This document shows, piece by piece, positions 1 to 64,000 of a stretch of 64,000 nucleotides of DNA; the stretch's first letter is position 1; every line of letters begins with the position of its first letter. Under the pieces are notes generated by a model. It saw nothing but the letters and a program-made list of their open reading frames with translations, was not told where the DNA came from and did not search any database. The DNA is from Flavobacteriaceae bacterium (GTDB lineage Bacteria; Bacteroidota; Bacteroidia; Flavobacteriales; Flavobacteriaceae): the NCBI GenBank assembly GCA_947452415.1, contig CANGCT010000002.1, positions 1 to 64,000 on the forward strand. The letters run 5' to 3'. The position numbers and the translations under genes were made by a program.

Positions 1-120
1 ACATGGTGGGTTATGTCAACTAACACAGCATCTTGAAGTTGCGATAGAATTTTCCCTTTCAAAGCACCAACAAAATGGTCTTTGAGTCCGTAATCGGTAG
101 TAAGGGTAATTATTGACATA
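1..120 (-). CDS. SAM hydroxide adenosyltransferase / DUF62 family protein (N-terminal fragment, runs off window start)
   Basis: Reverse translation from ATG at 120: MSIITLTTDYGLKDHFVGALKGKILSQLQDAVLVDITHHV, typical DUF62 (SAM-dependent halogenase/hydrolase) N-terminus; not in the ORF track because truncated. Confidence 0.8.
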
Positions 121-226
121 AAATTGTTTATAACTAAATGCGATTTGTACTGCTCTATTTCTTAAATTTGAATTGATTGCAAAGCTACTAATATTTAGTA
201 AAAAATAATTAAAAAACTCCCTCCAT

Positions 227-1177
227 TTGAACGAACGTATCATTGAATTACACGACATCGCTCCAAAAGAATTTTGGGGCACGCAAGACGCACATCTTGA
301 AACCATTAAAAAATACTATCCTAGATTAAAAATTGTAGCACGAGGTACTACTCTCAAAGCATTTGGAGAGAAAGCCGAATTGGATGAATTTGAAAACCGA
401 TTCAATAGATTGATGTTACATTTTACTCGCTATAATAATATTGATTCCAATGTTATTGAAAGGGTTATTCAAAGCAATTCTTCCGAAGAGCAACGCATGC
501 CTGATCAAGAAAAGATTTTGGTACATAGGCTAGGAGGTAAGCTCATTAAAGCCATGACGCCCAACCAACATAGATTGGTTGAGTCGGTTTTTAAAAACGA
601 TATGGTTTTTGCGGTAGGTCCAGCCGGTACGGGAAAAACCTATACTGGAGTTGCTCTTGCAGTCAAAGCATTAAAAGAAAAACAAGTAAAGCGAATCATT
701 TTAACTCGTCCTGCGGTTGAAGCTGGTGAAAACCTAGGTTTCCTACCTGGCGATATGAAAGAAAAGCTCGATCCTTATATGCAACCATTGTACGATGCCT
801 TGCGGGATATGTTACCTCCGCAAACCCTGGAAGACTATATTCTAAAAGGAATTATTCAAATTGCTCCCTTGGCATTTATGCGTGGACGGACTTTAGATAA
901 TGCTTTTGTAATTCTCGATGAAGCACAAAACACCACCCATTCTCAAATGAAAATGTTCTTAACCCGTATGGGAAAAAACGCCAAATTCATTATTACTGGT
1001 GATCCAGGGCAAGTAGATTTACCTCGAAGAACCATCTCCGGATTAAAAGAAGCTATCCTCGTGTTGAAAGATATTGATGGCATAGGAATAATATATTTAG
1101 ATGATAAAGATATAGTGCGCCATCGTTTGGTGAAAAAAGTAATTGATGCTTACAAGAGTATAGAAAATAATGATTAA
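227..1177 (+). CDS. PhoH family protein (PhoH-like ATPase)
   Basis: Walker A GPAGTGKTYT, FVILDEAQNTTHSQMKMFLTRMG, ITGDPGQVDLP; TTG start. Confidence 0.93.
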   Translation: MNERIIELHDIAPKEFWGTQDAHLETIKKYYPRLKIVARGTTLKAFGEKAELDEFENRFNRLMLHFTRYNNIDSNVIERVIQSNSSEEQRMPDQEKILVHRLGGKLIKAMTPNQHRLVESVFKNDMVFAVGPAGTGKTYTGVALAVKALKEKQVKRIILTRPAVEAGENLGFLPGDMKEKLDPYMQPLYDALRDMLPPQTLEDYILKGIIQIAPLAFMRGRTLDNAFVILDEAQNTTHSQMKMFLTRMGKNAKFIITGDPGQVDLPRRTISGLKEAILVLKDIDGIGIIYLDDKDIVRHRLVKKVIDAYKSIENND

Positions 1178-1234
1178 AATAAAGTTGAATAATTTCAATT
1201 TCACCTTTTTTAATGCCCCATTTTAAAATAAATA

Positions 1235-1675
1235 ATGAAAGAATATTTCAAATATGCCAATGGTTTTGTAAACCTTAACGACGAAAATTTATTTCTAACT
1301 AATTCTGGAAACTGGTCGGAAACCTTAAATTTATTAGAGAAATCGCCCAAATCTATTCGGCAAAACAACTTTAAAGGATTTAAAATTTATATCTATTTAT
1401 TTGTAGTTGCTTGTTTAATCATTATAATACTTTCCAAAGCAAAAAGTGGTTCCATTCCTTTCGGGATAGTGTTGTTAGGACTTGGAACTTTTGCTTATTT
1501 AAAAAGAGAAACTGGCAAACGTTATAAAATTCCAAATTCCAAAATAATAAATATTAATCTTCATGAAAATGAGGTTACAATTCACTTTTATAACGACAAT
1601 GGTATAGAAGATTCTGAAAAACTTTTTAACGTTGAAGCCAAAGGATTGGAGATTTTATCCCAATGGAAACACTAA
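1235..1675 (+). CDS. hypothetical membrane protein
   Basis: ORF with two hydrophobic segments (YIYLFVVACLIIIILSK, IPFGIVLLGLGTFAYL). Confidence 0.6.
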   Translation: MKEYFKYANGFVNLNDENLFLTNSGNWSETLNLLEKSPKSIRQNNFKGFKIYIYLFVVACLIIIILSKAKSGSIPFGIVLLGLGTFAYLKRETGKRYKIPNSKIININLHENEVTIHFYNDNGIEDSEKLFNVEAKGLEILSQWKH

Positions 1676-1707
1676 ATTCTTAAATTGAATTAAAAACTAT
1701 TTCTTCG

Positions 1708-1738
1708 TTGTGTATTGTATAGAAACAATCTATTTTTG
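1708..1738 (+). promoter_or_regulatory. Bacteroidota-type promoter of purC
   Basis: TTG (1708-1710), 20-nt spacer, TATTTTTG (1731-1738), matching the -33 TTG / -7 TAnnTTTG consensus, 20 nt before the purC ATG. Confidence 0.65.
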
Positions 1739-1758
1739 CAAAAATAACAACTACTAAA

Positions 1759-2709
1759 ATGAACACAATAACTACTACAAATTTTTATTTTCCAAATCAA
1801 AAATCGGTTTACAGAGGTAAAGTTCGCGAAGTGTATAATATTAACGACGAACTTTTGGTTATGGTTGCCACCGATAGGCTTTCGGCTTTTGATGTCGTAT
1901 TGCCAAAAGGAATTCCTTATAAAGGTCAAATATTAAACCAAATTGCTACCAAATTCATGCAATTGACGCAAGATATTGTTCCGAATTGGTTAATTGCTAC
2001 TCCAGATCCAAACGTTGCAGTTGGGCATTTATGTGACCCTTTCAAGGTAGAGATGGTTATTCGTGGATACCTTTCAGGGCATGCTGCAAGAGAATATGCA
2101 TTAGGAAAAAGAAGCATTTGTGGGGTAACTATGCCTGAAGGATTGAAAGAAAACGATAAATTTCCTACGCCAATAATCACTCCAACTACCAAAGCCGATA
2201 TGGGTGTTCATGATGAAGATATTTCTCGTGAAGCCATTTTAGCACAAGGCATTGTATCGGAAGAAGATTATCTAGTTTTAGAGAAATATACCCGTGCTTT
2301 ATACCAACGCGGCACCGAAATTGCTGCTTCTCGCGGATTAATTTTAGTGGATACCAAATACGAATTTGGGAAAACCAAGGAAGGTGTAATAGTTTTAATT
2401 GATGAAATTCACACTCCCGATTCTTCTCGTTATTTCTATACCGATGGTTACCAAGAACGACAAGATAGTGGGGAAGAGCAAAAACAATTGTCAAAAGAAT
2501 TTGTTCGTCGTTGGTTAATTGAAAATAATTTTCAAGGTAAAGAAGGACAAACGATTCCGGATATGACGGAGGAATATATAGACACCGTTTCCAATCGTTA
2601 TATAGAGTTGTATGAAAATATATTAGGAGAAAAGTTCGTTGAAGCAGATATCACCAATATCCTGGAACGGATTGAAAAAAATGTCGCCGAATATTTAAAA
2701 AATAAATAA
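1759..2709 (+). CDS. purC: phosphoribosylaminoimidazolesuccinocarboxamide synthase
   Basis: [51 protein letters not shown]. Confidence 0.95.
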
Positions 2710-2713
2710 TTAA

Positions 2714-2750
2714 AAAAGTTCCAAAACAATTAAGTTTTGGGACTTTCTTC
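2714..2750 (+). terminator. terminator downstream of purC
   Basis: AAGTTCCAAAAC-AATTAA-GTTTTGGGACTT hairpin followed by a T-rich tract. Confidence 0.6.
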
Positions 2751-2767
2751 CTTTATAACTAACCCAA

Positions 2768-3487
2768 TTAATAACTTGTAATATCTCCAGAACCTACTAT
2801 TTTTTTATCCACTGTTTCTGGTTTGTTTTTATAGTGAATATCACCACTTCCTGCAACATTAGCAGTTAGGTTTTTAATACAATTTACTTTTAAATCTCCA
2901 GAACCAGCAACATTCACATCTGCATTTTGAGTTTCTAATTTAGAACAATCAATATCGCCAGATCCTGCAACTTTAGCATCTAAATTTTGAGTAATTCCTG
3001 TTACTTTTAAATCTCCCGAACCCGATAAAGATACATTTAAGTTGGTGCTATTTACATTATAATTTCCATCACCTGAACCTGCTAAATTAATTTCAAATGT
3101 TTTGGCATTAATTGTATCTTTTGTTTGAATACTGCCAGAACCAGTTAACGATACCGCGCTGATTTCTTCAAATGGCACAGTGATAATTAATTTTGAATTG
3201 TAAGAATAACTTTTGTTTTTTTCAAAGTGAATTTTAAGCGTGGATCCTTCAACTTCGGTAATAATATGATTAATTATATTTTCATCGCCATTAATCGTAA
3301 TATTTCCTTCTTTTCCAGAAACTAATTCTACATTGAAAGACCCTGTAACGGTAATTTCATCATAAGATTCAGTAGTTCTAGAAATTGTAGTTAGATTTCC
3401 GTTACCTGTAATTTTTTCTTTATCCCAATTTTGTGCATTAGTAATTGCAACGAATAAGAAAGCGAGTAATGTGATTGTTTTTTTCAT
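2768..3487 (-). CDS. head GIN domain-containing protein (DUF2807), secreted
   Basis: Signal peptide; at least seven repeats of xxGSGD(I/L/G) typical of DUF2807 beta-solenoid. Confidence 0.85.
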   Translation of the reverse strand: MKKTITLLAFLFVAITNAQNWDKEKITGNGNLTTISRTTESYDEITVTGSFNVELVSGKEGNITINGDENIINHIITEVEGSTLKIHFEKNKSYSYNSKLIITVPFEEISAVSLTGSGSIQTKDTINAKTFEINLAGSGDGNYNVNSTNLNVSLSGSGDLKVTGITQNLDAKVAGSGDIDCSKLETQNADVNVAGSGDLKVNCIKNLTANVAGSGDIHYKNKPETVDKKIVGSGDITSY

Positions 3488-3491
3488 TTTA

Positions 3492-4574
3492 TCATTTGTT
3501 TATTAATTGAACACTTCCATAATTGGTGGTTACCGAAATTGAGGATTTTCCGGTACTTATATTATAACCACTATAACTTTTTGAATTGTTTTTCTCCGAT
3601 TTTTCGGAATATTTTAATCCAATTTGATCTTTGAATCCACCATATTTCAGGTTAATATCAAAATCAAAAGGAACCTCTGGAGCACAGGTTATTCTAGTAG
3701 TAGAATAATTTCCGTTAACTACAATGTCTTTAGTCTTAAAAGTAGTATTCAAATTAATATCACTATAATTAGAATTTATGTCCAAACTTTGTCCAATATC
3801 CCCTAGTTTAAGCGTTAAATAATTCCCATTACAATTAAATTTCTGAATGGATTTGGAGTTTATTTTGGTGTAATTAGACGACATCATAAGTGTTCCCACA
3901 TTTTGTAAAACAAAACCATTATAGTTTCCATCAATATTTAGTTGGTTTATATTTTGAATTTCCACTTGCGAATATTGGCTGTTAATATTCAATTTGTCAA
4001 TGGAAGTTATTGAAGAATCCCCCGAATAGGAAAGCGAAATGTTATTGGATTTATTAGTAAAACTTCCCAACCTAATATTTCCGTATTGGCAAGAAATACT
4101 AGACGTTCCGTTTAATTTTTCAATACCAATGTTTCCGTATTTATTTGCTAAAGCAATATTGCCATTTCTTGGAATTTTAATGGTATAATTAATCTCAAAG
4201 TTTAGGTTGGTGCCATTTTTCCAATTACTATTTCCAAAAATAGTTGCAGCACTTACCTTAGAATCGGAAGCATCAAATGCAATATCAATTGAATTTAGTT
4301 TTTCATTTACTTTATCCTCATTATTTCCAGAAACTTTAATATTCACTTGAATAGAAATTTTGTTTTCATCCCACAAATACACATTGATGTTTCCATAAGA
4401 ATTGGAGGTTTGTAGCATCGCATCCGAAGTTACATTAAATGATTTAGATATATTTTTTTCTTTAGTAAAGGCATCTTCATCGTAATTATTTCCAAAAGAA
4501 AATAAAGGAAACATTAGGATTAGTACTAATTTAGATACGGATTTCATTATCGTTTTCATTAATTTTATTAACAC
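3492..4574 (-). CDS. DUF4097-like putative adhesin/beta-solenoid protein
   Basis: Signal peptide (MKSVSKLVLILMFPLFSFG) then NSYGNINVYLWDENKISIQV, NKYGNIGIEKLNGTSSI repeats; start probably 4559 or 4547. Confidence 0.75.
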   Translation of the reverse strand: MLIKLMKTIMKSVSKLVLILMFPLFSFGNNYDEDAFTKEKNISKSFNVTSDAMLQTSNSYGNINVYLWDENKISIQVNIKVSGNNEDKVNEKLNSIDIAFDASDSKVSAATIFGNSNWKNGTNLNFEINYTIKIPRNGNIALANKYGNIGIEKLNGTSSISCQYGNIRLGSFTNKSNNISLSYSGDSSITSIDKLNINSQYSQVEIQNINQLNIDGNYNGFVLQNVGTLMMSSNYTKINSKSIQKFNCNGNYLTLKLGDIGQSLDINSNYSDINLNTTFKTKDIVVNGNYSTTRITCAPEVPFDFDINLKYGGFKDQIGLKYSEKSEKNNSKSYSGYNISTGKSSISVTTNYGSVQLINK

Positions 4575-5061
4575 TTTCTACCTGGTCTAAAACCGATTTT
4601 ATAAAAGAAATTCTAGTTTGCATATTGGTTATCATGGCATAAACAATTTGTTTATTCTCTCCATTTTTTGCAATTTCAAGTTTTAGATTATCATAATCTT
4701 TTTCCAAGGAATTCATTTGCTTCATGGCATCCACAATAAGTGCTTTGCTTTTTGGAGTTTCCTTTTCTTTTAATGCTAACAATTCGCTATTAATTATAGA
4801 AGAAATAGAATCGTGGGCTTGCTGTACTTGCGGAGAAAAAACAACTTCTTGTTTAGTAGGATGGATAAAGTTCAAATATAAAATCCCAAATCCAAGCAGG
4901 AGGGAAGCCGCAATAGATAACGGAATCCAATTTACTTTTTTCTTTGGCTTGTTTATTTTTAATTTATCTAAAAATCGTTTTTCGTGTCCAGTAATAGGTT
5001 CTTCCAAATCCCAATTATCTTGGTCTTTAAAGAAAGAATTCAGGTTGTTTAGATTATTCAT
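4531..5061 (-). CDS. hypothetical single-pass membrane protein, likely sigma-factor regulator
   Basis: One TM segment (WIPLSIAASLLLGFGILYLNFI), 4-bp overlap with upstream ECF sigma gene. Confidence 0.65.
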   Translation of the reverse strand: MNNLNNLNSFFKDQDNWDLEEPITGHEKRFLDKLKINKPKKKVNWIPLSIAASLLLGFGILYLNFIHPTKQEVVFSPQVQQAHDSISSIINSELLALKEKETPKSKALIVDAMKQMNSLEKDYDNLKLEIAKNGENKQIVYAMITNMQTRISFIKSVLDQVESVNKINENDNEIRI

Positions 5062-5603
5062 AATTGAGACATTTTATTTCGTAAACTTTCTTTTGCTCTG
5101 CTCATCATCGTTCTACAGTTTTCATTCGTAATGTTTAAAATTCCAGTTATTTCTTCCAAATCGTAGCCTTCAATAAAAAATAGAGTTAGAATGATTTTAT
5201 AATTTGGTTTCAAACTTTGTATTGTTTTCAAAACGTGATCTGCTTTTAATTGGTCGTAATTAATAGATTCCTCAGTCTCCCAATCGGCAATTTCCATTCC
5301 GTCCGATATAGATTCTATAGTATATTTATTAGTTTTTTTTAATTCCGTAATACTAGCATTCACTACAATTTTCTTTAACCAAGCTCCAAAAGTTACGTTT
5401 CCGCTAAAGGAATCAAGTTTTTTAAATGCTTTTAAAAAACACTCTTGCATAATATCTTCTGCCAAAGCGTGATCGCTTATAATTCTATAAGACACATTAA
5501 ACATAGCCTTATAATATCTATTATAAAGTGCGAGTTGTGCCTTTTCATCATTAGCCGCGCAGCGTTCCAAAAGAATTGCTATATCCAGATTTTGGTTTTT
5601 CAA
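5058..5603 (-). CDS. RNA polymerase ECF sigma factor
   Basis: LYNRYYKAMFNVSYRIISDHALAEDIMQECFLKAFKKLDSF and region 4 ILTLFFIEGYDLEEITGILNITNENCRTMMSRAKESLR. Confidence 0.92.
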   Translation of the reverse strand: MKNQNLDIAILLERCAANDEKAQLALYNRYYKAMFNVSYRIISDHALAEDIMQECFLKAFKKLDSFSGNVTFGAWLKKIVVNASITELKKTNKYTIESISDGMEIADWETEESINYDQLKADHVLKTIQSLKPNYKIILTLFFIEGYDLEEITGILNITNENCRTMMSRAKESLRNKMSQL

Positions 5604-5683
5604 ATAGTTGGTAGATTTAATCTATTCTAAAGACAATAGAAAGTTTTAATTGTTACAGTTTGATTTCATAAATATTTAAAATA

Positions 5684-5713
5684 AAAAAATCCGAAGTAGT
5701 ATTTCGGATTTTA
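5684..5713 (-). terminator. terminator downstream of M42 peptidase
   Basis: Minus-strand AAAATCCGAAATACTACTTCGGATTTTTTTATT hairpin plus T-run. Confidence 0.7.
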
Positions 5714-5736
5714 ATGTTGGTTAGGTAGTGTAAATA

Positions 5737-6825
5737 CTATTTAAAGTAAGAAAAATCATGGTTGTTTTCAATTTTTAATAAACTTTCATAAATCAACTGA
5801 ATCACATTTTCAACATCGTCACGATGCACCATTTCTACAGTGGTGTGCATGTATCGTAAAGAAAGCGATATTAAAGCCGAAGCAACACCTCCATTACTGT
5901 AAGCAAAGGCATCCGTATCGGTACCAGTTGCTCTAGAAGTAGCATGACGCTGGAACGGAATTTTCTTTTCTTCAGCAGTACTTACAATTAATTCTCTAAG
6001 GATATTTTGGGTAGCAGGAGCATAAGCAATAACAGGGCCTTTACCCATTTGCAAATCGCCTTCAATCTTTTTCTCAATCATTGGGGTTGAAGTATCGTGG
6101 CACACATCGGTAACAATAGCAACATTCGGTTTGATGGTTTGCGTAATCATTTCGGCACCTCGAAGACCAATTTCTTCCTGCACCGAGTTCACGATATACA
6201 ATCCAAAAGGCAACGTTTTATTGTTTTCTTTTAACAAACGAGCCACTTCGGCAATCATAAAACCACCCATTCGGTTGTCAATCGCTCTACATACAAATTT
6301 ATTCTCGTTCATTATCATAAATTCATCAGGATAGGTAATTACACAACCTACATGAACGCCTAATTTTTCAACTTCTTCTTTGGTTTCGCAACCACAGTCA
6401 ATAAAAATATTGTGTAAAGTTGCAGCCTCTTCCTTGCCTCGATTTCTAGTATGAATGGCTGGCCAACCAAAAACCCCTTTCACGATTCCTTTTTTGGTAT
6501 GAATATTTACTCGTTTGGATGGCGCAATTTGATGATCTGAACCACCATTGCGAATCACATAAATAAGTCCATTGTCTGTTATATAATTAACATACCAAGA
6601 AATTTCATCCGAATGTCCTTCAATCACCACTCTGAAATTAGCTTCAGGATTAATAATTCCTACGGCACTTCCGTAAGTATCCGTAATAAAAGTATCCACA
6701 TAAGGTTTTAAATACTCCATCCAAATCTTCTGCCCTCCAGCTTCATAGCCAGTTGGCGAAGGATTGTTTAAGTATTTTTCTAAAAAAGCAATTGACGAGT
6801 CTGTAAGTATAGATTTTGTTGACAT
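5737..6825 (-). CDS. M42 family metallopeptidase
   Basis: NPSPTGYEAGGQKIW, VIEGHSDEIS, CRAIDNRMGGF, VQEEIGLRGAEM, HRDDVENVIQLI. Confidence 0.92.
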   Translation of the reverse strand: MSTKSILTDSSIAFLEKYLNNPSPTGYEAGGQKIWMEYLKPYVDTFITDTYGSAVGIINPEANFRVVIEGHSDEISWYVNYITDNGLIYVIRNGGSDHQIAPSKRVNIHTKKGIVKGVFGWPAIHTRNRGKEEAATLHNIFIDCGCETKEEVEKLGVHVGCVITYPDEFMIMNENKFVCRAIDNRMGGFMIAEVARLLKENNKTLPFGLYIVNSVQEEIGLRGAEMITQTIKPNVAIVTDVCHDTSTPMIEKKIEGDLQMGKGPVIAYAPATQNILRELIVSTAEEKKIPFQRHATSRATGTDTDAFAYSNGGVASALISLSLRYMHTTVEMVHRDDVENVIQLIYESLLKIENNHDFSYFK

Positions 6826-6906
6826 AAAATTATTTTTTGCTAAAATATAAATTTGGCATTACACTTGTTATGTATATTGTATATTTTTACACTAAAATTA
6901 ACAGCT

Positions 6907-7587
6907 ATGTTCAAGCAAGCAATCTTTCTATTACTTTTTTTGATATCGGTACCAACTTTTGCACAAGTCAAAAATAATAGCACTTCCGAAAATGAGTTCA
7001 ACATAAAAGAACAAGATACCATAAAAATGGATACTATTTTATTGAACGATGTATCATTTTCCAAAGTTAAAATGAATCCCGAAGAAAAAAAACAATTCCT
7101 CCTGCTTCAAAATCGAGTTTATAAAGTGTATCCATTTGCCAAAACAGCCTCCGACAGACTTTCTCTATTAAATAAAAATATGGGAAATCTACAATCCAAC
7201 AAAGAAAAAAAGCGCTATTTTAAGATTGTAGAAGACTTTATCAATAATGAATTTAAAGACAAACTAAAAAAGTTGTCCCACATGCAAGGACAAATACTTG
7301 TTAAACTAATCTATCGTCAAACCGGAATCTCCACATATAACCTTATCAAAGACTACAAGAGTGGCTGGAAAGCCTTTTGGTCTAACAATGCTGCACGACT
7401 TTTCGATATTAATCTTAAAGAAATTTACGAACCTATAAACAATAATGAAGATTATATTATTGAAACTATCTTATTTAGAGCTTTCTCCAATGGCCGATTG
7501 CAAGAACAAAAAGCTGCTAATCCAGTTGATATTGAAGAACTTAATGAGCATTGGGAAAAACTCGCCCAACAAATAAATAAAAAATAA
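6907..7587 (+). CDS. DUF4294 domain-containing protein, exported
   Basis: MFKQAIFLLLFLISVPTFAQ signal peptide; YPFAKTASDRLSLLNK, LKKLSHMQGQILVKLIYRQTG typical of DUF4294. Upstream ORF extension (6853) unlikely. Confidence 0.8.
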   Translation: MFKQAIFLLLFLISVPTFAQVKNNSTSENEFNIKEQDTIKMDTILLNDVSFSKVKMNPEEKKQFLLLQNRVYKVYPFAKTASDRLSLLNKNMGNLQSNKEKKRYFKIVEDFINNEFKDKLKKLSHMQGQILVKLIYRQTGISTYNLIKDYKSGWKAFWSNNAARLFDINLKEIYEPINNNEDYIIETILFRAFSNGRLQEQKAANPVDIEELNEHWEKLAQQINKK

Positions 7588-7724
7588 AACTAAAAGAAGT
7601 AAATTAATAAATAGAAGTTAAATTCTTATTCTAAAAAAACAATTTATTGGTTAGTTCCGAGTAATATAGGACGAAAAGGTCATCATTCATAGTGGTGACT
7701 TTTTTTTATGTGTATATTTGTCTC

Positions 7725-7958
7725 ATGGAAAACAACAAATCAAAAGATCCCTTACACGGAATCACTTTACAAAATATTCTAGAACAATTAGTTCTTTTTT
7801 ATGGATTTGACACTCTAGGGGAACTAATTAAAATTAAAAGTTTTACAGATAATCCAACTATAAAATCAAGTTTAAATTTTCTTAGAAAAACCGATTGGGC
7901 ACGCAAAAAAGTAGAAGAATTATATATAAAAACTTTGCCTAAATTATCTAAAGAATAG
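7725..7958 (+). CDS. VF530 family (DUF2132) DNA-binding protein
   Basis: KDPLHGITLQNILEQLVLFYGFDTLGELIKIKSFTDNPTIKSSLNFLRKTDWARKKVEELYI. Confidence 0.88.
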   Translation: MENNKSKDPLHGITLQNILEQLVLFYGFDTLGELIKIKSFTDNPTIKSSLNFLRKTDWARKKVEELYIKTLPKLSKE

Positions 7959-7961
7959 AAA

Positions 7962-8522
7962 TTATTGTTTAAAATTTCTTTTTAAAATCGAATAAATTAC
8001 TGCATCTAAAAATTTACCTTCGTAAAGTAAATTTTCTAGAATATGTGCTTCTTTAATAAAACCATTTTTCTGCAGTACCCTTTCGGATGCTTTGTTTTCA
8101 GGGTCAATTACCGCTTCAATAGAATGCATTTGCAAATCTTCAAATCCATATTCTAAAACAACTTTAATGGCTTCGGTTACAATTCCTTGTCCGTTATGTT
8201 GCGGCAAAATCATATAACCTATTTCGCAACGGTGGTTTTCGGGTTGTATTCTATAATGCCCAATAATTCCAATTAATTTTGGACTTCCTTTTAAAGTTAT
8301 TGCCCAATTTATACCTTCGTTACTTTCAATTTTATCGTCAATCATTTTAAAATGTGCCAATGCCTCTTCTTTAGTTTTCGCTAGAGGGCGAGGAATGTAT
8401 TGCATTGTTTCAGGATTGCTACGTAGTTCAAAAATCTCAGCAACATCTGTTTCCGCAATTCTTCTAAGTAGTAAACGCTCGGTTTCTAAATTTTTAAAAG
8501 GATGAAAATTGATTTCTAGCAT
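7962..8522 (-). CDS. GNAT family N-acetyltransferase (RimJ/RimL-like)
   Basis: LETERLLLRRI, CEIGYMILPQHNGQGIVTEAIKVVLEYGFE, NKASERVLQKNGF. Confidence 0.9.
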   Translation of the reverse strand: MLEINFHPFKNLETERLLLRRIAETDVAEIFELRSNPETMQYIPRPLAKTKEEALAHFKMIDDKIESNEGINWAITLKGSPKLIGIIGHYRIQPENHRCEIGYMILPQHNGQGIVTEAIKVVLEYGFEDLQMHSIEAVIDPENKASERVLQKNGFIKEAHILENLLYEGKFLDAVIYSILKRNFKQ

Positions 8523-8539
8523 TTGTGATTTTTAAGTTT

Positions 8540-9394
8540 TTATAAAATTTCAATTGAAAATTTGCATTCGTATTTTGCATTTTCTTTAACAATTTGTATG
8601 CCTTCTTTTTCTAGGATGTCTCCATTAGTATGGGTAGTATCCGAATAGCCCAACCATGGTTCAATGCAAATAAAAGGAGCACCAACTTTAGTCCAAATTC
8701 CAAGATTATTAAAATCGTTAAAAGTTACTTTCAACGAAGGCATATTTCCATCTAAAATAGTAATTTCTTTAGACTGCAATGCTTTTATAATTAAGGCATC
8801 GTTTTCAAAAGTTGCATACTGTAACGGAAGTTTTTTATCTTCTAATTTGATTTCAAATTTAGTATCGGATACCAAATCATTTTCTAAAGTATAACAAGTT
8901 AAGGTTTCTTGTTCTTCAAATTCTAAAGCATAACTTTCAAAATTCTTAGGTAAAGCAAATGCAGGATGCGCTCCGATAGAAAATGGAATTGCAACAGAGT
9001 CCTTATTAATTATGGCATATTTTAGTTCTAATTTAGTTTCTAAAAGCGTGTAGGTTAATTGCAATTCAAACTCAAAAGGAAACACTTTTTTAGTTGCATC
9101 CGATGCTTTTAATGAAAATACGACTTTGCTTTCAGAGGATTGAATTACTTCAAAATCAAGATCTCTTGCAAATCCATGACGGGATAAATTGTATTCTTGA
9201 TCTTTATAAAAATAGGAATTATTTTTCAAGGTTCCAACAATAGGAAACAGAACAGGGGAATGCTTAGCCCAATGTTTCGGATCACCTTCCCAAATGTATT
9301 CTTGGTAGGTTTTTAGGGATTTTAAAGAAAATAATTCGGCACCTTTAGTATTAATTTGAGCCGATAAAAAAAAATTGGAAATGGTTACTGACAT
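8540..9394 (-). CDS. aldose 1-epimerase family protein
   Basis: GAELFSLKS, SPVLFPIVGTLKNN, SRHGFARD, SIGAHPAF, CIEPWLGYSDT. Confidence 0.88.
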   Translation of the reverse strand: MSVTISNFFLSAQINTKGAELFSLKSLKTYQEYIWEGDPKHWAKHSPVLFPIVGTLKNNSYFYKDQEYNLSRHGFARDLDFEVIQSSESKVVFSLKASDATKKVFPFEFELQLTYTLLETKLELKYAIINKDSVAIPFSIGAHPAFALPKNFESYALEFEEQETLTCYTLENDLVSDTKFEIKLEDKKLPLQYATFENDALIIKALQSKEITILDGNMPSLKVTFNDFNNLGIWTKVGAPFICIEPWLGYSDTTHTNGDILEKEGIQIVKENAKYECKFSIEIL

Positions 9395-9482
9395 TAATTT
9401 AAGAAAAATTTAAGGTGTAATAATAGTTCACGGTAAATATATTTATTAATTTTATTCAAACCAATTATAAATAAAATATATT

Positions 9483-9764
9483 ATGAATCTACAATTTGAA
9501 ACCATAGCAAAAGAAAATATTCCTCAATTGGTTTTTCCAAAAACGGATGTTCTACAAGATGAAACAGCAATCAAAGAGCGATTTTCTGATTTGAATCGGG
9601 CGCTATCTTTAGGAAATTTAGAACATTCTAAGATTAAAATTTATTTTGAAGACGACCAATCTAAAAAAGTTGTAGAAACAACCGTATGGGGATTAACAGA
9701 CCATAGAGTGATTTTAAAACAAGGAAATGTGATACCAATTAATAGAATTTACAAATCGGTGTAA
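9483..9764 (+). CDS. conserved hypothetical protein
   Basis: 93-aa ORF in an intergenic slot followed by a terminator; no family recognised. Confidence 0.6.
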   Translation: MNLQFETIAKENIPQLVFPKTDVLQDETAIKERFSDLNRALSLGNLEHSKIKIYFEDDQSKKVVETTVWGLTDHRVILKQGNVIPINRIYKSV

Positions 9765-9793
9765 CAAATAACATTTTATTAAGACATATTTAG

Positions 9794-9826
9794 ATGCTTT
9801 TGTGATAAACAAAAGCATTTTTTTCT
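9794..9826 (+). terminator. terminator after 93-aa ORF
   Basis: ATGCTTTTGT-GATAA-ACAAAAGCAT hairpin then TTTTTTC. Confidence 0.8.
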
Positions 9827-9860
9827 TTTATTTGTTTTATCAATTAACCAATTCCAATTT

Positions 9861-12110
9861 ATGAAAAATTTTTTTACTAAAGCCTTCACTTTAAGTGCTT
9901 TGTTTTTAGGATTTTCTTCTGTATTTGCACAGGAAGTTAATCCGGTTTCGAACTACAATTATAATGAGACGTTTGCAAATGGTTTTTATACTAAAAATGG
10001 CACGGATACTCGTTCTGCAAGCGGACAGCCAGGTGCAAAATATTGGCAAAATAGAGCCGATTATTCGTTAACTGCGTCTCTTAATGACCAAACGAAAGAA
10101 ATTACAGGTTCTGAAATCTTGACATATACCAACAATAGTCCAGATAAATTAAGCTTTTTGTGGATGAATGTAGATCAAAATTTATTCAAAAAAGATTCTC
10201 GTGGTAATGCTATTATTCCTTTAAAAGGAAGTAGAAATGGTGCCAAAGGACAAGATTTTGATGGAGGTTTTAAAATTAAATCCATCAAAGTTATTAATTC
10301 TGTTGGAGGAAAATCAGTTGAAAAAGAAGCTACTTTCACAGTCGTAGATACACGTATGCAAGTAGATTTGCCTCAAGATTTGAATGGTAATGGAACTTCT
10401 GTTAAACTAAAAATTGAATTTTCATTCGTTTCTCCTGATTATGGATCGGATAGAATGGGAGTTGTAGATACTAAAAATGGTAAAATTTTCACCATTGCAC
10501 AATGGTATCCAAGAATGTGTGTGTATGATGACGTTCGTGGTTGGAATATTAGTCCCTACCTTGGTGCTGGGGAATTTTATTTAGAATATGGAGATTTTGA
10601 TGTTGCAATTACTGCACCTTCAAGTCATATTGTGGTGTGTTCAGGAGAATTACAAAACCCTACCGAAGTGTATACTGTTGAACAACAAAAACGTTGGGCA
10701 ACGGCTAAAAATAGTGATAAAACAGTGATGATTCGTACTGCCGATGAAGTTACAAATGCTGCTTCACGTCCTGCAGGAAAAAATACATTAACTTGGAAAT
10801 TTAAAATTAAAAATGCACGTGATGTATCTTGGGCCTCTTCGGCTGCATTTATTGTAGATGCTGCTCGAATTAATTTGCCAAGCGGTAAAAAATCTATTGC
10901 AATTTCTACTTATCCAGTGGAAGCAGATGGTCAAGCAGCTTGGAGTAGAGCAACAGAGTACACTAAGACTTCAGTTGAAAATTATTCTAAAAGATGGTTT
11001 GAATTTCCTTATCCAGCTGCCACTAACGTTGCAGGTAATGAAGGTGGAATGGAATACCCAGGAATTGTTTTTTGTGATTTAAAATCTAAAGGAGAAGAAC
11101 TTTGGGGAGTAACCGATCATGAATTTGGACATGGTTGGTACCCAATGATTGTTGGTTCTAACGAACGTTTATTTGCTTGGATGGATGAAGGATTTAATAC
11201 GTTCATCAACGGAATTAGTTCTCAGGATTTCAATAATGGAGAATATAAACAACCAGAACAAAATATGCACCAATCGGCAGAAATGTTGACGAATCCAGAT
11301 TTAGAGCCAGTAATGGCTGCACCAGATAATTTAAAAGAGCCTAATCTTGGAATTTTAGGATACTACAAACCAGGTTCTGGACTTAATATGTTACGAAATA
11401 ACGTACTTGGGAAAGAGCGTTTTGATAAAGCCTTTAGAACTTATACCGAGCGTTGGGCTTTTAAACACCCTATGCCAGACGATTTCTTTAGAACAATTGA
11501 AAATGTTGCAGGGGAAGATTTAGGTTGGTTTTGGAGAAGTTGGTTTATGAACAACTGGAGTTTAGATCAAGGAGTTACTAAAGTGAAATATGTGAAAGGA
11601 GATGCTAAAAATGGTGCTCAAATTACAATTGAAAATTTAGATAAAATGGTGATGCCAGTAGTAGTAGAAATTAAAACTAAAAGTGGTGTAGTTTCTAGAA
11701 AATCACTTCCTGTAGAAATTTGGGAGCGCAATAAAGAGTGGACTTTTAAAGTTGATACTAATGAAGAATTAGATTCTATTACTTTAGATCCAGAAAATGC
11801 TTTACCAGACAGTAATCCAGAAAATAATGTTTGGACAAATGATAAAAACGGAATTGCTAAAACCGAATCATTAGCACCTTATTTAGGGGCTTATTCTAGT
11901 GCTAAATTGCCAATTAAAATTACTTTCACTGAAGAAGACGATAGTTTAGTAATCAATTCACCAGGACAACCTGAAACTCCTTTAGATAATAAAGGTACAG
12001 GGAAATTCACGATGGATCAAGCGGGATTAATTATTCAGTTTAATGAAGCAAAAAATGCCTTTACTTTAAGTATTGGTGCTCAAAGTTTTGATTTTACGAA
12101 AGATAAATAA
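9861..12110 (+). CDS. M1 family metallopeptidase, exported
   Basis: Signal peptide; [12 protein letters not shown] (GxMEN-like), [27 protein letters not shown] (HExxH-18x-E). Confidence 0.93.
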
Positions 12111-12130
12111 TAAGTTTACTTATAAAACTG

Positions 12131-12158
12131 AAGGCACGCTAGTTAGCGTGCCTTTTTT
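12131..12158 (+). terminator. terminator between M1 peptidase and clpB
   Basis: AAGGCACGCTA-GT-TAGCGTGCCTT hairpin then T-run. Confidence 0.85.
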
Positions 12159-12177
12159 ACTATTTATAAATGAATGT

Positions 12178-14787
12178 TTAATTATTCAATTCTAATTCAT
12201 TTTGATTTCTAAATACTAATTGACCATCAAAACTATCCAATAAAATAATACTATCCGTTGTAACCTTTCCTGCTAGAATCTCTTTAGATAGTTGGTTTAA
12301 AACCTCCCGTTGGATTACTCTTTTTACAGGTCGTGCACCATATTCTGGGTCGTATCCTTTTTTAGATAAGTAATCAATTGCTTCTGGAGTAGCATCCATT
12401 GTAATATTTTGGTGTGCTAGCATTTTAATAATTCCTTTCAATTGCAAACCAACAATCTCTTTTATGTTGGCAGAAGATAGTGGAGTAAACATTACAATTT
12501 CGTCAATTCTATTAATGAATTCAGGTCGAACGGTTTGTTTTAATATCCCTAAAACTTCTATTTTAGCAGCTTCGGTTGCGGCTTCAATGCCTCCTTTTAA
12601 GTTTTCAAATTTCTCTTGAATTATAGCACTACCAATATTGGAAGTCATGATAATAATTGTGTTTTTAAAATCAGCAACACGACCTTTATTATCGGTCAAG
12701 CGTCCTTCATCCAAAACTTGAAGCAAAATATTAAAAGTATCGGGATGTGCTTTTTCAATTTCATCCAACAAAATTACGGAATACGGTTTTCTTCGCACGG
12801 CTTCGGTTAATTGTCCACCTTCATCATAACCAACATATCCCGGAGGTGCGCCAACTAAACGGCTCACACTATGGCGTTCTTGGTATTCACTCATGTCAAT
12901 ACGAGTCATGGCGTTTTCATCATCAAATAAATATTCGGCTAATGCTTTGGCTAATTCGGTTTTTCCAACACCTGTAGTTCCTAAGAAAAGAAAAGTTCCA
13001 ACTGGTTTTTTCATGTCTTGCAATCCAGCACGGCTTCTGCGAACTGCATCGCTCACGGCTTCAATTGCTTCTTCTTGACCAACCACACGATGGTGTAATT
13101 CATCTTCAAGTTTTAAGAGTTTTTCTCTTTCTCCTTGTAGCATTTTCATTACAGGAATACCAGTCCATTTAGCGACTACTTCGGCAATATCTTCGCGGGT
13201 TACTTCTTCTTTTATCAACGAAGTTCCCGATTGATTTTCGGCTAATTGCGTTTGTAAAACATCCAAACGTTCTTGGGCATCTTTAATTTTTCCGTAACGT
13301 ATTTCGGCTACTTTTCCATAATCGCCATCGCGTTCGGCACGTTCGGCATCCATTTTGAAATCTTCAATTTCTTGCTTAATCGCTTGAATAGAATCAACAA
13401 CATCTTTTTCCGATTTCCATTTGGTGAAAATCTCGTTTCGATCTTCTTTTAAATTGGCCAAATCCATTGCTAGACCTTTCAGTTTATTCTCGTCTTTCTC
13501 CCGTTTGATGGCTTCAATTTCAATTTCCAGTTGCATGATTTTTCTGTCCAAAACATCCAATTCTTCGGGTTTGGAATTGATTTCCATACGCAACTTAGAT
13601 GCCGCTTCGTCCATTAAATCAATCGCTTTATCCGGAAGAAAACGATTGGTAATATACCGCTGCGATAATTCTACCGCTGCAATAATAGCATCGTCTTGAA
13701 TACGTACTTTATGGTGGGTTTCGTATTTTTCTTTAATTCCACGTAAGATGGAAATCGCACTTTCGGTATCTGGTTCTTCTACTATTATTTTTTGAAAACG
13801 ACGTTCTAATGCTTTGTCTTTTTCAAAATATTTTTGGTATTCGTCTAATGTTGTTGCGCCAATAGCGCGAAGTTCGCCACGAGCCAAGGCAGGTTTCAAA
13901 ATATTAGCAGCATCCATTGCACCTTCGCCACCTCCGGCACCAACAAGAGTATGTATTTCATCAATGAAAAGGACGATATCACCTTCGGCAGAAGTAACTT
14001 CTTTTACAACGGCTTTCAATCGTTCTTCAAATTCTCCTTTGTATTTTGCACCAGCAATTAGGGCTCCCATATCTAAAGAAAAAACTATTTTATCTTTAAG
14101 ATTTTCAGGAACATCACCATCTACAATTCGGTGTGCAAGACCTTCGGCAATGGCAGTTTTACCAACTCCAGGTTCTCCCACCAACATCGGATTGTTTTTT
14201 GTTCTTCTTGTTAGAATTTGCAAAACTCTACGAATTTCTTCATCCCTACCAATAACAGGATCTAGTTTGCCATTTCTAGCCAATTCGTTCAGGTTTTTGG
14301 CATATTTATTTAAAGCATTATATGTTTCCTCAGCAGATGCCGATGTTACTCGTTCCCCTTTTCGCATTTCGGTAATAACGGCTTCCAGTCCTTTCTCGTT
14401 AACACCTTGATCTTTTAAAATCTGTGCAACTTTACTTCTCGATTTGAAAATGGCTAATATTAAATGTTCAATAGAAACAAATTCATCGTTTCGTTTAGTA
14501 GCAATTATTTCGGCTTCGTTCATAGCTGTAGAAGCGTCTCGTGAAAACATTATTTCTCCGCCTGTTACTTTAGGAAAACTTTGAATAGTGCTGTCTAGGA
14601 TTTTTTTGAAAAGTTCCACATTAACGTTAAGTTTTTTTAAAATAAATGGAGTAACATTTTCATCAACCTCTAAGATGCCTTTAAAAATGTGTTCGTTTTC
14701 AAGTTGTTGTTGTCCAAAACCTTGTGCAATTTGCTGTGCTTTTTGCAATGCTTCTTGCGATTTGATTGTAAATTTATTTAAGTTCAT
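12178..14787 (-). CDS. clpB: ATP-dependent chaperone ClpB
   Basis: Two AAA+ modules ([31 protein letters not shown]), ClpB middle domain. Confidence 0.97.
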
Positions 14788-14995
14788 TTTTGTTCTTGTT
14801 TAAAGTTTGAATTTGATTTTTGAATTGGATTAAAAAAATCTTACTACTTAATACTTTCATTTTATTTCTATAACTACTATCTTTGAAAACAGTTGAACAA
14901 TATATGTTCCATTGCTAATTTCTAGACAAAGAGTCTTATTTTATAGGAGAAACCTATATAAATTTACGACAAAAAGTCTTAATAAATGACAAAAC

Positions 14996-15382
14996 ATGAG
15001 TTTATTTGATAAAATATTTGGTGGTTCCGAAGAAGAAAATAAAGATTCTAAAATAGGATGGAGGCAATTAACCGATTTAGGGCAACTTAATGAAATTTTA
15101 GAAATTTCTAATGAAAAACCAGTTGTTATTTTCAAGCACAGTTCACGTTGCAGTGTAAGCAGAATGGCTCTTCGTAATTTTGAAAGTGAATTTGATTTAG
15201 AAGGAAAAGTCACTCCTTATTTTTTAGATTTATTGAATCACAGAGATATTTCTAACGAAATTGCTTCTAAATTTGAAGTGGAGCACCAATCGCCACAATT
15301 ACTACTAATTAGTAAAGAAAAATGTATTTATGATGCTTCTCATAATGCTATTGAAGTAGAATCTTTGCATCGTTATTTGTAA
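14996..15382 (+). CDS. ytxJ: bacillithiol system redox-active protein YtxJ
   Basis: VVIFKHSSRCSVSRMALRNFESEF, HQSPQLLLI. Confidence 0.87.
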   Translation: MSLFDKIFGGSEEENKDSKIGWRQLTDLGQLNEILEISNEKPVVIFKHSSRCSVSRMALRNFESEFDLEGKVTPYFLDLLNHRDISNEIASKFEVEHQSPQLLLISKEKCIYDASHNAIEVESLHRYL

Positions 15383-15467
15383 TAAAAAATAGCTAATAGT
15401 AATTTTATTTACTTTTAGCTATTCTCTATTAAATAGTAATTGATCTATTTATTTTCATATTTAAAAA

Positions 15468-16751
15468 TTATTTTCTTACAAAAGGAGGTAATAATTTGCT
15501 AGAAACTTCACCAAAACCAATGCGCATAGAACTATTTTGACAATGTCCTTTTATGATAACCGTATCATTATCATTGATAAATTTACGTTCAGAATCATCT
15601 TTCATTTTTATAGGGTTTTTTCCTCCCCAAGTTAATTCCAGCATCGATCCAAAACTATCTTCTGTAGGTCCTGAAATGGTTCCTGATCCCATCATGTCTC
15701 CCGAATTCACTCTACATCCATTAGAAGTATGGTGCGTTAGTTGTTGCGACATCGACCAATACATGTATTTAAAATTCGATTTCGAAACCAAAGAAGCTTC
15801 AACATTTTCTGGTTTTATATATACTTCCAAATTAATGTCGAAAGCATGTTTTCCTTTTTGTTGTAAGTAGGGTAGTGGTGTAGGCTCTTGTTTAGGGCCT
15901 TTAGTTTTAAAAGGTTCCAATGCATCCATTGTTACAATCCATGGAGAAATAGACGAAGCAAAGTTTTTGGCTAAGAAAGGTCCTAGCGGCACATATTCCC
16001 ATTTTTGGATGTCCCTAGCGCTCCAATCGTTTAATAAAACCATTCCGAAAATATAATCTTCGGCCTCACTTATTAAAATATTTTCGCCCATAACATTTAC
16101 ATCGGTAGTAATAAAAGCAGTTTCTAATTCGAAATCTACTAATCTTGAAGGTCCAAAAACAGGAGAAGTTTCACCATTAGGCAAGGTTTGACCCATTGGT
16201 CTGTGTACTGGAATTCCGGATGGAACTATAGTAGAACTTCTTCCATGGTATCCAACAGGAATGTGAAGCCAATTAGGTAACAAAGCATTTTCGGGATCAC
16301 GAAACATTTTTCCAACATTAGTTGCATGCTCTTTACTGGAATAAAAATCGGTATAATCTCCTATTAAAACTGGAAGTTGCATTTCAATATCTTCCATTTT
16401 GAAGATAATAATCTCTCTGTGTTCCGCATTATCTCGTAACAAAGGGTTTTCACTATCGAAAATATCTCCCAAACGGTTTCGGACTTGTCTCCAAGTTTTT
16501 TTACCATCCGATATAAAATCGTTCAAGGTGTCTTGCATGAACATATCATCAGTTAATTCGATACCGTCAAAGTATCCCAATTGTTGTAAAGCCCCCATAT
16601 CAATAGCACAGTCACCAATTCGAGTTCCAATGGTAATGACATCTTCTTTGGTTAAAAATACTCCATAAGGAATATTTTGTATAGGAAAATCACTGTTTTC
16701 TGGAACATTAATCCAGGATTTACGATTGGGGTCGTTAGCTAAATTTGGCAT
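15468..16751 (-). CDS. fahA: fumarylacetoacetase
   Basis: FPIQNIPYGVF, YTDFYSSKEHATNVGKMFR, GYHGRSSTIVPSG, GDMMGSGTISGP; start placed at MPNLANDP (16751) because a promoter lies inside the longer ORF extension. Confidence 0.94.
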   Translation of the reverse strand: MPNLANDPNRKSWINVPENSDFPIQNIPYGVFLTKEDVITIGTRIGDCAIDMGALQQLGYFDGIELTDDMFMQDTLNDFISDGKKTWRQVRNRLGDIFDSENPLLRDNAEHREIIIFKMEDIEMQLPVLIGDYTDFYSSKEHATNVGKMFRDPENALLPNWLHIPVGYHGRSSTIVPSGIPVHRPMGQTLPNGETSPVFGPSRLVDFELETAFITTDVNVMGENILISEAEDYIFGMVLLNDWSARDIQKWEYVPLGPFLAKNFASSISPWIVTMDALEPFKTKGPKQEPTPLPYLQQKGKHAFDINLEVYIKPENVEASLVSKSNFKYMYWSMSQQLTHHTSNGCRVNSGDMMGSGTISGPTEDSFGSMLELTWGGKNPIKMKDDSERKFINDNDTVIIKGHCQNSSMRIGFGEVSSKLLPPFVRK

Positions 16752-16787
16752 AATATTTTGTTGATTTGTTGTTGAAAAAATTGCAAT

Positions 16788-16818
16788 CAAATATATCATT
16801 TAGAATTTATTTGACAAA
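16788..16818 (-). promoter_or_regulatory. Bacteroidota-type promoter of fahA
   Basis: Minus strand TTTG (16818-16815), N19, TATATTTG (16795-16788). Confidence 0.65.
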
Positions 16819-16863
16819 CATATTTCGTAATTTTGACGAAGTTTTTAACTAAAAAATAAATAA

Positions 16864-18138
16864 ATGCAACGCGACGAACAAATCTTTGAATTAATTCTTG
16901 ACGAACAAGACAGACAAATACATGGAATAGAGCTAATTGCCTCTGAAAATTTTGTAAGTGACCAAGTAATGGAAGCTGCGGGTTCTTGTTTGACCAATAA
17001 ATATGCAGAAGGATATCCTGGAAAAAGATATTATGGTGGCTGTGAAGTGGTAGATATTGTAGAGCAAATTGCTATTGATAGAGCTAAAACTTTGTTTGGT
17101 GCTGCTTATGCAAATGTGCAACCACATTCTGGATCACAAGCAAACACGGCTGTTTTTGCTGCTTGTTTACAACCAGGAGATAAAATTTTAGGTTTCGATT
17201 TATCGCATGGCGGACATTTAACCCATGGTTCTCCAGTAAATTTTTCTGGAAGATTATATACTCCAAGTTTTTATGGTGTTGAAGCCGAAACAGGACAATT
17301 TGATTATGATAAAATACAAGAAATTGCTACTAAAGAACAACCTAAGTTAATCATTGCAGGAGCATCCGCTTATTGTAGAGATATGGATTTTAAACGTTTT
17401 AGAGAAATTGCGGATAGCGTTGGCGCATTATTATTGGCCGATATATCGCATCCTGCAGGATTAATTGCTAAAGGATTAATGAACGACCCTATTCCTCATT
17501 GTCATATAGTTACAACAACTACGCACAAAACCTTGCGCGGACCAAGAGGTGGAATGATTTTAATGGGAAAAGATTTTGAAAACCCATGGGGATTAACAAC
17601 TCCAAAAGGAGAGATACGAATGATGTCAGCATTATTGGATTTAGCAGTTTTTCCGGGAAACCAAGGTGGACCATTAATGCATATTATTGCTGCTAAGGCA
17701 ATTGCTTTTGGAGAATGTTTAACGGATGAGTTTTTTAGATATGCTATGCAAGTACAAAAAAATGCTAAAGCAATGGCAGAAGCATTTAATAAAAGAGGTT
17801 ACCATTTAATTTCAGGTGGAACGGATAACCACATGATGTTAATTGATTTAAGAAATAAAAACATTACTGGTAAAGAAGCAGAAAATGCTTTGGTAAAAGC
17901 CGAAATTACAGTAAATAAAAACATGGTTCCTTTTGACGATAAATCCCCATTTGTAACTTCCGGAATTCGTGTTGGAACTCCAGCAATTACTACTCGTGGA
18001 TTAATTGAAGAAGATATGGAAACTATTGTAGAATTAATTGATAGAGTATTGATGAATTCTACCGATGAAGAAATTATTGCACAAGTGGCTGAAGAAGTTA
18101 ATGAAATGATGGGAGAAAGAGCAATGTTCGTTTTTTAG
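16864..18138 (+). CDS. glyA: serine hydroxymethyltransferase
   Basis: [66 protein letters not shown]. Confidence 0.97.
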
Positions 18139-18153
18139 CTCAACTTTAAGTAT

Positions 18154-18195
18154 AAAAAAACCTTCAAAAAATTTTTTTTTGAAGGTTTTTTTTTT
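18154..18195. terminator. bidirectional terminator between glyA and E1 gene
   Basis: AAAAAACCTTCAAAAAATTTTTTTTTGAAGGTTTTTTTTT between convergent genes. Confidence 0.8.
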
Positions 18196-18200
18196 AATTG

Positions 18201-20606
18201 TTAGTATAAACTTTTAAATTTTGTTGGATTGGCTTCACTCATAATAGCATATACTTTTTCAAAAATATCTTCTACAGAAGGTTTTGAAAAATAATCTCCA
18301 TCCGATCCATAAGCTGGACGATGAGCTTTAGACGCCAATGTTTGTGGGGCACTATCTAAATAGTTATATCCATTTTGAGTTTCAATAATTTCTTGTAAAA
18401 TATAAGCACTTGCTCCACCAGGAAGGTCTTCATCAATAACTAAAAGTCGATTGGTTTTTGCAATACTTTTAACAATATCGTGATTAATATCAAAAGGGAG
18501 TAACGATTGGATGTCAATAATTTCGGCACTAATACCATTGTTTTCCAATTCTTTAGCCGCTTGTTCTACTAATCTTAAAGTAGAGCCATAAGAAACTAAA
18601 GTAATATCGGTACCTTTTTTAATCGTTTCTACTACACCAACTTCAGTTTTAAATTCACCTAAGTTAGTTGGCATTTTTTCTTTTAATCGGTATCCATTCA
18701 AACACTCAATTACTAAAGCAGGTTCGTCTTTTTCTAGTAAAGTATTATAAAATCCAGCGGCTTTGGTCATGTTTCTTGGTACTAAAACATGAATTCCACG
18801 AATGGCATTAATAATCATTCCCATTGGTGAACCCGAGTGCCAAACGCCTTCTAAACGGTGACCACGAGTTCTAATAATAAGCGGTGCTTTTTGTCTTCCA
18901 GCAGTTCTATATTGCAGTGTAGCCAAATCATCACTCATGATTTGAATGGCATACAGTAAATAATCTAAATATTGAATTTCGGCAATAGGACGCAAACCTC
19001 GCATTGCCATTCCTATTCCTTGTCCAATAATAGTTGCCTCGCGAATACCAACATCGGCAACTCTAAGTTCCCCATATTTTTCTTGCATTCCTTCCAAACC
19101 TTGGTTTACGTCTCCAATATTTCCGGAGTCTTCCCCAAAAATTAAGGATTCAGGGTATTTGGTAAAAATGGCATCAAAGTTATCTCTTAAAACTAATCTA
19201 GCATCTACTTCTTCAGCTGAATCATCGTAAGTTGGAGCAACATCAGTAGAAGTTAAAATATTTTTATCGGATTGTGAAAATAAATGCGAACTAAACTTTG
19301 GTTGAATTTTATCATTATAATTAGTTATCCAATTTGCTAATGGCGTTTTGATAGAAGTTTCTTTCACTACCATTCGCAATACTTTACGTGCAGTAGTTAA
19401 AATTTCTTTACGAATCGGTTCTTTTATTGCTTCTAAATCGGAAATTATTTTTTCAATAAAAATTTTATTTTCACTAGAATTAGCAACATTTTTTAATAGT
19501 TCTAAAAGTTCGATTTGTTCCTCTTTCATAGGAGTTACAAATGCTTTCCAAGCAGCCTTTTTTCCTTCTAATACATCTTTTTTTGCTTGTTCATCAATTG
19601 CTTCTAATTCTTTGTTTGTAGCCAAATTATTTTCTACAAGCCAAGTCCGCATTTGGATTAAACAATCAAATTCAACTTCCCAAGCTAATCGTTCTACATT
19701 TTTATATCGTTCATGACTTCCAGAAGTGGAGTGGCCTTGTGGTTGTGTTAATTCTTTTACATGAATAAGAACTGGTACATGTTCTTCACGAGCAATTGCT
19801 GCAGCCTTTTCATAAGTTGAAACTAGATCAGGATAATCCCAACCTTTTACGGTTAGAATTTCATATCCTTTTGAATTTTCATCCCGTTGGAATCCTTTTA
19901 GAATTTCGGATATATTTTCTTTAGTTGTTTGATGTCTTGCATGAACCGAAATTCCATATTCGTCATCCCAGACACTCATAACCATAGGCACTTGAAGTAC
20001 TCCAGCTGCATTAATGGTTTCAAAAAACAATCCTTCGGAAGTAGAGGCATTTCCAATTGTTCCCCAAGCAATTTCGTTACCGTTTTCCGAAAAATTAGTT
20101 TGGTTAATTCCGGATACATTTCGGTAAATTTTAGATGCTTGTGCAAGTCCTAACAAACGAGGCATTTGGCCGGCAGTAGGAGAAATATCGGCACTTGAAT
20201 TTTTTTGAGTTGTTAAGTTTTTCCAATTTCCGTTTTCGTCAAGCGAATGGGTTGCAAAATGTCCCCCCATTTGACGTCCAGCACTCATTGGGTCAAAATT
20301 AATATCGGTATGGCCATATAATCCAGCAAAAAAATGCTCAATTGTTAATTCGCCAATTGCCATCATAAAGGTTTGATCTCGGTAGTATCCCGAGCGGAAA
20401 TCACCATTTTTAAATGCTTTTGCTAAAGCCAATTGTGGTAACTCTTTTCCATCACCAAAAATCCCGAATTTAGCCTTACCAGTAAGTACTTCACGTCTTC
20501 CTAGTAAGCTACATTCTCGACTTATAACGGCAATTTTATAATCGTTTAAAACCTCTGTTTTAAAATCTTCAAAAGTAATTTCGACTTTGGTTTGAGTTTC
20601 GGTCAT
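18201..20606 (-). CDS. thiamine-diphosphate dehydrogenase E1 component, fused alpha+beta (branched-chain 2-oxoacid dehydrogenase type)
   Basis: N-terminal E1-alpha (AKAFKNGDFRSGYYRDQTFM, GNASTSEGLFFETIN) fused to E1-beta (FGEDSGNIGDVNQGLEGMQEKYG, DVGIREATIIGQGIGMAMRGLRPI). Confidence 0.92.
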   Translation of the reverse strand: MTETQTKVEITFEDFKTEVLNDYKIAVISRECSLLGRREVLTGKAKFGIFGDGKELPQLALAKAFKNGDFRSGYYRDQTFMMAIGELTIEHFFAGLYGHTDINFDPMSAGRQMGGHFATHSLDENGNWKNLTTQKNSSADISPTAGQMPRLLGLAQASKIYRNVSGINQTNFSENGNEIAWGTIGNASTSEGLFFETINAAGVLQVPMVMSVWDDEYGISVHARHQTTKENISEILKGFQRDENSKGYEILTVKGWDYPDLVSTYEKAAAIAREEHVPVLIHVKELTQPQGHSTSGSHERYKNVERLAWEVEFDCLIQMRTWLVENNLATNKELEAIDEQAKKDVLEGKKAAWKAFVTPMKEEQIELLELLKNVANSSENKIFIEKIISDLEAIKEPIRKEILTTARKVLRMVVKETSIKTPLANWITNYNDKIQPKFSSHLFSQSDKNILTSTDVAPTYDDSAEEVDARLVLRDNFDAIFTKYPESLIFGEDSGNIGDVNQGLEGMQEKYGELRVADVGIREATIIGQGIGMAMRGLRPIAEIQYLDYLLYAIQIMSDDLATLQYRTAGRQKAPLIIRTRGHRLEGVWHSGSPMGMIINAIRGIHVLVPRNMTKAAGFYNTLLEKDEPALVIECLNGYRLKEKMPTNLGEFKTEVGVVETIKKGTDITLVSYGSTLRLVEQAAKELENNGISAEIIDIQSLLPFDINHDIVKSIAKTNRLLVIDEDLPGGASAYILQEIIETQNGYNYLDSAPQTLASKAHRPAYGSDGDYFSKPSVEDIFEKVYAIMSEANPTKFKSLY

Positions 20607-21056
20607 AATTGAAATGGGATTTCTTTATTTAACAAAAATAATGAAAAAGAAGTTATAATAATAATTCTTTAAAAAAAAATAATTTAATTATTGCTAATTA
20701 TTTAGTTTTAAAAGGGAATAAAAATATGATTTATTCATTAAATCAAATAAATTATTGTGTTATTGTAATTAATTGCCAGAATTTATTAATTATATGTAAA
20801 GAAGAATTGCTGAATATTTAATTTTGTGCTTGTAAAATAATAGTAAATAATGCTTTGGTTATTAGGTAATTATATATAAAAGTTTTTTTAACCTCATAGA
20901 ATTTTAGGTTTTCAAAAACAGCAAAAGACGTTTCACTTTATTTTAGAAATCTTAGTTTTGGATACTCAAGATTGGGATAAGTAAATCTTTTTTTCTGTGT
21001 TTCTATATTTTCAATTCATAGAGAAGGATTGAATTTTTGAAGCACATTCTATGTTG

Positions 21057-21157
21057 TAGCCCTGCGTGAGGGATTGCAGTGGAGCTCTTTTTTTATTTGG
21101 CGTTTTTAGCCAATAAAAAAAAGCGGGAACGAAAAGCCCGACCCGTAGGGGCACGCG
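21057..21157 (+). repeat. structured intergenic element, copy 1 (TAGCCCTG...GTGGA-hairpin-AGCGGGA...)
   Basis: TAGCCCTGCGTGAGGGATTGCAGTGGAGCTC, AT-rich stem TTTTTTTATTTGGC/GCCAATAAAAAAAA, then CGGGAACGAAAAGCCCG; same layout as copy 2 at 61365-61500. Confidence 0.6.
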
Positions 21158-21160
21158 CAA

Positions 21161-21198
21161 ATAAAAAAACTCCGATTTGTTTAGTGTGAATCGGAGTT
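21161..21198 (-). terminator. terminator of ribB(A)
   Basis: Minus strand AACTCCGATT-CACACTAAACA-AATCGGAGTT then TTTTTT. Confidence 0.85.
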
Positions 21199-21219
21199 AA
21201 AATTAGATAATTCATTTTA

Positions 21220-22350
21220 TTAATAATTTACGTATTCTATTATTTCAAGACCGTAACCTATCATTCCAACCCTTTTGGTTTGCTCGGCATTAGAAATTAA
21301 GCGTATTTTAGAAATATCGATATCGTGTAGAATTTGTGCGCCAATACCGAAATCTTTACTGTCAATGATGATCTTTGGGGCTTTTAATTCACCTTGTTCT
21401 TGTAAGGATTTTAGTTCGGTAATTCTATTTAATAAATTCACCGATTGCATGTCTTGGTTGATGAAAATCACGGCACCTTTCCCTTTTTCATTGATGATAG
21501 TGAAAATATCGTCTAGTTGTTGGTCGGCATTATTGGTTAAAGTTCCCAACAAATCCTTGTTTACTTGGGTGGAGTTTATTTTGGTTAAAACGGTTTCTCC
21601 TAAATTCCAAGTTCCTTTGGTTAACGCAATGTGAATTTGTTTATTGGTGGTTTGTTCGTAAGCACGTAATCTAAAAGTTCCAAATCGGGTTTGCACCTCA
21701 AAATCTTCTTTTTTAACGATAAGGCTGTCGTGTTGCATTCGGTAAGCCACTAAATCTTCAATAGAAACTAATTTCAAATTGAATTTTTGTGCTACTTTAT
21801 ACAATTGTGGAAGTCTAGCCATTGTTCCATCTTCGTTCATGATTTCTACAATAACACCAGCCGATTTATATCCTGCAAGTCTAGCAAAATCTATTGCTGC
21901 TTCGGTATGACCGGTTCTTCTAAGTACGCCACCTTGTTTAGCTACCAATGGAAAAATATGTCCTGGTCGTGCTAAATCGTATGGTTTAGTAGTAGGGTTT
22001 ACTAAGGCTAATATAGTTTTTGCTCTGTCTGCTGCCGAAATTCCTGTGGTTACACCATTACCTTTTAAATCAACGGATACGGTAAAGGCAGTTTCCATGT
22101 GATCGGTATTGTTACTCACCATAGGATTAAGTTCTAATTCTTTACAACGACTTTCAGTAAGTGGAGCACAGATTAATCCGCGACCGTGGGTAGCCATGAA
22201 GTTAATCATTTCTGGAGTTACTTTTTCGGCTGCAGCCAAAAAATCGCCTTCGTTTTCCCGATCCTCATCATCCACAACAATGATAACTTTTCCTTGTCGG
22301 ATGTCTTCTATTGCTTCTTCAATAGTGTTGAGTTGTATAGATTTTGACAT
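21220..22350 (-). CDS. ribB: 3,4-dihydroxy-2-butanone-4-phosphate synthase with degenerate GTP cyclohydrolase II-like domain
   Basis: Rib[55 protein letters not shown]-terminal RibA-like domain lacks HSECLTGD...RCDC. Confidence 0.93.
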
Positions 22351-22369
22351 TATAGAGGGTGTATTTATT

Positions 22370-24199
22370 TTATTTGTGGGTAGTTAGTAATTTGCTAAGT
22401 TCTTTTTTGGTATATAAATAAAGAATTATATAAAACGGAAATGCTACCAAAAGGGTAATAAACATTCCGGGTTCTATTTGTTGCTGTATTTGAATTTCAA
22501 TTTCTTTTATTTTTTTTTGCAATTTATAAATAAAATATAAAAAGGTAAATAAAGTTATTGCTCCAAGAAGTAGAACTAAAAGGTTATTTATTTTTATTAG
22601 AAGTATCGCTATTGCTAAAGAAGTAGCATAAAGTACTATAGCAATTTTAGTTGTTTTATGGTACTCTGCAATTAATTCTTTAGGATAAATTACAGTAAAT
22701 TTTTCTGGAATAGAAATTGGTTCATCCGTAGTTTTCTCTTCTTGAGTAAAACGAGCCACAATACTTTTTATCTTTTGAAAAACTAAGGATTTTTTAATAG
22801 GTTCTAGCATTCCATCAAAACTAACCATTCCGCCAATGTCATTAATGGCTCTATAGGTTAATAGAATTGCCAGTGGTGTTAGAATCAAAGATGACATCCA
22901 AACGCCCATAAATGCAGACATTTCATTTTCTTGAGCAACTCTTTTTCCAAAAGTATTGATAAAGTGAAATACAATAAAAATAGAAACTGCAAATACTATT
23001 GGCAATCCAAGTCCTCCTTTACGAATGATCGATCCAAGTGGTGCGCCTATGAAAAACATTAGCAAACATGAAAATGCAATCATAAATTTGTCATATAATG
23101 CAATCCAGTGGCTATTGATGTTTTTTTCTTTGGATTCCATTTCAAATTGTGAACTACTTATGGTAAACGTCGTATTTTCAATGTTGTTAATTGCTATTTT
23201 AAAGATTTCTTGTTGTTCCATAGTTGGAAGTTTTTTCAAGAAATCAGTATCTGTAATTTTTTTTAAGTTTAGTGCCGTTGATGGAACATAAAAAGTATTG
23301 GCAATGCTTGTTTTCAGATAAATATTATCGGTATAGGAAATTAAATCTTTTTTATAATTTTTATTTAAAGAATCTAAAGTAAAGCGCAATTCATGTATAT
23401 TTAGCATATTTGTGTTGTTGGAAATATCTACACTTTCCATGCTCGATTGGTTCATTTTAGATAAGTCTATATTGATAACATCTCTCTTAAAGGTGCCTTT
23501 TGCAAATGGAATTTTATTACGTTGCGCATAATCTTTAGGAATAATGTCTTCATAATAATTTCCGTTGGTAAGTACTAATTTAAGAGTGTTGGAGGTTTCA
23601 CTACTTATTAATTCTCCTTTTTCGGCTTTAATTACAGTGGTATTACCTTCTCCATTGTCTAATTTTTTATGAATGGTTACTCCAGTTAGGTAATTTCCCT
23701 TTTCGCCTGATTTTTTATCTACTTTAATGGTATAATTTCCAACCTCACTAAATTGTCCTTCGGCTATAGCCATTGCTGGTTTAACTTGAGCAATGTTTCT
23801 TCGGAAATTAATGAATTTATATTCGGCATACGGAATAACATTGTTGGCAAAGAAAAAAGATATAATGCTTAGTAAAATGATAAACGCAGTAGTGCTTCTA
23901 AGGGTTCTTTGAAAAGAAATTCCCGAAGATTTCATTGCTGCAAATTCATAATTTTCAGATAAACTACCAAAAGTCATTATAGATGCTAATAGCACAGAAA
24001 GAGGAAGTACTAAAGGAATTAATCGTGGCATTGCAAAAAGCAAGAATTTCATAATCATAATGAAATCTAAACCTTTTCCTGCAAGCTCAGAGATGAATAA
24101 CCAAACGGTTTGAAGTATAAATATAAAAAACAAGATTACAAATACCGTGGTAAATGTAATCAAGAAGGTTTTTAATAAATACTTATCTAATATTTTCAC
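22370..24199 (-). CDS. LptF/LptG family permease (YjgP/YjgQ)
   Basis: N-terminal [13 protein letters not shown], multiple TMs, [18 protein letters not shown]. Confidence 0.92.
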
Positions 24200-24204
24200 A
24201 AAGA

Positions 24205-24870
24205 CTAATCTAATTTATTGATGTAGTAGTTTGGATATTTACTAGCTACAAAGGTAAATTGATTTTTTGACAACGGCTGATTGGTTTTGAAAGAATTAAC
24301 AGTCAAAGTTGTTTTTGTGCCATTTTTTCCAATTTCAATAAGGTTGTAAATCGTTTTGGTTTGAATATCAATTCCTAAAAGTATTTCTTTGCGTTGGTCT
24401 TTGGTGTTGTATGGAGTCAATTTGATGTATTGAATTTTACGACCATTAATATTTTGAGATATATCCCAAGTAAATTTGTATCCGTTATTAAAAAATGTCA
24501 ACATTTTAGATGGAGTAATTGCTTTTTCATCACTATCGTTTACATTTGTAATAGTAACTTCTTCATCCTCTGGAACAATAGTGTAAGTTTTTTTACCATC
24601 AAATACTTTGGTAACTCCCATAAAGTTCAAAACATATTTATTGCCTTGAAGAGTAACATTACCTTTACTATTTTGATTGATGTTTTCTTTAGAATTATTT
24701 AAAGCATATTTAAAGTCTATGACAATGTTATCATAACTTTTTATTTTAGCAGTTACGCCATCCAATAAAGCCTTTGCTTTTTTATCTTGTGCATTAGTAG
24801 TTAAACTAAAACCTAATAAAAGAAGGGCTATAGTCAGAAATTTATTCATTTTTTTAATTATTTTGTTCAT
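24205..24870 (-). CDS. lolA: outer membrane lipoprotein carrier protein LolA family
   Basis: Signal peptide, KAKALLDGVTAKIKSYDNIVIDFKYAL, VFDGKKTYTIVPEDEEVTI, FTWDISQ. Confidence 0.85.
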   Translation of the reverse strand: MNKIIKKMNKFLTIALLLLGFSLTTNAQDKKAKALLDGVTAKIKSYDNIVIDFKYALNNSKENINQNSKGNVTLQGNKYVLNFMGVTKVFDGKKTYTIVPEDEEVTITNVNDSDEKAITPSKMLTFFNNGYKFTWDISQNINGRKIQYIKLTPYNTKDQRKEILLGIDIQTKTIYNLIEIGKNGTKTTLTVNSFKTNQPLSKNQFTFVASKYPNYYINKLD

Positions 24871-27325
24871 CGTTTAAAAAGTGATCAAGGGCAACTAAAT
24901 CTGAAATGTTTACACTTCGTGCTTTACTTCCTTCAAAAGGACCAACAATTCCCGCTGCTTCCAACTGATCAATCAATCTTCCAGCACGATTGTAACCTAG
25001 TTTTAATTTTCTTTGCAATAATGATGCCGAACCTTGTTGTGCAGTTACAATTATTTCTGCAGCCTCTCTAAACATGTTGTCTCTTTCAGAAACATCAATA
25101 TCTAATTTTATATTTCCTTCTTCCCCAACATATTCTGGTAATAGATAGGCAGTTGCATAGGCTTTTTGGGATCCAATATAGTCTACAATTTTTTCCACCT
25201 CAGGAGTATCCACAAAGGCACATTGTACCCTTACTAAATCATTTCCATTGGTGTAAAGCAAATCACCTCGTCCAATTAATTGGTCTGCTCCACCTGTATC
25301 TAAAATAGTTCTCGAATCAATTTTAGAAGTTACTCTAAAGGCAATTCTAGCTGGAAAGTTCGCCTTAATCATACCTGTAATAACATTTACAGAAGGTCTT
25401 TGTGTGGCAATAATTAAGTGAATTCCGATAGCACGAGCCAATTGTGCCAAACGTGCAATGGGAGTTTCTACTTCTTTACCAGCAGTCATTATTAAATCGG
25501 CAAACTCATCTACAACCAAAACAATATAAGGTAAGAAGCGATGACCGTTCTCAGGATTTAATTTTCTAGATTTAAATTTGTCGTTGTATTCTTTAATGTT
25601 TCTAACCATCGCATCTTTTAATAAAGAATAACGGTTGTCCATTTCAATACAAAGTGAATTTAAAGTATTAATTACTTTGCTGTTATCGGTAATAATTGCA
25701 TCTTCCGAATCTGGAAGTTTGGCTAAATAATGTCTTTCAATTTTATTGAAAAGAGTTAATTCTACTTTCTTTGGATCTACCAAAACAAACTTAACTTCGG
25801 CGGGATGTTTTTTATATAATAACGAAGTCAAAACGGCATTCAATCCTACCGATTTTCCTTGTCCAGTTGCCCCTGCCATCAATAAGTGAGGCATTTTAGC
25901 TAAATCTACTACGAAAGTTTCATTGGAAATTGTTTTTCCTAAAGCAATTGGTAATTCCATTTCTGCTTCTTGAAATTTAGCTGAACCAATTACCGTTTTC
26001 ATTGGTACCATAGTAGGATTCTTATTTGGAACCTCAATACCAATTGTTCCTTTGCCAGGAATTGGTGCTATAATACGAATTCCCAATGCTGCTAAAGAAA
26101 GTGCAATATCATCTTCTAAACTTTTAATTTTGGAAATGCGAATACCGGCTTCGGGTACAATTTCATATAAGGTTACCGATGGACCAACAGTTGCTTTAAT
26201 TTGTGCAATTTCAATTTTGTAATTGCGAAGCGTTTCTACAATGTTGTTTTTATTTTCTTCTAGTTCGGCTTGGTTAATGGTTATTCCAACCGAAGAATAT
26301 TCTTTTAATAAATCAATAGTTGGGAATTTATAATTGGAAAGTTCTAATGTAGGGTCAAATAAACCAAAATCGGCAACTAATTTGGATGCTAAATTTTCTT
26401 CTATAATATCTTCTTCTTGAGCTTTTTCAATTACAAAAACTTCTTCAGCTATAGGTTTTTCTTCTGTTTCAATGATTTGTAAAGTAGGTCCGGAAGCATT
26501 AGTGGTTGGCTCTGATTTTAAAGTGGGCTCCAATTCAATTTCCGAATAACTAGAAATGGTTGGTTTTAAAGCTTCTTTATTTAATTCGAATTGGGAAGCA
26601 GGTTTAATATAAGGCGCTTCCATAAGATCATCCAATTCATCAATAGGATCTTCTACAGCATATTCTTCTAAATTGTAGGCCGACGAAGCATTTTCTGCTG
26701 CTTGCATTTGAGCTATATCTTCGCTCATTAGCTTTTGTTTACTTTCAAAATAAGCTTTTATCGCATCAGGGGATATTTTCACTTTGAAAAATAAATAAAT
26801 CAAGATTCCAAAAACCAAAATAAGTACTGTTCCAACGTTTCCAACAAATATTCTAAGGAAATCATTTATTTCAAAACCAATGGTACCTCCAAGATCTGGA
26901 ATTGCATTTGCAAAAAATCCTAATCCAACAGAAACAAGTATAAGAAAATATAAATCCCAAAACCAAGTCGCTTTTAGTTTTTTTATAGGTAAACCTAGTA
27001 CTAAGTATATTCCTGTTAGGAAAAATAGTTTAACAAAAACAAATGATGCGATTCCAAAACCATTACGAATAAAAAATTCCGATAAAAAGCTTCCAATTTG
27101 ACCAGCCCAATTACCCGATTCGGTTTTCAAACTAGGAAATTGGTTGTAATTGCTTTGGTCTTTTGACCCGTATTTAAACCAGGAAATAAATGCAACCGTT
27201 AATCCAATGGATATAAGTATTAATAGAAAACCAAAAATTACTTTGTATTGTCTATTAATTTGCCAAGGAAGTTTTTCTCCTGGTAAATCAGATTTGGTAG
27301 TATCTTTCTTAACTGTTTTTGCCAT
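24854..27325 (-). CDS. ftsK: DNA translocase FtsK/SpoIIIE
   Basis: N-terminal TMs; MPHLLMAGATGQGKSVGLNAVLTSLLYKKHPAEVKFVLVDPKKVEL; C-terminal gamma domain. Confidence 0.96.
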   Translation of the reverse strand: MAKTVKKDTTKSDLPGEKLPWQINRQYKVIFGFLLILISIGLTVAFISWFKYGSKDQSNYNQFPSLKTESGNWAGQIGSFLSEFFIRNGFGIASFVFVKLFFLTGIYLVLGLPIKKLKATWFWDLYFLILVSVGLGFFANAIPDLGGTIGFEINDFLRIFVGNVGTVLILVFGILIYLFFKVKISPDAIKAYFESKQKLMSEDIAQMQAAENASSAYNLEEYAVEDPIDELDDLMEAPYIKPASQFELNKEALKPTISSYSEIELEPTLKSEPTTNASGPTLQIIETEEKPIAEEVFVIEKAQEEDIIEENLASKLVADFGLFDPTLELSNYKFPTIDLLKEYSSVGITINQAELEENKNNIVETLRNYKIEIAQIKATVGPSVTLYEIVPEAGIRISKIKSLEDDIALSLAALGIRIIAPIPGKGTIGIEVPNKNPTMVPMKTVIGSAKFQEAEMELPIALGKTISNETFVVDLAKMPHLLMAGATGQGKSVGLNAVLTSLLYKKHPAEVKFVLVDPKKVELTLFNKIERHYLAKLPDSEDAIITDNSKVINTLNSLCIEMDNRYSLLKDAMVRNIKEYNDKFKSRKLNPENGHRFLPYIVLVVDEFADLIMTAGKEVETPIARLAQLARAIGIHLIIATQRPSVNVITGMIKANFPARIAFRVTSKIDSRTILDTGGADQLIGRGDLLYTNGNDLVRVQCAFVDTPEVEKIVDYIGSQKAYATAYLLPEYVGEEGNIKLDIDVSERDNMFREAAEIIVTAQQGSASLLQRKLKLGYNRAGRLIDQLEAAGIVGPFEGSKARSVNISDLVALDHFLNDEQNN

Positions 27326-27373
27326 TTTTATTTGGGATAGATGCTATAAATATAGAAATTTATATTTAAAAGT

Positions 27374-27745
27374 TTATATTTTAGGAATATATATCATGCA
27401 GCCAATTGCAATAGCAGTTAGGGCAGCAAAGAAAACGGCTCCGGCTGCTATGTCTTTTATAAAGCCAATTCTTTGGTGAAATTCGGGATGAATAAAATCA
27501 GCAACTTTTTCTACAGCAGTGTTAAGTCCTTCAATACCTAAAACTAATCCTATGGCTAGAGTTTGAATCATCCATTCTTCGTGAGAAATATGGAAGTAAA
27601 ATCCTGCAATAATCATTAAAATTCCAATTGAAGTTTGCGCCATAATACTGTGCTCGGTAGTAATAAGCTTTATAGCTCCTTTAAGTGCAAAGCCCATACT
27701 TTTAAATCTTCCCGTAAAAAAATTCTTGTCTCTTTCAAATTCCAT
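27374..27745 (-). CDS. diacylglycerol kinase family protein
   Basis: KSMGFALKGAIKLITTEHSIMAQTSIGI, EGLNTAVEKVADFI. Confidence 0.92.
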   Translation of the reverse strand: MEFERDKNFFTGRFKSMGFALKGAIKLITTEHSIMAQTSIGILMIIAGFYFHISHEEWMIQTLAIGLVLGIEGLNTAVEKVADFIHPEFHQRIGFIKDIAAGAVFFAALTAIAIGCMIYIPKI

Positions 27746-27755
27746 AAAGCAATTA

Positions 27756-28253
27756 TTAAAGTGCTGCTAAAGCTTCTTCGTAATTTGGTTCTTCAGCAAT
27801 TTCGCTAACTTGCTCGGCATATTTAACCGTTCCGTTTTCGTCTAAAACGACAACCACTCTAGAGTGTAAGCCAGCTAGAGGACCATCAACAATTTCTAAA
27901 CCATAGTCTTTTCCGAAGCTACCTGTTTTAAAATCAGATAAATTAATTACATTTTCTAAACCTTCAGCACCACAAAAACGTTTTTGTGCAAAAGGCAAAT
28001 CTCTAGAAATACACAACACTTTAGTATTTTCTAAGGCACTTGCTTTTGCATTAAATGTTCTAACGGAAGTTGCACAGGTTCCAGTATCAATACTTGGAAA
28101 AATATTTAAAATCAGTTTCGTCCCCTTAAAATCAGACAAAGAAACTACTGATAAATCGTTTTTTACTAATTGAAAATCTGGTGCAGAAGTACCTACTTTT
28201 GTTAATTCACCACATGTGTTTATTGGGTTTCCCCCTAAAGTTATTGAAGCCAT
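27756..28253 (-). CDS. tpx: thiol peroxidase
   Basis: [40 protein letters not shown]. Confidence 0.95.
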
Positions 28254-28378
28254 TTTTATATCGGTTTTTAAGATACCAAAAGTAGTAAAAAATAATTTGG
28301 AATTTAGAACTTGAAATCAGGAATTTTGAATTTGTCTAGAACATTAAATTTAACAGTAAAAATTTGGAAAAAATATTG

Positions 28379-28402
28379 TTATATTGTAATATTGTAATAT
28401 AA
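28379..28402. promoter_or_regulatory. candidate ArsR operator (imperfect palindrome)
   Basis: TTATATTGTAATATTGTAATATAA: 10 of 12 positions symmetric, 13 nt upstream of the arsR ATG. Confidence 0.45.
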
Positions 28403-28415
28403 TAATTAATAAAAT

Positions 28416-28738
28416 ATGGGAGCTTCTAAATCTGAATTTTTTTCTGCAGAACATAACGAAATAGCTATACTATTTAAAGCAATGTCGCATCCTGCTCGAG
28501 TAGCAATTGTAGATTATTATTGTCGGTAGACACCTGTATTTGCGGGGATATTGTTAGCGAATTACCTTTAGCACAACCTACAGTTTCACAACATTTAAAG
28601 GAGTTGAAAAATGCCAACATCATTAAAGGAACGATTGAGGGAACCGCAATATGTTATTGCATCAACCCAGAAACCATCCAAAAAATTGAAAAGCATTTTA
28701 GTTCTATTACCTTCCAATTGAAAAACAAATGTTGCTAA
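28416..28738 (+). pseudogene. arsR: ArsR family metalloregulator, frameshifted
   Basis: Frame 1: MGASKSEFFSAEHNEIAILFKAMSHPARVAIVDYYCR*; +1 frame continues [50 protein letters not shown]. Adding one T (GATTATTTATTG) near 28515 restores one ORF. Confidence 0.88.
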
Positions 28739-28750
28739 AAACTTCAAAAA

Positions 28751-28788
28751 ATCTTAATACTTAATATTATCATCTTAATACTTTAAAC
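28751..28788 (+). repeat. CTTAATA/CTTAATG-type intergenic spacer repeat (copy a)
   Basis: ATCTTAATACTTAATATTATCATCTTAATACTTTAAAC directly before the 28790 gene. Confidence 0.5.
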
Positions 28789-28789
28789 T

Positions 28790-29266
28790 ATGAAACTTTC
28801 CGAAATTAAATCCGAATTAAAAAAACTTACTCAAATTGCATTTCAATTGCCCGATGGCAAATTGGTGCCGAGTCATTTTCATGTTACCGAAGTTGGTATA
28901 ATAACCAAGCATTTCATTGATTGCGGTGGTGTTATTAGGATTGAAGAAGTGGTAAATTTCCAACTTTGGGAAGCCAACGATTTTGACCATCGTTTGCATC
29001 CCGATAAATTGCTTCACATCATCGAATTATCCGAAGAAAAACTGCAAATCCCCGATTTAGAAATTGAAGTCGAATTCCAAATGAAAGAAACAATAGGTAA
29101 ATTCGACCTGCAATTGGACGGAACCAACTTTCAATTACTTTCTAAATTAACCGATTGTTTAGCAAAAGATAAATGTGGTATTCCAATAGAAAAATTGAAA
29201 GTGCAACTAGGCGAGTGGAAGGTAAAAGAAAATTCAGGTTTTACACCATATTCAGGTTGTTGTTAA
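28790..29266 (+). CDS. DUF6428-like protein associated with ars operon
   Basis: Position between arsR and phosphatase; MKLSEIKSELKKL...VPSHFHVTEVG...SGCC; family name from memory. Confidence 0.7.
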   Translation: MKLSEIKSELKKLTQIAFQLPDGKLVPSHFHVTEVGIITKHFIDCGGVIRIEEVVNFQLWEANDFDHRLHPDKLLHIIELSEEKLQIPDLEIEVEFQMKETIGKFDLQLDGTNFQLLSKLTDCLAKDKCGIPIEKLKVQLGEWKVKENSGFTPYSGCC

Positions 29267-29282
29267 TTTTATAATTTAAAAC

Positions 29283-29891
29283 ATGTATAAAGACTTATTA
29301 AATACTGTAGAAACAATTTCTAATATCTCCGTTTCGGAAGAACGTAAAGAAGTATTACAACCTCTAATTGATTACATCCAAAACAAAGTAAATACCAATC
29401 AAGAAATTCGATTGAATTTCATTTGTACCCACAATTCTCGAAGAAGTCATTTGTCTCAAATATGGGCACAAACTATGGCTTTCCAATTTAAAATTGATAA
29501 GGTTTTTTGTTATTCTGGGGGCACCGAGGCTACAGCTATGTTTCCAAAAGTTGATGAAACTTTAGTTAATCAAGGATTTCAAATTCAGAAATTAAGTCAA
29601 GAAAACAATCCGGTTTATGCTGTGAAATTGGATGAAAATCAGGCACCAATTATTTGTTTTTCTAAAACATATAGTGATGCTTTTAATCCAAAAAATAACT
29701 TTGGAGCCATCATGACTTGTAACAATGCCGACGTAGGTTGCCCAATGGTTTTTGGAGCAGAAGCCCGATTTCCAATAAAATATAACGATCCTAAAGCATT
29801 TGACGGTACCGATTTAATGAGCGAAAAATATGCCGAACGCAGTTTGGAAATTGCATCCGAAATGTATTTTGTATTTTCTCAAATTAAATAA
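29283..29891 (+). CDS. low-molecular-weight phosphatase-type arsenate reductase / protein-tyrosine-phosphatase
   Basis: FICTHNSRRSHLSQIWAQ CX5R loop; downstream of arsR, upstream of ACR3. Confidence 0.85.
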   Translation: MYKDLLNTVETISNISVSEERKEVLQPLIDYIQNKVNTNQEIRLNFICTHNSRRSHLSQIWAQTMAFQFKIDKVFCYSGGTEATAMFPKVDETLVNQGFQIQKLSQENNPVYAVKLDENQAPIICFSKTYSDAFNPKNNFGAIMTCNNADVGCPMVFGAEARFPIKYNDPKAFDGTDLMSEKYAERSLEIASEMYFVFSQIK

Positions 29892-29904
29892 ATTCCAATA
29901 AAAA

Positions 29905-29936
29905 TACTTAATGAAACTTAATGCCTTAATTGTTTA
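29905..29936 (+). repeat. CTTAATG spacer repeat (copy b)
   Basis: TACTTAATGAAACTTAATGCCTTAATTGTTTAA before the acr3 ATG. Confidence 0.5.
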
Positions 29937-29939
29937 AAA

Positions 29940-30971
29940 ATGAAAAAACACCTTAATTTCCTCGACCGATACTTAACTATTTGGATATTTCTAGCAATGC
30001 TTATTGGTGTTGGTATAGGATATTTCATTCCAAATTCGGCTAATTTTATCAATTCATTTTCTACCGGAACTACTAATATGCCGTTAGCAATTGGTTTAAT
30101 AGTAATGATGTATCCGCCATTGACTAAAGTCGATTTCAGTAAGATTTCGTTAATTTTTAAAAAACCCAAAATTCTTTTGGCTTCCTTTATCATCACATGG
30201 GTTGTGGGACCTTTTTTAATGTTTTTACTTTCTATTTTCTTCCTTAAAGATTATCCAGAATACATGACCGGATTAATCATTATTGGTTTGGCTCCCTGTA
30301 TTGCAATGGTAATCGTTTGGAATGAACTAGCTGAAGGAAATCGAGAATTAACGGCAGGTTTGGTTGGGATAAATAGTTTGTTGCAAGTATTATTTTTTAG
30401 TTTGTATGCCTATTTTTATCTAGAAATCATGTTGCCGTTATTCGGAATTAAAGGATTAACTTTGAATATTACAATTGTTCAAATAGCAGCCACAGTTGGT
30501 ATCTACCTCGGAATACCATTTGCTTTAGCAGTATCCAGCCGATTTTTAATAAAGAAATTCCTAGGTGATAAATGGTTCAATCAAAAGTTTTTACCTTTTG
30601 TATCCCCAATAACCTTAATCGCTTTGCTGTTTACAATCGTGGTAATGTTTAGTTTAAAAGGCGAAATGATTGTGCAATTACCGTTGGATGTTATTCGAAT
30701 TGCAATTCCATTAGTAATTTTTTTCGCTATAATGTTTTTACTAATGTTCTTTGTAGGCAGAAAAGTAGGTGCCGATTATCGGGATAATGCTGCAATTTCA
30801 TTTACTGCTACAGGAAATAATTTTGAGTTAGCGATTGCGGTTTCTATTGGGGTTTTCGGTATCAATAGCGGACAAGCTTTTGCAGGAGTGATTGGGCCTT
30901 TGGTAGAAGTGCCTGCATTAATTACTTTGGTTAATGTGGCCTTTTGGCTTCGAAAAAAATATTACAAATGA
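29940..30971 (+). CDS. acr3: ACR3 family arsenite efflux transporter
   Basis: MYPPLTKVDF, GLAPCIAMVIVWNELAEGNRE, TATGNNFELAIAVSIGVFGINSGQAFAGVIGPLVEVPALI. Confidence 0.94.
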   Translation: MKKHLNFLDRYLTIWIFLAMLIGVGIGYFIPNSANFINSFSTGTTNMPLAIGLIVMMYPPLTKVDFSKISLIFKKPKILLASFIITWVVGPFLMFLLSIFFLKDYPEYMTGLIIIGLAPCIAMVIVWNELAEGNRELTAGLVGINSLLQVLFFSLYAYFYLEIMLPLFGIKGLTLNITIVQIAATVGIYLGIPFALAVSSRFLIKKFLGDKWFNQKFLPFVSPITLIALLFTIVVMFSLKGEMIVQLPLDVIRIAIPLVIFFAIMFLLMFFVGRKVGADYRDNAAISFTATGNNFELAIAVSIGVFGINSGQAFAGVIGPLVEVPALITLVNVAFWLRKKYYK

Positions 30972-30977
30972 TTTTTT

Positions 30978-31112
30978 AAAACCATTAAGATATTAAGGCT
31001 CATTAAGTAATGTTGTGATTTTATTATTTCCTTGATTGTTAAAATTCGATTTATTTGAGCTATTAAAAATTAAGTTTTTTATAGTAATATCTTAATGAAC
31101 CTTAATGGTTTA
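30978..31112. repeat. inverted pair of CTTAATG spacer repeats (copies c and d)
   Basis: AAACCATTAAGATATTAAGGCTCATTAAG (30978 on) and TAATATCTTAATGAACCTTAATGGTTT (about 31086-31112), roughly reverse complements. Confidence 0.55.
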
Positions 31113-31120
31113 AATAAAAA

Positions 31121-31153
31121 AAATCGCAAATAAAAAAAATCTATTTGCGAATT
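31121..31153 (-). terminator. terminator of the 31176 gene cluster
   Basis: Minus strand ATTCGCAAATAG...CTATTTGCGAT-type hairpin followed by T-run. Confidence 0.6.
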
Positions 31154-31175
31154 TCTTGTTTTGTTATAAATTGAA

Positions 31176-31433
31176 TTATTTATCAATTGAGCCTAAAACC
31201 CTTTTCATAAAATCGTTCAAAGCCTCTTTTTTGTCTTTACCTTCTTGAATCATTTTGTTTACTTCTAAAGCACCGTACATATTAGAAATTAACTCTCCAA
31301 TTACTTCTAGTTCTTCTTCTTTTAAAGAAGAAACTTCACAAAGGTTTTCAAGAACTTCAATAGTTTCCACTAAATAATCTTGATCGTTATTCTCAATAAA
31401 TTGAGTTAAATGTTTTATTACAGGTAATTTCAT
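31176..31433 (-). CDS. conserved hypothetical protein (DUF6952-like)
   Basis: 85-aa ORF downstream of thioredoxin and peroxiredoxin; family name from memory. Confidence 0.65.
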   Translation of the reverse strand: MKLPVIKHLTQFIENNDQDYLVETIEVLENLCEVSSLKEEELEVIGELISNMYGALEVNKMIQEGKDKKEALNDFMKRVLGSIDK

Positions 31434-31520
31434 TTCTGTTGTTTGTTGTTTATAGTATAGGTTTTTTTGTTTATAGATATTTGTTTAAACAACAAACCAT
31501 AAACTATAAACCGAAAACAG

Positions 31521-31829
31521 TTATACCACTTCGTTAACTAATTCTGTTAAAACTTCCACTTTGGTAGTTTGACTTTGGTTTACTAATACTCCATTTTTGA
31601 AAGTTGCAAAAGTTGGTAAATTATCTACTTTAGCTAATTTTCTAGACTCTGGAAATTTTTCAGCATCTACAATTAAAAACGGAATTCCTTCATTTTGCGA
31701 AGCCAACATTTTAAATTTTGGTTTCATTATTCTGCAGTTACCACACCAAGAAGCAGCATACTGAACCACAACTACATCATTTGATGCAATAACTTCGGCT
31801 AAATTATCTTGTTCTATTTCTGAAAACAT
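31521..31829 (-). CDS. thioredoxin family protein
   Basis: VVVQYAASWCGNCRIMKPKFK, VDNLPTFATFKNG. Confidence 0.92.
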   Translation of the reverse strand: MFSEIEQDNLAEVIASNDVVVVQYAASWCGNCRIMKPKFKMLASQNEGIPFLIVDAEKFPESRKLAKVDNLPTFATFKNGVLVNQSQTTKVEVLTELVNEVV

Positions 31830-31855
31830 GTTTTTTAGTTTAAGGTTTAAAGTCT

Positions 31856-31886
31856 AAAGTTTCAAGTTATTAGAACTTGAAACTTT
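31856..31886. repeat. 13-bp perfect inverted repeat between peroxiredoxin and thioredoxin
   Basis: AAAGTTTCAAGTT-ATTAG-AACTTGAAACTTT. Confidence 0.7.
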
Positions 31887-31903
31887 AAACCTGAAACAAA
31901 TTA

Positions 31904-32539
31904 TTAGTGAGAAGCTAAGTAAGAAGCAGTACCTTCTCTATCCGGACTCATAGCATCTTTTCCTTCTTCCCAGTTAGCAGGACAAACTTCACCTTTAGTT
32001 TGTACATGAGTATAGGCATCTACTAAACGAATATATTCATGAACGTTTCTTCCTAATGGCATATCGTTTACACTTTCGTGGAAAATTTTACCTTCTTCAT
32101 CAATTAAATATGTCGCTCTGAAAGTTACATTAGAACCTTCTAAAATTTCGTCGTTTAATTCTTCATCATAAACCCATTCTGCATCCAAAATATCTAATGC
32201 AGAAGATAAGTTACGAGTAGTATCTGCCAAAATTGGGTAGGTAACTCCTTCAATTCCACCATTGTTTTTAGGAGTATTTAACCAAGCAAAATGTACTTCG
32301 TTAGTATCACAAGAAGCACCAATAACCATAGTGTTTCTTTTTTCAAATTCTTGCAAAGCAGCTTGAAAAGCATGTAATTCTGTTGGACATACAAATGTAA
32401 AATCTTTTGGATACCAAAACAAAACTACTTTTTTCTTGTTTTTTGTTGCTTCTTCAAGCACGTTAATTTTTAAGTTATCTCCCATAAAAGAGATTGCATC
32501 TACTGTAATGTTTGGGAATTGTTTTCCTACTAATGACAT
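31904..32539 (-). CDS. peroxiredoxin (AhpC/Prx family)
   Basis: VLFWYPKDFTFVCPTELHAFQ, second Cys GEVCPANWEEGKDAM. Confidence 0.95.
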   Translation of the reverse strand: MSLVGKQFPNITVDAISFMGDNLKINVLEEATKNKKKVVLFWYPKDFTFVCPTELHAFQAALQEFEKRNTMVIGASCDTNEVHFAWLNTPKNNGGIEGVTYPILADTTRNLSSALDILDAEWVYDEELNDEILEGSNVTFRATYLIDEEGKIFHESVNDMPLGRNVHEYIRLVDAYTHVQTKGEVCPANWEEGKDAMSPDREGTASYLASH

Positions 32540-32691
32540 ATTATATAATTTTAAGTTATTAATTTATTTCTAATGCAAAAATAAGTATAATTTAAAGTGT
32601 AAAGAATTGTTTTAGATTATATATTTTTATAAAACAATAGTTTTTTGCTATAGTCGATGGTTTATTTATTTTAAAACCACTAATATTATCT

Positions 32692-32699
32692 TATATTTG
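32692..32699 (+). promoter_or_regulatory. candidate -7 promoter box (TATATTTG) of amino acid permease
   Basis: TATATTTG 35 nt upstream of the ATG; no clear -33. Confidence 0.4.
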
Positions 32700-32733
32700 T
32701 TTTTCATAATTTTTTTAAATCAACTTACAATAT

Positions 32734-34416
32734 ATGAATTTTTCCAATTTATTCCGAAAAAAATCTACAAAAGTTATCATTCAAGAAGGTGGAGATGGTG
32801 AACATTCCGGTTTAAATAAAGTGTTAACCGTTAAAGATTTAACCTTTTTTGGAATAGCAGCTATCATAGGAGGAGGTACTTTTAGTGCTATAGGAAATGC
32901 TTGTTTTTCTGGTGGTCCTGCAGTTATTTTATTATATATAATGTGTGCCATTGCATGCGGATTTACAGCTATGTGTTATGCCGAATTTGCTTCTAGAGTT
33001 CCAGTTTCTGGAAGTGCCTATACCTATGCCTATGTTTCTTTTGGTGAAATTTTTGCTTGGATAATTGGCTGGGCTTTAATTATGGAATATTCTATTGGAA
33101 ATATTTATATAGCTTTTTCATGGAGTGGTTATTTCACTAATTTATTAGACACTTTTGGACTCCATTTGCCAGAATGGTTGACCATAAATTATAAATCTGC
33201 GCAGGATGCTGTTATAGCTAATAGTGGTGCTGAAGGATTAATGGCATGGAAAAATGCACCTGTTATTAGTGGATTAAAAATAATTTTTGATTTACCAGCT
33301 GTGGTTATTAATTTGCTAATTACTTATCTAGTTTATCGAGGCACAAAAGAATCCAAAAACTTTAGTAATATAATGGTTTATATAAAGTTAGTAATTATTG
33401 CTTTAGTAATTGTTGTAGGAGCTTTTTATATTGATATTGATAATTGGACTCCGTTTATGCCTAATGGTTTTAGTGGTGTAATGGGAGGTGTTTCTGCAGT
33501 ATTCTTTGCCTACATAGGTTTTGATGCGGTTTCAACTTTGGCAGAAGAAAGTAAAAATCCGCAACGTGATTTACCAAAAGGAATGATTTATTCGTTGGTA
33601 ATTTGCACCATTGTTTTCATTGTTTTAGCATTAGTAATTACCGGAATGGTTTCGTATCAATTGCTTGGAGTTAGCGATCCACTGGCGGAAATTTTCGCAT
33701 TAAAAGGCGTAAAATGGATGTTGTTTATTGTGTCAATAGCTGCTGTAGTTGCTATGACCAGTGTTTTATTAGTTTTTCAAATGGGGCAACCTAGAATTTG
33801 GATGACCATGAGCCGTGATGGATTGATGCCAAAGAAATTTTCTGAAATACATCCAAAATATAAAACTCCTGGATTTGCTACCATTGTAACCGGTTTGGTT
33901 GTTGGAATTCCAATATTTTTCACTGATGAAAACTTTGTATTGGATTTTACTTCTATAGGTACTTTATTTGCTTTTGTATTGGTTTGTGGAGGTGTTTTAA
34001 TGTTATCTCCCCAAAGTGAATTGGAACTTGCAGAGAGAGCCACCAAAGGAAAATTCAGAATTCCCTATATTAATTCTAAGTATATTTTTCCGTTATTAGT
34101 TATAATTGGAACAGCATTAACTAGTAAATATGTGCCTACTTTTTTTACTGATATTTTTGATTTTTCAGATGGGAAAATGGCAACCAATCTTCCAATGCTA
34201 GTTTTTTTACTAGTTTGTTTAGTGATGATGGTTGTCTCTTTTATCAAAAATTTATCTCTAATTCCGCTTCTAGGATTGGTTTCTTGTTGTTATTTACTAA
34301 CAGGAATGGCAGTTTCTAACTGGATGTGGTTTGGATGTTGGTTGGTAATTGGATTAATTATTTATTTTGTCTACAGTCGTAAAAACAGTAAATTGAATAT
34401 ACAAATTGAGGAATAA
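32734..34416 (+). CDS. APC family amino acid permease
   Basis: GGGTFSAIGNACFSGGPAVILLYIM, FFAYIGFDAVSTLAEESKNPQRDLPKGM. Confidence 0.94.
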   Translation: MNFSNLFRKKSTKVIIQEGGDGEHSGLNKVLTVKDLTFFGIAAIIGGGTFSAIGNACFSGGPAVILLYIMCAIACGFTAMCYAEFASRVPVSGSAYTYAYVSFGEIFAWIIGWALIMEYSIGNIYIAFSWSGYFTNLLDTFGLHLPEWLTINYKSAQDAVIANSGAEGLMAWKNAPVISGLKIIFDLPAVVINLLITYLVYRGTKESKNFSNIMVYIKLVIIALVIVVGAFYIDIDNWTPFMPNGFSGVMGGVSAVFFAYIGFDAVSTLAEESKNPQRDLPKGMIYSLVICTIVFIVLALVITGMVSYQLLGVSDPLAEIFALKGVKWMLFIVSIAAVVAMTSVLLVFQMGQPRIWMTMSRDGLMPKKFSEIHPKYKTPGFATIVTGLVVGIPIFFTDENFVLDFTSIGTLFAFVLVCGGVLMLSPQSELELAERATKGKFRIPYINSKYIFPLLVIIGTALTSKYVPTFFTDIFDFSDGKMATNLPMLVFLLVCLVMMVVSFIKNLSLIPLLGLVSCCYLLTGMAVSNWMWFGCWLVIGLIIYFVYSRKNSKLNIQIEE

Positions 34417-34417
34417 A

Positions 34418-34990
34418 TTAAATCAAAAATATCCTTTCAATTGTCCAATACAACGCTACGCATCCTATTAAACTAGAGATTGGGTAAACCACTCGTTCTT
34501 TGTACCAAATTTTGTGTGCGAACCATTTGCTAATTAAAAAATAAGCTAATAATAAAACCATTATTTGAGCTAATTCAACTCCAATATTAAATGAAATTAA
34601 GGAGGTAAAAAACTGTTCTTTAGGAATTCCGATTTCTTTTAAAGCGGTTGCAAAACCCATTCCGTGGATTAAACCAAATCCAAAAAGGATTAACAATCGG
34701 TACGGATTTACTTTGCTATGAATAATATTTTCTATAGAAGTAAAAAGTATTGAAAGCGCAATTAAAGGTTCAATATAATTGAAGTTTGGCATCAATATTC
34801 CAGATGCTGCTAATCCTAAAGATAGACTATGAGCCAATGTAAAAACCGAGCATTGAATCACTACCGATTTTAACTTAGAATTTAAAAAGAAAATACTTAA
34901 GATAAAAAGAAGGTGATCAAAACCATACGGAAGAACATGAGTAAATCCTAATGCGATATACTGCTCTATAGTATGGAGATAATTCATCAT
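34418..34990 (-). CDS. HupE/UreJ family membrane protein
   Basis: GFDHLLFILSIFFL, FTLAHSLSLGLA, GLIHGMGFATALKEIG, SFNIGVELAQ. Confidence 0.87.
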   Translation of the reverse strand: MMNYLHTIEQYIALGFTHVLPYGFDHLLFILSIFFLNSKLKSVVIQCSVFTLAHSLSLGLAASGILMPNFNYIEPLIALSILFTSIENIIHSKVNPYRLLILFGFGLIHGMGFATALKEIGIPKEQFFTSLISFNIGVELAQIMVLLLAYFLISKWFAHKIWYKERVVYPISSLIGCVALYWTIERIFLI

Positions 34991-36598
34991 TTAATCTTTA
35001 ACCAACTTAAATGTAGTACTTGTTTGGTCTATTATTTTTAAGAAATAGATGCCATTTGCTAAAGTTGAAAAATCTTGATTTTCAATAGATTTTCCTTTAA
35101 ATATGAGTTGACCTAAATTAGAATAAAGTTCGTAATTTTCATTTCCAGTATAGGATTTTAAATTTATTTTAAAATGAAACGGATTTGGAAATAGTTTCAT
35201 TTCATTTGTTTCAAAAGTAGAAGTATCGACCGAAAGAAGCGGATTGCAATAGGAAGTTCCTCCAACCAAATTGGTCATTTCACTGCATAAATAGCTGTAA
35301 TTAGAACTTTGAGTAGGAGTAAGGGTTCCCAATAGTAAATTTTGATTGTTGGTTTCTGCAGGGTTATTGGTTAAATTGAAAAACTTTTCGGTTCCATCAT
35401 CAAATTTCATCAATTTATAATCTGCATTTCTCATTGCTTTTCCATCTCCTGAAGTTGGTGTTAGTTTAAAAATTTCAGTAAATTCCCAAGGTCTTACTGA
35501 AGTAGCTTGGTTAGATAATATTGGCAATAAACTATGGCTGTCTACATTTGTTGTTGGAATTTGACTTTGCCAATTAGTATCACCAAAAAGTTCTAATATT
35601 GTAGCAAATAAATCGGTAGTGTTCACTAATGAATTGTTAGTTCTATTTGGATTTACTACATCTGGACCAGAAATAATCATCGGAACAGTAACTCCACCTT
35701 GATAAATGCTTCCTTTTGAAGGATTGCTTTGTGCCACCAAAGAATCATCACCATTGTCGCCAATGAAAATAATATCGGTAGTATCCCATTTCCCAGAACT
35801 AATTAAATAGTCAAAAAAGCGCCCAATTTCTTTGTCCATCGCCTCAGTCATTGCCTGAAAATAAGGAACCGGATTGGCCGTAATATCTGCTTGCGTTCCC
35901 GATAAACCAGTATTAGTAATCAAGTTGGCAGGGGGCAAATGATAAGGAGTATGTGGTGCATTAAATGCTAAATATAAAAAGAAAGGTTTTGTTGTAGGCT
36001 GACTGTTAATATAAGCAATGGCATTATTAACATTTTCAGTTGTGGCATAATTGGTACAAGTTGAACTTACGCCATTAGTAATTTTTGACCAATTATAAAA
36101 TCCAGTAACTAATTGACTAGGTTGTCCTAATGCTCCAGTTAAACTTCCTTCATAGTGATCAAATCCCATTGTAGTAGGGTAGTTGTAACCTATTGGAGCA
36201 AAAGTTGTTAAGTGCCATTTCCCAATACAGGCTTTGGATATTCCGTTTGGGGAATAGATGTTTAGTACCTTTGGAATTATGTTTTCATTGATGCTTAATT
36301 TATTGTTTCCACCATCAACTACATCGCCCACACCAGTTCTAAAACTATACCTACCAGTTAAAATTCCAGCACGAGTTGGTGAACACAATGGATTAGACCA
36401 TGCATTGTTAAAGACAATGCCTCGAGGCAAAAGACGTTTAACATTTGTTAAATTGACAACATTGGCCGCATGATCGGGATAGATGTCACAATAATCTTTA
36501 CCTAAATCATCGGCAATAATTAAAACAACATTTCTTTGTTGAGCATAATTAATAAAACTAATAAGAAATAGAACAACAAGGAAATTTTTATTCAGCAT
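34991..36598 (-). CDS. sulfatase, secreted, T9SS C-terminal sorting domain
   Basis: VVLIIADDLGKDYCDIYPD, CSPTRAGILTGRY (formylglycine motif CxPxR), C-terminal LFPNPFHFKINLKSY...GIYFLKIID. Confidence 0.94.
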   Translation of the reverse strand: MLNKNFLVVLFLISFINYAQQRNVVLIIADDLGKDYCDIYPDHAANVVNLTNVKRLLPRGIVFNNAWSNPLCSPTRAGILTGRYSFRTGVGDVVDGGNNKLSINENIIPKVLNIYSPNGISKACIGKWHLTTFAPIGYNYPTTMGFDHYEGSLTGALGQPSQLVTGFYNWSKITNGVSSTCTNYATTENVNNAIAYINSQPTTKPFFLYLAFNAPHTPYHLPPANLITNTGLSGTQADITANPVPYFQAMTEAMDKEIGRFFDYLISSGKWDTTDIIFIGDNGDDSLVAQSNPSKGSIYQGGVTVPMIISGPDVVNPNRTNNSLVNTTDLFATILELFGDTNWQSQIPTTNVDSHSLLPILSNQATSVRPWEFTEIFKLTPTSGDGKAMRNADYKLMKFDDGTEKFFNLTNNPAETNNQNLLLGTLTPTQSSNYSYLCSEMTNLVGGTSYCNPLLSVDTSTFETNEMKLFPNPFHFKINLKSYTGNENYELYSNLGQLIFKGKSIENQDFSTLANGIYFLKIIDQTSTTFKLVKD

Positions 36599-36600
36599 GG

Positions 36601-37806
36601 TTATTTTTTTATAAGTACTTTATAAGTATTTTTTATATTCTCACTAATTAGATTAATGAAATATATTCCGTCTGAAAATTCTTTAACATCAATCTTGTAC
36701 TCGTTTATAATCGATTTTTCTTCTTTGAAGAAAACAATTTTTCCAGAGGTATCGGTTATTTCTATTTGCACCAAATTCAAAACTTTCGGAAAATTTAAAA
36801 GTACATAATTCGATGCAGGGTTAGGATATATTTGAATGTTACTTTTCATTGAGAAATCTGAAGAACCTAAAACAGGATTTCCTCTTACACAAATTACATA
36901 ATTTGAATTAGTCTTGTTGTCATAAGTTGTTATTCCAAATTGTGTATTCCAATACCAAGCACTTGTTAAATTATTAGGATTAGGTAAAAGCGTAGTTGAT
37001 GACCAATAATTGTGAATACCTATGGTGCTAAAATAAGTAGTGTTTACAGAAGGATTAGAATTGCTTTCTATGTTTAAAGATTGTAATTCTTTGATGTTTG
37101 GTAACCGCCAATCTGTTGCATTTGCCAAAGTTAACCCTTCGGCATAAGTAATGGCTTGTTCCCAATTGAATAGGTTAGCGTTAGGCACTTTTTGCCAAAC
37201 CAATTGCGTTACATTATCGGTTACTGTACCATTGCCATTATCTGTAAAATGATTTGTTAAAATTGTTGGTGTTGTTATATCTCTAACTGCTCTTACATGA
37301 TAACTTTTAGTTCCTCCTGCACTGATGGTTTCTGCTTTGGGTTTGTTGCCAATTCCTCCGCCAGAATTAGTGCACCAAACTTTAGAAACATCACCAACTT
37401 GAAAGGTATTTGTCCACCAATATTCTGCACCAGTAGAAGGGAAATAAACTATATCCATTGCAGGATTATTTTTTTGTAAGTTAAGAATACTCATAGCCTC
37501 CATTGGGGTAGGTAATCGCCATCCCGAATAGCCACCAAGGGTAAGTGTGCTGCAATAGGCAATTGCATTTTCTATAGTCATTTCACCGCCGTCCGTTTGT
37601 TGCCACATTAATTGAGTCACATTATCTGTTATCGTACCATTTCCATTATTGGTAAACGAAGGCACATTGATACTGTAATCATGATCTTCGCCAACGGTGG
37701 AAGTATAACTAGTAGTTTGCCCAGTATCGGGCAATAAAAGGATGGATTTGGTTACACTTTGCGCAAAGGATATCGTTGACAGAAGAAGAAATGCTATTTT
37801 GTTCAT
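36601..37806 (-). CDS. DUF1566 domain-containing protein with T9SS C-terminal sorting domain
   Basis: Two copies of the DUF1566 pattern (NGTITDNVTQLMWQQ...GWRLPTPMEAMSI; NGTVTDNVTQLVWQK...DWRLPNIKELQSL); IYPNPASNYVLLNF. Confidence 0.9.
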   Translation of the reverse strand: MNKIAFLLLSTISFAQSVTKSILLLPDTGQTTSYTSTVGEDHDYSINVPSFTNNGNGTITDNVTQLMWQQTDGGEMTIENAIAYCSTLTLGGYSGWRLPTPMEAMSILNLQKNNPAMDIVYFPSTGAEYWWTNTFQVGDVSKVWCTNSGGGIGNKPKAETISAGGTKSYHVRAVRDITTPTILTNHFTDNGNGTVTDNVTQLVWQKVPNANLFNWEQAITYAEGLTLANATDWRLPNIKELQSLNIESNSNPSVNTTYFSTIGIHNYWSSTTLLPNPNNLTSAWYWNTQFGITTYDNKTNSNYVICVRGNPVLGSSDFSMKSNIQIYPNPASNYVLLNFPKVLNLVQIEITDTSGKIVFFKEEKSIINEYKIDVKEFSDGIYFINLISENIKNTYKVLIKK

Positions 37807-37808
37807 AT

Positions 37809-39032
37809 TTAATTTAGAATTAATTTTTTTGAAATTTCAAAATCTTCACAATTGATTTTCACAATATAAACACCAGATGAAAATTTAGAAGTTTCAATTG
37901 TTTTTAAATAGTTATTTGAACTAAAAATTAATTCTCCTAATAAATTATAAATTTGAATACTTTTTAGTTTGTCTTGAATGTTAGAAGTGGTTTCTATTTC
38001 AAATTGATTTTTTGCTGGATTTGGATAGATTCGAATTTGATTTTCATTTTCTAAATTTGTGTTATTAGATAAACTTGCTGCCACCGTTTTTCTAACAATC
38101 ACTTCATTATCTAAAATAACATTGGTGCTCCATATAAATTGAGCATCATTTGTTGGATTATCAAAAATATTTGTAAAATTGGTATATGCGGGTTTATTGT
38201 CAACTCCAATTGTAGCATTAGAATATAAAGTAGCAGCTGGCCAAGAACTATCATCAAATGTTACTTGAGTCCAATTTGCAGGTCGTGCCCAATGTAAGCC
38301 ATAATAATTATTGCCAGAATTGCTATCAGCAGTACTACAATTTCCAGATAAGCGTAAAGAACCGTTTTCTGTTGGACAAGTTAAATCCATAATTGGAGCA
38401 GTATAAAATGTTTGTGCTTTCCAATCCGAACCTGTTTTCGCAATTATTGAATTATTCAAGTCTTTAAAAACAGCGACCATTCCACCATCTCCACAATGGA
38501 AGCTATATGCACCGCTAGTTTCTGCTCCAACACCTAAGCGTTCTTCCCAATCTACCAACAACATTGCAATTGTAAAAGGTCGATTAACCTTAAATCGAAC
38601 AATATTTGAATTAAATTGAGTATAAGGAACATTGTCTTTGCCAACTTGTACTCCATTTACATACATTTCAAAATAATTGTCTGAAAAAATATATGCTGTT
38701 ATTATTTCTCCATTAGTATCAACTGTAACTATATCAGAACCATTTAATGCAGCTAATGCATTAGTTTCATTAGCATAATTATGACCATTACAAATATTGT
38801 TTAAATCGGATGCAAAAGGAAAAGAAGTATTGGAATAATTAGTTATTGCAGGTACTGTCCATATGGAATTGTCAATTGCTGTAATTGTTCCTTCAGCAGA
38901 AATTCGACCACCAGAACAAGTATATAAATTTGATATAGTAGTAGTAGCCAATCCATGAGTCACGGAAGCTGTTCCAGTGTATTGAGCAATACTAGATATT
39001 GAATACAATACTAATAAGTTTACTATTTTCAT
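37809..39032 (-). CDS. secreted protein of unknown function, lectin-like (F5/8-type NWTQVTFDDSSWPAA) with T9SS domain
   Basis: Signal peptide; WARPANWTQVTFDDSSWPAATLY; IRIYPNPAKNQFEIET. Confidence 0.75.
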   Translation of the reverse strand: MKIVNLLVLYSISSIAQYTGTASVTHGLATTTISNLYTCSGGRISAEGTITAIDNSIWTVPAITNYSNTSFPFASDLNNICNGHNYANETNALAALNGSDIVTVDTNGEIITAYIFSDNYFEMYVNGVQVGKDNVPYTQFNSNIVRFKVNRPFTIAMLLVDWEERLGVGAETSGAYSFHCGDGGMVAVFKDLNNSIIAKTGSDWKAQTFYTAPIMDLTCPTENGSLRLSGNCSTADSNSGNNYYGLHWARPANWTQVTFDDSSWPAATLYSNATIGVDNKPAYTNFTNIFDNPTNDAQFIWSTNVILDNEVIVRKTVAASLSNNTNLENENQIRIYPNPAKNQFEIETTSNIQDKLKSIQIYNLLGELIFSSNNYLKTIETSKFSSGVYIVKINCEDFEISKKLILN

Positions 39033-39035
39033 TTA

Positions 39036-40640
39036 TTATTTTACTAATAGTTTTTTAGTTATTTGTGCATTTGAAAATTGAAATTTTACAAAATAGGTGC
39101 CAGAAGCTAAGTTTTTTATATCAATATTTGATTTAAAACCATCTGTTTTTAAAATCAAATCTCCTTTAATTCCATATATAGCAACGTTTTGGATGTCATT
39201 TTCACTACTATCAGATCCAAAATTAATTTGCAGAATATCTTTTGCTGGATTAGGATATAATGTAATTGCATTATCCAATGCAAAAACATTGTTTGCTAAT
39301 GGAACCGTACATTGTGTGAAACCATTATAATTTGTAGTTGTTGTTCCAGATGGTGTTACATAATTAAAAGTATAAGTTGAACCGCTCCAACTAAAATTTG
39401 TTGCATATCCAGGAGTTCCATTTAAAGTATAAGAAAGGTTATATCCATTATTATTTGTATTAGCAACGCAGGAAGTTATAAGTGCGCCTGAAAGAGGTGT
39501 CCAGTTTTCATTTCTAACTGGATGAGCAGCTGCTTGAGGAATCAATTGATAGGTAGAGTCTTCAGTTACTTGTCCTACAAAACTTCCTATCATATAAGGC
39601 GCAGTTGAAGTGCCGTGGTAATGATATACACCATTAGTTCCTATATGACCGTGATTAGTATCTAAAGCGGTCATTGGAGTTCCATCAGGCTCTAAATTAC
39701 CATAAACAGCAAATCCATCAAGTGCAAATGCACACGGAAGGTTTGTTGTTGTTTGTCCTAAAGTGTATAAATGAATAGGTGCGGTATGGTAATGATAGTC
39801 ATCTGCACGACCACAATGACCTCCATAATTATCTAATTGACCATCTGTATAGGAATCTACTCCAGTATTTGTATGGTAATTAAAAATAGGTACACCATTA
39901 GCTGCAATAGCAATAGCCCCACGCGTAAAATGTACGTTATCAATTAGTGTTGGAGTTGCAGCAATTACAGGGTTTAAAGGAATACTCCAATGGTTGGCTC
40001 CAATATAACATTGCGGGTTGGGTACTTGTTGTTGCCAACCATGATTGGATATTCCAACCATCATAGTATGGTTTGGAATTCCTTTGCTTTCTACATAAAA
40101 ATAATTATTATCCCATGATGTATGAACGTTTGGAATGAATGGAATAAAAGCAGAATTTACAAAGTTAGGATCAGTAGTGGTAAGTAATTTTTTGCCAAAA
40201 CTAAATAAAGTCATCACTAAACCAGCAAAAAGTATTGGAACTAAATATTTTATTTTTTTTCTTTCTGCGATTTTGAAAATACATATCCCAAAAACCAATA
40301 AAAAAATAACAATCAGTAAAGATTTTATTAAGAAAGGAGAATTATTTTCCGACTTTTTTACTGAAGGAATAGAAGTATTTAAATAAATAATAGCTTCTTC
40401 TCTTTTCTTTACATACGCTTGATCAGCATCTGAAAGTGATTCTAAAGGAACATTAATAATTCTATTTTGCGCATCTTCAATAGATACTAATCCATTTTTT
40501 AATTTACTAAAAGATCCGTCAATAAAAGTATTATCCTTTTGAATAGACCAATGTCTTAATACAATTTTTTCGTAATTTAAAGTATGCGAAAACATATAAC
40601 TGTTCAACATACAGACTAGAATTAGGATGATTTTTTTCAT
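39036..40640 (-). CDS. YHYH domain-containing protein with N-terminal SHD1-like segment, two TM-like helices and T9SS domain
   Basis: ADDYHYHTAPIH, NGVYHYHGTSTAPYMIG; SHD1-like FIDGSFSKLKNGLVSIEDAQNRIINVPLESLSDADQAYVKKR; LYPNPAKDILQINFG. Confidence 0.85.
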   Translation of the reverse strand: MKKIILILVCMLNSYMFSHTLNYEKIVLRHWSIQKDNTFIDGSFSKLKNGLVSIEDAQNRIINVPLESLSDADQAYVKKREEAIIYLNTSIPSVKKSENNSPFLIKSLLIVIFLLVFGICIFKIAERKKIKYLVPILFAGLVMTLFSFGKKLLTTTDPNFVNSAFIPFIPNVHTSWDNNYFYVESKGIPNHTMMVGISNHGWQQQVPNPQCYIGANHWSIPLNPVIAATPTLIDNVHFTRGAIAIAANGVPIFNYHTNTGVDSYTDGQLDNYGGHCGRADDYHYHTAPIHLYTLGQTTTNLPCAFALDGFAVYGNLEPDGTPMTALDTNHGHIGTNGVYHYHGTSTAPYMIGSFVGQVTEDSTYQLIPQAAAHPVRNENWTPLSGALITSCVANTNNNGYNLSYTLNGTPGYATNFSWSGSTYTFNYVTPSGTTTTNYNGFTQCTVPLANNVFALDNAITLYPNPAKDILQINFGSDSSENDIQNVAIYGIKGDLILKTDGFKSNIDIKNLASGTYFVKFQFSNAQITKKLLVK

Positions 40641-40712
40641 AATTTATGATTTATGTTTTTTAGATGCCATTAATATAAAATTCTTGTACAATTTACTTAT
40701 TTTTTTCTTGAG

Positions 40713-42452
40713 TTACCTTTTTAATAGTAATTTTCCAGATTTTACTTCTCCGTTTTCTCCCGAAATTTTATAAAAATAGGCTCCATTTATGGCATCACCA
40801 CCACCATTGTTAGTACCATCCCAAATAACTTGGAATTTTCCTTCATTCACAAAGTTTCCATTTATTAGTTCTTTAACAATTTGTCCTAATTCATTATAGA
40901 TAGTTATCGAAATATTCTGAGGAGAATTCAAAGTAAAAGCAATAGTTGTTTCTTTAGAAAAAGGGTTAGGATAGGCAATTTCGTCAGCATAATTGCTGTT
41001 CCAAATTACAGCAGAATTAGTACTTAGATTATAACAATTACTCAATCCGATGGTATAGGTAGCTGAAATATCTTTATTGTGTCTAGTTGCTGATTCATTT
41101 GCAGGTAAATAGGCACGAACATAATCTACTTGGAGTCCAGTTCCTGTAACAGTTACTCTTAAATGACCAGAATTTCCTACAATTTGTCCTGCAAGATATC
41201 CATAAGTTGCAGCTTGTGACGGATAATTAAAATTTGGTAAACTAGGTTGTGGCGTTTCTTGATATACTAAACAATCTTTATCTTGCTTAACATACAAATG
41301 GTCGTGCCCGTGAAAAAATATATTTACATGATTTTCTGTTAATAAATCTTTAATAGGTTTATACCATCCTGGTCTATAAGTTGCAAAACCAGGAGTTACA
41401 CCATCAGAATTCATGCCTCCCCATTCGTATTTATCAGCATATTCAGTACCTCCACGACCTTCTGGATCGCCACCAACAATTTGATGCGAGAAAATGAATT
41501 TGAATTTAGCGTTACTGTTTTCCAAAGTAGTTCTAAGCCAATTGTATTGTGTTGCTCCCAGTGACCAATACCAACCGGTATTTGCATTTGCATTTGGTTT
41601 CGGATTTGTGTTCCAATAAGGATCAATTACAAGAAATAAAGCATCTCCCCATGTCCAAGAATAATATGCTTTTCTTTGTCCAGGCGTATTATTGGGTCCT
41701 ACAAAATTTTCTGTTGTACTATCACCAGAATAAAATCCATCAGGCCCAGGATTTAAAAAATATTTTTGTCTTTCTTGGGTATTCCAAATAGCAATATTAT
41801 TGGCAGTCCCATCTAAATTCCAACCTGCTTCGCCTTCATGGTTTCCTAACACATTAAATAACGGAACAGAATGGCAAATGGTTTCGTAATTTGAGCGAAG
41901 TAAATTACATCGGTATCCAATTGTATCATGTGGAATTGTATTTGTAGTAAGGTTTTTTAATTTATCCGTCATTAAAAAATCTCCTAAATCAATCATGAAA
42001 TCTGGGTTATCTTCTAATTGGTTTTGCAAACATCTTTGATATAATGCAACGTTTGTAGACGCATCCATATGTGGATCGGCTTGAACTACAAATGTATACG
42101 GGCTTCCAAGTTGCCTTTGTGTGTGAAAATAATGCTCTGTTCGAGAAGTAAAATTTATATCTCCCGGATTTCTATGAACTACTCTATAATAGTATTTAGT
42201 ATCAGGTTGTAAACCATTAATTGTTATTTCTGCAGGTTCATTTGCTGCAAAGGTTTGCCAACTTGTTTGTGATGGATAGACACCACTTGTAGCACCATAT
42301 TGCACTGCCATTTCTGCCGCTGTTGAAAAGAACATATTAATTGAAATACCAGTATCTCTTGGTTTTCCCAATATTTCTTGTCTAGAAACAGTTTGAGCAT
42401 TAATAGTAAAAACAAATGATAATGTTAAAATAAATATATAATAATTTTTCAT
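40713..42452 (-). CDS. metallophosphoesterase with FN3-like N-terminal domain, T9SS domain (FlgD-Ig type)
   Basis: VVQADPHMDAS, DLGDF, LGNHEGEAGW, FFHGHDHLY; AYPNPFSKETTIAFTL...GAYFYKI. Confidence 0.92.
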   Translation of the reverse strand: MKNYYIFILTLSFVFTINAQTVSRQEILGKPRDTGISINMFFSTAAEMAVQYGATSGVYPSQTSWQTFAANEPAEITINGLQPDTKYYYRVVHRNPGDINFTSRTEHYFHTQRQLGSPYTFVVQADPHMDASTNVALYQRCLQNQLEDNPDFMIDLGDFLMTDKLKNLTTNTIPHDTIGYRCNLLRSNYETICHSVPLFNVLGNHEGEAGWNLDGTANNIAIWNTQERQKYFLNPGPDGFYSGDSTTENFVGPNNTPGQRKAYYSWTWGDALFLVIDPYWNTNPKPNANANTGWYWSLGATQYNWLRTTLENSNAKFKFIFSHQIVGGDPEGRGGTEYADKYEWGGMNSDGVTPGFATYRPGWYKPIKDLLTENHVNIFFHGHDHLYVKQDKDCLVYQETPQPSLPNFNYPSQAATYGYLAGQIVGNSGHLRVTVTGTGLQVDYVRAYLPANESATRHNKDISATYTIGLSNCYNLSTNSAVIWNSNYADEIAYPNPFSKETTIAFTLNSPQNISITIYNELGQIVKELINGNFVNEGKFQVIWDGTNNGGGDAINGAYFYKISGENGEVKSGKLLLKR

Positions 42453-42463
42453 CTTAATTTAGT

Positions 42464-44179
42464 TTAGTGTTTGATCATTATCTTTTTAGTTAATCTTGAA
42501 TTTTCGTCTATCTTTAAAAAGTAAACTCCATCTGGAATTTTAGATATATCTATTTCATTTGATTCAAATAATAGTAATGATTGTCCAAGAATATTTGTTA
42601 TTTCATAATGATGGTTATAAGTATTATCTGTAAAATAAATATTTAATATATCGTTAGCTGGATTTGGAAAAGCAATAACCTCCGATTTTGTACTAGCTAC
42701 TTCATTTGAATTTAAGGCGCAAGTACCAACTGTATACGAATAGCCAATTTCTCCATTTGTATGACCTGCAGAACCATTTGTACCAGGAATGTAAGATTTC
42801 ACATAATCTACAGTAACACAATCTGGCGTTACATTTACTTTAATATGTCCCGTGCCATCTAAAGTTACATCGGTATATGCGGTTGCATTTGCAGTATAAC
42901 CAAAGGTATAAGTAGCATCGCTAGGCATAGGGACTTCTTGATAGACAACTCCATTTAATTGTTCTTTTGCGTACAAATGATCGTGTCCTTGAAAGAAAAT
43001 ATCTACCCCTGTATCTTCAAATACTTTTTGAATTGGTTTTCCCCAACCAGGACGGTATTGATCAAATTTATATTGATTGTTTTGCATTCCTCCCCATTCG
43101 TATCCAGTTGCCCAAGCACTACCTCCGCGACCTTGACCCCTAGAATGATGTGCAAAAACAAATTTATGAGTTGCAGTGCTATTTTCTAATACTCCTCGCA
43201 TCCATAAATATTGAGCTTGCCCTAATGTCCAATCCCAGTTTTGTGGCTTAGATCCATCCGCAGGAGTTGCACCAGGAAATATTTCGGTTCTATACACGTC
43301 TAATACTACAAAAAGAGCGTCGCCCCAAGTCCAAGCATAATAATTTTCAGGCATGCCAATTCCAAAATCTTCGACAGTACTGTTTCCTGAATAAAAATTA
43401 TTTGGAAATGGGTTTGGATAATAATATTTTCTCCATTGTGTTCCCCAAACTCCAATTCCGTTTGGAGCAACTGGTAATGAGTTGGTTGAAGTGGTATAAA
43501 TTCCATTTACATTAAGAAAATAATCATTTTCTCCTTCGTGATTTCCTAAACAAACATAAAATGGAATCGAAGTGCATACAGCTCCAAGATATTCTCTGTA
43601 ATTTTTATGCAAAATATCCATATCATTACTACTAGTGACAGTAGGGGCGTGGTCATCACCAAATATATCTCCTAAGGATAGCATAAAATCAGGATTTTCG
43701 GATGCTTCATTTGTAAGAGTAGTTTGATACATTGCTGCATTTGAGTAGTTACTATATAAGTGTTCATCGGCTTCTACCGTAAATGTAAAATTACTTCCTG
43801 CAGAGCGCTGGGTTTGAAAATGGTATTCTGGAGTTGTTGAATAAGTAGATGCCCCAATAAGTTTATATTGCATTCTATAATAATATTTAGAATTTGGCAA
43901 TAATCCAGTTAAATCAATTTCATCAGGAACATTTGAAGCGTTAGTATAAGTAATGGATGTGTTTGTGTAATTCCCGGTTTGTAAACCATATTCTAAAAAA
44001 TAGTTCACATTTTGATCAAATAAGATACTTGCAGTAATTGAAGTATTAGTTGGTCTTCCTAAAATAATGGATTTTTGTTGTGCCTGATTTTTTTGATAGG
44101 AGATACAGATAAGTCCAATTAAAACTATTTTATTTGTCCATTTTTTTGCTAAATAAAATAAAGAATAATTATTTTTCAT
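42464..44179 (-). CDS. metallophosphoesterase paralogue with T9SS domain
   Basis: VEADEHLYSN, SLGDIFGDDH, LGNHEGENDYF, FFQGHDHLYAKEQ; AFPNPANDILNIYF. Confidence 0.92.
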   Translation of the reverse strand: MKNNYSLFYLAKKWTNKIVLIGLICISYQKNQAQQKSIILGRPTNTSITASILFDQNVNYFLEYGLQTGNYTNTSITYTNASNVPDEIDLTGLLPNSKYYYRMQYKLIGASTYSTTPEYHFQTQRSAGSNFTFTVEADEHLYSNYSNAAMYQTTLTNEASENPDFMLSLGDIFGDDHAPTVTSSNDMDILHKNYREYLGAVCTSIPFYVCLGNHEGENDYFLNVNGIYTTSTNSLPVAPNGIGVWGTQWRKYYYPNPFPNNFYSGNSTVEDFGIGMPENYYAWTWGDALFVVLDVYRTEIFPGATPADGSKPQNWDWTLGQAQYLWMRGVLENSTATHKFVFAHHSRGQGRGGSAWATGYEWGGMQNNQYKFDQYRPGWGKPIQKVFEDTGVDIFFQGHDHLYAKEQLNGVVYQEVPMPSDATYTFGYTANATAYTDVTLDGTGHIKVNVTPDCVTVDYVKSYIPGTNGSAGHTNGEIGYSYTVGTCALNSNEVASTKSEVIAFPNPANDILNIYFTDNTYNHHYEITNILGQSLLLFESNEIDISKIPDGVYFLKIDENSRLTKKIMIKH

Positions 44180-44239
44180 AAACTTTTTTTTGGTTATAAT
44201 AGTTGTTAAGACTTTAAAAATGAAATATGGTTTAATTGT

Positions 44240-44279
44240 AAAAAAAAATCCTTTAAAAATTTTACTTTTAAAGGATTTA
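44240..44279 (-). terminator. trxB terminator
   Basis: Minus strand AAATCCTTTAAAAGTAAAATTTTTAAAGGATTTTTTTTT. Confidence 0.75.
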
Positions 44280-44299
44280 AATCTTAAACTGAGGAAATA

Positions 44300-45247
44300 T
44301 TATTCTTTGCTTGCCAAATATCTTTCGGCATCCAAAGCAGCCATACATCCAGTTCCTGCAGCAGTAATTGCTTGACGGTACACGTGGTCAGCGGCATCAC
44401 CACCTACAAATACACCAGTAACATTTGTTTTGGAAGTACCGGGAATGCTTACTATATATCCAGTTTCATCTAGGGTGATAAAGTCTTTAAAAATATCGGT
44501 ATTTGGCTTATGTCCAATTGCTACGAAAAAACCAGTTGCAGGAATTTCTTTAGTTTCACCAGAGTTTCTGTTTTTAACACGAACAGCAGTAACTACCTGT
44601 CCGTCACCTAAAACTTCATCGGTTTCTGTATTCAATAATATTTCAATATTTTCAGTTTTTCTAACACGTTCTGCCATGATTTTAGAAGCTCTAAATTGCT
44701 CACTTCTTACTAGCATGGTCACTTTTTTACAAAGCTTAGAAAGGTAATGTGCTTCCTCACAAGCCGAATCTCCAGCTCCAACTATTACAACTTCTTGATT
44801 TCTATAGAAAAAACCATCGCAAACAGCACATGCAGATACACCACCACCCATTTTTAAATAATGTTGTTCAGAATCTAAACCTAAATATTTTGCAGAAGCT
44901 CCAGTAGAAATGATTACAGTTTCACAATGTAATTCTTTAGTATCATTAATCCAAACTTTATGTATAGGCCCTGAAAAGTCTACTTTAGTAGCCCATCCAT
45001 CCCGAACATCGGTGCCAAAACGTTGTGCTTGTAGTTGTAAGTTAATCATCATTTCTGGTCCAGTAATTCCTTCAGGATTTCCAGGCCAGTTTTCTACCTC
45101 ATTGGTAGTAGTTAATTGTCCGCCAGGCTGTGTCCCTTGGTACAAAACCGGATTCATATTAGCTCTTGAAGCATATATAGCAGCAGTATAACCCGCTGGT
45201 CCAGAACCTATAATAAGACATTTTATTTTTTCAATTGTTTCAGACAT
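44300..45247 (-). CDS. trxB: thioredoxin-disulfide reductase
   Basis: IGSGPAGYTAAIYASRANM, CAVCDGFFYRNQEVVIVGAGDSACEEA, GVFVGGDAADHVYRQAITAAGTGCMAALDAERYL. Confidence 0.96.
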   Translation of the reverse strand: MSETIEKIKCLIIGSGPAGYTAAIYASRANMNPVLYQGTQPGGQLTTTNEVENWPGNPEGITGPEMMINLQLQAQRFGTDVRDGWATKVDFSGPIHKVWINDTKELHCETVIISTGASAKYLGLDSEQHYLKMGGGVSACAVCDGFFYRNQEVVIVGAGDSACEEAHYLSKLCKKVTMLVRSEQFRASKIMAERVRKTENIEILLNTETDEVLGDGQVVTAVRVKNRNSGETKEIPATGFFVAIGHKPNTDIFKDFITLDETGYIVSIPGTSKTNVTGVFVGGDAADHVYRQAITAAGTGCMAALDAERYLASKE

Positions 45248-45355
45248 AACATAATTTTTAATAAATGCAAAGGTAAGTTTTTATTGAAATATATTCCTAA
45301 AAATGCGAACAGAAATAATATGGAAAATTTATTTAAATTATTAGGTGAAAATATT

Positions 45356-45385
45356 TTGAGAACTGATTTATTGTGGCTATATTTG
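45356..45385 (+). promoter_or_regulatory. Bacteroidota-type promoter of tRNA-Pro
   Basis: TTG (45356-45358), N19, TATATTTG (45378-45385), 10 nt before the tRNA 5' end. Confidence 0.7.
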
Positions 45386-45395
45386 CATCCGCTTT

Positions 45396-45470
45396 CGGGG
45401 TGTAGCGTAGCCCGGTTATCGCGCCTGCTTTGGGAGCAGGAGGCCGCAGGTTCGAATCCTGCCACCCCGA
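45396..45470 (+). tRNA. tRNA-Pro (anticodon TGG)
   Basis: Acceptor CGGGGTG/CACCCCG+A; anticodon arm CCTGC-TTTGGGA-GCAGG; T arm GCAGG-TTCGAAT-CCTGC. CCA not encoded. Confidence 0.96.
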
Positions 45471-45471
45471 C

Positions 45472-45508
45472 AAAAGTCTTTTCATTTTATTGGAAAGACT
45501 TTTTTTTA
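45472..45508 (+). terminator. tRNA-Pro terminator
   Basis: AAAAGTCTTTTC-ATTTTATT-GGAAAGACTTTT then T-run. Confidence 0.8.
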
Positions 45509-45771
45509 TTGATTAAATCCAATATTTTATAATTGCTTAGCAAAATGATAAATGAAACATCTAATCTTAATTTGCCACTCTAAATCCAAAATGATTGAGA
45601 AAACCTAATTCTTTTTGTACATAATAGTGCTATTACAGATTTTGTTAATAAATTTGTGGCTAACATACCAACATCTAGATTTGTATCCATTAATTTTGAT
45701 ATTAATTCTTGGAATACCATTACAAAAAGGAATAACTCAAAACATTATATTTTTAAGAGAGAACTAAATAT

Positions 45772-47892
45772 ATGATTACAAATGCCAATTATAGATATAT
45801 AGATAGAGAAAAAAGTTGGTTAACTTTTAACGCTCGAGTATTACAAGAAGCTGCTGATGAAGCTGTTCCTTTATTGGATAGGCTTCGCTTTTTAGGAATT
45901 TTCTCAAATAATTTAGATGAATTCTTCAGAGTTCGCTTTGCTGCTATTCGGCGCTTAAGTTTGTCTGGTAAAACAGGAGAAAAAATTCTAGGCGGAATTA
46001 GTGCCCAACAATTGGTAAAAGATATTACCGCAATAGTTATTCAGCAACAATCCGAAAGTTTGAGAATACTTAGTATTATTGAAAAACAATTAGAAAAAGA
46101 AAATATCATAATTGTAAATGAAAATCAGTTATGCCAAGAACATCAAGACTTCGTTCATGAATTATTTATTGAAAAAGTAAGTCCAGAACTAGTCACTATT
46201 ATCCTAAATGATTTAGCAGAATTTCCTTTATTAAAAGATACTTCAGGATATTTGGCTATTAAATTAGTCATGAAAACGGATGAAAAATCCAAAGTATTAG
46301 GATTAATAAAACCCAAAAAAGAGATTCGGTATGCCATTATTGAAATACCAAAAAACATTAATAGAATTGTAGTACTTCCTTCTATTGGAGCCAAACAATA
46401 CATTATGTTATTAGACGATGTAATTCGATACAATTTAAGTAGTATTTTTAATATTTTTGATTACGAAAGTATTTCAGCACACATGATAAAAATTACTCGA
46501 GATGCCCAATTGGATATTGATAGTGATATGAGTAAAAGTATGTTGCAAAAAATTGCAACTTCGGTAAAAGATAGAAGAATAGGGGAGCCTGTTCGTTTCG
46601 TTTATGATAAAACTATTGATAAAGATACCTTGGATTTTTTCTTGAATAGAATGAAAATTGAATCAACCGACAGCATTATTCCCGGCGGAAGATACCATAA
46701 CCGTAGAGATTATATGAATTTTCCAAATTTAGGAAGGTTTGATTTATTATACCAACAAAAAAAACCTTTGGATGTTTTAGGATTGTCATTTGAAGGAAGT
46801 ATTTTACAAAAAATATCCCAAAAAGATTTCCTCATTTTTGCGCCCTATCAATCGTTTTCTTATTTAATAAAATTTTTGAGAGAAGTAGCTTTAGATCCTA
46901 AGGTAACAACTATAAAAATTACATTATATCGTTTAGCCAAAAATTCTCAAATTATCAGTTCTTTAATTAATGCTGCTAAAAATGGAAAACGAGTGGTGGT
47001 TCAAATTGAACTTCAAGCACGTTTTGATGAAGCTAATAATATTTCCTATGCCGAACAAATGCAACAAGAAGGAATTGAACTAATTTTTGGAATTAAAGGA
47101 CTTAAAGTGCACAGTAAAATATGCGTAATTGAAAGACTTGAAGAAAACAAGTTAAAGCGCTATGGGTTTATTTCTACTGGAAATTTTAATGAAGCAACAG
47201 CTAAAGTGTATACGGATGTTACTTTATTAACTAGTCATTCACAAATATTAAAAGATGTTACTAAAATTTTCGATTTTTTTGATATCAATTATAGATTGCA
47301 TCGATATAAACATTTAATAGTTTCACCACATTATTCGCGAGCTAAATTCTATAAACTTATTGATAGAGAAATTCATAATGCCATGGCAGGAAGACCAGCT
47401 TATATAAATTTAAAAATGAATAGTCTTTCAGATTTTGCAATGATAGACAAACTATATGAAGCTAGTAATGCTGGTGTGAAAATGAAATTACAAATTCGTG
47501 GAATTTGTTCCTTAATACCCGGAGTAAAAGGTATGAGTGAAAATATTGAAGCAATTAGTATTGTTGATAATTTTCTGGAACATTCTAGAGTTTTTATATT
47601 TTGTAACGACGGTAATCCCGACGTGTTTATATCATCTGCCGATTTTATGACTAGAAATATCGATGGTAGGGTAGAAGTAACATGTCCAATTTATCAAGAA
47701 GATATTAAAAAACAACTAATTGATACCTTTGAAGTTGGCTGGAAAGGAAATGTAAAAGCGAGATACCATTCAGAAAAACTAGATAATAAATATAGAATTA
47801 GAAAAGAAAACGAACCAATTTTTAGAGCCCAACAGGAAACCTATAATTATTATCAAAACCAGCAGGAGACTACTAGTGAAAATATGTTTTAG
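45772..47892 (+). CDS. ppk1: polyphosphate kinase 1
   Basis: REKSWLTFNARVLQEA, SNNLDEFFRVRFA, DVLLxxP-like DFLIFAPYQSF, GLKVHSKICVI, STGNFNEATAKVYTD. Confidence 0.96.
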   Translation: MITNANYRYIDREKSWLTFNARVLQEAADEAVPLLDRLRFLGIFSNNLDEFFRVRFAAIRRLSLSGKTGEKILGGISAQQLVKDITAIVIQQQSESLRILSIIEKQLEKENIIIVNENQLCQEHQDFVHELFIEKVSPELVTIILNDLAEFPLLKDTSGYLAIKLVMKTDEKSKVLGLIKPKKEIRYAIIEIPKNINRIVVLPSIGAKQYIMLLDDVIRYNLSSIFNIFDYESISAHMIKITRDAQLDIDSDMSKSMLQKIATSVKDRRIGEPVRFVYDKTIDKDTLDFFLNRMKIESTDSIIPGGRYHNRRDYMNFPNLGRFDLLYQQKKPLDVLGLSFEGSILQKISQKDFLIFAPYQSFSYLIKFLREVALDPKVTTIKITLYRLAKNSQIISSLINAAKNGKRVVVQIELQARFDEANNISYAEQMQQEGIELIFGIKGLKVHSKICVIERLEENKLKRYGFISTGNFNEATAKVYTDVTLLTSHSQILKDVTKIFDFFDINYRLHRYKHLIVSPHYSRAKFYKLIDREIHNAMAGRPAYINLKMNSLSDFAMIDKLYEASNAGVKMKLQIRGICSLIPGVKGMSENIEAISIVDNFLEHSRVFIFCNDGNPDVFISSADFMTRNIDGRVEVTCPIYQEDIKKQLIDTFEVGWKGNVKARYHSEKLDNKYRIRKENEPIFRAQQETYNYYQNQQETTSENMF

Positions 47893-47922
47893 TACAAACA
47901 AAATAATACCCAACCATAAGAC

Positions 47923-48813
47923 ATGATTTCAATAAAAAAATATGCTGCAATTGACATTGGTTCCAATGCCATGCGATTGCTAATAACCAACATAGTAGAA
48001 CAAGAAGGCAAAGAAACACAATTCAATAAATCGGCACTTATTAGGGTGCCAATTCGTTTGGGTCAGGATGCATTTACTGTTGGTGAAATTATTTCCGAAA
48101 ATATTGATAGAATGGTAGATGCAATGGATGCTTTTAGACTTTTAATGAAAGTTTATAAAGTTGATAATTACAAGGCTTGTGCAACTTCTGCAATGAGAGA
48201 AGCCTATAATGGAAAAGAAGTTGCAGCTATTATTAAAGAAAAAACTAAAATTGAGATTGAAATAATTGACGGAAAACAAGAAGCAGCTATTATTGCATCC
48301 TCTGACTTGCATAATTTTATTGCTACTGATAAAACATATTTATATGTAGATGTTGGTGGTGGTAGCACCGAATTTTCTCTTTTTGCAGATGGACAAATGG
48401 TGGCGTCTAAATCTTTTAAAAATGGTACAGTTCGATTACTTAATGACATGGTAAATGAAGTTGTTTGGCAAGAAATTGAAAAATGGATTACTACGAATTG
48501 CAAGCCATATGAAAATATTACCCTTATTGGTTCGGGTGGAAATATTAATAAGTTATTCAAACTTTCCGAAAAACAACAAGATAAACCCTTGTCTTTCTTG
48601 TATTTAAATGCTCAATACCAATATTTAAATTCTTTAACTTACGAGCAGCGCATAGCCGAACTTGGTTTAAATACCGATCGAGCCGACGTTATCATTCCTG
48701 CAACCAGAATCTATCTTAATGCTATGAAATGGAGTGGTGCCCGACAAATATACGTGCCTAAAATAGGACTTTCCGATGGAATTGTTAAGGCTTTATATTA
48801 TGGTACTATTTAA
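47923..48813 (+). CDS. ppx: Ppx/GppA family exopolyphosphatase
   Basis: AAIDIGSNAMRLLI, YVDVGGGSTEFSLF. Confidence 0.92.
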   Translation: MISIKKYAAIDIGSNAMRLLITNIVEQEGKETQFNKSALIRVPIRLGQDAFTVGEIISENIDRMVDAMDAFRLLMKVYKVDNYKACATSAMREAYNGKEVAAIIKEKTKIEIEIIDGKQEAAIIASSDLHNFIATDKTYLYVDVGGGSTEFSLFADGQMVASKSFKNGTVRLLNDMVNEVVWQEIEKWITTNCKPYENITLIGSGGNINKLFKLSEKQQDKPLSFLYLNAQYQYLNSLTYEQRIAELGLNTDRADVIIPATRIYLNAMKWSGARQIYVPKIGLSDGIVKALYYGTI

Positions 48814-48848
48814 ATTAAAAATTAATTTCAAAACACAAAACCCATATT

Positions 48849-49850
48849 ATGAAAAAAATAATTTTACTTTTAACATTTTTATCTTTAGTTTCTTGTAAAC
48901 ATGAAGAAAAACCCTTTACTTATTTCGAATCGCAAGAAACTGGAATTCAAAATGGCGGAGTTAAAATGATTGCAATTGAAACTCCTAAAGGAAAGTTTAA
49001 TGTTTGGACAAAACGTTTTGGAAACAATCCGAAAATAAAAGTGCTATTGCTTAATGGCGGTCCCGGATTGTCGCACGAATATTTTGAATGTATGGAAAGT
49101 TTTCTTCCAAAAGAAGGAATCGAATTTATCTATTACGATCAACTAGGTACTGGTTTTTCTGACAATCCAAACGACACTACTATGTGGGATTTACCACGAT
49201 ATGTAGAGGAAGTAGAGCAAGTTCGTGTTGCTTTGCAACTTAACAAAGATAATTTTTATCTTTTGGGACATTCTTGGGGTGGAATACTTGCAATGCAATA
49301 TGCCTTGAAATATCAGAATAATTTAAAAGGTCTAGTGGTTTCTAATATGATGGCTAGTTGCCCTAAATATGGCGAATATTCTAAAGTGTTAGAAAAACAA
49401 ATGAATCCAGAAGTATTAAAAACGATTAGAGATTTGGAAGCCAAAAAAGATTATGCCAATCCTAAATACATGGAATTATTGATGGCAAATTTCTATAATC
49501 AGCATATACTAAGAAAACCAGTTAATGAATGGCCTGAGCCGGTAACAAGATCTTCTGGAAGAATGAATCAATCGCTTTATATTACTATGCAAGGACCAAG
49601 CGAATTAGGCCTTTCAGGTAAATTAACTAATTGGGATGTTTCTAAAGAATTGAAAAATATTACCATTTCTACTTTAGTTATTGGAGGAAAATACGATACG
49701 ATGGATCCTGAATACATGAAATGGATGGCAACTCAATTTACAAAAGGAACTTATTTGTACTGCGCCAACGGAAGCCACATGAGTATGTATGACGACCAAC
49801 AAACCTATATGAATGGCTTGATTGATTTTTTAAAAAAAGGAGAAAAGTAG
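48849..49850 (+). CDS. proline iminopeptidase-family alpha/beta hydrolase (lipoprotein)
   Basis: Lipobox LVSC; LNGGPGLSHEYFE, YYDQLGTGFS, LLGHSWGGILAMQYALKY. Confidence 0.9.
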   Translation: MKKIILLLTFLSLVSCKHEEKPFTYFESQETGIQNGGVKMIAIETPKGKFNVWTKRFGNNPKIKVLLLNGGPGLSHEYFECMESFLPKEGIEFIYYDQLGTGFSDNPNDTTMWDLPRYVEEVEQVRVALQLNKDNFYLLGHSWGGILAMQYALKYQNNLKGLVVSNMMASCPKYGEYSKVLEKQMNPEVLKTIRDLEAKKDYANPKYMELLMANFYNQHILRKPVNEWPEPVTRSSGRMNQSLYITMQGPSELGLSGKLTNWDVSKELKNITISTLVIGGKYDTMDPEYMKWMATQFTKGTYLYCANGSHMSMYDDQQTYMNGLIDFLKKGEK

Positions 49851-49865
49851 GTTCGAAGTATAATT

Positions 49866-49904
49866 AAAAAAGGGATTGAAGTTTTTTCAATCCCTTTTTT
49901 TTTA
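49866..49904. terminator. bidirectional terminator
   Basis: AAAAAGGGATTGAA-GTTT-TTTCAATCCCTTTTTTTTT between convergent genes. Confidence 0.8.
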
Positions 49905-51676
49905 TAAATCTAAATCAAATGTTTTTCGTAATTCTTCTAAATGCGGATTGATTTCATTTAATCTATTGTATTTGTCTTGTGCCGTAAAAGCCACTTTGCT
50001 TTTTACATTTTCATTTACTATAACTTCAATGTTAATTTCGTGGTTGTGTAAATGGCCTCGTAAATATCCTAAAAGTTCATTTTTTTCTCTTTCAAAATCA
50101 ATTTTGGAACCTTCATTGGGTAATTCGTAAACGATTTTAAAACCCTCTAATTTTGGGTCACTAATTCGCAATAGCGAACCCATAATCATCAATCCTTTGT
50201 CGTTTAATCTTTGGGCATATTTAAACCAAAAAGTTAGCATTTCAGTTTCGGTAAATTCCTCTGTTGGAAAATGAACTACTTCTTTTACCACTCCTTTTTG
50301 TGCTTCTTGCATTTCTTTTTTAGCTCTAATACTCGATAAGGATAAAGCAGAAACTTTAAGTTGGGGTGTTGTAAGTTCTGGGTTCTGGTTTCTAGGTTCT
50401 GGGTCTTGGGTAATGGTAGAAACTATTTCAACCACATCTTCACTTTGTATTTCCAACTTCGTAGCTCCAACTTCAGAATCACTTCGTATCTCCAACTTCG
50501 TACTTCGTACTTCTAAATCACTTCCATCTTCCGTCTTCCGACTTCCAACTTCTGCAATAGAGAAATCTTGTTTTCTAAAATAGGTGGGTGGAATTATAAA
50601 CTCAGCTTTTTTTTTTCTCCATCAAAGTTGATAGAGCAAAGCTGCATAAGTGCTAGTTCAACCAACAGTCGTTGGTTTTGGGAAACTTTAAATTTTAGGT
50701 CGCAATCATTAGCAATTTCGATTCCTTTTAAAAGAAAATCCGAATGGCATTTGTGTGCTTGCTCTCCATATAATTTTTGTGCTTGTTCACCAGCCTCTAA
50801 CAAAGTTAAAGTTGCTGGATTTTTACAAACTAATAAATCTCTAAAATGAGAAGCCAATCCAGAAATAAAATGGTGTCCATCAAATCCTTTGGCTAAAATT
50901 TCATTGTAAGAAATTAAGATTTGAGGAATATTATTTTCCAAAATCAAATCGGTAATTGTTATGTAAGTTTCGTAGTCTAAAACGTTTAAGTTTTCTGTAA
51001 CTGCCTGACGAGTTAGATTGGTTCCACAATAAGAAACCACCCTGTCAAAAATAGACAAAGCATCTCGCATGGCACCATCTGCTTTTTGTGCAATAATATG
51101 TAAGGCATCATCTTCGCAAGTTATTCCTTGACTTGCTGCAACTTCTGCTAAATGTTCTTTGGCATCTTTAACCGTAATTCGTTTAAAATCAAATATTTGA
51201 CAACGAGATAATATAGTTGGAATTATTTTGTGTTTTTCCGTCGTTGCTAAAATGAAAATGGCATGTTTAGGCGGTTCTTCTAATGTTTTTAAAAAAGCAT
51301 TAAAAGCTGCAGAAGATAACATGTGCACCTCATCTATAATATAAACTTTGTATTGGCCGGTTTGTGGGGGAATTCTAACTTGGTCAATTAAATTCCGAAT
51401 ATCATCTACCGAGTTGTTAGAAGCGGCATCCAATTCGAAAACATTAAATGCAAAATCTTCGTTGGGATCATCATAACCAGGTTGGTTAATTTTTCGAGCC
51501 AAAATTCGAGCGCAAGTTGTTTTTCCAACACCACGAGGTCCTGTAAATAATAAGGCAGAAGCAAGGTGGTTAGTTTCAATAGCATTAAGCAAAGTATTTG
51601 TAATAGCTTGTTGTCCCACCACATCTTTAAATGTTTGCGGACGGTACTTACGAGCAGATACTACAAATTGTTCCAT
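49902..51676 (-). CDS. dnaX: DNA polymerase III subunit gamma/tau; split in two frames at A10 run (frame-0 ORF 50594-51676; continuation in -1 frame to 49902)
   Basis: KYRPQTFKDVVGQQAITNTL, FTGPRGVGKTTCARILA, IDEVHMLSSAAFNAFLKTLEEPP. A single -1 step gives 592 codons including the stop. Confidence 0.9.
50373..50555. repeat. GGTTCTGGGTT / CTTCGTA-CTTCCAAC degenerate short repeats within dnaX linker
   Basis: Plus strand GTTCTGGGTTCTGGTTTCTAGGTTCTGGGTCTTGGG and CCAACTTCGTAGCTCCAACTTC...CGTATCTCCAACTTCGTACTTCGTACTTC...CTTCCATCTTCCGTCTTCCGACTTCCAACTTC. Confidence 0.75.
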
Positions 51677-51694
51677 TGAATTTTTATTGGATTA

Positions 51695-51725
51695 CAAATA
51701 TAGGTTTGAAATACCAAATATCAAA
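51695..51725 (-). promoter_or_regulatory. Bacteroidota-type promoter of dnaX
   Basis: Minus strand TTTG (51725-51722), N19, TATATTTG (51702-51695), 18 nt before ATG. Confidence 0.65.
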
Positions 51726-51744
51726 TTATAAATATTAAAATTGT

Positions 51745-53565
51745 TTATTCAATAATCATTTCTTTTAATTTCTCTCTATAGGCTTCTAGAATATCCATTT
51801 TAGAAATTAATCCAAAAAACTTTCCATTATTAGTAACAATAAGATGTGATTGATTAGAAGTTTCAAATTTTTCCATGATACTTTCCATACCGTCATCGTG
51901 GTGAATTATTTCTTTGGGATGCGAAAGAATTTCACTTATCATTGTAAATTTTATCCGATAAGGATTAAAAATAATAGATCGAATTTCTTCAAAATCAACG
52001 ATTCCTAATAGTTTGTTTTTCTCATCCAATACCGGAATTATTGATAGATTAACTGTTGCTAAATGATCCACTAAACTTTCTAATGATTTGTCAAGTGAAG
52101 TAGTTTTAACACTAGTATCTACTAGTTTTAAAAAGTCAATGCTTTGTAGAATATTTTTATCTTTATCACTGGTAAAAACTTCGCCACGATCGGCTAAGGC
52201 TTTAACATCCATAGAATAATTGTCAAATTGTTTAGATACAGCATAACTAATAGAAGATACAATCATTAACGGAACCATTAAATCGTAACCACCAGTTATC
52301 TCTCCAATTAAGAAAATTGCCGTTAATGGTGCATGAAATAAACCGCTTAATATTCCTGCCATTCCTACAATTGTGAAATTTGCAATAGGTAAAGTATTGG
52401 ATAAACCTAACAAATGGATAGCTTTTGCAACAAAAAAACCTAAGTAAGAACCTACAAATAGAGCAGGAGCAAAGTTACCTCCATTTCCTCCAGAGCCTAT
52501 AGTTAGTCCAGTTGCAAACGATTTCAGTAAAACTACAATTCCTACAAATGCTAATAAAACCCATTGTTTACTTTCGTAGTTTTCTAGTAAAGTATTATTT
52601 AAAATGGTTTCGGGATGTCCGTTGGATAAGATTTTAATACTTTCATAACCTTCGCCAAAAAGGGTTGGAAAAAAGAAAATTAGCATTGCTAAAATACTGG
52701 CTCCAAATACTGCTTTTTTATAAGTGTTATTTTTAAATCGGCTAAAAAAATGTTCCACTCTTCTAAAGTTTCTTGCATGATACACGGATACAATTCCTGC
52801 TAAAATACCTAGTAGAATATAATAAGGGGTATTGTGAAAATTAAAAGTAAGTTCTTGTTTGAAACTCAACAGTACATCTTGACTTAAAAGGATTTCCGAT
52901 ACTAAAGCACCCGTTGCAGCAGATATTATAATTGGAATAAAAGCCGAAATACTAACATCGGTTAGAACAACTTCAATAGCAAATAACACTCCTGCAATTG
53001 GAGCATTAAAAGCAGCACCAATTCCGGCAGCAACCCCACAAGCCAAAAGCAAAATTCGATCTTTTTGGGATAGCTTATATTTTTGAGCAAAATTCGATCC
53101 AAATGCTGCTCCAGTGATTGTAATTGGGCTTTCCAATCCAGCAGAACCACCAAGTCCAACGGTAAGCGAACTTGTAATTATTTGAGCATACATTTGCTTT
53201 TTAGGCATAATGCCACCTTTTTTTGCAACGGCAAATAATATTCGGGAACTACCTTTTTCAATAGATCCATCTAGAAATTTCTTCACCACAAAAACGGTCA
53301 ATAAAATTCCGATAATAGGAAAAAGACTGTTAGCATAAGGTAATTTTAAATACCCATTAGCATAGCTAGAAAACTTAAAAACATTGTGTGCAAAACTCTT
53401 TAAAATAATTACTGCCAAAGCACAAGATATTGCCACGGCAACACTCGCTAGATAAATAAAATTCCTTTCCGATAAAATGGTTTTGGCTAAAAAGAATACC
53501 GCCTCTAACCGTCGAGTAATTCGTCGGAAAAATAATTGAACAGAAACAGATTTACGATTAGGCAT
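51745..53565 (-). CDS. ClC family chloride channel/transporter with CBS domain pair
   Basis: GLGGSAGLESPITITGAAFGSNFAQ, GAAFNAPIAGVLFAIE, GSGGNGGNFAPALFVGSYLG, C-terminal CBS repeats. Confidence 0.94.
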   Translation of the reverse strand: MPNRKSVSVQLFFRRITRRLEAVFFLAKTILSERNFIYLASVAVAISCALAVIILKSFAHNVFKFSSYANGYLKLPYANSLFPIIGILLTVFVVKKFLDGSIEKGSSRILFAVAKKGGIMPKKQMYAQIITSSLTVGLGGSAGLESPITITGAAFGSNFAQKYKLSQKDRILLLACGVAAGIGAAFNAPIAGVLFAIEVVLTDVSISAFIPIIISAATGALVSEILLSQDVLLSFKQELTFNFHNTPYYILLGILAGIVSVYHARNFRRVEHFFSRFKNNTYKKAVFGASILAMLIFFFPTLFGEGYESIKILSNGHPETILNNTLLENYESKQWVLLAFVGIVVLLKSFATGLTIGSGGNGGNFAPALFVGSYLGFFVAKAIHLLGLSNTLPIANFTIVGMAGILSGLFHAPLTAIFLIGEITGGYDLMVPLMIVSSISYAVSKQFDNYSMDVKALADRGEVFTSDKDKNILQSIDFLKLVDTSVKTTSLDKSLESLVDHLATVNLSIIPVLDEKNKLLGIVDFEEIRSIIFNPYRIKFTMISEILSHPKEIIHHDDGMESIMEKFETSNQSHLIVTNNGKFFGLISKMDILEAYREKLKEMIIE

Positions 53566-53599
53566 TAGTGAACATTTTCAAAAGGAAAACAAATATAGG

Positions 53600-54268
53600 T
53601 TATTTTATATTTCTTATGGCCTCTCGTTGGCTCAAAGGTTTTAAATTGGTAGAATTTACAAAATTTGAAACGCCTATTGGATTGAATCTACTATAATCCC
53701 GCAACGCCCAGCCAATGGCTTTTTGAATGAAAAATTCCTTAGATTCTTTATGCTTTTCACATTGTGCTTTAAGCAAATCAAAATTTGTTTTTTCTTTATA
53801 ACTCAATTGAAAAAGAATAGCCGCTCGATTCAACCACCTGTTTTCAGAGTTAGAAAAACGTTCTATAACTTCCTCAATTTTCTCCGGATATTGTTGTAAA
53901 TAGCCGCCTAAAATAAATTTAGCAATAGTATCAACAGAATCCCACCACGAATTGGTTACCAATAATTTTTCAATTATAACTATATCCTCTAAAATATACT
54001 TTTTCTTGATTTCTTTCGCTAAAATATCAATTGCACATTGGTGAAATTCTCGTTCTTTTTTATTGAAAAGTTCCCAACAAATACTTCTGAAATTAGATTG
54101 AACTTCTTCTTTATGCTTGTGCCAATTGGTTTTTAAAATGGTTCTTCGGTTGTTCGCTTGAATTCCTAAAAAGGAAAACTTATTTTTTATATAATTCGCC
54201 ATCTTAATTGCTAGTTCGCCATTGGAATTCTTTCTCAGTTCCGTTTCTAAATCGTTAATAAATGTCAT
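53600..54268 (-). CDS. DNA alkylation repair protein (AlkD-like)
   Basis: FSFLGIQANNRR, NSWWDSVDTIAKFILGGYL, SENRWLNRAAILFQLSYK, FFIQKAIGWALRDYSRFNP; start MTFINDLETEL, overlapping the upstream stop. Confidence 0.9.
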   Translation of the reverse strand: MTFINDLETELRKNSNGELAIKMANYIKNKFSFLGIQANNRRTILKTNWHKHKEEVQSNFRSICWELFNKKEREFHQCAIDILAKEIKKKYILEDIVIIEKLLVTNSWWDSVDTIAKFILGGYLQQYPEKIEEVIERFSNSENRWLNRAAILFQLSYKEKTNFDLLKAQCEKHKESKEFFIQKAIGWALRDYSRFNPIGVSNFVNSTNLKPLSQREAIRNIK

Positions 54269-54852
54269 GCTAATTCTATTAATTTTTCTTTGCAATATTG
54301 TTGTAATTCTTCAAAAAACAATGTGAACTCTGTTTCTAATTCGTTATAATGAAGTTGAACTTCTACAATGGCTTCCTGCATATTTACTCGATGTTTGGTT
54401 CGGTAATCCATTTGAAATAAAATAATCTCTAAACCTTCTAAACTAGCATATTGTACCAGCCAATTTTGATCCATCATATAAGGTAATAGGTTCTGGGTTT
54501 TAGGTGTTAAGATATCGAAATTCCTTCGCATTAAAATGTAAAAATTCTCGGCATAAACTTCTAAATTTTCATTAAAATAAGAGTCCCAATTCTTTGCCAA
54601 AAAATGATCGTAAACAATATCCATAATCACCCCAGCATAATGTCCATATTTTTCATGAAAACGATGTTTGCTTTTTCTGTAAATAGGATGCGCATCGGTA
54701 AATGTATCAATATAACGGTGTAATAAAATGCCTTTTCGTAACTCATCAGGATATTCTAAATAGCGATTCCCACGAATACTATCGGCCATAAAATTTCCAA
54801 TTTTAAGCAAATCGTTTTCTCCAGAAAGATATATATGGGCTAGGAAATTCAT
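54265..54852 (-). CDS. acyl carrier protein phosphodiesterase family protein
   Basis: MNFLAHIYLSGENDLLKIGNFMADSIRG, GILLHRYIDTFTDAHPI, HYAGVIMDIVYDHFLAKNW. Confidence 0.92.
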   Translation of the reverse strand: MNFLAHIYLSGENDLLKIGNFMADSIRGNRYLEYPDELRKGILLHRYIDTFTDAHPIYRKSKHRFHEKYGHYAGVIMDIVYDHFLAKNWDSYFNENLEVYAENFYILMRRNFDILTPKTQNLLPYMMDQNWLVQYASLEGLEIILFQMDYRTKHRVNMQEAIVEVQLHYNELETEFTLFFEELQQYCKEKLIELA

Positions 54853-55000
54853 TTATTGTTATAAAGTATCGGGTTGCGAGTTTTAGGTTTTGTAAATATA
54901 GAAAATTTACTTTTTAATGAATTAGAAGAATAACTATATTTGCCAATATTATAAAGGAGATACTAAACTCTCTAAATTCATAACCTTCTAAACTAAAAAA

Positions 55001-56401
55001 ATGACTTTAATAAAATCAATATCTGGAATTCGAGGAACTATTGGCGGTAAAGTAGGAGATAATTTAACTCCTGTTGATGCTGTGAAATTTGCTTCGGCTT
55101 ATGGAACGTTTTTAAAAGAAGGAAGCGGGAAGTTGGAAGATGGAAGAAAGTTAAAAGTTGTTATTGGTCGTGATGCCCGAATTTCTGGCCCTATGATTCA
55201 CAACTTGGTGATGAACACGTTGTTAGGATTAGGTATTGATGTAATTGATTTAGGTCTTTCTACAACACCAACGGTTGAAATTGCAGTTCCGATGGAGCAA
55301 GCCAATGGTGGAATTATATTAACCGCTTCTCATAATCCGAAGCAATGGAATGCCTTAAAATTATTGAATGAAAAAGGTGAATTTCTTAGCGAAAAAGAAG
55401 GTGAATTGATTTTAGAAATTGCCGAATCCGAAGCGTTTGATTTTGTAGATGTGGATTCTTTAGGTGAAATCACTGTAAATGATGCCTATATGGACATTCA
55501 TATTGATGAAGTTTTAGATTTACCTTTGGTAGATGCAGAAGCAGTTGCCAAAAGAAAATTTAAAGTTGTAGTGGATGGTGTGAATTCTTCGGGTGGAATT
55601 ATTATTCCGAAGTTGTTGGAACTGATGGGTGTGGAATGCGTAAAATTATATTGTGAACCGAATGGGCAATTTCCGCACAATCCAGAACCTTTAAAAGAAC
55701 ATTTGGGAGATATTTGTAAATTAGTTTTAGAAGAAAAAGCCGATTTCGGAATTGTTGTTGATCCAGATGTAGATCGTTTAGCTTTCATCTCTAATGATGG
55801 TGAAATGTTTGGCGAAGAATATACTTTAGTGGCTTGTGCCGATTATGTATTAAGTAAAACTCCTGGAAATACCGTTTCTAATATGAGTTCCTCTCGTGCT
55901 TTGAGAGATATTACTAATAAGCATAAAGGGAATTACCAAGCAAGTGCTGTTGGAGAAGTAAACGTAGTAACCTTAATGAAAGAAACCAATGCAATTATTG
56001 GAGGTGAAGGCAATGGCGGAATTATTTACCCAGAATCGCATTACGGTAGAGATAGTTTGGTAGGTGTAGCCTTATTCTTAACGCATTTAGCAAGTTTAGA
56101 TATGACTGTTGCAGAATTAAGAGCAAGTTATCCACAATATTATATGAGCAAAAACAAAATAGAATTAACCCCTCAAATTGATGTGGATGCTATTCTAGTT
56201 GCCATGACCGATAAATACAAAAACGAACATATTACTACCATTGATGGCGTGAAAATTGATTTCGCAAAAAATTGGGTACATTTAAGAAAATCGAATACCG
56301 AACCAATTATTAGAATCTATACCGAAGCTGCAACTCAAGAATTAGCAGACAACTTAGCGGTAAAAATTATTAATGAAATAAAAGTTATAGCTGGAATATA
56401 A
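55001..56401 (+). CDS. glmM: phosphoglucosamine mutase
   Basis: SISGIRGTIGG, TASHNPKQWNALKLLN, DPDVDRLAFI, GEGNGGIIYPESHYGRDSL, RKSNTEPIIRIYTE. Confidence 0.94.
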   Translation: MTLIKSISGIRGTIGGKVGDNLTPVDAVKFASAYGTFLKEGSGKLEDGRKLKVVIGRDARISGPMIHNLVMNTLLGLGIDVIDLGLSTTPTVEIAVPMEQANGGIILTASHNPKQWNALKLLNEKGEFLSEKEGELILEIAESEAFDFVDVDSLGEITVNDAYMDIHIDEVLDLPLVDAEAVAKRKFKVVVDGVNSSGGIIIPKLLELMGVECVKLYCEPNGQFPHNPEPLKEHLGDICKLVLEEKADFGIVVDPDVDRLAFISNDGEMFGEEYTLVACADYVLSKTPGNTVSNMSSSRALRDITNKHKGNYQASAVGEVNVVTLMKETNAIIGGEGNGGIIYPESHYGRDSLVGVALFLTHLASLDMTVAELRASYPQYYMSKNKIELTPQIDVDAILVAMTDKYKNEHITTIDGVKIDFAKNWVHLRKSNTEPIIRIYTEAATQELADNLAVKIINEIKVIAGI

Positions 56402-56454
56402 GTATTAAATAAGCTAGATTTAAATGCCATTGGGCATAATTAAAAAGAATACTT

Positions 56455-56490
56455 AAAAAGGTTATTAAAATATATTTAATAACCTTTTTA
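56455..56490. terminator. bidirectional terminator between glmM and selO
   Basis: AAAAAGGTTATTAAA...TTTAATAACCTTTTT between convergent genes. Confidence 0.75.
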
Positions 56491-56492
56491 AA

Positions 56493-58058
56493 TTAAGAAC
56501 TGCAAGATAGCATTGAACTGCCTATTTTGTTTCTAGCCCAATCGGGTCTTTTAGCATACCATTTAGTATAATCTGCTTGTTCATCAAAAGGTTTTTTAAG
56601 TACCTCATGCAATTCTTTTAAAATTGAATAATCTTCTTCTTCGGCGGCATCAATTGCTAATTTTGCCATATAATTGCGTAAAACGTATTTTGGGTTTACG
56701 CTATTCATTGCAGTTTTTCTTTCTTCATCCGATTGTTCCTCCAGTTTTAGTCTGTTTAAGTACTTTTCAAACCAATTTTTCCAAGATTTAAGAATTTCTT
56801 TTTTGATTTCTTCTGGTTTGTAAAAAGCATCGTTTATAGTTGCAATACTTTCACTAGGCGAAGCATTTTTCTTTACAGAGCTTAATTCTCTGAAAAATAG
56901 TGTCATATCGGTTTCCGAAAGTTGTAAGTTTTTTTCCAATTTGGCAATAAGTTTACCATCTTCGGCATCTATTTTTTTCAAGCCTAATTTAGATTGCATC
57001 ATATCTATATAGTTAGAATGATACATTTGTTGGAATTCTTGCAATAGTAATTCCAATGGTTTTGCTTCTTTAATTAAAGGATACAAAGCATTTGCCAATT
57101 GGTATAAATTCCATTGGGCAACATTGGGTTGGTTTTCAAATCGGTATCTACGTTGTTCTTTATCGGTCGTGTTTGGGGTCCAATTGTAATTATAATCTTC
57201 CAGCCATCCGTAAGGCCCGTAATCTATAGTCAATCCAAGTATGGACATATTATCGGTATTCATAACTCCATGAACAAAACCCACTCGTTGCCAATGCACT
57301 ATCATTTCTCTAGTTTTATTGGAAACCGATTTAAAAAAATCTAAATATTTCTCTTTTCCAAAAGAGTTAATGTCTGGATAGTAGTTTTTTATGGTAAAAT
57401 CGACAAGTAGTTTTAAAGTTGTAATATCATTTTGAGAAGAAAATAATTCAAAATTCCCAAATCGAATAAATGATGGGGCGACTCTACATACCACAGCACC
57501 TTTCTCATAATTAGGATTTCCATCGTACATAACATCTCGCAAAACAGCATCCCCAGTAAGAATTAAAGATAACGACCGTGTCGTTGGAACACCCAAATGA
57601 AACATGGCTTCACTGCACAAATGTTCTCGTATAGAAGAACGTAATACTGCCAAACCATCGGCTTTACGGGAATAAGGAGTACTACCAGCACCTTTAAGTT
57701 GTAAAGCAAAAACTTGGTCTTTATATTTAATTTCGGTCAATGAAATAGCTCTACCATCTCCTAATTGCCCTGCCCAATTTCCAAATTGATGTCCGGCATA
57801 ATTCATAGCGTAAGGTCTCGAATTAGGAATTACTTTTTTACCAGAAAAATAATTTACAAAATCTTCGCTTTCTAACTCTTCTTTGGAAATCCCTATAAGT
57901 TCCGCAACTTCTTCTGTAGCATGAATTAATTTAGGATTGGATGGTATTCTTGGCGAAACATAAGAAAAACAAGCATTTAAAACTTGGCGTGTTTCATTTT
58001 TTTCATTAGTATCTGCGGGTAATTGGCTGGTAAATATATTTTCTAACTCTAAGTGCAT
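56493..58058 (-). CDS. selO: YdiU/SelO family protein adenylyltransferase
   Basis: YAMNYAGHQFGNWAGQLGDGRAISL, QLKGAGSTPYSRKADGLAVLRSSIREHLCSEAM, GVMNTDNMSILGLTIDYGPYGWL. Confidence 0.95.
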   Translation of the reverse strand: MHLELENIFTSQLPADTNEKNETRQVLNACFSYVSPRIPSNPKLIHATEEVAELIGISKEELESEDFVNYFSGKKVIPNSRPYAMNYAGHQFGNWAGQLGDGRAISLTEIKYKDQVFALQLKGAGSTPYSRKADGLAVLRSSIREHLCSEAMFHLGVPTTRSLSLILTGDAVLRDVMYDGNPNYEKGAVVCRVAPSFIRFGNFELFSSQNDITTLKLLVDFTIKNYYPDINSFGKEKYLDFFKSVSNKTREMIVHWQRVGFVHGVMNTDNMSILGLTIDYGPYGWLEDYNYNWTPNTTDKEQRRYRFENQPNVAQWNLYQLANALYPLIKEAKPLELLLQEFQQMYHSNYIDMMQSKLGLKKIDAEDGKLIAKLEKNLQLSETDMTLFFRELSSVKKNASPSESIATINDAFYKPEEIKKEILKSWKNWFEKYLNRLKLEEQSDEERKTAMNSVNPKYVLRNYMAKLAIDAAEEEDYSILKELHEVLKKPFDEQADYTKWYAKRPDWARNKIGSSMLSCSS

Positions 58059-58142
58059 TGTATTTTTTATTGTTTTACATTCAAATATAAAGAAATATTT
58101 TGGTATTGTATGGCAGAATGTTAATATAATCTTATTGAAGGA

Positions 58143-58171
58143 TTGTTAATTTCGATTAAATACTATATTTG
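58143..58171 (+). promoter_or_regulatory. candidate Bacteroidota-type promoter of S41 peptidase
   Basis: TTG (58143-58145), N18, TATATTTG (58164-58171). Confidence 0.5.
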
Positions 58172-58197
58172 AAATCCAACAAAAACATACCAAGCAT

Positions 58198-59787
58198 TTG
58201 AAAATTATTACTATAAAAACGGTTCTAAAGTCCATTTTTCTTTTACCTTTTGTAACTTTACTCCAAGTGGGATGTACATCTGTGGCAGAATACAATCAAA
58301 ATTTGGACAAAACCATATCTAAAGAAAAATTACTTAAAGATGTAGATTATGTGCAGCATAAACTTGAAAAACTGCATCCAAGTTTATATACTTATATTTC
58401 CAAAGAAGTCTTTAATCAAAAATTGGATAGTGTTAGAACTGCTATTGACAAACCCTTAACCAGCAAAGAGTTTTTCTTTTTACTAAGTCCTGTTATCGCA
58501 TCCGTTCGTCAAGGTCATATGGTTTTATCGCCTCCATTTAAAAAGACGGAAACGAAAGAATTAACCCGACTTACAAAACTAGGTGCTGGACCCTTATCGC
58601 AATTTGATTTGGAATGGATTAATTACAAATTATATGTAGTCAAAAATAAATCCAATCTAAAAAGGATAACAGCAGGTGCAGAAGTCATCAGTATCAATCA
58701 AGTTCCGCCACAGAATATTTACAACAAGTACCGAAATACTTATTCTTCCGATGGGTATAACACAACCTACATACCACGAGGGTTTTCTAAAAGATTCTCT
58801 ACTTACTTCACCAACGAAATGGGAATTAACGATAGTTTAGCCTATGTTTTTAAACAAAACGATTCGCTTATAAGTTGTGTAATCCACCGCCAAATTCTAG
58901 AGAAAAAGGCTAAAGTAAAAACTACAGTCACTGAGGCGACTAAACCAAAACCTGTTGCCGAAGACAAAAAGAAACAACGTATTTATGGCTACGATGCTGC
59001 AGCTAAAACCTACAGCAAAACCTTAAGTTTTGTTTCCAAAGACAGCAGTATTGCTATTTTGAAAGTCAAAGATTTCTCTAAAGGAAACTTCCGAAAATGC
59101 TACAAAGAAATTTTTGCTACGTTACAGCAAAAAGAAATTAAAACATTATTATTGGATTTAAGAAATAACCCAGGAGGCCGAGTTGCAGAAGCAGTAGAAT
59201 TGTATTCCTACTTAACCGATAAAGATTTTGTAATGCTACAAAGTGCCATCGTAACCTCCAAAACAAGCCTTTGGAAACTAGGATTGTTCAATAAAATACC
59301 AGTAGTTGCTTACCCATTTGCCGCAGCATTTTATCCTTTTTATATGGGGTTTTCCACTTTACGAACCGAGAAAAACCAACAAGGTATATATACTTATTCC
59401 TTAGTTGGTTCCCAAAAAAGAAAGTTCCAGCCCAATCATTTTTCTGACAAAGTCTATGTCCTTATCAATGGTGGCAGTTTTTCGGCTTCGTGCTTATTAG
59501 CCTCAAGTTTAAAATCGAATCCAATGGTTACTTTTGTAGGAGAAGAAACAGGTGGCGGATTCAACACTACCGTAGCAGGATTATTGCCAGTACTAAAACT
59601 TCCAAATTCCAAATTACCCCTACGCATTGGCTTAATGGATGTTAGAACCACCAACCAAACCGAAGTTGTTGGCCACGGAATTTACCCCGATAAAGAAATC
59701 ATCCCAACCCTTTCGGATCGATTAGAAAATAAAGACCCCGAAATGGATTGGATAATAAAAGAATGCATTTCTAAAAATACTCTTTAA
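58198..59787 (+). CDS. S41 family peptidase (lipoprotein)
   Basis: TTG start; lipobox LQVGC; LLLDLRNNPGGRVAEAVELYSYL, VLINGGSFSASCLLASSLK. Confidence 0.88.
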   Translation: MKIITIKTVLKSIFLLPFVTLLQVGCTSVAEYNQNLDKTISKEKLLKDVDYVQHKLEKLHPSLYTYISKEVFNQKLDSVRTAIDKPLTSKEFFFLLSPVIASVRQGHMVLSPPFKKTETKELTRLTKLGAGPLSQFDLEWINYKLYVVKNKSNLKRITAGAEVISINQVPPQNIYNKYRNTYSSDGYNTTYIPRGFSKRFSTYFTNEMGINDSLAYVFKQNDSLISCVIHRQILEKKAKVKTTVTEATKPKPVAEDKKKQRIYGYDAAAKTYSKTLSFVSKDSSIAILKVKDFSKGNFRKCYKEIFATLQQKEIKTLLLDLRNNPGGRVAEAVELYSYLTDKDFVMLQSAIVTSKTSLWKLGLFNKIPVVAYPFAAAFYPFYMGFSTLRTEKNQQGIYTYSLVGSQKRKFQPNHFSDKVYVLINGGSFSASCLLASSLKSNPMVTFVGEETGGGFNTTVAGLLPVLKLPNSKLPLRIGLMDVRTTNQTEVVGHGIYPDKEIIPTLSDRLENKDPEMDWIIKECISKNTL

Positions 59788-59818
59788 TATTCTTATATTT
59801 GAAAACAAATTTTAAGCA

Positions 59819-61306
59819 ATGAATACCACTCAAAACCTTACTGAATTAGAAATTTATTTTCAACAATTCCGAAAGAATATCATCGGAATTGATCAAGAAT
59901 TTGAATCTCCTTTCGGAAATAAGAAAATCATCTATACCGATTGGACTGCGAGTGGTCGTTTGTACCGTCCTATTGAAGAAAAAATGATCAACCAATTCGG
60001 ACCTTTTGTTGCCAATACCCATACCGAAACCACCGTTTCTGGAACCGCCATGACCATGGCTTACCACGAAGCAAAACACATCATAAAAAAACACGTTAAC
60101 GCTACCGAAGAGGATATTTTAATCAATACCGGTACTGGAATGACAGGCGTTGTCAATAAATTCCAACGTATTTTAGGATTAAAAATACCCGAAAATTTAA
60201 AACAGTATACAAACATCCCCAAAGAATTAATACCGATTGTTTTTATTTCCCACATGGAGCACCATTCCAACCAAACTTCTTGGTTAGAAACCACGGCAGA
60301 TGTAGTAGTAATTCCTGCCGATAAAAACGGTTTGTTCTCCTTAGAAAATCTAAAAATTTTACTAGAAAAATACCAAGATCGAAGTTTCAAGATTGCCTCC
60401 ATCACCTCGTGTTCTAACGTAACCGGAATCAAAACACCCTACCACGAAGTAGCCAAATTAATGCACCAAAACAACGGGGTGTGCTTTGTAGATTTCGCTT
60501 GTTCTGGCCCCTACGTACCAATAAACATGCATCCTCAAGACTCTGAAAGTTATTTAGATGCCATTTTCTTTTCGCCTCATAAATTTCTTGGTGGCCCAGG
60601 AACTTCTGGCGTATTAATTTTTAATAAAAACCTATACAAAAACAGCATTCCCGATTGCCCAGGTGGTGGTACTGTAAGTTGGACCAACCCTTGGGGAAAA
60701 CACAAATACATCGATAATATTGAAGATAGAGAAGATGGCGGAACACCTGGATTTTTACAAGTTATTAAAACCGCTTTGGCAATTCAATTGAAAGAAAAAA
60801 TGGGCATTGACAATATTTTAAAACGCGAACACGAGTTGGTAGAATACGTTTTTGAAGCCCTAAATCCCAATCCAAATGTGGTGATTTTGGCACAAGAACA
60901 CCAAGACCGATTGGGCGTAATTTCTTTTTATATTAAAGACCTCCACTTTAATTTAGGCGTTAAAATGCTCAACGACAAATTCGGAATACAAACCCGCGGA
61001 GGATGCAGTTGTGCCGGCACCTACGGCCATTATTTACTCCATGTAGACCAAGAAGCCTCCAACGATTTGGTGTGCCAAATTACCTCTGGTGATTTAATGA
61101 AAAAACCAGGTTGGATTAGAATGTCTATTCATCCAACCACCACCACTCAAGAGATTTCCTTTGTTTGCCAAAGCATTAACGATTTAGCAAACCGCCATCA
61201 AGATTGGGATAAAGACTATCAATACAACTATAAAACAAACGAATTCATCCATAAAAGCGCCACTAATTTTGAAAAAGAAATGGTAATCAACTGGTTTTCG
61301 GTTTAA
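59819..61306 (+). CDS. class V aminotransferase fold PLP-dependent enzyme (cysteine desulfurase-like)
   Basis: NTHTETTVSGTAMT, CFVDFACSGPYVPINMHP, FFSPHKFLGGPGTSGVLIF, GIQTRGGCSCAGTYGHYLL. Confidence 0.92.
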   Translation: MNTTQNLTELEIYFQQFRKNIIGIDQEFESPFGNKKIIYTDWTASGRLYRPIEEKMINQFGPFVANTHTETTVSGTAMTMAYHEAKHIIKKHVNATEEDILINTGTGMTGVVNKFQRILGLKIPENLKQYTNIPKELIPIVFISHMEHHSNQTSWLETTADVVVIPADKNGLFSLENLKILLEKYQDRSFKIASITSCSNVTGIKTPYHEVAKLMHQNNGVCFVDFACSGPYVPINMHPQDSESYLDAIFFSPHKFLGGPGTSGVLIFNKNLYKNSIPDCPGGGTVSWTNPWGKHKYIDNIEDREDGGTPGFLQVIKTALAIQLKEKMGIDNILKREHELVEYVFEALNPNPNVVILAQEHQDRLGVISFYIKDLHFNLGVKMLNDKFGIQTRGGCSCAGTYGHYLLHVDQEASNDLVCQITSGDLMKKPGWIRMSIHPTTTTQEISFVCQSINDLANRHQDWDKDYQYNYKTNEFIHKSATNFEKEMVINWFSV

Positions 61307-61364
61307 AATATTTACAATAAACTCTATTAGAAAAGCAATGTTACAACGGAATATTGCTTTTATT

Positions 61365-61500
61365 TAGGAGCGAAACAGCAGGCATTTTAGTAAAGGTAAT
61401 TCCTGCCATCCGTTACAATCTGGTATTGCGAGGAACGAAACAATCCAATAGCAACAATCTAATTTTGCAATACCAGGATTTCCACTTCTGTCAGGGCTAA
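61365..61500 (-). repeat. structured intergenic element, copy 2 (TAGCCCTG...GTGGA-hairpin-AACGGATGGCAGGA)
   Basis: Minus strand TAGCCCTGACAGAAGTGGAAATCCTGGTATTGC...GCAATACCAGATTGTAACGGATGGCAGGAATTACC; 10-bp perfect stem CTGGTATTGC/GCAATACCAG. Confidence 0.65.
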
Positions 61501-61603
61501 ACAGTTTTTGTTTTTTGTAAAAATAGAAGTAACCCTTAACTTTTCAACCTTAAGCAGAGTAACGCCAACTTCATAATAGGTTCTAAACTAATGTAAATCC
61601 AAA

Positions 61604-61642
61604 TAAAAAAGCGATTTATCATTTGAAAAATCACTTTTTTAT
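61604..61642 (-). terminator. candidate terminator downstream of 61689 gene
   Basis: AAAAAAGCGATTTATCATTTGAAAAATCACTTTTTTATT. Confidence 0.55.
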
Positions 61643-61688
61643 TCATTATTTATGAAATTACTAGAACCCTGAACCCTGAACCCTACAA

Positions 61689-62174
61689 CTATCCCCCAAT
61701 CTTTTTATCAAGATACTGTTGCAAAAGTTTTTTACTAAACTGTTCTTCTGCTTTTTTAAGTTTCAAAATTTTAGTAGAAGGTAGAATTCCTTTTAAATTG
61801 AAAACAAATTTCTTTTTCAGTTGGTATAATTCGTCTTCGGTACTTTCTATTTGAGTTAAAAGGGTTGCAGCTTCTTTCTCGGATAATTTATCAATAGCAT
61901 TGTTATCGGTTCTTTCTAGATAGGCTTTAAATTTTTGTTTTTTAATTTCTTGCTGTCTGTCTTCAAAGGCATTGAATAAAGGCCAAAACTTTGCTGCTTC
62001 ATCTGGAGTTAAATTTAACTCAGTAGTTATGAAAGCTACTTTTAATGCTTTTATTTTTTCCTTTTTTTCTTTAAAATGTTCTCTCATTGGCCCATTTTGG
62101 CCAAAAGAAGCAATAGAGATTAAGAATACAGAAACGAATAATAATTTATAATTTTTCATGTTATTTATTTTCAT
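61689..62174 (-). CDS. hypothetical exported protein, Spy/CpxP-like helical
   Basis: Signal peptide; ELNLTPDEAAKFWPLFNAFEDRQQEIKKQ (LTxxQ-like). Confidence 0.7.
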   Translation of the reverse strand: MKINNMKNYKLLFVSVFLISIASFGQNGPMREHFKEKKEKIKALKVAFITTELNLTPDEAAKFWPLFNAFEDRQQEIKKQKFKAYLERTDNNAIDKLSEKEAATLLTQIESTEDELYQLKKKFVFNLKGILPSTKILKLKKAEEQFSKKLLQQYLDKKIGG

Positions 62175-62595
62175 TGGTAATGTATTGTTCCATATTGGTA
62201 TTGTTAGAAAGTTCGTCTTCTAAGGCATCGTTACTAATTGAAGTAGTAATTTTTAATTTATCAATATCTTCTTGTTCTAACAAATTCAATATTTCATCAT
62301 CTGAAACCGACTTGTTTAGGGTAAGATAATTTTCAATTTCGGTAGAACTTATTTCTTCCTCCTCCTTATTTTGTAATTGATTTATAATAGGTAAAGATAA
62401 GGCTAGGACTAAAATTGCTGCTGTAGCCAAATAAATCCATCGTTTGTTACGAGTATTAATCGAAATTACTTTCGGTTCTTGTTTGGGTATTTGTTGCATT
62501 ACTTTTTCAGAAAAAGTATTAAAATATCCTTCGGGAATATGAAACCCTGTGGTTATTTTTTCGCTAGTCTCTATTTTAAAATCTTTCATATCCAT
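62161..62595 (-). CDS. hypothetical single-pass membrane protein, likely anti-sigma-type
   Basis: IPEGYFNTFSEKVMQQIP and one TM; between sigma factor and Spy-like protein. Confidence 0.65.
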   Translation of the reverse strand: MDMKDFKIETSEKITTGFHIPEGYFNTFSEKVMQQIPKQEPKVISINTRNKRWIYLATAAILVLALSLPIINQLQNKEEEEISSTEIENYLTLNKSVSDDEILNLLEQEDIDKLKITTSISNDALEDELSNNTNMEQYITNENK

Positions 62596-62619
62596 AAGAC
62601 AAAATTTGTTCTTAAAGGT

Positions 62620-63162
62620 TTAATTTGTTTTTAGGTATTCTTCAATTTTTTTAACGGCATGGTGGTACGACGCTTTCAAGGCTCCAACCGAAGTTCCTAA
62701 TATCTCCGAAATTTCTTCGTATTTCAGTTCTTCAAAATATTTCATCTTAAAAACAAGTTGTTGTTTTTCGGGCAATAAAACAATTGCTTTTTGGAGTTTT
62801 AATTGGATTTCATTTCCGTCAAAATACACATCCGATTGTAAATTTTCTACAATTTTAGTTTGCATTGCTTCGCTAGTAGTTCCGTTGCGCTTGGCTTTGT
62901 TGTTTATAAAAGTGATGGCTTCGTTAGTTGCAATTCGGTACATCCAAGAAAAAATTTTACTATCGCCTTTAAAGTTTTTTAAATTTTGAAATATTTTTAC
63001 AAATGTATTTTGCAATACATCATCCGTATCGTCGTGGTTGAGCACAATATTCCGAATAAGATTATACATAGGTTTTTGATAATCGCGCAAGAGTTTTTGA
63101 AACGCAACATTCTGCGTTTTCGGGTCTAACAACTCGTTTATAAAATCCTTTTCGTTTTGCAA
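62620..63162 (-). CDS. RNA polymerase ECF sigma factor
   Basis: MYNLIRNIVLNHDDTDDVLQNTFVKIFQNLKNFKGDSKIFSWMYRIATNEA; region 4 VFKMKYFEELKYEEISEILGTSVGALKASYHHAVKKI. Confidence 0.93.
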   Translation of the reverse strand: MQNEKDFINELLDPKTQNVAFQKLLRDYQKPMYNLIRNIVLNHDDTDDVLQNTFVKIFQNLKNFKGDSKIFSWMYRIATNEAITFINNKAKRNGTTSEAMQTKIVENLQSDVYFDGNEIQLKLQKAIVLLPEKQQLVFKMKYFEELKYEEISEILGTSVGALKASYHHAVKKIEEYLKTN

Positions 63163-63219
63163 GACTAAATTTTTTATTGGAATAAAATTAATAGAAAAGG
63201 TTTAATCGAAACTTGTGTT

Positions 63220-64000
63220 TTAAATACTTTTTTTAGGTGCAATAGTTTCTGTTGGAGGAGTTGCAACAACCAAAGAATCAAGAGGTTTTCTGTTTACTGC
63301 TCTCGGAGCTGCTTTTGGAAAAACTGGAATGTAAATTTCAGTTACCCATTTGGATGGACTTTTAACATCGTTTCTTCCAACAGCATATACTTCAACAATT
63401 TGCCCGGAATTATTTCGCTCTAAATGATTGTCTGAAATATAAAGTAATGCTTTTTTCCATGCTGTTTGGGTATGGGAATAATCCCCAACAAGTGTAGTCT
63501 TTAAAGTGGTATAACTTGCTATTTTTCTAGATTCTATATCACTTCCTGGCATAATATGTATAGAATCTCTAACAGGCATACATACTGAAAAACCTATATC
63601 ATCATTATTACGATCGTATTTATGGTAAATGATAAATGGTTTTCCGCTGCTGCTCAATTTATTCTTATCAAAGAAATGTTCCATTCTAGAAACCAAAATT
63701 TTAATGTTTCTATCCACATCTTTTTGTTTGCAATGTAAAAATTGTTTTAAGTAAAATCCTCCAGGACGGTTTACAATTCCGTTCACTTTTACCGAGTAGG
63801 TATTTATTTCGTAATCTAGAGTTTTGTTCAGGTTTTCCAAACTTTTCTCGTAAGAATTTCCTACTACACTATTAATTCCACCATGAAAAAAAGCAGCAAC
63901 TTTCGATTTAAAATCTAATTTTCCTTTACTTCTCCATGTAACTTTGGTTCCTTCAAGGGTATCTTTAAACTTCCAATAAATCTCGGAAGACTCGTCATTA
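63220..64000 (-). CDS. SRPBCC family protein with GyrI-like C-terminal domain (runs off window end)
   Basis: Frame stays open upstream of the listed start (63840): NDESSEIYWKFKDTLEGTKVTWRSKGKLDFKSKVAAFFHGGINSVVGNSYEKSLENLNKTL. Confidence 0.75.
   Translation of the reverse strand, partial: NDESSEIYWKFKDTLEGTKVTWRSKGKLDFKSKVAAFFHGGINSVVGNSYEKSLENLNKTLDYEINTYSVKVNGIVNRPGGFYLKQFLHCKQKDVDRNIKILVSRMEHFFDKNKLSSSGKPFIIYHKYDRNNDDIGFSVCMPVRDSIHIMPGSDIESRKIASYTTLKTTLVGDYSHTQTAWKKALLYISDNHLERNNSGQIVEVYAVGRNDVKSPSKWVTEIYIPVFPKAAPRAVNRKPLDSLVVATPPTETIAPKKSI

Follow-up and report, generated by a model that had tools for sequence, protein, structure and literature searches.

Seven consecutive ORFs, six of them for secreted proteins, occupy the minus strand at positions 44179-34418 of the window (the whole stretch of 64,000 nt analysed here), which raises the question of whether they constitute one operon and which process they serve. 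The host is a freshwater Flavobacterium with a genome of 2.9 Mb. The initial annotation proposed a single seven-gene operon for an undescribed secreted system, which removes phosphate and sulfate from an exopolymer and includes metal supply or sensing by a HupE-type protein.

The genes of the run and their products

According to the ORF list, the genes from MPE1 to HUPE (all coordinates on the minus strand) are separated by 11, 72, 3, 2, 2 and 0 nt, and their order and spacing match exactly those described initially. Pfam hits above the cut-off confirmed the domain assignments: Metallophos in MPE1 and MPE2, YHYH, two Lcl_C domains (formerly DUF1566) in LCL, Sulfatase in SULF and HupE_UreJ_2 in HUPE. 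The lectin-like gene product LEC, which had been called unknown, is indeed without a Pfam match of its own. The claimed T9SS-type tails were detected with TIGR04183 at the C-termini of all six secreted proteins (38-51 bits; cut-off 23), and these proteins are predicted T9SS cargo. Upstream of the run, a stem-loop with a T-run is located 3' of trxB, between this gene and MPE1 (44245..44280, minus strand). It was recognised by eye only, since the scan did not list it, and it disfavours co-transcription of trxB with MPE1.

MPE1 (42464..44179) is a secreted calcineurin-type metallophosphoesterase with a purple-acid-phosphatase-like N domain, and MPE2 (40713..42452) is a second secreted metallophosphoesterase, for which no match at E<=0.001 was found among PDB sequences. 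Both contain the DxH, GD, GNHE, H and GHDH motifs of the two-metal calcineurin-like phosphoesterases. In line with the two-metal centre proposed initially, the metal and catalytic residues are kept among relatives: the motifs D138-x-H140, N213-H214, H344/H345 and H399-D400-H401 of MPE1 are conserved in 38 and the motifs of MPE2 in 40 of them.

The YHYH protein (39036..40640) consists of a signal peptide, an N-domain of about 80 aa with a weak SHD1 match, a transmembrane hairpin (aa 108-124 and 130-146), the YHYH domain (PF14240; 48.1 bits, curated cut-off 25) and the T9SS tail. Two invariant H-x7-H-x-H triads (H275/283/285 and H332/340/342) are predicted metal-binding sites. The AF2 model of aa 150-455 has a pLDDT of 94.1, and a PDB fold search with this model gave no match below 1e-3; a PDB sequence search with the YHYH profile returned nothing beyond T9SS tails and a weak match to SLA1. 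YHYH proteins are known from bacteria and diatoms. In the literature searched, we found neither a function nor a solved structure for them and no relevant paper on YHYH or PF14240 and copper, the single mention being in a diatom survey.

LEC (37809..39032) belongs to a conserved family without a Pfam model and is predicted to be mainly beta. Its AF2 model (pLDDT 90.4) weakly resembles Pleurotus lectin and rhamnosidase sandwiches in the PDB fold search, with E >= 0.016 and nothing below 1e-3, while its profile matched only T9SS tails and, weakly, a lectin among PDB sequences. LCL (36601..37806) shares the Lcl_C/DUF1566 domain with the Legionella Lcl adhesin, the C-terminal region of which binds sulfated glycosaminoglycans (PMC11162425). 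It differs from the adhesin by its two tandem domains and its T9SS tail, and its sequence contains no collagen-like repeats.

SULF (34991..36598) is an S1-type formylglycine sulfatase. It was correctly described as a CxPxR enzyme: C72 is the cysteine of CSPTR, and the active site is complete (D30, D31, C72, K127, H129, H216, D281, N282 and K295) and conserved in relatives. Its nearest solved structures include glycosaminoglycan (GAG) and carrageenan sulfatases. With a secreted sulfatase alongside glycan-binding-like proteins, the run resembles those polysaccharide utilisation loci of Bacteroidota which contain sulfatases; unlike in them, neither a SusC/SusD pair nor glycoside hydrolases were noticed when its ORFs were read by eye.

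The last gene, HUPE (34418..34990), encodes a HupE_UreJ_2 membrane protein (PF13795, 145.5 bits) with the invariant residues H18, D25, H26, H54, H109 and E139, and differs from a generic HupE paralogue encoded on contig C70. Ni and Co, and not copper, are the metals with which the HupE family is associated (PMC4284471). No urease or hydrogenase genes were noticed near HUPE.

Conservation and a copper-type sister operon

The comparison comprised 80 GTDB loci holding a YHYH protein, mostly from Bacteroidota MAGs. The most constant neighbour of YHYH is LCL, present in the same run at 62/80 loci; metallophosphoesterases were found at 35-38, HupE at 30, the lectin-like protein at 29 and the sulfatase at 12 of them. 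All seven genes in the same order are present in two other Flavobacterium genomes. Lack of co-conservation had been named initially as the finding that would speak against a system; instead, the set is found with gene order and strand preserved in dozens of other genomes, and its same-order recurrence across orders of Bacteroidota rules out a chance neighbourhood.

In other species, the partners in such operons are an ECF sigma factor, an anti-sigma factor, a Metal_resist protein (METRES), MbnP/MbnH, a CueO-type multicopper oxidase (MCO) and a second YHYH protein. A corresponding sister operon exists in the same genome on contig C107, with genes for sigma, anti-sigma, Metal_resist, MbnP, CueO-type oxidase, a thioredoxin-like protein, MbnH and YHYH2. 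In partners of this type, the copper ligands of MCO, the WxW motif of MbnP and the haem motifs of MbnH are intact. Further, the two operon types mix. Locus L222 is a hybrid with the order MCO-TRX-sigma-anti-sigma-METRES-YHYH-LCL-HUPE, two other hybrids (L093 and L123) combine MbnP/MbnH with YHYH-LCL, and at L189 a sulfatase is located within a copper-type operon. The sulfatases of both operon types form a single Flavobacterium clade (support 99/98). The copper chaperone SCO1 adjoins YHYH at nine loci in other genera and also at L196. By genome, YHYH and MCO co-occur in 14 cases versus 1.3 expected (Fisher 2e-14), a value confounded by shared ancestry and lifestyle. The involvement of metals is backed far more strongly than the initial annotation had grounds for.

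MbnP/MbnH, CorA/CorB and MopE/SACCP are related pairs. In methanotrophs, the counterparts MopE and CorA are located at the surface or regulated by copper, and as of 2013 close MbnP homologues were without data tying them to copper (PMC3621798). While homologues of MbnP and MbnH are encoded in the sister and hybrid operons, they are absent from the unit in the window; no methanobactin genes were noticed, and the system described here further comprises YHYH, Lcl_C and HupE proteins, an oxidase with a T9SS tail and regulation by ECF sigma factors.

Promoter motifs and sigma factors

The 72-bp gap before YHYH contains the class 2 ECF-type promoter motif CAAGAATTTTATATTAATGGCATCTAA (40660..40686, minus strand), 19 nt before the start of YHYH. 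Its pattern, CAAG-N17-RTCTAA, is also found before the sigma factor gene of the C107 operon, and these two sites are among only four hits in the whole 2.9 Mb genome. Across the loci there were 43 hits versus 3 in the reversed control, 30 of the 43 before family genes, in a scan with a pattern partly derived from the same loci. In four genomes (G317, G407, G275 and G247) the motif precedes both operons.

MPE1 is preceded by a different, class 1 ECF-type motif, TTAAACC-N16-GTCT (44209..44235, minus strand; 29 nt before MPE1). In the own genome alone its count is not significant (3 hits versus 6 reversed); the support for it comes from its conserved position across genomes, namely ahead of MPE1 in 17 loci. 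A generic ECF sigma factor gene is located at 62620..63162 (minus strand), and the anti-sigma-like gene downstream of it (62161-62595) has a class 1 motif at 62597-62623. This makes the sigma factor a candidate reader of the MPE1 promoter. A sigma-70 promoter scan yielded fewer sites than in shuffles and was uninformative.

Given that a promoter region occupies the 72-nt gap, the run is probably composed of two transcription units, MPE1-MPE2 and YHYH-LEC-LCL-SULF-HUPE. The two promoter classes and this gap disfavour the single seven-gene transcript proposed initially. Because its promoter class differs, the MPE1-MPE2 pair may serve another purpose.

Proposed metal handling and alternative explanations

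At the level of sequence, the existence of a co-conserved, co-regulated system is well supported. The undescribed secreted system of the initial annotation persists in that the genes are T9SS-tailed, co-conserved and undescribed; removal of phosphate and sulfate from an exopolymer is a less likely organising theme, as the recurring partners are copper and metal proteins and the ECF sigma/Metal_resist module. We lean towards the view that the seven genes form one branch of a metal-handling system that is secreted by the T9SS and under ECF sigma control, copper being the likeliest metal. Co-conservation, the shared promoter motif and operon mixing in other species are the parts of this reading which can be read directly from the genomes. 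Acquisition is weakly favoured over detoxification.

Copper tolerance instead of uptake is an unlikely explanation, which nevertheless deserves attention. A secreted oxidase would convert Cu(I), YHYH and anionic polymers would sequester metal outside, and phosphate released by the phosphoesterases would precipitate it. As in CueO/CopA copper defence, a CueO-like oxidase with all copper ligands is encoded in the co-regulated sister operon, and the sigma/anti-sigma/Metal_resist module is like resistance regulators. Unlike the enzyme of that defence, the oxidase is T9SS-tailed, and its gene belongs to an ECF sigma operon that also includes MbnP/MbnH. Among the recurrent members of the runs we recognised neither an efflux pump nor a P-type ATPase, which sets the system apart from CueO/CopA defence and speaks against tolerance, as do the importer role of HupE-type proteins and the repression by copper of CorA/CorB, which correspond to MbnP/MbnH in methanotrophs (PMC3621798).

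The regulatory module also allows another view. In CnrHYX of Cupriavidus, an ECF sigma factor, a small anti-sigma factor and a Metal_resist-family membrane protein are encoded together, and the same architecture is present here with different target genes. METRES lacks the conserved CnrX-type metal ligands: C132 alone is kept among its candidate ligand residues, and metal sensing by METRES via conserved ligands is therefore not supported. Metal_resist overlaps with the Spy/CpxP chaperone families (LTXXQ and CpxP matches). ECF sigmas answering misfolded T9SS cargo or surface damage, with the metal-type proteins being incidental, would fit these two observations; the repeated association of MbnP, MbnH, MCO and SCO1 makes such a general envelope-stress regulon improbable.

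We consider it equally improbable that a surface module scavenges phosphate and sulfate from exopolymer and uses metals as cofactors only. The complete active sites of the phosphoesterases and the sulfatase, the solved structures nearest to SULF and the glycosaminoglycan binding by Legionella Lcl are compatible with this; but SULF is rare and the phosphoesterases are present at less than half of the loci, the core being YHYH-LCL, we recognised no transporter for phosphate or sulfate among the recurrent genes of the runs, and YHYH-SULF is tied to the MbnP/MCO operon by the shared promoter. Finally, it is very doubtful that the copper operon loads FGE, a copper enzyme (PMC4505483, PMC12123546) which in its aerobic form requires this metal (PMC4505483), for activation of the secreted sulfatase with all other genes being ancillary: FGE genes adjoin the sulfatase at L189 and L191 and the sulfatase moves between operon types, but most loci of the system are without a sulfatase and the FGE gene of the own genome (E 4.6e-83) is located elsewhere.

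A possible mechanism and its implications

In the metal-handling system that we favour, an extracytoplasmic signal would free the sigma factor, and both units would be expressed. The T9SS would place the YHYH proteins with their predicted metal binding, the multicopper oxidase, LEC and LCL on the surface, where LEC and LCL would probably bind anionic glycans. Metal-holding polymers or ligands may lose sulfate groups to the sulfatase and phosphate groups to the two-metal phosphoesterases, and the metal ion could then cross the inner membrane via HupE, a His-containing membrane permease.

It is tempting to speculate, although we do so tentatively, that YHYH proteins form a hitherto undescribed class of extracellular metal (copper) binders with an unsolved fold, and that together with MbnP/MbnH, the secreted MCO and the HupE permease they represent a widespread, T9SS-delivered copper acquisition in Bacteroidota with a dedicated ECF sigma factor, outside the described siderophore and methanobactin pathways. 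We know of no description of T9SS-using surface capture of copper. The partners, regulator and promoter described here give YHYH proteins a concrete, testable role. If the proposal is true, sulfatase use would be tied to copper via the copper enzyme FGE, and Bacteroidota would have their own T9SS-based system for capturing metal at the cell surface.

A recurrent, modular gene set around a YHYH protein

Seven consecutive ORFs occupy the minus strand from 44179 to 34418, separated by gaps of 11, 72, 3, 2, 2 and 0 nt. According to Pfam and NCBIfam, they encode two metallophosphoesterases (MPE1 and MPE2), a YHYH protein, a lectin-like protein without assigned family (LEC), a protein with a double Lcl_C domain, formerly DUF1566 (LCL), an S1-type sulfatase (SULF) and a HupE_UreJ_2 membrane protein (HUPE). 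The profiles also detected T9SS type A sorting domains above the cut-off in the first six proteins. ORF layout, gaps, domains and six T9SS tails thus agree with the initial annotation, which had proposed a single secreted phosphate- and sulfate-removing operon with metal supply or sensing by HupE. The assembly comprises 2.89 Mb in 183 contigs, and we took the organism to be a Flavobacterium, since several of its closest GTDB relatives carry this label. On the opposite strand near the run, polyphosphate kinase and exopolyphosphatase-like genes were read by eye (45772-48813); this placement is absent from the related loci L180, L184 and L186, and the proximity seems incidental. Arsenate reductase-type phosphatase and Acr3-like arsenite permease genes were likewise read at 28790-30971.

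A single scan of GTDB with a YHYH alignment yielded 572 relatives, and 80 loci were kept. Most are MAGs with the labels Flavobacteriales, Chitinophagales, Saprospirales and Sphingobacteriales; Chlorobiota and Ignavibacteria contribute one record each, and names of lake or pond isolates are frequent. Contiguous same-strand runs with YHYH contained LCL at 62 of the 80 loci, MPE2 at 38, MPE1 at 35, HUPE at 30, LEC at 29 and SULF at 12, many contigs being short, and family members share the YHYH strand in almost all cases. L184 and L186, fetched later, carry all seven genes in the window order, L180 lacks LEC only, and L060 has YHYH-LCL-SULF-HUPE. Recurrence of the set, for which the initial annotation had looked to a gene-neighbourhood survey, was thereby established. 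The set is modular, with LEC, SULF and HUPE gained or missing at equivalent positions. At L057 and L058, a lipoprotein-like LEC adjoins a YHYH protein without T9SS tails, the two proteins having exchanged one mode of anchoring for another.

Partner genes and a second operon type

Other genes are recurrent neighbours of YHYH but do not occur in the window run; they encode an ECF sigma factor, a small protein similar to anti-sigma factors, a Metal_resist protein (PF13801), a T9SS-tailed CueO-like multicopper oxidase, an AhpC/TSA thioredoxin-like protein, MbnP (PF20243), MbnH (a TIGR04039 match below the equivalog cut-off) and a second YHYH protein (YHYH2). Copper ligands are retained in the oxidase, as are the WxW motif in MbnP and two CxxCH motifs in MbnH; a metal-ligand set was sought in the Metal_resist protein by residue conservation, and none was kept. 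In Flavobacterium these partners form a separate operon (type B): sigma, anti-sigma, Metal_resist, MbnP, (MbnH), oxidase, thioredoxin-like, (MbnH), YHYH2. In the window organism this operon lies on contig C107, and the genome encodes six YHYH-domain proteins in total. Two similar YHYH-containing loci lie on contigs C58 and C3 (L208:10544-16134; L209:9136-14724), where, read by eye, the genes beside YHYH encode a response regulator resembling LytTR types, a probable sensor kinase and a protein of 780 aa that is probably of the carboxypeptidase-regulatory/TonB type.

Hybrids join type B to the window-type set (type A). L222 reads oxidase-thioredoxin-sigma-anti-sigma-Metal_resist-YHYH-LCL-HUPE, L093 and L123 combine YHYH and LCL with MbnP/MbnH, and in L189 and L191 the type B operon ends in a sulfatase adjoining a gene for formylglycine-generating enzyme (FGE). 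In a sulfatase tree, the type B sequences branch within the clade formed by type A sequences of Flavobacterium (support 99/98). In nine loci of other genera, the genes for a MORN protein and the copper chaperone SCO1 come after that for a short YHYH protein, and L196 has sulfatase-YHYH-MORN-SCO1. Among 397 Flavobacterium genomes, YHYH was found in 24 and the type B oxidase in 22; both occur in 14 vs 1.3 expected (Fisher 2e-14), and sulfatase and oxidase together in 11 vs 1.0 expected, figures that are inflated by shared ancestry and lifestyle.

Two classes of ECF-like promoter motifs

The upstream sequences contain two ECF-like motif classes. Class 2, CARG-N17-RTCTAA, precedes the type B sigma gene, the multicopper oxidase gene and unit-initial YHYH genes; in the window it lies at 40660-40686, within the 72-bp gap, 19 nt upstream of YHYH. 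Its stricter form has four sites in the window genome: this one, one upstream of the C107 sigma gene and two elsewhere. Since the reversed control also gave four, the evidential weight is in their positions and not in their number; unlike the window site, the C107 site had contributed to the motif definition. A scan of 142 loci (2.19 Mb) gave 43 matches vs 3 for the reversed pattern, 30 of the 43 at most 150 nt upstream of YHYH, sigma, oxidase, MbnP or LEC genes, and additional matches in other genera stand upstream of genes for anti-sigma, CotH and EF-hand proteins. In the whole genomes G317, G407, G275 and G247, with just 4-10 matches each, class 2 stands upstream of both operon types. The two other sites of the window genome (C4:14508-14534 and C8:42111-42137) have no obvious partner gene downstream; sites of similar sequence are present again in further Flavobacterium genomes.

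Class 1, TTAAACC-N16-GTC[TA] (36 matches vs 4 in the control), is located upstream of MPE1 in 17 loci, one of which is that of the window (44209-44235). Five loci that contain a generic ECF system, the window among them, also have it upstream of that system's anti-sigma-like gene; in the window this site is at 62597-62623, with very short spacing to the start codon. There, on the minus strand (62597-63162), the sigma gene is followed by the anti-sigma-like gene, an arrangement seen also at L061, L063, L065 and L071. This sigma factor may read the MPE1 promoter. With different motif classes at MPE1 and YHYH, MPE1-MPE2 probably form one unit and YHYH-LEC-LCL-SULF-HUPE another, under different ECF sigma factors. 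The same four loci, from other Flavobacteriaceae, also contain sigma-anti-sigma-Metal_resist-(CotH)-EF-hand-YHYH-MORN-SCO1 with class 2 repeated upstream of several genes, likely a related regulon.

Protein features

The YHYH protein (39036-40640) consists of a signal peptide, an N-domain of ~80 residues, a pair of hydrophobic helices with basic residues in the loop, the YHYH domain and the T9SS tail. The helical hairpin is kept across relatives. Because a lipobox-like cysteine ends the second helix in L057, L058 and L059, as read from sequence, this helix may be a second signal peptide. The protein resembles two exported parts fused, N-domain plus TM helix and signal-like helix plus YHYH domain and T9SS tail. 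Across 88 relatives, seven histidines show little or no variation, and two H-x7-H-x-H triads (H275/H283/H285 and H332/H340/H342) account for six of these. Modelling of the YHYH domain gave high confidence (pLDDT 94.1), with no match to a solved fold (best E 0.089); the LEC model (pLDDT 90.4) weakly resembles lectin-like and rhamnosidase-sandwich folds.

Active-site residues of MPE1, MPE2 and SULF are retained across relatives. The solved structures nearest to SULF are sulfatases for GAGs, carrageenans and similar glycans, and in Legionella the Lcl C-terminal region, which contains the Lcl_C/DUF1566 domain, binds sulfated glycosaminoglycans (PMC11162425). The window genome encodes FGE, whose aerobic form is a copper enzyme (PMC4505483, PMC12123546). 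In HUPE, H18, D25, H26, H54, H109 and E139 are invariant.

Proposed mechanism

The sequences show the conservation, the partner genes and the common promoter motif; metal binding, metal identity, direction and substrate in the mechanism that we consider most likely are inferences. A metal-related extracytoplasmic signal would set the ECF sigma factor free, and T9SS would export the oxidase, the YHYH proteins, LEC, LCL and the sulfatase. The YHYH proteins would capture the metal at their His triads, and LEC and LCL would hold anionic glycans. Removal of metal-holding anionic groups would fall to the sulfatase and phosphoesterases, and the ion would enter through HUPE.

MbnP/MbnH, CueO, SCO1 and FGE point to copper as the metal. 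Tolerance instead of acquisition is favoured by CueO; acquisition is favoured by analogy to CorA/CorB of methanotrophs, which are repressed by copper (PMC3621798). HUPE points to nickel or cobalt, the metals tied to the HupE family (PMC4284471).

Our literature search, which took in few subscription papers, found no paper about what YHYH proteins do or about the gene set described here; one diatom survey includes the YHYH domain in its list. We rate the system, whose YHYH component matches no solved fold, as a variant of metal-responsive secreted systems.
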